Of a stretch of DNA of 20,740 nucleotides, positions 1 to 20,740 are shown one piece after another. A program made the translations under genes and the position numbers. Source of the stretch: a virus. Every line of letters begins with the position of its first letter. The first letter of the stretch is position 1. Below the pieces are notes generated by a model, which was given only the letters and a program-made list of their open reading frames with translations, did not search any database and was not told the origin of the DNA. The stretch is taken from positions 17,724 to 38,463 of the IMG/VR virus record IMGVR_UViG_3300030110_004345, one strand, 5' to 3'.

Positions 1-555
1 TCTCAAAAAACTAGCTTTATCCACATTGTTAGGCACACGAAACATCCATTCTGAATGTTTTACTTTTGTCTTTTTCTGGTTTATGCTCGTGTATTTTCCA
101 TTACTGTCAAAAAACCTTTTTGGTATCGCTGCGTTGTTTCTATGAACTTGATTTCTTAGTTTATCAAGAATGTCATAACATTCCTTTACGTGATCACCGA
201 GCAGATACACAATCTTATCTATCTCATCGTGACAGGGAATCGTTCCATTATCACATTGAAGTTTTCTTTCTTGTTCTTCTCGCCACTCTTCAAGTGCTTC
301 AGGAAAAATAATCCAATCATCGTCACTGATTTCTTTTGGATTATCATAGTTTGTCACTATCAAAACACAATTTCCAAATGGGTCATTGGCATAACGTCTT
401 TTAGTGGTACATGCTTTATTTCTAGCTTTGGTCTTGAACTCGATATTCATACCATCACAAAAGCCATCAAACTTATTATCCCTTTTGTGTTCCTCGGTGA
501 AACCAAAACGTTTTTTTTGCAAAGTTTCTCTTCCGTTATCTTGCGCTTTAGCCAT
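1..555 (-). CDS. Possible PD-(D/E)XK-type nuclease, partial (C-terminus beyond left edge)
   Basis: An open frame of 185 codons starts at ATG 555 and runs without a stop to the left edge, so the C-terminus is missing. It starts inside the end of uvdE with an 8-bp overlap (ATGGCTAA), which suggests translational coupling. I do not recognise the family. Residues 28-41 (KFDGFCDG...IEFK) give an Asp followed by E39-x-K41 on a predicted beta strand, the arrangement of a PD-(D/E)XK nuclease core, followed by a hydrophobic strand (NCVLIVTNYDN, around 72-82). The rest is charged and rich in Lys, Glu and Asp. Being downstream of a UV endonuclease would suit a DNA-processing role, but that is inference. 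The coding assignment is strong because the frame is fully open, coupled and on the same strand as all neighbours; the function is weak. Confidence 0.7.
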   Translation of the reverse strand, partial: MAKAQDNGRETLQKKRFGFTEEHKRDNKFDGFCDGMNIEFKTKARNKACTTKRRYANDPFGNCVLIVTNYDNPKEISDDDWIIFPEALEEWREEQERKLQCDNGTIPCHDEIDKIVYLLGDHVKECYDILDKLRNQVHRNNAAIPKRFFDSNGKYTSINQKKTKVKHSEWMFRVPNNVDKASFLR

Positions 556-1468
556 TTAACAACTCCCGCATCTTGAATAGACCAATCTCTTTGTGTTTAC
601 ACTCTAGCATCACATCGACGTCAAGTCCATGGGTGTATACAGGTTCCCAGTAGGAATCTGAGTGCGCGTTTGCTCGGATGCGTACATCATTGTGTTCGAT
701 TGCACGCGACTGCGAGTAATGTATCACAGGTTTTACGTCACCCCATGTCACTGCAGCGGTAAGCATGGCTTCTTCGTCGTCTATGCCACCAGTGCAGAAC
801 TTGTGGTGGTGGACATCGTGGACAACCGGTATTCCGATGCGTTCGTAAACTTCGTCGTGTAACTCTTTGGTGCTGTATAGCGATGCCTTGTCGTCGTTCT
901 CTACAGTAAGACGCGAGCGAACAGCGTCGGAGAGACGCTCGAAGTTGACACAAAAATTTTCGAGCGCCATTGCCTTGTTGTTGTAGTGAGCGCCGACATG
1001 GATATTTATCTTTGCATACGGTGTTCGGGGTAAACCCAACATATCAAAAAACTTACCATGTATTTCTAAATCTGTAATGGTATTCTTTATTACGTGCTCT
1101 TTTGGACTTGTAAGTTTGTTGAATGGTCCGGGGTGACTAGTCAACCTGTGTCCCATTTCACGAGCATAGTCACCTGCTTTCTTGCACCAATACATAATCT
1201 TTTCATAGTCTTTTAGGCTTTCGATATCATACTCGGATGCCCAAGGAAAGAACTGTGAAGATAAACGAAAGAACTTAATGTTGTGTTCTTCGTTCCATTG
1301 TAAGATAGAGTATAGGTCTTTGCAATTTTGTAGTGCTAACTCTGAAGCGTAGTCAACTCCTTTCTGATCGAACGTGCGTCTAATCATTGAGCGGTTAGTG
1401 GTAATCCTCTCCGACTTCTTACGGTTGGATAGGGACATATTTAAACAAGCGTATCCTAAATTCATCAT
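548..1468 (-). CDS. uvsE: UV DNA damage endonuclease (UvdE/UvsE family)
   Basis: This is a TIM-barrel, metal-dependent endonuclease that nicks DNA 5' of UV photoproducts in the alternative excision repair pathway. The 306-aa length is usual for the family. Family blocks are all present: LGYACLNM near the N-terminus, FRLSSQFFPW (67-76), TSHPGPFN (110-117), NIHVGAHY (155-162), TVENDD (188-193), VVHDVHHHKFC (215-225), IHYSQSR (249-255), AHSD (268-271) and MLECKHKE (287-294). These supply the expected ligands (H112, H157, E190, D218, H220, H250, H269, E289), so the enzyme is probably active. Two adjacent ATGs (1468, 1465) are possible starts. Neither has a Shine-Dalgarno sequence, and the predicted promoter would start the transcript almost at the ATG, so the gene may be leaderless. 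It lies 36 bp downstream of the GAPDH-like gene. Confidence 0.93.
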   Translation of the reverse strand: MMNLGYACLNMSLSNRKKSERITTNRSMIRRTFDQKGVDYASELALQNCKDLYSILQWNEEHNIKFFRLSSQFFPWASEYDIESLKDYEKIMYWCKKAGDYAREMGHRLTSHPGPFNKLTSPKEHVIKNTITDLEIHGKFFDMLGLPRTPYAKINIHVGAHYNNKAMALENFCVNFERLSDAVRSRLTVENDDKASLYSTKELHDEVYERIGIPVVHDVHHHKFCTGGIDDEEAMLTAAVTWGDVKPVIHYSQSRAIEHNDVRIRANAHSDSYWEPVYTHGLDVDVMLECKHKEIGLFKMRELLNG

Positions 1469-1474
1469 GGGTAT

Positions 1475-1503
1475 ATATTATTACATATTTTAAGTAATGT
1501 CAA
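1475..1503 (-). promoter_or_regulatory. Sigma70-like promoter of uvdE
   Basis: On the minus strand TTGACA (1498-1503) is followed after 17 nt by TAATAT (1475-1480). The -35 is perfect and the -10 matches 4 of 6. The ATG at 1468 lies only 6 nt after the -10, so the expected start of transcription falls at or next to the start codon. Confidence 0.6.
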
Positions 1504-1504
1504 G

Positions 1505-2593
1505 TTATATTTCATCAAAAAGAAACTGATCAAATGTTTTCATCTTGTTTAAATATTCTTCACCGTGGATACCATGAAGCGTTGCGGCGACACTGCTCAG
1601 TAAAGAGTTGCCGTCTTGTGGAGTAAAACAGAAACCAGTTACAACTGTGTTTCCATAAGCCGGTGCGACATTTAAACTTTCTTTAGCGATTACCGTGTGA
1701 TTAAATATCCTGCCATAATATCCATGGTCACGACCAAACGAGAATACTTTATTAGTTAATGTCTTGTGTGTTAGGGCAATGTGTTTATTCTCTTTTAGCA
1801 GATTAACGATATCTCCCTCTGTCGCATAACCCTTTAAGGTGACATTAAATCGTATTAAGTGCATGTATTGACTGTTTATTTTTAATGCACTTGAAAACAA
1901 TCTAGGTGTCGAGTTTAATGTCTTGAACAAATCATGTGCATCTTTCGCATGATGTGTGCCGAACATATTATCTCCATGTCCTCCAACTTGAGGTGAAGCA
2001 ATAAAGCTACCGTTCTGACTTATATCATTAGCTCTACGGATACAAGTAAAATCTCCGCTTACAAAATTCTTGTCTACATCTCCCCCGCTCAAAGTTTTTA
2101 CTAATGAAGAAATGTTATGTGTGTTACAGCTAACGACTTGAACATAGCTACTATCATTCTTCATTAAAGCTGTGTCGTTGATGCCAAAAGCGTAAGGTAA
2201 TCCGAAGTCCTTTTCGCTACCTTGAGCGATAAAAGTTTTCTTTTTATTTTTTGTGGCACAATAATCTTGATTGTTTAATGCCTCGTAAATGTTTTCTTTA
2301 TTATCATTGCCGGCAGGAGTGCAATCAATAATGACATCTGCCAAGTCAAATGCTAGACCAGAAGTGATTCCTGCTTTGTGTCCACAACTTTCGAATGCCT
2401 CTAGTTTGTCCTTGTCGACAACCAGCTTCGCGCCGCGATTTACTAGACTATTTACTTTTGCCCTCTCATCCAACAATGGCGTTCGCTTATGAAAAAACAC
2501 ACGAATGCCCAATTCATCTCTAAAGTCGGAAAGCAAACCAATAAGTGGCTCACCAATCGTTCCAGTTCCGACGACCAACACGTTTTTTAACAT
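1505..2593 (-). CDS. Type II (archaeal-type) glyceraldehyde-3-phosphate dehydrogenase homologue
   Basis: The 362-aa product reads like the archaeal/type II GAPDH family, not the bacterial GapA type. It has an N-terminal Rossmann loop VGTGTIG (8-14), an ADVIIDCTP strand (85-93), AQGSEKD (123-129), the catalytic-cysteine block VVSCNT (153-158, Cys156), an RR pair (186-187) where the family has LRR, and the THH pair (213-215) where the family has SHH. A YMHLIRFNV stretch (243-251) matches the family's HVHS region. The expected reaction is NAD(P)-dependent oxidation of glyceraldehyde-3-phosphate to 1,3-bisphosphoglycerate. Substrate and direction in a phage are unknown; it could have been recruited for another aldehyde or semialdehyde. 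The start at ATG 2593 has an AGAGG site 4 nt upstream. The protein is slightly longer than the usual 335-345 aa. Confidence 0.85.
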   Translation of the reverse strand: MLKNVLVVGTGTIGEPLIGLLSDFRDELGIRVFFHKRTPLLDERAKVNSLVNRGAKLVVDKDKLEAFESCGHKAGITSGLAFDLADVIIDCTPAGNDNKENIYEALNNQDYCATKNKKKTFIAQGSEKDFGLPYAFGINDTALMKNDSSYVQVVSCNTHNISSLVKTLSGGDVDKNFVSGDFTCIRRANDISQNGSFIASPQVGGHGDNMFGTHHAKDAHDLFKTLNSTPRLFSSALKINSQYMHLIRFNVTLKGYATEGDIVNLLKENKHIALTHKTLTNKVFSFGRDHGYYGRIFNHTVIAKESLNVAPAYGNTVVTGFCFTPQDGNSLLSSVAATLHGIHGEEYLNKMKTFDQFLFDEI

Positions 2594-2617
2594 TATACCT
2601 CTCTTGTTATTATGCGT

Positions 2618-2646
2618 AATTTAAATTATATTTTATCAAATGTCAA
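2618..2646 (-). promoter_or_regulatory. Possible sigma70-like promoter of the GAPDH-like gene
   Basis: Minus strand TTGACA (2641-2646), 17-nt spacer, TAAATT (2618-2623, 4 of 6 matches). The -35 is perfect but the -10 is weak; an AT-rich stretch makes the exact -10 uncertain. It overlaps the end of the preceding small gene, whose TGA stop lies within the TTGACA. Confidence 0.45.
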
Positions 2647-2864
2647 GATATTTTTAAGAGAGAGTAGGCTTTTACCTTGACTATCTTTCTGTGATCTCCG
2701 CACCATTCTACTATTGCGTATCGGAGAAAGGCTTCTTGCTCGAACGTTACGTCTTCGGATCTTTCGTAAAACACCGAAACAACTAAACCTATTCTGTCGT
2801 CTGGTAAAGTTCGTAAGACTACTAAATCGCCTACATCTATCGGTTCGCATATCAAGCAAAGCAC
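2643..2864 (-). CDS. Small phage protein of unknown function (VGDLV...GLVV type)
   Basis: The 73-aa product has no function I can name. It reads VGDLVVLRT (11-19), GLVVSVFYE (26-34), then YAIVEWCGD and IVKVKAYSLL. This alternation of short beta strands resembles small SH3-barrel-like phage proteins that begin with a 'VGDLV' strand. The start is ambiguous. GTG at 2864 directly abuts a GGGGAGG ribosome-binding sequence, which is too close, while an in-frame TTG at 2855 has ideal 9-nt spacing and would give 70 aa. An ATG a few bases downstream opens a different, Arg-rich frame that looks like a shadow. The gene lies 35 bp downstream of the 822-aa protein gene. Confidence 0.7.
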   Translation of the reverse strand: MLCLICEPIDVGDLVVLRTLPDDRIGLVVSVFYERSEDVTFEQEAFLRYAIVEWCGDHRKIVKVKAYSLLKIS

Positions 2865-2899
2865 CCTCCCCTATAATAGATAGTGGTGCAGTGTTGCGT

Positions 2900-5368
2900 T
2901 TAGCCAAATATGTCGAACTTCTTAAAGTAGTTTCTTACGTTTTCATTGGTGGACGTGGGCACTTTTGCTACCCTGGCAAACGCTCTTTGGAAGATTGCTT
3001 TTAGTTCATCTTCGTCGTCAATGTCGTTTACTATTTTCTCTACCGCGTTAAACTGACCTTCGCTGGAATTGTCGGTGAGTCCTATTTCGTATTGCATGTT
3101 ATAGTCATTGTCATTATCTGGTCCAGACACGTAGAGTGAGGAATTTGGGTAGCTATACTCGCCTTCTTCGCCTCCAACTGCTTTTCTCAACTCCTCTCTT
3201 ACAGCAACGTGATATTCTCTGCTCGCGTCATTAAGACCGCCGAATTTCATTGGTCCACCCATGACAATCATTTTTGTTATTTCTCTCTGAACGTGTGCGA
3301 TTACTGCTTTTAGGTCTGGTAGCGCTTCGGACTTTTTATCCTCAAACTCTTGACTGACGACTTCATAACCTACCACGTTGTCGTCAGCGTCATAAACCCT
3401 TGCGACCTCTGCTATCTCGCTTCCATCGAACTTAACTGGAATAAGAGTGCTTAATCCACCTGGGGTGGGGTTGCGATCTAAAGTCACTGGGATCTTTTTT
3501 ACTAAGTCTTCCAGATTTACATACTGCCTTGTCTCAATCTCAATATCAGTTGGGTTATAGCGGTCGTCCATTTCAGAATCCCACTCGTAGTAAGTGTTAT
3601 CATTAAACATTTTAGCGAACTCTTGAATAGGACTGCCTTTGATAGCGCCCTCAATCATTAGTGCCTCTCGCACTGCTAACTCGTATTGTTCGTGAGCATC
3701 GTCTTGTCGATCAATATTAGATAATAATTCATCAAGACCATCTATTCCATAAGCAAGTGTTCCGCCTTCTCTATTTATAGACATCATATCGAGAGGAACA
3801 TCAATAAAGACCATTCCGTCCGATCCTCTATAATACACTCGTTCTTCTTTATCTACTGGTAGGTAATCAGACATATACTCTACAATGTTCTGTATTGCAT
3901 TTCTCGTGAAGTCGGTGAAAGCGGATTGGGTAAACTCATCTTCTGGGATTTTCACCACCATCACCGCTTCATTAATGGAAATATAAAATTGTCCGTCTTC
4001 AAGATCAATGTCGCCCATAGTGACCCTCGCAGCATGGGAACGTCTATTAAACTCATCCACCATTTCTTCTGCTTGTTCTGTGACCGCGCCAACACCTGCT
4101 GTGAGCGTTAAACTATTTTCGGTTGTAGAATCTACTTGTATATACCCTGTAAAGTCTGATAAGTTTTCAAAGCGGTCATCATCTAAAAGCTGTCTTAATA
4201 ATGTCTCTGGTGAGTTATCTTGGTGATAAGTTCCACCATGACGTATCCAGTTGTCCATATTAAATTTTCCGTCTGAAAGCATGTCCTCATCGTCTTTCAT
4301 TTTCTTAAGAGAATCTTCCTGTGATCCTTGCGCCCACTTAACAACGCTATTCACCATAGCATCACCAAAACCTCTGTTGTCTCCATAAACTCTCTTTGCT
4401 GGGACGGCGATGGTCATATTAAACTTTGGTGAAGAGTATTTTCTTATTCTTAATCTGTTTATGGGTGTAATCTCACCTTCCACTCTTTCGTCGTCATAGA
4501 AGAATTCTTCTTCGTCATCCTCGTATTGATCTAAAAGTGCTTGGTAATCTCCTTTGTCCAGTTCTTTTTCTTCTAGTGCCTCATCCAAGTCTTCATTGCG
4601 AACAAGATAAGCAACTGGTCCGTGTCCGTGTGCTTCTGCTACGGCACACTTATAGTAAGAAGCATCGCCGCCTTTGGATGGTGGCGAGTGGCATGACTGA
4701 ATGCGGTCAAAGTCAGACATTCTAAAAACATCAATCGGATGTCTTGTGATGATAACGGTGTGTCCGGACTTTGTTGCGCCGCGCTTCTCCCAATCAGAAA
4801 GCACTTCTTTGAGCTTGTATACCATCAACTTAAGTTGAACTGGGTCCGTCTCGGGGTCGACAAAGAACTGTCTATACTTTTTTTCATCGCCTTTTTCTAA
4901 AAAGTTAATACCTTTTCTTAGAAGTTTACCCACCTTCATTTGACGACGGCGCAGGTTTCTTTGCATTTGTGCTATTTTCTCTGAGTCGGCTGGCTTACTC
5001 AGGTTTGCTACATTTATTTTGCCCTCTGGGGTTACAAAACTTTCTTGTTGATCCAAAGATAGCATTCTTGTGTTTTTACTCCTGCCTTCGCCGCTGCTCA
5101 TAGTGTAACCAGTTGCGATGCCTGTTTTCATATCGACAGTGTAACCTGCTTTGTTTAGGAACTTTTCTGTTTCTGTTTTGATGCCTTCTGTGCCGAGAGG
5201 AATGGCGATTCTCATTTTGTCGCCAAAGATATTATTGAATGAAAGGTCTTTTGGATCTAGTTTGAGAAGTATATCATCGAGTTCCCCGATCTCTTCTTCC
5301 GTGGCTTCCTCAATAGGCTCTTTGTTTTCTGTTAGATATTGGTCCCAACGGTTCATCCAATCTGTCAT
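2900..5368 (-). CDS. Large phage protein with an SC(H)-type domain; possible internal virion protein
   Basis: The 822-aa product is not from a family I can name. Its N-terminus MTDWMNRWDQYLTE is short and amphipathic and ends in LTE, resembling T4 internal-protein capsid-targeting peptides cleaved after L-x-E; this is inference. Around 209-256 it has ITRHPIDVFRMSD, then SCHS (225-228) and a strand-rich YYKCAVAEAHGHGPVAYLV segment, then a very acidic stretch. This pattern (a Cys-containing turn, then a 'CA..EA' and 'VAYLV' strand pair) is similar in layout to the WC block of the 546-aa protein at 5949-7589 and to the HCVGG block of PcfJ-like proteins. The C-terminal half is acidic with no motif I can identify. 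Start ATG 5368 has AGGAG 9 nt upstream. Coding is certain, role unknown. Confidence 0.85.
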   Translation of the reverse strand: MTDWMNRWDQYLTENKEPIEEATEEEIGELDDILLKLDPKDLSFNNIFGDKMRIAIPLGTEGIKTETEKFLNKAGYTVDMKTGIATGYTMSSGEGRSKNTRMLSLDQQESFVTPEGKINVANLSKPADSEKIAQMQRNLRRRQMKVGKLLRKGINFLEKGDEKKYRQFFVDPETDPVQLKLMVYKLKEVLSDWEKRGATKSGHTVIITRHPIDVFRMSDFDRIQSCHSPPSKGGDASYYKCAVAEAHGHGPVAYLVRNEDLDEALEEKELDKGDYQALLDQYEDDEEEFFYDDERVEGEITPINRLRIRKYSSPKFNMTIAVPAKRVYGDNRGFGDAMVNSVVKWAQGSQEDSLKKMKDDEDMLSDGKFNMDNWIRHGGTYHQDNSPETLLRQLLDDDRFENLSDFTGYIQVDSTTENSLTLTAGVGAVTEQAEEMVDEFNRRSHAARVTMGDIDLEDGQFYISINEAVMVVKIPEDEFTQSAFTDFTRNAIQNIVEYMSDYLPVDKEERVYYRGSDGMVFIDVPLDMMSINREGGTLAYGIDGLDELLSNIDRQDDAHEQYELAVREALMIEGAIKGSPIQEFAKMFNDNTYYEWDSEMDDRYNPTDIEIETRQYVNLEDLVKKIPVTLDRNPTPGGLSTLIPVKFDGSEIAEVARVYDADDNVVGYEVVSQEFEDKKSEALPDLKAVIAHVQREITKMIVMGGPMKFGGLNDASREYHVAVREELRKAVGGEEGEYSYPNSSLYVSGPDNDNDYNMQYEIGLTDNSSEGQFNAVEKIVNDIDDEDELKAIFQRAFARVAKVPTSTNENVRNYFKKFDIFG

Positions 5369-5404
5369 ATTTTATGTCTCCTGAACTGTAGTATTAATTA
5401 GTAT

Positions 5405-5872
5405 TTAATGATACTTAATGCGCGTTTTTAAAATCCAATCCCAGAAAGGTGAGGTTACGCCCCAATTTGCATTTTGGTTTTTGCCCATATGGTGGTCATA
5501 ATGCCACGGATAATTCTTTTTACCCCACTCAGGATTTATGTGTGACCTTCTGTGAATGTAAAAGTATCGGCAAGTAAAGAAGAGAAGACTACAATAAAAG
5601 AAATAACTGATGAACAAAAGAGGCAGATGAATTAAAGCAAGTAACGTTAACGAACCTACCTCTTGTGTTACTGAGGGATGTGGCGGGAAGCCAAGGTAAC
5701 TGTCGTCTATGTAATCATTTTTTCTCACCATCCTGTGATGATGGTGCCAATGTGAAGAGAAGGGACTTTTCTTTTTCTTTCCCAATCCGTGGAAAACATA
5801 TTTATGTATAACCCATTCAAGCAAGTTGGAATAGACAAATGCTAAACCAAACAGCAATGGGTAAATAAACAT
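5405..5872 (-). CDS. Fatty acid hydroxylase / sterol desaturase superfamily membrane protein
   Basis: The 155-aa integral membrane protein carries the eight-histidine di-iron signature of the fatty acid hydroxylase superfamily (PF04116 type): HKYVFH (23-28), HWHHHH (41-46), HRRSH (107-111) and HYDHH (124-128), ending in a SPFWDWILKT block typical of the family. Hydrophobic segments lie at about 3-20 and 74-102. Family members use iron and O2 to hydroxylate or desaturate lipids, including beta-carotene hydroxylases and C-4 sterol oxidases. The small size and single hydrophobic hairpin match the compact bacterial members. Substrate cannot be inferred. ATG 5872 has GGAGG upstream, and a strong promoter lies in the 76-bp gap before it. 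It sits between two large WC/SC proteins with no metabolic neighbour. Confidence 0.88.
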   Translation of the reverse strand: MFIYPLLFGLAFVYSNLLEWVIHKYVFHGLGKKKKSPFSSHWHHHHRMVRKNDYIDDSYLGFPPHPSVTQEVGSLTLLALIHLPLLFISYFFYCSLLFFTCRYFYIHRRSHINPEWGKKNYPWHYDHHMGKNQNANWGVTSPFWDWILKTRIKYH

Positions 5873-5923
5873 GATAACCTCCAGATTGTAAAAGAAAACG
5901 TGTGCTCTATTAATAACTATATA

Positions 5924-5952
5924 ATAATAAAACGAAAAGGAGGATTAGTCAA
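5924..5952 (-). promoter_or_regulatory. Sigma70-like promoter of the fatty acid hydroxylase gene
   Basis: Minus strand TTGACT (5947-5952), 17-nt spacer, TATTAT (5924-5929): 5 of 6 matches in each box. It is followed by about 50 nt of AT-rich leader before ATG 5872. The -35 box contains the TGA stop of the upstream 546-aa gene. Confidence 0.65.
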
Positions 5953-7589
5953 GATTTTTTTATTTTTATTCTGAATTTTCTTTCTTGCAGGGCAAGTTTC
6001 ATTTGTTTTTCTCTTTCTTCTTGCGAAGCAAAGTATTCTGCGTCTTTGCTTGCTCTAAACTTTGCCTCTGCTTCTTCTTCCTCTTTTTTCTTTTGCTCTT
6101 CTGGGTTGTAGATGATTTCATCTTGTTCTAATGAGTTTATTAAATCTTCAGCAAAGCCTTCTTTATTGCCTATATTATCATCAGCAAGTTTCATTTCCTT
6201 TAAGAAGTTTTCAAAGGCTTCAAGTGTGTAACTATATCCATCATTGCGTATTTCAAAATAGAACTGTTCTGGATCGTCGTAAGATTGTTCTACCTCATCA
6301 GGATAAACACCAGAATATTCAAGAGCAGCGATAACCGCGTCTTTGAGGTCTGTTTCATAAGCGCCATCAAGTTCTTCTTCCACCCCAGGTCTATAAATAT
6401 ATCCTGTTCCCTCAAGATAATAACTTATATCAATAGTGCCGCGAGCATCAAAATACATGTAATCAAATCCAGTTTGGCTTGGTTCTTGAAGGTCTATACT
6501 AATATTCTGAAAGTCATACTCTTCCAGCAGCGCGTCAAACTGCTCTGGTTGAGGTCCAGCGGGAGTTGAGGCTACGCTGTCTGCTGCTGCGGTTTGTAAA
6601 GTTTGAATATACTCTTCAACTTCATCGTCTATTAACTCTACAGCATTTTCAATAGCAATCTCATCGTCGTCGATATATTCTGTAACGCCAAGTATTTCTG
6701 CCGCTTTCATTATCTTATCGCGATCATAATTTTCTTCAAAACCCGTGTCGCGTTCTTCTTCAAAGGATACGATTTCACCGCTAAGGTCTGCTCCAAGGAT
6801 TGTTTGACGTATCGCATCATTAAACACCTGTGGAGTCATTCTATCATCTGTTGCTTCAAAGTATTCTTCAAAGTCTCCGTCGCTGTCTATTACAACAGCA
6901 ATCTTTTTATAAGCAGGATCTATATCTTTATTCTTTGCTAACAAGAAAAAGAATGCTTTACCATCTTGGGTGTATTGATCGAAGTAGTTTCTGGATTGTG
7001 TTGCGGAGATACACCATCTTGTTTCACGTCCAAAGTAACATGAACCTTCCCTTGTAAGAGGGCGAACAACTTTGTGAAAAGGAGTGTCTGCTACAAACTC
7101 GGTGCCCTTTATTGCCTCTTGCTTTTCTGCTGCCTCTCTTGCCTTTTCCGCTTCTCTATCTGCTTTCTTTTGTGCTGCTCTGTCTATGACACTTCGAAGT
7201 TCGTGATATGCTTTTATTGCGTTTATATCTTTAAACTTTGCGTCTTGATCGCGAATGAAAGGCATTAGTTTATGATACCTTTGTATCAACTCGGCAGCGT
7301 TGAAGACCACAGCAGGTATACGGCGGTCGCCTCCATCTTCCATATATCCCAAATCATCTAACAAATCAACCGTAAGTCTGGCAGCACCCATAAGATACTT
7401 TTGGTTTCCAGATGGGTCGGCGTCAATAAGCAGATCAAGTAAAGTTTTTTCACCTACAGGTTCTGCGCTTTGCTTGGCGAGAAATGGATACTTTTTTCTT
7501 GCGTCGTCAATACGACCTTCTATGATAAGTTGTTCTTCGGTGAGGGTTGAAAACCTTTTAAAGTTTTCTAGTAGCAGTTTCATTCGCAT
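5949..7589 (-). CDS. Phage protein with a WC-type domain and charged C-terminal coil; possible internal virion protein
   Basis: The 546-aa product has an N-terminal region with DARKKYPFLAK and a DPSGNQKYL block (58-66), then a charged helix (130-160). A compact domain follows: ETRWCIS (189-195), YFDQYTQDGKAFFFLL (202-217) and KIAVVIDSDG (229-238). I recall this layout from uncharacterised proteins of marine myophages; it also resembles the PcfJ-type HCVGG...fslR arrangement. The acidic central and C-terminal parts end in a Glu/Lys/Ala-rich coiled coil (about 500-546). The N-terminus has LTE at 16-18, a possible L-x-E processing site. Two ATGs 6 nt apart are available (7589, 7583); GGAG spacing of 10 favours 7589. 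An ACTATTTATA element lies 18 nt upstream. Function unknown. Confidence 0.85.
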   Translation of the reverse strand: MRMKLLLENFKRFSTLTEEQLIIEGRIDDARKKYPFLAKQSAEPVGEKTLLDLLIDADPSGNQKYLMGAARLTVDLLDDLGYMEDGGDRRIPAVVFNAAELIQRYHKLMPFIRDQDAKFKDINAIKAYHELRSVIDRAAQKKADREAEKAREAAEKQEAIKGTEFVADTPFHKVVRPLTREGSCYFGRETRWCISATQSRNYFDQYTQDGKAFFFLLAKNKDIDPAYKKIAVVIDSDGDFEEYFEATDDRMTPQVFNDAIRQTILGADLSGEIVSFEEERDTGFEENYDRDKIMKAAEILGVTEYIDDDEIAIENAVELIDDEVEEYIQTLQTAAADSVASTPAGPQPEQFDALLEEYDFQNISIDLQEPSQTGFDYMYFDARGTIDISYYLEGTGYIYRPGVEEELDGAYETDLKDAVIAALEYSGVYPDEVEQSYDDPEQFYFEIRNDGYSYTLEAFENFLKEMKLADDNIGNKEGFAEDLINSLEQDEIIYNPEEQKKKEEEEAEAKFRASKDAEYFASQEEREKQMKLALQERKFRIKIKKS

Positions 7590-7607
7590 AAAGACTAATC
7601 TCCGTGA

Positions 7608-7617
7608 TATAAATAGT
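7608..7617 (-). promoter_or_regulatory. ACTATTTATA element upstream of the 546-aa gene
   Basis: The exact 10-mer ACTATTTATA on the coding strand lies in the 30-bp gap between the glutaredoxin and 546-aa genes, 18 nt before the ATG. The same 10-mer occurs at 12773-12782 and 14562-14571. It may be a phage-specific promoter core or an mRNA leader element; the role is inferred only from placement. Confidence 0.4.
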
Positions 7618-7619
7618 CT

Positions 7620-7865
7620 TTAGTTGCCGAAATGGGATATCAAATCGGTATATCCACCAATAAGTTTTTGCATTCCGTTTTGACTTACAAAAACCATTGG
7701 CACTGTGTGATAGTCATGAAAGTCTTTTAGGTTCTGTAACCTTTTAGGTTGGTCATCTAAGATATGAATAGTGTGACCCACTTTCTGTCGAAACAGTTCA
7801 TCTCTTGCCTGCACACAAAAAGGGCAGTTTGTTTTCATATATACGGTATAATGCTTGTTATCCAT
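7620..7865 (-). CDS. Glutaredoxin
   Basis: The 81-aa thioredoxin-fold redox protein has a classic dithiol CPFC active site (14-17), the cis-proline block TVPMVF (54-59) and the glutathione-binding GGYTDL block (70-75). Length is typical of phage and bacterial glutaredoxins. It would transfer electrons from glutathione to targets such as ribonucleotide reductase; no reductase gene is in this window, so the partner is unknown. ATG 7865 overlaps the stop of the upstream 90-aa gene by 8 bp (ATGGATAA), which suggests coupling. Confidence 0.93.
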   Translation of the reverse strand: MDNKHYTVYMKTNCPFCVQARDELFRQKVGHTIHILDDQPKRLQNLKDFHDYHTVPMVFVSQNGMQKLIGGYTDLISHFGN

Positions 7866-8130
7866 TGAGCAGTTGCCTCCCTGATTTTAGTTTTGATTCT
7901 ACAATTCCAGGCGAACCAACAACAATGAACTGTGAGCCGGTTGTTCCGTTGTCTACTGTGACTCTTGTATATTGTTGTCTAGGGTCCATACCCTCAATAG
8001 ATTTACCTTCGTTTATTGCTGAACGGGTTGCGTGATCCTCTCGCAGCATTACAACGTGACGAGGGTTTACAAAAACCTCTCTTAACTCATAACTTCTTGT
8101 ATTCTTAACAACTTCTACTAGCTGTATCAT
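7858..8130 (-). CDS. Hypothetical phage protein (90 aa)
   Basis: The product is 90 aa and I do not recognise it. It is mixed alpha/beta with short strands (YELREVFVNPRHVVMLRED; QFIVVGSPG) and no Cys, signal or membrane segment. ATG 8130 has a strong GGAGG 7 nt upstream that lies inside the preceding gene; the two overlap by 26 bp. Its stop overlaps the glutaredoxin start. The strand pattern LREVFVNPRHVVML resembles short proteins that bind ligands in flat beta sheets, but no function can be given. Confidence 0.75.
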   Translation of the reverse strand: MIQLVEVVKNTRSYELREVFVNPRHVVMLREDHATRSAINEGKSIEGMDPRQQYTRVTVDNGTTGSQFIVVGSPGIVESKLKSGRQLLNG

Positions 8131-8350
8131 TTGTTGCCTCCATGTAATCTATTTTTCGTAAGTCTTTTTTATTTATTGATACCCTCTCATTATGACGTAA
8201 AATTGTCGCATGACCATCCCATAAATCATTTTGAGCCTGTATTACCAAGCCATAAGTAGGAACTTTAGTTCTTCCCATCATAAAAGCTTGATATTCTATT
8301 AGTGTGTTGGCTGGAATCCAAACCAAGTCCCCTGGTGCTAGACTATGCAT
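8105..8350 (-). CDS. Hypothetical phage protein (81 aa)
   Basis: The start was placed at ATG 8350 (MHSLAPGDLVWIPANTLIEY) because AGGA lies 7 nt upstream and the ATG overlaps the preceding stop by 8 bp (ATGCATAG); a longer frame reaches 8386 but would need a larger overlap. The product begins with a 'LAPGDLVWIP' strand and continues VPTYGLVIQAQ, then ATILRHNERVSINKKDL. This is a small beta-barrel-like pattern similar in style to the VGDLV protein at 2643-2864. Function unknown. Confidence 0.72.
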   Translation of the reverse strand: MHSLAPGDLVWIPANTLIEYQAFMMGRTKVPTYGLVIQAQNDLWDGHATILRHNERVSINKKDLRKIDYMEATNDTASRSC

Positions 8351-8639
8351 CAGGTTCCTGTGGTTGTGGTGGCTGCATTTCTCCATCCTTAATTCCCTTA
8401 TAACCTCTAAGAATGTTCAAAACTTCAGCGATTTTTGTCTGGTGGTCAACATAACAATCCAAGTTGTGTTCCAAAGCGGTTATGATATGTTCTACGTCTG
8501 CTTCATTAAAACCATTTCGTAAAAAGTGATCGTATATTTCTAATTTTCTGCCTAATGTGTCGGTTGACTTGAAATAAAGATCAGACATCTCATCTAAGAC
8601 TTCTTCTAAGTCAACTGTATAGCGAATGTTTACTTTCAT
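8343..8639 (-). CDS. Hypothetical phage protein (98 aa)
   Basis: The 98-aa product is largely helical and acidic (VDLEEVLDEMSDLYFK; EADVEHIITALEHNLDCYV) with a Pro/Gln-rich C-terminal tail (QPPQPQEPDA). I do not recognise it. ATG 8639 has AAGGAG upstream. A strong promoter lies directly before it, so this gene probably heads a short unit that runs through 8105 and 7858 to the glutaredoxin, all of which overlap one another. Confidence 0.75.
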   Translation of the reverse strand: MKVNIRYTVDLEEVLDEMSDLYFKSTDTLGRKLEIYDHFLRNGFNEADVEHIITALEHNLDCYVDHQTKIAEVLNILRGYKGIKDGEMQPPQPQEPDA

Positions 8640-8656
8640 ATAAACTCCTTAAGGTA

Positions 8657-8685
8657 ATAATATTTTATTTTTTGTGTTTTGTCAA
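8657..8685 (-). promoter_or_regulatory. Sigma70-like promoter of the 98-aa gene unit
   Basis: Minus strand TTGACA (8680-8685), 17-nt A-rich spacer, TATTAT (8657-8662): perfect -35 and 5 of 6 at -10. The predicted transcript would begin almost at the AAGGAG ribosome-binding site, giving a leader of about 10 nt. Confidence 0.68.
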
Positions 8686-8688
8686 GTA

Positions 8689-8973
8689 TTAAAGAAGACT
8701 TTTATAGATGGTGGCGACTGAAAGGGATACGACGGCTGCGACAACCATCCAGATAATTCTAGTGCTCGTGTCTTTCCAGCTTTCTAGTTCACGTAAACGA
8801 GCATAGAGTCCAGAGTCGGGATTATAAACAGCCTCTTTGATTTTACCGATATCATCAGCCATCTCTTCCTGTTTATCTTTTACCGTATCGATTGATTGAA
8901 TCATTTGATCAAACTTCCCATTCATTTCAGCCCAAGCAACTGCTTGGCTTACGTTAGCTGTCTCGTCACTCAT
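8689..8973 (-). CDS. Coiled-coil protein with C-terminal membrane anchor (XhlA-like layout)
   Basis: The 94-aa product has an N-terminal helix/coiled coil (15-50), a PDSGLYARLRELESWK block (52-67) and one C-terminal transmembrane segment (about 72-90) ending in KSLL. This layout is like haemolysin XhlA and similar phage lysis-associated proteins that sit on the inner face of the membrane. No lysin or holin is nearby, so a role in lysis or membrane attachment is only inference. ATG 8973 has GGGAGG upstream. An ACTACTTATA element lies 25 nt before the ATG. Confidence 0.75.
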   Translation of the reverse strand: MSDETANVSQAVAWAEMNGKFDQMIQSIDTVKDKQEEMADDIGKIKEAVYNPDSGLYARLRELESWKDTSTRIIWMVVAAVVSLSVATIYKSLL

Positions 8974-8998
8974 TCTATAAGCCCTCCCGTGCTCACTT

Positions 8999-9008
8999 TA
9001 TAAGTAGT
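8999..9008 (-). promoter_or_regulatory. ACTACTTATA element (one-mismatch copy) upstream of the 94-aa gene
   Basis: Coding-strand ACTACTTATA, one base different from the ACTATTTATA 10-mer found at three other gene starts. It lies just after the groEL stop and 25 nt before ATG 8973. It is weaker evidence than the exact copies. Confidence 0.3.
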
Positions 9009-9009
9009 A

Positions 9010-10587
9010 TCAGACTTCAACAATCGCAAAGTTTGACGTGATAAGTGTGCCTGCTACAGATACAGAATTTTGTAAAGCGCAACGAGTGACGCGAGCCGGA
9101 TCTATAACCCCTCGTTCTATAAGGTCCACCATTTTGTGCTCACTAAAATCATAACCAAAGTTTTTTTCTTGCCTTTCTACATCGAAGACGATAATATCTG
9201 GTGATTCGCCTGCATTAAGACACATCTGTCGTAGAGGTTCCCTGCAAGCACCTTGAACTATCTTAACTCCTAACATTTGTGTTTCGTTCTCTACTTTATC
9301 TTCTAAAAACTCTACCATTTTTTGAGAGTTTTGGACCAAGAAAGAACCTCCACCGGGTAAAACACCCTCTGCTTGTGCGGACTTGACTGCTTCCAGCGCG
9401 TCTTCTATTCTATGTGTTTTCTCAATCATTTCGATCTCGGTTGCGGCGCCGACACGAATAACTGAAATGCCTGAAGCAAGACGTGTGATTCTTTCTTGTA
9501 TTTTATCACACTCGTGTAAACTTTCTGTGTCTTGTATAATTGCTTTTAGTTTTTCTATCTGTTCTTCGACATTATCAAGAGAGCCTTTGCCGCCGAGAAT
9601 GGTCGTCCAGTTTTTTCCAACCTCAAGTTTTTTTGCTTTACCAAAATCTGTGAGCTTGACTTCTTTTAATTTCTTGCCCATCTGTCTGGAGACAAAAGTA
9701 GCGCCGACTGAAAGTGCAAGGTCTTTTAGAATGTTCCTTCTTTCCTCACCGTAACGAGGTGCTTTGATACCACATACTCTCATGGTTCCACGCATGGCAT
9801 TCATAATAAGAGCGGCGAGTGCTTGACCCTCAATGTCTTCTGCTACGACTACAAAGGGTCTGCCTTCCCGTGCTGCGATTTCTAGTGCGGGTAAGAGTGT
9901 TTCTACGGATTCAATCTTCTCGTCTGTAACTAGAATGATGGGTTCGTCGTAACTTACAACACCACGTTTCTCGTCATTAATAAAAGCTGTTGCTAAATAA
10001 CCGGAATCAAAGCGAAAACCTTCTACAAGGTCTAGGCTTGTTTCTACAGAACGTGCCTCTTCAATGGTAACTGAACCATCTTTACCAGCAAGATCAACTG
10101 CTTTTGCGATAAGACGACCAATAACTTTATCACCATTTGCCGAAATAGTGGCGATGGATTCAATATCGTCGATTGATTTAATAGGAGTCGCTTCCTCTTT
10201 TATTTGATTGACCAAATGATTAACAGCGAGATCCATTCCTTTTTTTAATTCTACTGGTGCGGCACCAGAGGCAAGATACTTTTGCGCTTCACGATACATC
10301 GCATAAGTTAAAACAGTTGTAGTTGTTGTTCCGTCGCCTGCTTCTTGATTTGTTTTTTCTGCTGCTTGCTTTACGATTTGGGCACCAGCGTTTTGGAATG
10401 AGTTTTCTAAATCAATGAACTTCGCAACCGTCACGCCGTCTTTTGTGGCGATTGGCATACGATCTTTTTGATGTAGGATCACAGTGCGACCTTTGGGTCC
10501 AAGGGTAGAAGCAACGTTCGTTGCAATAGTTTCTATACCCTTTTCAAGTTGAGAGCGTAAGCTCTCCGAGTTACTAAATTTTTTCAT
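9010..10587 (-). CDS. groEL: GroEL-like chaperonin (phage-type, no GGM tail)
   Basis: The 525-aa group I chaperonin keeps the ATPase residues: LGPKG (29-33), KDG (49-51, Asp50), DGTTT (85-89), Asp396 in RIEDAL (the position of catalytic D398 in E. coli GroEL), PGGG (411-414) and VIDP (494-497). The protein would fold phage or host polypeptides with ATP. It is shorter than the 548-aa E. coli protein and ends at ...NFAIVEV with no C-terminal GGM repeat. It is clearly diverged (TTTTTVL for TTTATVL; MRVCGIKAPRYG in the apical domain). No groES is in the window; the host co-chaperonin, a distant phage one, or GroES-free action as described for some phage chaperonins are alternatives. ATG 10587 has AGAGGTG upstream and a perfect promoter. 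Confidence 0.95.
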   Translation of the reverse strand: MKKFSNSESLRSQLEKGIETIATNVASTLGPKGRTVILHQKDRMPIATKDGVTVAKFIDLENSFQNAGAQIVKQAAEKTNQEAGDGTTTTTVLTYAMYREAQKYLASGAAPVELKKGMDLAVNHLVNQIKEEATPIKSIDDIESIATISANGDKVIGRLIAKAVDLAGKDGSVTIEEARSVETSLDLVEGFRFDSGYLATAFINDEKRGVVSYDEPIILVTDEKIESVETLLPALEIAAREGRPFVVVAEDIEGQALAALIMNAMRGTMRVCGIKAPRYGEERRNILKDLALSVGATFVSRQMGKKLKEVKLTDFGKAKKLEVGKNWTTILGGKGSLDNVEEQIEKLKAIIQDTESLHECDKIQERITRLASGISVIRVGAATEIEMIEKTHRIEDALEAVKSAQAEGVLPGGGSFLVQNSQKMVEFLEDKVENETQMLGVKIVQGACREPLRQMCLNAGESPDIIVFDVERQEKNFGYDFSEHKMVDLIERGVIDPARVTRCALQNSVSVAGTLITSNFAIVEV

Positions 10588-10606
10588 AAAAACACCTCTG
10601 CGGATT

Positions 10607-10634
10607 ATTATATCAGGTTATTGAGTTTTGTCAA
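10607..10634 (-). promoter_or_regulatory. Perfect-consensus sigma70 promoter of groEL
   Basis: Minus strand TTGACA (10629-10634), 16-nt spacer, TATAAT (10607-10612): 12 of 12 matches. It lies in the 50-bp gap upstream of groEL. The predicted leader is about 13 nt, just enough for the AGAGGTG site. This is the strongest promoter in the window. Confidence 0.8.
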
Positions 10635-10637
10635 CCC

Positions 10638-11552
10638 CTATTCGCCTCTTTTTTTAGGATAAGGTAAATTTATTTTCTTTGGGTTGTTCTCGGCAAACAA
10701 CTGTTTAAGTTGCTTTGTTTCTTTTTTAGACCGCCCAAGAATGTAGCAATACTTGTGCTTTGGTGGAACGGTTCTACTAATGCAAGAAGAACGATACTTT
10801 TCTTCTTCTTGTTTTATTTTTGTTTTAGTGTCGGCTGGAATGATATCCCAGTTGGGCGAATACTTTTTCATCCAGCTTTTCCATAGGTCTTTATCTAGTC
10901 CCATGTTCTCGGCATACATTTTATATTTTGACTTCTTGCGAAAGTCTCTATCACTAAACCAACCTTTGTTTGGCTTGGCTGGATCAAGGTATTGTTTTGC
11001 TGTGCCGCTTGTTTGACCCAGGTAAGTCCAGTTCATTGCTTGATAAATGGTTCCAAGTTCTTTTGCTTCTGGGTCTGAATAGGCTGTAAAGATGCGGAAA
11101 TCTGTGTTTCTTACCATCCATTTAACTGACTGTGAGACTATCCAAGAGCCCAGGTTCTTTGGAGCCCAACTAATGCTAGCTCCACGGGCTACTAACTTTT
11201 CTAGATCACGGTTTTCTTTTCCTAAAAGGTGACTGAAAGCGTTGGGTGTCGCCATGATAACCACGCCTGCGAGAGCAGAATTCTGTTTCAGTCTCGCTGT
11301 AAAGCGGTGAGTTGGTCGGTTTGGAATGTTCCCAAGCCATTCGTGTTTTTTGATAAAGTCTTTTATTTCTTCGCATTGTTTCTTATCTTCTTTGTCTACA
11401 TAACTGAACAGGAAGTCATCAACAGATAGTTTTTCCATTTCGTTTTTAGATAGACCAATGGCTTTGAGGTCGTCTTCTAGGTTTTGTAAACGAATCTCAT
11501 ATTGCCAGCAATGGTCTTTTGAATAGTTTTTAAAGCGTTCTCGGACGAGCAC
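10638..11552 (-). CDS. Mom-like GNAT-fold protein, possible DNA base modification enzyme
   Basis: The 304-aa product resembles the phage Mom-like / GNAT group. It has a HRFTARL strand (82-88), a hydrophobic strand LAGVVIMATP (94-103), an RGASISWAPKNLGSWIVS stretch (123-140) and the diagnostic block TAYSDPEAKELGTIYQAMNW (157-174) followed by TYLGQTSG. A C-terminal KHKYCYILG...LPYPK pattern (265-300) is also seen in these proteins. Mu Mom modifies adenine so that phage DNA escapes restriction; related phage GNATs are mostly untested. The GTG start follows directly on the TAA of the nuclease-like gene (TAAGTG), with AGAGGAA a few bases before it, so the pair is translationally coupled. Alternatives are another acetyltransferase with a protein or small-molecule substrate. 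No Com-like regulator was seen. Confidence 0.75.
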   Translation of the reverse strand: MLVRERFKNYSKDHCWQYEIRLQNLEDDLKAIGLSKNEMEKLSVDDFLFSYVDKEDKKQCEEIKDFIKKHEWLGNIPNRPTHRFTARLKQNSALAGVVIMATPNAFSHLLGKENRDLEKLVARGASISWAPKNLGSWIVSQSVKWMVRNTDFRIFTAYSDPEAKELGTIYQAMNWTYLGQTSGTAKQYLDPAKPNKGWFSDRDFRKKSKYKMYAENMGLDKDLWKSWMKKYSPNWDIIPADTKTKIKQEEEKYRSSCISRTVPPKHKYCYILGRSKKETKQLKQLFAENNPKKINLPYPKKRGE

Positions 11553-12770
11553 TTATTCCTCTTCTGGGTTTGGTAGACTTGGAAATATCTTCTCTAATGA
11601 TTTTGTAAATCCAGGCTTGCTATCTTTTGCAAAATCCGCTCTTAGTGCAACCGTGTAAGAATAATTGGGACCATGATATTTTATCCTAAATAGAGCGTAT
11701 GCTCTTTTCATAGCACTAGAAAGTTGTGGCAAACCTGTCCCTTTATCTTCTACTAGTGAATAAATGTCATTCCCAAGTATAGCGTATGTATCGCCCTTTT
11801 CTCCGTAATATTCTTGTATTAAATTTTTACTTATTTCAAATTCCCTGACATTCCCACTTAAACTTTTTTTGCCTCTGGGCTCTCCAAGGGTATTCCAAAA
11901 ATCTTCTGCCCCTTTGCTATTAATCATTGGACCGGTTGGGAACGGTTTATTTGTTGCTGGTTTTATTTCAGTGTTTAAGGAAACTTTTATTTCATCAAAC
12001 ACTTTTTTCATTGTCTCGGTTTCTTTTCCTCTTTTTTTCGGGGCTTTTACCCACTGACCTTTTTTACCTTTTTCGTTTTCGTATTTTATTGTAAACTGAC
12101 CGAGATCTACTCTACTGCCTTTGCTTGTTTTTGTTTCAAACGACACAAGTGTTTTACCCGTAGTTGCATCCTTAATGACAACATCACTTTCTCCAGTAGA
12201 TCCACCCTCGGCAGTTGCAGTTGCATCAACTATGACATCAGCAATAAAATCATCTTCTGCCATTCTATCTGCCAGAAAAGCATTGATTTGGTTTGCGACT
12301 GTTTTTTCAAAACTATCGCCTTTTGATGCAAGTGTTCCACTGCCGCCATGCTTCATAACTAATTTTATAAACTGCCTTTTTCCACCTTTTGTGACAAAAT
12401 AATAGTTTGTAAGACCATCTCGTGATAGTCCCGCACGATAAGGTTCTGTTTGGGATATGATATCTGCACCCATAAGGGCTTTTATTATTTTGTGTCTATC
12501 TTGAAGTGGTCCGAAATTATCTAAAACAATAGTTCTTTTTCCACCTTTATAAGTGGCACCTTTTGGAAGTGGAGAAACTTGTGCTATTTTTCCTAATAGA
12601 ATACTTGCAACTTCTTCACCGCTCAAAGACGAGTCAAGTTCAAAAGGATCTTCATCTTTCTCTTCTTGTTCTTTCATAACCTCATCAAATATCTCATATA
12701 ACATTTGTTTTGTCAAGGTTTTTGGTTTGGGAGCAAAGTAGTTTTCTACGAGGGTTTTAAGATCGGACAT
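11553..12770 (-). CDS. Predicted PD-(D/E)XK nuclease with helical N-terminal module
   Basis: The 405-aa product has an N-terminal helical region containing KTLTKQMLYEIFDEVMKE (17-34), a module of the LTK..L...I.E type often found at the start of marine phage proteins. A core at 150-230 has helix residue E155 (DSFEKTVANQI), strand ESDVVI (194-199, Asp196) and SFETK (210-214, Glu212-x-Lys214), then Q225. E...D...ExK is the PD-(D/E)XK restriction-endonuclease-fold pattern, so metal-dependent DNA cleavage is likely but unproven. It lies directly upstream of the Mom-like gene. ATG 12770 has AAGGA upstream, 12 nt from the start, with an ACTATTTATA element between. Residues 5-10 (KTLVEN) contain an L-x-E site that could serve as a head-processing signal. 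Confidence 0.65.
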   Translation of the reverse strand: MSDLKTLVENYFAPKPKTLTKQMLYEIFDEVMKEQEEKDEDPFELDSSLSGEEVASILLGKIAQVSPLPKGATYKGGKRTIVLDNFGPLQDRHKIIKALMGADIISQTEPYRAGLSRDGLTNYYFVTKGGKRQFIKLVMKHGGSGTLASKGDSFEKTVANQINAFLADRMAEDDFIADVIVDATATAEGGSTGESDVVIKDATTGKTLVSFETKTSKGSRVDLGQFTIKYENEKGKKGQWVKAPKKRGKETETMKKVFDEIKVSLNTEIKPATNKPFPTGPMINSKGAEDFWNTLGEPRGKKSLSGNVREFEISKNLIQEYYGEKGDTYAILGNDIYSLVEDKGTGLPQLSSAMKRAYALFRIKYHGPNYSYTVALRADFAKDSKPGFTKSLEKIFPSLPNPEEE

Positions 12771-12772
12771 AT

Positions 12773-12782
12773 TATAAATAGT
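12773..12782 (-). promoter_or_regulatory. ACTATTTATA element upstream of the nuclease-like gene
   Basis: An exact copy of the 10-mer lies in the 15-bp gap after the ClpP-like stop, only 2 nt before ATG 12770 and between the ribosome-binding AAGGA and the start. This spacing is too short for it to act as an ordinary promoter of this gene with a leader, so an mRNA role or chance must be considered for this copy. Confidence 0.35.
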
Positions 12783-12785
12783 TCC

Positions 12786-13460
12786 TTATACGATGATGTC
12801 AGCAATTCCGTATTTTACTGCTTCTTCTGCGGTAAGGTAAACGTCTAGGTTTTTACCAAGCATTCTTTTTAGCTGTTTTTCGGTCAAGTTTGTTTCCTCG
12901 ACCAAAGACTGAATAAGCTGCTTTTGAATCCAGCGAGTCTCGTCCATTTCGTTTTCTAATGAGTGAATAGTTCCTACGTGTCCGCCGCGAACAGAGTGCA
13001 TCATGACTCGGCAGTGTTTGCCAATCTTACGCTGACCTTTTGTTCCTGCCGCGAGTAAAAGAACACCAGCAGACATAACCTTACCTAAACCAAAAGTTTC
13101 GATAGCGCACTCTTCGCGAACAATACGCATAAGATCATATATACCAAACATACCAAGAGCGTCACCGCCCCAAGTGGAAACATAAAATGTAATCGGTTTT
13201 GGTTCTGGCTTTGGTGGTTCTTCACCTTCCTCTGCTGGGGGCATCCCCAGTGGAAAGTCTGTATTAAGATTTGCTGTGTGCTTTAGAAAAAGAAAGCCCG
13301 AACAGATGTCTTCAACTTTTTCTTCATCTAGATCGCCAAAAAGACCAATAGTCCGTAGAGGCTCTGGTGTGTTGGCTGCGGCAGCCATTTGAAGATCGGC
13401 AAGACTTATAGTTTCTTTTCCGTCTTCACCTTCTTCTTTATTATTTTTAATCTTCAGCAT
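12786..13460 (-). CDS. ClpP-like serine protease with an inserted Pro/Glu-rich loop
   Basis: The 224-aa protein has a ClpP fold with an intact triad: Ser130 in VMSAGVLL, His155 in RVMMHSVRGG and Asp206 in LDVYLTAEEA, plus the oxyanion-type VSTWGGD (94-100) in place of INSPGG. Between the FLFLKHTANL helix and the next strand it carries an extra stretch of about 24 residues rich in Pro and Glu (66-89) not present in ordinary ClpP. The start at ATG 13460 (MLKIKNNKEE) is chosen for its GGAGGG 9 nt upstream; a longer frame to 13493 lacks such a site. It overlaps the preceding gene by 14 bp. It may take part in host or phage proteolysis or in head maturation, since ClpP-fold prohead proteases exist. 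No ClpX/ClpA ATPase gene is in the window. Confidence 0.88.
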   Translation of the reverse strand: MLKIKNNKEEGEDGKETISLADLQMAAAANTPEPLRTIGLFGDLDEEKVEDICSGFLFLKHTANLNTDFPLGMPPAEEGEEPPKPEPKPITFYVSTWGGDALGMFGIYDLMRIVREECAIETFGLGKVMSAGVLLLAAGTKGQRKIGKHCRVMMHSVRGGHVGTIHSLENEMDETRWIQKQLIQSLVEETNLTEKQLKRMLGKNLDVYLTAEEAVKYGIADIIV

Positions 13461-13866
13461 TTGGATTGCCCTCCTTTTTGACAATGTAATCACCGTCTAG
13501 AACACCCATATAATGCTTTTCTAAAGTGTTCATGACTGTTTCCCATCCATCTATTTTAAGGGCAGAGCGATAACGAGAGGGAACAGACTCATTAAGACCT
13601 TTAACTGCTTCTTTCTTCCATTCTAATAAATCCGCTTCATCTGTATTTTTTAATATCTTAATATGCTCTTCATCGTGTTCGTTTGCCTTTAAATAAATAT
13701 ATTTTGCAGCAGTGATTGTCGCCCACTGCGTATAGGCATATCCAATAAGTTTAAAAGAAAGCACTTTAATATCATTTAAAAATTTTACTTTCTTATAAAA
13801 AGAGATGGATCTATCTACGATTAGATAGACAAATCCACCCAAGAAAAACCAAAAGATCTCTTGCAT
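13447..13866 (-). CDS. Membrane-anchored phage protein of unknown function
   Basis: The 139-aa product begins with a hydrophobic segment (IFWFFLGGFVYLIV, 4-17) that fits an N-in/C-out or signal-anchor helix, followed by a basic stretch (SFYKKVKFL) and a mainly helical, charged soluble domain (KANEHDEEHIKILKNTDE; WKKEAVKGLNESVP). I do not recognise the family by name. ATG 13866 has GAGG 6 nt upstream. It lies between the acidic protein and the ClpP-like protease, and overlaps the latter. Confidence 0.78.
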   Translation of the reverse strand: MQEIFWFFLGGFVYLIVDRSISFYKKVKFLNDIKVLSFKLIGYAYTQWATITAAKYIYLKANEHDEEHIKILKNTDEADLLEWKKEAVKGLNESVPSRYRSALKIDGWETVMNTLEKHYMGVLDGDYIVKKEGNPNAED

Positions 13867-13888
13867 TAAAAACCTCGATTAAATACTT

Positions 13889-13917
13889 GCTATATTTATT
13901 TACTTGGACTTTTTCAA
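13889..13917 (-). promoter_or_regulatory. Weak candidate promoter before the membrane-anchored protein
   Basis: Minus strand TTGAAA (13912-13917), 17-nt spacer, TATAGC (13889-13894): 5 of 6 and 4 of 6 matches. It overlaps the 3' end of the acidic protein gene. It may be chance in AT-rich sequence. Confidence 0.3.
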
Positions 13918-14511
13918 GCCTTTAAGACGTTGAGCAACACGACGGGCAACTTCGTTAACCATGTCTTCCATCATTGGCTCCTCTTCCATCTCTTCTTCGG
14001 CGTCCATTTCCATGTCGTCCATAGGCTCGTCCATATCACCCATATCAGGTGCTGGCATTTCCTCTGGTGCGTCCATTTCCATAGCTGCACGAACTTTGTC
14101 TGCTACTTTAAGGAAGACTTCAGCTTCTTCGTCAGTGAGAGTGAGTTCGCCCATATCACCGGCGTCCATATCCATTTCTTCTTCTTCGTCTTCGACATCT
14201 AAATCCATCTCCTCGTCATCTTGCATTGGGTCATCTTTCATAGCGCCATGATCCATCTCTTCAAGATCATCTTTCATCTCGTCATCAGCCATTGGGGGTG
14301 GGGTTGGTCCTCTTTCCTCAAGATCAACATCTTCTTCCATGGGCTTATCATCTTTGTCTTCTTGCTTCGGCTTCGTGCGTTGTTGATCATCAGCCTTTTT
14401 GGGGGCGCCATACATTTCGTTGACAAAACCATCTCCAACCACTTCCATGTTAGCAAGTTTCATGAAGCGACGGATGGTTCCCTCTTCAAGTAAAGTCTTT
14501 TTGTCAGACAT
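13900..14511 (-). CDS. Highly acidic Met/Asp/Glu-rich phage protein (possible head scaffold/core)
   Basis: The 203-aa product begins MSDKKTLLEEGTIRRFMKLANM; this RRFMKLAN box is one I associate with marine myophage proteins. The central 150 residues are extremely acidic with many Met-Asp and Glu-Met pairs, then a short basic C-terminus (EVARRVAQRLKGLKKSK). Strong acidity with basic ends is typical of scaffold or prohead-core proteins, but no family assignment can be proven. The LLEE at 7-10 is a possible L-x-E processing site. ATG 14511 is favoured over TTG 14517 because AGGAG is 7 nt upstream of it. A 6-bp hairpin and an ACTATTTATA element lie in the leader. The low-complexity composition makes homology searches unreliable. 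Confidence 0.8.
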   Translation of the reverse strand: MSDKKTLLEEGTIRRFMKLANMEVVGDGFVNEMYGAPKKADDQQRTKPKQEDKDDKPMEEDVDLEERGPTPPPMADDEMKDDLEEMDHGAMKDDPMQDDEEMDLDVEDEEEEMDMDAGDMGELTLTDEEAEVFLKVADKVRAAMEMDAPEEMPAPDMGDMDEPMDDMEMDAEEEMEEEPMMEDMVNEVARRVAQRLKGLKKSK

Positions 14512-14527
14512 ATTCAATCTCCTTTTT

Positions 14528-14542
14528 AGATGCTTGGCATCT
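14528..14542 (-). other. Small hairpin in the leader of the acidic protein gene
   Basis: A 6-bp perfect inverted repeat (AGATGC ... GCATCT) with a 3-nt loop, flanked by A-tracts on the coding strand, lies between the ACTATTTATA element and the AGGAG site. On the coding strand it is followed by A rather than T, so it is not a terminator for these genes. It may stabilise or regulate the mRNA. Confidence 0.4.
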
Positions 14543-14553
14543 TTTGGTTTGGT

Positions 14554-14808
14554 TTATGTGTTATAAATAGTATCTTCTAACTCAAAATTTTTCTTTTTTA
14601 ATTTCTTAAATGCTTCTTTTTCTATTTGAGAAACACGGACATATGATATACCTAGTCTCTCGCCAACTTCTTTAAGACCTAATCTGCCATGTTTTTTTAC
14701 TGAAATCAAGGTGCAATTTAAATCTTCACCATATTTTATCCAGAGCTTACAGTCCTCTTTTTTACATATACTGTCGTTCTCCATGTTGTCTGCGGCACAT
14801 TTTCTCAT
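14554..14808 (-). CDS. Sigma-70 region-4-like HTH protein with Cys cluster
   Basis: The 84-aa product has a C-terminal helix-turn-helix of the sigma-70 region 4 type (GLKEVGERLGISYVRVSQIE, 44-63, then KEAFKKLKK), the segment that recognises -35 boxes or contacts regulators. Four cysteines (C4, C15, C20, C32) in front of it could bind a metal. No other sigma regions are present, so it is more likely a small regulator or anti-/co-sigma-like adaptor than a full sigma factor. The start at ATG 14808 has GAGGAA upstream; a longer frame to 14826 would overlap the previous gene more. The gap to that gene is 1 bp. Confidence 0.8.
   Translation of the reverse strand: MRKCAADNMENDSICKKEDCKLWIKYGEDLNCTLISVKKHGRLGLKEVGERLGISYVRVSQIEKEAFKKLKKKNFELEDTIYNT
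14562..14571 (-). promoter_or_regulatory. ACTATTTATA element upstream of the acidic protein gene
   Basis: An exact copy of the 10-mer on the coding strand. It lies inside the last codons of the sigma-like gene, 50 nt before ATG 14511 and ahead of the leader hairpin. Here the distance suits a promoter core, though the overlap with codons (Thr-Ile-Tyr-Asn) means coding constraint could explain it. Confidence 0.4.
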
Positions 14809-14809
14809 A

Positions 14810-15139
14810 TTATTCCTCGCTTTCAATTAAGTCAAAAATGTTTTCAATATCATCTGGATTTAAACCAAACTTATTTTTTATTTCTTTTTCTTTTTCAAGT
14901 AGTTGACGATTTTTCTTTAGTTTGTGTTTTCTCGCCATCATGCTACTTTCTTTAATTTTTTCTATGAAAGGCTGAAGAAGCGGATCATCTAAAAGATAGC
15001 CTTTAATGTATTCATTAAAAAACCAGAACTTTGTAATGTCATCGAACTTTAGTTTTATTCTTAAATTTGTATCTAATGTTTCCAGACTATCAATGGTAAT
15101 AGTTTTCGCTTCTTCGGGCTTTGCTTTTCTTTTTTTCAT
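14810..15139 (-). CDS. Hypothetical charged helical protein (109 aa)
   Basis: The 109-aa product is rich in Lys and Glu, with a predicted coiled-coil or helical hairpin (KIKESSMMARKHKLKKNRQL, 64-83) and an acidic tail (DDIENIFDLIESEE). I recall similar small proteins from myophages but cannot name a function. ATG 15139 overlaps the IMPDH stop by 4 bp (ATGA), so translation is coupled. Confidence 0.75.
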   Translation of the reverse strand: MKKRKAKPEEAKTITIDSLETLDTNLRIKLKFDDITKFWFFNEYIKGYLLDDPLLQPFIEKIKESSMMARKHKLKKNRQLLEKEKEIKNKFGLNPDDIENIFDLIESEE

Positions 15140-16155
15140 TTAGATAGGATGTGAGTTTTACTTTCAGATAATCCGGCTGTAGTTTGTCTTGTCCACTGGG
15201 CTTTAGTTTGTAGTTCACTAATGGATCTACAGCCTGAGTAAGATAAGCCAGATACCATGCCACCTCGAAGATCTTCTAGAATATTTCTAACTGGACCTCT
15301 GTAATCAATAAAAGTGCTCACGCCCTCATTAGAACTATAACGACCGCGCCAATCCATTTGAGCGTCTTTAGAAGCCATTCCGCGATATCGCTTTTTTAAA
15401 CCTTGTGGAAGTTGAACAACTTCTCCTGGGGTTTCGTCTGTTCCTGCTAGGAGGGATCCCAGCATAACAAAGTCTGCTCCGGCAGCCAAAGCTTTTACAA
15501 TATCGCCTGCAGTTCTAATACCGCCATCGGCAATGATAGTAACATCGTGTTCTGTTTTTGCGCAATCAAAAATAGTTTGTAGTCCAGGTAGTCCATGTCC
15601 TGTTTGTATTCTTGTAGAACAAATAGAACCACCGCCAATGTTACAACGCACAGAATCGGCACCCCAAGTTGCCAATGCATTTATGCCCTCTAAAGTTGCA
15701 ACATTACCCGCCATAATATGCACAGAGTCATTAAAAGCATTTTTTAAAACACCTAACGCTTCTTTCATTAAAATATGATGACCATGTGCTACATCAACAC
15801 AAAGAACACTCACACCATTCTCTACGAGCGTTTGGGCTCTTTCAAAGTAATCACCGCTAACTCCAATAGCAGCACCTACTTTTTGAGCCCCTGCGCTTAT
15901 AACTTCAGCGACCATTCCAGATTGTTCTTCTATCGAGTTATATCGATGAATAACACCTAAGCCGCCAACAGAATCCATAGTGAATGCCATTTCTGATTCA
16001 GTGACCGTATCCATAGGAGAGGAAACAATCGGAAGACCACAAGCTAAACTAGAATCTAAAGAAGAAGCTAAGTTAACCTCGCTCCTGCTTTTGATATTAG
16101 AATACTGTGGAACTAAAAGTACATCATCATAAGTTAGTGCTTCTTTCATTCGCAT
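15136..16155 (-). CDS. guaB: IMP dehydrogenase (GuaB-like), lacking CBS domains
   Basis: The 339-aa TIM-barrel enzyme would convert IMP to XMP in GMP synthesis. Family motifs are present: LTYDDVLLVP (7-16), SSPMDTVTE (45-53), catalytic loop GGGSICSTR (174-182, Cys179), ADGGIRTAGD (209-218), MLGSLLAGTDETPGE (231-245) and YRGMASKDA (257-265), with a TTAGLSES C-terminus like that of GuaB. The CBS pair normally inserted near residues 75-100 is absent, as in GMP reductase. The MLGSLLAG...PGE block and C-terminus favour IMPDH, but GMP reductase is the main alternative. Two ATGs 6 nt apart (16155, 16149) follow AAGGAAGG. The start overlaps the DUF3310 gene by 10 bp. With dUTPase and DnaE it forms a nucleotide and replication set. 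Confidence 0.88.
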   Translation of the reverse strand: MRMKEALTYDDVLLVPQYSNIKSRSEVNLASSLDSSLACGLPIVSSPMDTVTESEMAFTMDSVGGLGVIHRYNSIEEQSGMVAEVISAGAQKVGAAIGVSGDYFERAQTLVENGVSVLCVDVAHGHHILMKEALGVLKNAFNDSVHIMAGNVATLEGINALATWGADSVRCNIGGGSICSTRIQTGHGLPGLQTIFDCAKTEHDVTIIADGGIRTAGDIVKALAAGADFVMLGSLLAGTDETPGEVVQLPQGLKKRYRGMASKDAQMDWRGRYSSNEGVSTFIDYRGPVRNILEDLRGGMVSGLSYSGCRSISELQTKAQWTRQTTAGLSESKTHILSK

Positions 16156-16385
16156 GTGCCTTCCTTTGCTTCTACCTCTTCAATAAGTTTATCGAGATAC
16201 CAACGTGCTTTCTTTAGATCTTGTAAGGACTTACCTTTGTAGGGATGTCGAGTTACATATTTTATAATGTTAGACTCTGGGTAGTCCATTTTCCAAGAGC
16301 GGATATAATGGTAGGTTTCTATTGCCTGTTCGCCCAACCAGTTTATATTATAGTGATTTGGGCGATTAACTTTATCTTCACTCAT
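16146..16385 (-). CDS. DUF3310-family phage protein
   Basis: The 79-aa product carries the DUF3310 pattern: RPNHYNI, then AIETYHYIRSW and NIIKYVTRHPYKGKSLQDLK and a closing helical KARWYLDKLIEE. This family is almost restricted to phages and prophages, often near nucleotide-metabolism genes, and has no proven function. The start at ATG 16385 overlaps the previous stop by 4 bp (ATGA), preferred over a TTG at 16400. Confidence 0.88.
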   Translation of the reverse strand: MSEDKVNRPNHYNINWLGEQAIETYHYIRSWKMDYPESNIIKYVTRHPYKGKSLQDLKKARWYLDKLIEEVEAKEGTCE

Positions 16386-16720
16386 CCTAGTTCTGACCAA
16401 GAACCTTCTATAAGATCAATATCCATTTCTTCTAAACTGTTGGTAAATTTATCCCACTCGTCAGCATAAGCTTTTTCAACATAAGAATCAAAAAGTAAAT
16501 AAGTTACGTCCCAATCAAAACCCTGAAGACTTTGAACATAATCACGATCAAAACGTTTTGGATACTCAGGTTCTACACCAAACCTTTCGTTAAACATTTC
16601 AACTAAAGGAGTGTAATCATAATATTCCTCCCACATTTTATATTCGTTTAATATTCCTAAATCTTCAGCAACATCTTCATTGAAGATGAAACCTTTTTTA
16701 CGCGTCGGACGAAATTTCAT
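16382..16720 (-). CDS. Hypothetical acidic phage protein (112 aa)
   Basis: The 112-aa product is acidic and aromatic-rich (WEEYYDYTPLVEMFNERFGV; DWDVTYLLFDSYVEKAYADE), with a basic N-terminus (MKFRPTRKKG). I do not recognise it. ATG 16720 has a strong GGAGG upstream, placed within the end of the zinc-ribbon gene (23-bp overlap). Confidence 0.75.
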   Translation of the reverse strand: MKFRPTRKKGFIFNEDVAEDLGILNEYKMWEEYYDYTPLVEMFNERFGVEPEYPKRFDRDYVQSLQGFDWDVTYLLFDSYVEKAYADEWDKFTNSLEEMDIDLIEGSWSELG

Positions 16721-16985
16721 CTTTATCCTCCATATATTTTTTTACTAGTTGTTGTGCGTTGTCCCAGCACTCGGGGCAGTAAAGGTTGACTTTTTCTTCT
16801 TCTTGTCTTACGACAACGTTCCAACTCATTACTTGCTCACGATTTAGTTTATCAAAAGGCGCTTCACATGTCAAGCATTTATTTGGCAAATTTCCAAAAA
16901 GAGCAACTTTTGTCGCCAATTCCTTTTCTGCCCTTTTCTTTCCTTTTTTGGCTTGTTTGCGTCGTAATTTTCTTTCGAGACTCAT
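16698..16985 (-). CDS. Small zinc-ribbon phage protein
   Basis: The 95-aa product has a very basic N-terminal helix (LRRKQAKKGKKR) and two Cys pairs, CLTC (37-40) and CPEC (70-73), which form a likely zinc ribbon; APFDKLNRE and SWNVVVR lie between them. Basic tail plus zinc ribbon suggests nucleic-acid binding, but no function is known. The ATG overlaps the dUTPase stop by one base (TAATG), with GGGAG upstream. Confidence 0.8.
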   Translation of the reverse strand: MSLERKLRRKQAKKGKKRAEKELATKVALFGNLPNKCLTCEAPFDKLNREQVMSWNVVVRQEEEKVNLYCPECWDNAQQLVKKYMEDKDEISSDA

Positions 16986-17440
16986 TATCTGCTCCCAGTG
17001 CTACCCAACGCTCCATCGCCCCTAGTGCTCTCTTTGTTTAGCTCAGTAGAGTCAGAAACCTCTACAATTTCACATAAATTTATAGGAACTAGAACACCTT
17101 GGGCAACTTTATCACCATTTTTAAACCATTGAGTTTGCTTCCCCACGTTGTGTAAATTTACAAATATTTCTCCATCATATCCTGAATCGACAACACAAGC
17201 ACCAACAAGAAGTTGTTTTTTTGCGGCGATGCTAGATTTATTTTTTATTTCCAGCATGTAGCCTTTTGGAATTTCTGCTTTAATTCCTGTTCCAAAAAGA
17301 AGTGTTTCGCCTGGATGGATGGGTTTGCTCGCAGTGACGCCCTTTTGCGAGCAGTAATAAAAATCCATCCCTGCATCTCCATCATGCGCTCTGGTGGGTA
17401 ATTTTGCACGTTCTTGAGTGCGATATACTTTAAGTTCCAT
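16985..17440 (-). CDS. dut: dUTPase (trimeric dUTP diphosphatase)
   Basis: The 151-aa enzyme hydrolyses dUTP to dUMP, supplying the dTMP precursor and keeping uracil out of DNA. All five family motifs are visible: DAGMDF (22-27), NKSSIAAK (67-74), VGACVVDSGYDGE (79-91, catalytic Asp85 region and Tyr88), GDKVAQGVLVP (109-119) and RGDGALGSTG (140-149). Motif 2 has NKSS where PRSG or GRSG is more usual. Length is typical. AAGGAG lies upstream of ATG 17440, 9 bp after the dnaE stop, so the two genes are likely cotranscribed. Confidence 0.95.
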   Translation of the reverse strand: MELKVYRTQERAKLPTRAHDGDAGMDFYYCSQKGVTASKPIHPGETLLFGTGIKAEIPKGYMLEIKNKSSIAAKKQLLVGACVVDSGYDGEIFVNLHNVGKQTQWFKNGDKVAQGVLVPINLCEIVEVSDSTELNKESTRGDGALGSTGSR

Positions 17441-17449
17441 TTTTTCTCC

Positions 17450-20400
17450 TTATCCTAATAATTTCCAATCTTTAAGGGCACCCCTAGAAGAGAAGCCCCA
17501 TTGTTCATCAAAGTTAAGTTTTGCCATGTAGGGTCGATTAACGAACAATGTATCTTTTTCTGGGTTTACGCCCCAGCAACGGATATCGGTCATCACACTA
17601 TTCTTGTCTATTGTTTTGACAATATAATATGGGCGACCTTTTACTGTTTTCTTTTTAATTACTTCTCTTGGAATAAACCAAGCAACACCAAGATCATGGT
17701 CCCATTCAGAAATAGTTGGGACTTTGTAATAACTCAACCTTTGTACTATATCATCCGAAACAACCAATGTCAAGGGGAACATACCAGTAATATTAGTTTT
17801 TGTTTCAATATATTCATCTCTAGTAAAGTCTTCAGTGCCTTTAAACTCTTCTATGTTTTCAGACAATTTCTTTTTAGTCTTAGGTCTATTGTCTGCAACA
17901 GATAACCAAAAGTGCTTTTGATTTCTAAATCTATCATCCATTAACTCATCTACGGCTTCTGCTTTGATGAGGACATCCAATGCTTTCTTATTGAGTTTAG
18001 AATAGACAATCTCTTTGCTAAAGAGAAGCTCTTCAACAGAGTTAAATGGTCTATGTTCGATGATTTGTTCAATTGCTTTGTCTCCTAATCCTTTTATCGA
18101 AGTCAAGGGCTGGATGAGCGTTCTTTGGTCCTCGCCAATATCCCAGACAGAACTGGATCTATTGATATTAACAGGCTCTAACTTAAACCCAAACTTCTTT
18201 GCTATATTGATTGCTTTTTCTTTTCTACTCTCTGGTTCTTTGTCCAGAAAAGCTGCCATCCAACAATCAGGATAATAATTAAATAGCCAAGCACATTGAA
18301 AAGATATAATAGAATAAGAAACAGCATGAGACTTATTGAAACCATAGCCGGAGAAGAACTCAAACTTCGCCCACATTTTTTCTGCCCATTGTTCCTTTAA
18401 ACCTTTATCGATACATCCTTGAATAAACTTAAGCTTTATTTTATTTTTTTGTTCGGCGGCTGCTCCAGTGCCCTTTTTAGTTAACAGCTTACGAAGCTTA
18501 TTACCTTCATCAAGGGACAAGTCCTTACCGAGTCTGTGAGCCAACAAAGCAATTTGTTCTTGGAAGATAAGAAAGCCATAGGTTTCTTTTGTAACTTCTT
18601 TTACAATATCATGCCCGTAACGAACACCTCTTGGGTTTTCTTTTGCTTCTACAAAATCTTCGTGAACGTTGGCTGATAATGGACCAGGACGATAGATAGA
18701 AGTGATAGAAGCAATATCAATAATGTTTTTCGGCTTTGCTCTTCTACAAAAGTTCTGTGCGCCTTTTTCAGCAAACTGAAATATACCTGCCCACTTGCCT
18801 TTCCAAAAGACATTCTCATAGACTTTCTTATCTTTTAGATTTATACTTTCTGGATGTAAGTTCTTATCATAAAACTTTTTAATGTCCTCGAAAGTAGGAT
18901 CTGGATTTCCTTGTTTCTTCAGGATATGATACACAGCACCCTCAATCATTTTCAGAGTAGAAAGACCAAGGATATCAAATTTAATAAAGCCCATCGGTTC
19001 TAGCTGACGAACATGCTGACCTTCGGACCAAGGAGTTTGAGTTACGCCGCCGGAGTTGATAAGCGGCATGTATTTATCCAACTCTTCGCCAATAACAACA
19101 CCACCAGCATGGCGAGATACAGAACGAACCTCACCGACAAGTGCCTCTACGTGTGTCTTTATCTTTGGATACTTTCGAAGAAACGCTTTGAGGGAATCAG
19201 AATATTCCATTACCTCTTCAAATGTAGGCGCATAAATACCTGCTTTAATGCCATGTTTCTTTTTAGCAATGGGCGTTGCTTCAGCTAGCATTTTAGAAGT
19301 AACAGCATTAGACTCTGTAAATGGAACCTCATAGAACTTTGCTATATCTTTGATAAGAGAGCGTAACTGTAGCTTGTTAAAGTTAGAGATAGGCACAACT
19401 GTGTTGCCACCCCACTCATCAATCAGCATTTCTTTTAGTTCCATTGGATTCGACACATCATAATCGATATCAGGATAATCTTTTGAATCTTTCGTCATAA
19501 AACGAGAGAATAGAAGATTATATTTGATAGGATCAACTTGTGTGATACCAAGGGCATAAGCAACCAATGAACCTGCAGCCGAACCTCGACCGGCGCCTGT
19601 AAGCTGAACTTCTGTTGCTTTGTCAGCGATAGACTTCATTGTAAGGAAATATTTGCTAAAACCTCGCTCGCTGATTACATTCATCTCTTCTTTTAATCTT
19701 TCAACATACTCTGGGTTGTTTGTTAAGCCAAGCCCTCTAAGCCCATCCACACAAGCAGCGACAAGGGCTCTATCGGGAGTTTGCCCAGCGGGAACAACAA
19801 AGTTTGGAAGCCTAACGGTATTGTCGGGCATAAACTTTTCAATACGCTGGTGAGCGATTTGATGCGTTCTTTCAATAGATTCACGGATAAGATTATCATT
19901 GTATTCTACTCCTGCTTTTTGAGAATATTCTTTATATGCCTCCCACATTTGGTCGCCATTCTTTGGGAACAGTTCATAACCGATCTCTTCGACACCCTCT
20001 GGAAGTTCTGTGTTTGTTGCCCACTTCGGCATACCCCTGCTCAACCAACCTAATCTTTTGTAAAGTTCTCGATCTTTCCAAGCCGTTCTGTTTGGATAGT
20101 GACTATCAGCCGTAGAAATTAATTCGACGCCAAATTCGTTACAAACTTTTACAATTAGACGGTTTAGTTGGTGCTGTTCTGGCACATTGTTCCATTGAAG
20201 TTCGCCATACCAGCGATCGCCAAAGATATCAACCATGTTCCTGGTTGTGTCGCGCATAGCGTTAAGTACGGCTTCTTCGCCTTCTTCACGGTTTTCCCAG
20301 AAGTTTCCAGCGTATACACCACCAAGACAGGCTGACGCAGCGATTACACCTTCGTTGTGTTCTTTGAGCATAGCATAGTCAATACGAGGGAAACGATAAA

Positions 20401-20740
20401 AGTTTTCTTCTCTGTAAGACTTTGACACCAAAGAAAAGATATTGTTTAGACCTTTCTGATTCTGCGCTACTAGGATAAGATGGCGACGACGATTAAGAAG
20501 GTTTTTGACTTCTCGTTTGTTACCTTCGTCTTCAACAGTTGTTCCAGAGGCAGACTTGTCAATAGACTTCTTTGCCTTCTTGTCTTCTTTGACGCGCTCT
20601 AGCTCTTGTCGCCACTCTTCAATGCTGGGTAGGAAGTAAGCCTCGACACCAAAGATAGGTTTGAAGTCTTTGCCTTCTTTCATCATTTTTTGAGCGTGTT
20701 GAACCTGATAAGCAAATCCATTCATATTGCCATGATCGGT
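17450..20740 (-). CDS. dnaE: DNA polymerase III alpha subunit (DnaE), partial, N-terminus beyond right edge
   Basis: An open frame of 1096 codons runs to the right edge; the first visible residues are TDHGNM, a PHP-domain motif, so only some 40 residues are missing if it is like other DnaE. The order is PHP (IFGVEAYF; ADSHY near 20110), GRGSAAGSLVAYALGI (near 19590), catalytic PDIDYD (near 19465), SRHAGGVVIG, FDILGLSTL with the third catalytic Asp (near 18980), YRPGPL (near 18685), GYGFNKSHAVSYS (near 18340), helix-hairpin-helix IKGLGDKAIEQI (near 18085) and an OB-fold region at the C-terminus. It would be the phage replicative polymerase. A C-family polymerase is uncommon in phages. The C-terminus ends soon after the OB region, without an obvious tau-binding domain. 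Confidence 0.95.
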   Translation of the reverse strand, partial: TDHGNMNGFAYQVQHAQKMMKEGKDFKPIFGVEAYFLPSIEEWRQELERVKEDKKAKKSIDKSASGTTVEDEGNKREVKNLLNRRRHLILVAQNQKGLNNIFSLVSKSYREENFYRFPRIDYAMLKEHNEGVIAASACLGGVYAGNFWENREEGEEAVLNAMRDTTRNMVDIFGDRWYGELQWNNVPEQHQLNRLIVKVCNEFGVELISTADSHYPNRTAWKDRELYKRLGWLSRGMPKWATNTELPEGVEEIGYELFPKNGDQMWEAYKEYSQKAGVEYNDNLIRESIERTHQIAHQRIEKFMPDNTVRLPNFVVPAGQTPDRALVAACVDGLRGLGLTNNPEYVERLKEEMNVISERGFSKYFLTMKSIADKATEVQLTGAGRGSAAGSLVAYALGITQVDPIKYNLLFSRFMTKDSKDYPDIDYDVSNPMELKEMLIDEWGGNTVVPISNFNKLQLRSLIKDIAKFYEVPFTESNAVTSKMLAEATPIAKKKHGIKAGIYAPTFEEVMEYSDSLKAFLRKYPKIKTHVEALVGEVRSVSRHAGGVVIGEELDKYMPLINSGGVTQTPWSEGQHVRQLEPMGFIKFDILGLSTLKMIEGAVYHILKKQGNPDPTFEDIKKFYDKNLHPESINLKDKKVYENVFWKGKWAGIFQFAEKGAQNFCRRAKPKNIIDIASITSIYRPGPLSANVHEDFVEAKENPRGVRYGHDIVKEVTKETYGFLIFQEQIALLAHRLGKDLSLDEGNKLRKLLTKKGTGAAAEQKNKIKLKFIQGCIDKGLKEQWAEKMWAKFEFFSGYGFNKSHAVSYSIISFQCAWLFNYYPDCWMAAFLDKEPESRKEKAINIAKKFGFKLEPVNINRSSSVWDIGEDQRTLIQPLTSIKGLGDKAIEQIIEHRPFNSVEELLFSKEIVYSKLNKKALDVLIKAEAVDELMDDRFRNQKHFWLSVADNRPKTKKKLSENIEEFKGTEDFTRDEYIETKTNITGMFPLTLVVSDDIVQRLSYYKVPTISEWDHDLGVAWFIPREVIKKKTVKGRPYYIVKTIDKNSVMTDIRCWGVNPEKDTLFVNRPYMAKLNFDEQWGFSSRGALKDWKLLG

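Follow-up and report, generated by a model that had tools for sequence, protein, structure and literature searches.

A candidate restriction-modification-like cassette, a predicted nuclease coupled to a Mom-family protein, in the clpP-groEL interval of a putative marine T4-like phage

The window analysed here is the whole stretch of 20,740 nucleotides that corresponds to positions 17724-38463 of the IMG/VR record IMGVR_UViG_3300030110_004345 (107,477 b, hereafter G000). The source is a marine phage, probably T4-like and tailed judging from its ORFs, which include tail sheath-, capsid- and prohead protease-like proteins; a near-identical contig of 138,595 b (L011) is also present in IMG/VR. On the minus strand, the genes are arranged in the order clpP, nuclease (P0002), mom (P0001) and groEL (Table 1). 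The earlier note had described a nuclease-like gene and a Mom-like gene that meet without a gap at TAAGTG, and we recover both ORFs in this arrangement: P0002 starts with an ATG at 12770 and stops with a TAA at 11553-11555, and the GTG of P0001 follows immediately at 11552. The sequence of this boundary is GAAGAGGAATAAGTG. An AGAGGAA located in the last codons of P0002 is Shine-Dalgarno-like and may couple the translation of mom to that of the nuclease. Homologues of P0001 and P0002, at 24-100% identity, are found in many IMG/VR contigs, which shows that the two ORFs did not arise by chance. Elsewhere in the window, positions 15136-16155 encode a homologue of IMP dehydrogenase/GMP reductase (PF00478, E=1e-105), and positions 1-555 of the minus strand hold an ORF with FDGFCDGMNIEFKTK that is nuclease-like (D...ExK); it spans positions 17514-18278 of G000 and is partly masked there.

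Table 1. Coordinates, in the window, of the features of the clpP-groEL interval and of its borders.
Feature	Position	Strand	Basis or remark
ClpP-family protease	12786..13493	-	PF00574, E=5e-28; upstream slot border, retained in most relatives
Predicted PD-(D/E)XK nuclease P0002, 405 aa, slot-cargo family A	11553..12770	-	Conserved residues and AF2 core
P0002 leader, residues 1-36, MSDLKTLVENYFAPKPKTLTKQMLYEIFDEVMKEQE	12663..12770	-	Common to otherwise unrelated cargo bodies
Predicted catalytic stretch of P0002	12129..12308	-	Alignments and secondary structure of the model
Predicted catalytic residues of P0002	E155 12306-12308; D196 12183-12185; E212 12135-12137; K214 12129-12131	-	
Shine-Dalgarno-like AGAGGAA for mom	11556..11562	-	Inside the last nuclease codons
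Mom-family DNA modification protein P0001, 304 aa, GTG start	10638..11552	-	PF25680, phrog_1384, alignment with Mu Mom
Mom (GNAT-like) domain, residues 65-225	10878..11360 (YSDP at 11070-11081)	-	
GroEL-type chaperonin	9010..10587	-	PF00118, E=9e-63; downstream slot border, retained in relatives

The assignment of P0001 to the Mom family, as predicted by profile and alignment, is solid. The protein matches PF25680 with an E-value of 4.7e-12 and 46.4 bits, for a curated cut-off of 27.1, and phrog_1384, described as 'Mom-like DNA modification protein', with an E-value of 1.3e-19. The Mom-like call had initially been made from TAYSDP...GTIYQAMNW; the YSDP...GTIYQA.N block is kept across 17 relatives, in agreement with that call. 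P0001 is 21% identical to Mom of phage Mu, the common residues including D160, G167, Y170-Q171-A172 and N174, and its R123 and N133 are also aligned with the Mu Mom core. A sequence search of the PDB with P0001 returned no Mom relative. Acylation of adenine at N6 is established for Mu Mom (PMC7824862).

P0002 had no match in Pfam, PHROG or NCBIfam, and it is aligned here with the IMG/VR groups A, A2 and I. In 21 sequences that are mostly 15-30% identical to P0002, D196, E212 and K214 never vary and E155 hardly does, which bears out the E...D...ExK core read earlier from P0002 itself; in group I the motif reads GPD...EVK. With the same number of sequences, AlphaFold modelled residues 135-405 with a pLDDT of 76 and a pTM of 0.73. 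In this predicted core, a helix carrying E155 is followed by a strand, a strand with D196 at its start, a strand carrying E212 and K214 and, further on, a helix and a strand; in the model, this is the element order of the PD-(D/E)XK fold. A Foldseek search with the core matched no solved structure; it did match the predicted structure of Q58MG2 (PSSM2_192) from Prochlorococcus phage P-SSM2, with E=1.5e-7 and a probability of 1.00. Sequence searches of the PDB with P0002 and with two nuclease-family alignments returned no nuclease relative, and an AAR2 match at E=0.03 was taken as chance. A model of full-length P0002 built from 8 sequences was discarded (pLDDT 63, pTM 0.50), its Foldseek matches being meaningless. 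Altogether, the earlier assignment to the PD-(D/E)XK nucleases gains from the conserved residues and the predicted topology, on which we regard it as likely, but has no counterpart among PDB folds.

The clpP-groEL interval, which the earlier note had not recognised as a cassette slot with swapped nuclease bodies and a packaging-like leader, usually contains in related contigs a protein that starts with the same leader of ~36 aa and continues into a wholly different body. This leader is carried by bodies A/A2, B, C, D, E, H and F/F', that is by at least seven unlinked groups. The links recovered by profile-profile comparison are confined to A and A2 on one side and to F, F' and G on the other; none was obtained for B, C, D, E or H, and for this reason we do not claim a common origin of all slot bodies. 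As an exception to this lack of links, B and D share a short stretch after the leader. The flanks of the slot barely differ between related contigs. The Mom of the window is 95-98% identical to those of L014-L017, where the neighbouring body belongs to B, C, A2 or D; a single Mom cluster (>=90% identity) adjoins five body families (A, A2, B, C and D). The interval is a cassette slot in which nuclease-like bodies are exchanged. The leader can also be found elsewhere than at the start of a protein: a 755-aa double cargo in L022 (2687-4954) fuses F' and E bodies on either side of a leader-like block, and in L025, L103 and L192 the second block of the leader is C-terminal, so that this block is a movable peptide. 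Scans of the slot cargo bodies against Pfam, PHROG and NCBIfam named no function. The Mom-linked bodies carry D...[ES]xK; those of B, C, D, E and H have the unusual SxK variant, and for them we claim a resemblance to nucleases and nothing more.

Where enough flanking sequence is available, nearly every A2, B, C, D, E or H body in the slot is followed by Mom. Lone F, F' and G bodies have no adjacent Mom, nor is there one elsewhere in the records checked, many of which are fragments; the presence of Mom tracks body type loosely. The nuclease-Mom pairing is not obligate: the pair proposed in the earlier note does recur in other phages, 14 of 51 Mom clusters having an adjacent cargo nuclease, but the other 37 have none. 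Conversely, family A in L008-L010, family D in L074 and family E in L198 have neither Mom nor a methyltransferase next to them; L075, a near-twin of L074, does carry one, and the 53 kb record of L198 has neither Mom nor a D12 methyltransferase. It should be kept in mind that locus counts include near-duplicates, cluster counts being given where it matters, and that IMG/VR contigs are mostly fragments, so that failure to find a gene counts for little.

A search with the A2 group identified nucleases (L174, L176-L178, L182-L186, L189 and L190) that have a D12-class N6-adenine methyltransferase gene directly ahead of them (PF02086, E=1e-26 to 1e-32), the two genes overlapping by 1-4 nt as a rule. 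In L173, the slot reads clpP, a 212-aa ORF, leader and A2 nuclease, D12 methyltransferase and groEL, the methyltransferase occupying the exact position of Mom. The same exchange is seen in the sequence-unrelated E group, which is linked to Mom in L018, L022 and L153 and to D12 in L200 and L202. Across lineages, the nuclease gene adjoins a DNA-modifying enzyme, with Mom or D12 as partner, and the two are mutually exclusive in the large contigs checked: those of 138 kb and 186 kb have Mom and no D12, that of 115 kb has D12 and no Mom. A scan of bacterial genomes with a methyltransferase-linked nuclease returned nothing, and no cellular source was found. Exchange of Mom and D12 beside two unrelated nuclease groups would be hard to explain unless the modifying enzyme protects against the nuclease, and we regard this interchange beside the same nuclease families as the best evidence, from sequence, for a restriction-modification role.

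Other methyltransferase genes were noticed around these loci. In L195, which is the record of L010, positions 3947-5372 hold a D12 methyltransferase and a 173-aa ORF (D...YECK), flanked on either side by genes with a match in G000; the D12 motif of L195 was not found in G000. One idea is that this methyltransferase substitutes for the Mom missing from L010, even though it has its own D...YECK neighbour. Just past the window end, positions 38603-39706 of G000 (G000:C1) encode a probable DNA methyltransferase with an NPPF motif, not of the D12 class, and directly beside it lies a 149-aa ORF with D...DAK (39651-40100); together they possibly form a second restriction-modification-like pair. The unit had been proposed to work 'without a methyltransferase', which stands as far as D12 is concerned but has to be qualified by this probable enzyme of another kind.

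Mom of phage Mu works alone. An alternative is accordingly that Mom is an independent anti-restriction gene directed against host enzymes, as in Mu, that the nuclease is an unrelated accessory gene for DNA processing, recombination or homing, and that their adjacency reflects the shared slot. The Mom clusters devoid of a nuclease and the nucleases devoid of Mom are in its favour. Nevertheless, a D12 methyltransferase replaces Mom next to the same nuclease families, and almost every A2, B, C, D, E or H body in the slot has Mom beside it while no lone F, F' or G does. A shared slot alone does not predict this, and we consider this alternative unlikely.

We propose instead that P0002 and P0001 form a phage-encoded restriction-modification-like cassette, which we hold to be the probable explanation of the whole, slot exchange and leader-directed delivery included. 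Mom, a GNAT-type enzyme predicted to acylate adenine in DNA, would mask the phage's own DNA, and the coupled PD-(D/E)XK-type nuclease would cut unmasked DNA, from the host chromosome and/or from rival phages. The nuclease body is exchanged among unrelated families behind a constant leader, the masking enzyme staying Mom or giving way to D12. Because a near-identical Mom accompanies five body families, it probably protects broadly and not at one recognition site. The restriction-modification-like unit predicted in the earlier note is reinforced by the coupling of D12 to the same nuclease family, but not as an obligate pair.

The leader most likely would send the nuclease into the capsid core, to be injected with the DNA, and Mom, which has no leader, would act on DNA that is soon to enter the capsid. 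Residues 7-9 of the slot leader read LVE, resembling a T4-type prohead protease site, and at least seven otherwise divergent body groups carry this leader. The nucleases linked to a methyltransferase start differently, several of them with [FW]xx[FY]LxE, for example MQMKTLLESFNTFLSEE (FNTFLSEE); this motif is found in 7 of 11 A2-type methyltransferase-linked nucleases (~5 distinct sequences) against none of the 94 other ORFs in these loci. For comparison, T4 ipII and ipIII start with MKTYQEFIAEA. In T4, foreign proteins, EcoRI and a staphylococcal nuclease among them, are directed into the head by the first ten residues, which are removed there (PMC9026906). Like the T4 internal proteins described there, the slot proteins have a short N-terminal leader, an LxE near residue 9 and divergent bodies; unlike the T4 capsid-targeting sequences, the slot leader is distinct and longer, and has a second conserved block. 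By analogy, the slot leader and, more clearly, the methyltransferase-linked N-termini suggest delivery in the virion. An enrichment of LxE at the N-termini of this genome was rejected (25% versus 23% internally), and a leader profile run against the G000 proteins retrieved P0002 and no other phage protein; for these two reasons, the same analogy supports packaging of the window nuclease itself weakly. Two genes upstream of the partner of clpP in the slot region, positions 13900-14517 encode an acidic protein with the N-terminus MSDKKTLLEEGTIRRFMKLANM, whose start is conserved among homologues and whose later part is variable; it is possibly a head-core protein.

A head-targeting leader and N-termini that resemble capsid-targeting sequences would also suit internal head proteins that are structural or bind DNA and whose nuclease-like folds are inactive; the swapping would then be neutral or antigen-like drift. 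SxK in place of ExK in families B to E and H and the lack of a solved-structure match go in the same direction. Yet the P0002 superfamily keeps four catalytic-type residues at 15-30% identity, which is rare in inactive folds, and coupling to two different DNA-masking enzymes would have no role, so that we find this reading rather improbable. Least plausible is that a homing-type or origin-directed nuclease targets a single rival element and that protection by Mom is coincidental. The exchange of cassettes in a fixed slot and their sharing among distant phages would fit this, but Pfam relates the bodies to no known homing family, and they occur with one or the other of two DNA-masking enzymes. 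Within the restriction-modification-like reading, we tentatively raise a more specific possibility, about which we are in some doubt: a polymorphic armament delivered by the virion, in which one leader and a broad mask (Mom or Dam-type) would serve exchanged nucleases injected against host or rival DNA. If so, it would combine the architecture of polymorphic toxins, the delivery of T4 internal proteins and the logic of restriction-modification.

Several known systems are related to this arrangement. In a survey of 224 jumbo phages, Mom and restriction endonuclease typically occur as fused domains, Mom being predicted to protect and the endonuclease to attack (PMC7824862). The present cassette is similar in that Mom is linked to a predicted restriction-endonuclease-type domain, with a proposed role in masking versus attack on host or superinfecting DNA. 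It differs by its two separate, coupled genes, by bodies swapped in a slot behind a constant leader, by the Mom/D12 interchange and possibly by packaging, which are what is new relative to the jumbo-phage prediction; in the literature searched, which included few subscription papers, we found no description of separate-gene cassettes with swapped bodies, a leader and Mom/Dam exchange. As in Type II restriction-modification, a predicted cutter and a masking enzyme are directly adjacent, with a Dam-type methyltransferase in relatives. Unlike in Type II systems, the unit is phage-borne and a near-identical Mom serves several unrelated predicted nucleases, so that the specificities of cutter and mask apparently need not match. 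Chlorovirus restriction enzymes are packaged, reach the host along with the viral genome and are considered to degrade its chromatin, whereas the methyltransferases are not packaged (PMC7019647). The present system would share with them a virus-encoded restriction-type cutter, here predicted, and a DNA-masking enzyme; chloroviruses differ as algal viruses that use methyltransferases, and packaging here is a proposal. This comparison is one of descriptions, apart from a record of cyanophage S-CAM7 that annotates its family-D copy as a CviJI-type restriction enzyme.

Family D also has relatives in cyanophages S-CAM9 and S-PRM1, Sinorhizobium phage phiM12 and Stenotrophomonas phage DLP6, and groups I/A2 in P-SSM2. 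These proteins, PSSM2_192 among them, belong to the same families as the slot cargo but, unlike the cargo of the window, have neither the slot leader nor an adjacent Mom. Several of the cyanophage, phiM12 and DLP6 loci (L164-L170) adjoin genes for DUF6267 and a cytidylyltransferase, which we mention as a speculative further DNA-masking partner.

If the restriction-modification-like reading of P0002 and P0001 is right, phages would run restriction-modification as an offensive weapon in which the cutter is interchangeable and the mask broad, which would explain how a broad mask frees nucleases to diversify. It would also provide a testable bacterial-virus counterpart to the packaged restriction enzymes of chloroviruses. 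Finally, these uncharacterised nuclease families may have new cleavage specificities and may be blocked by Mom-type modification.
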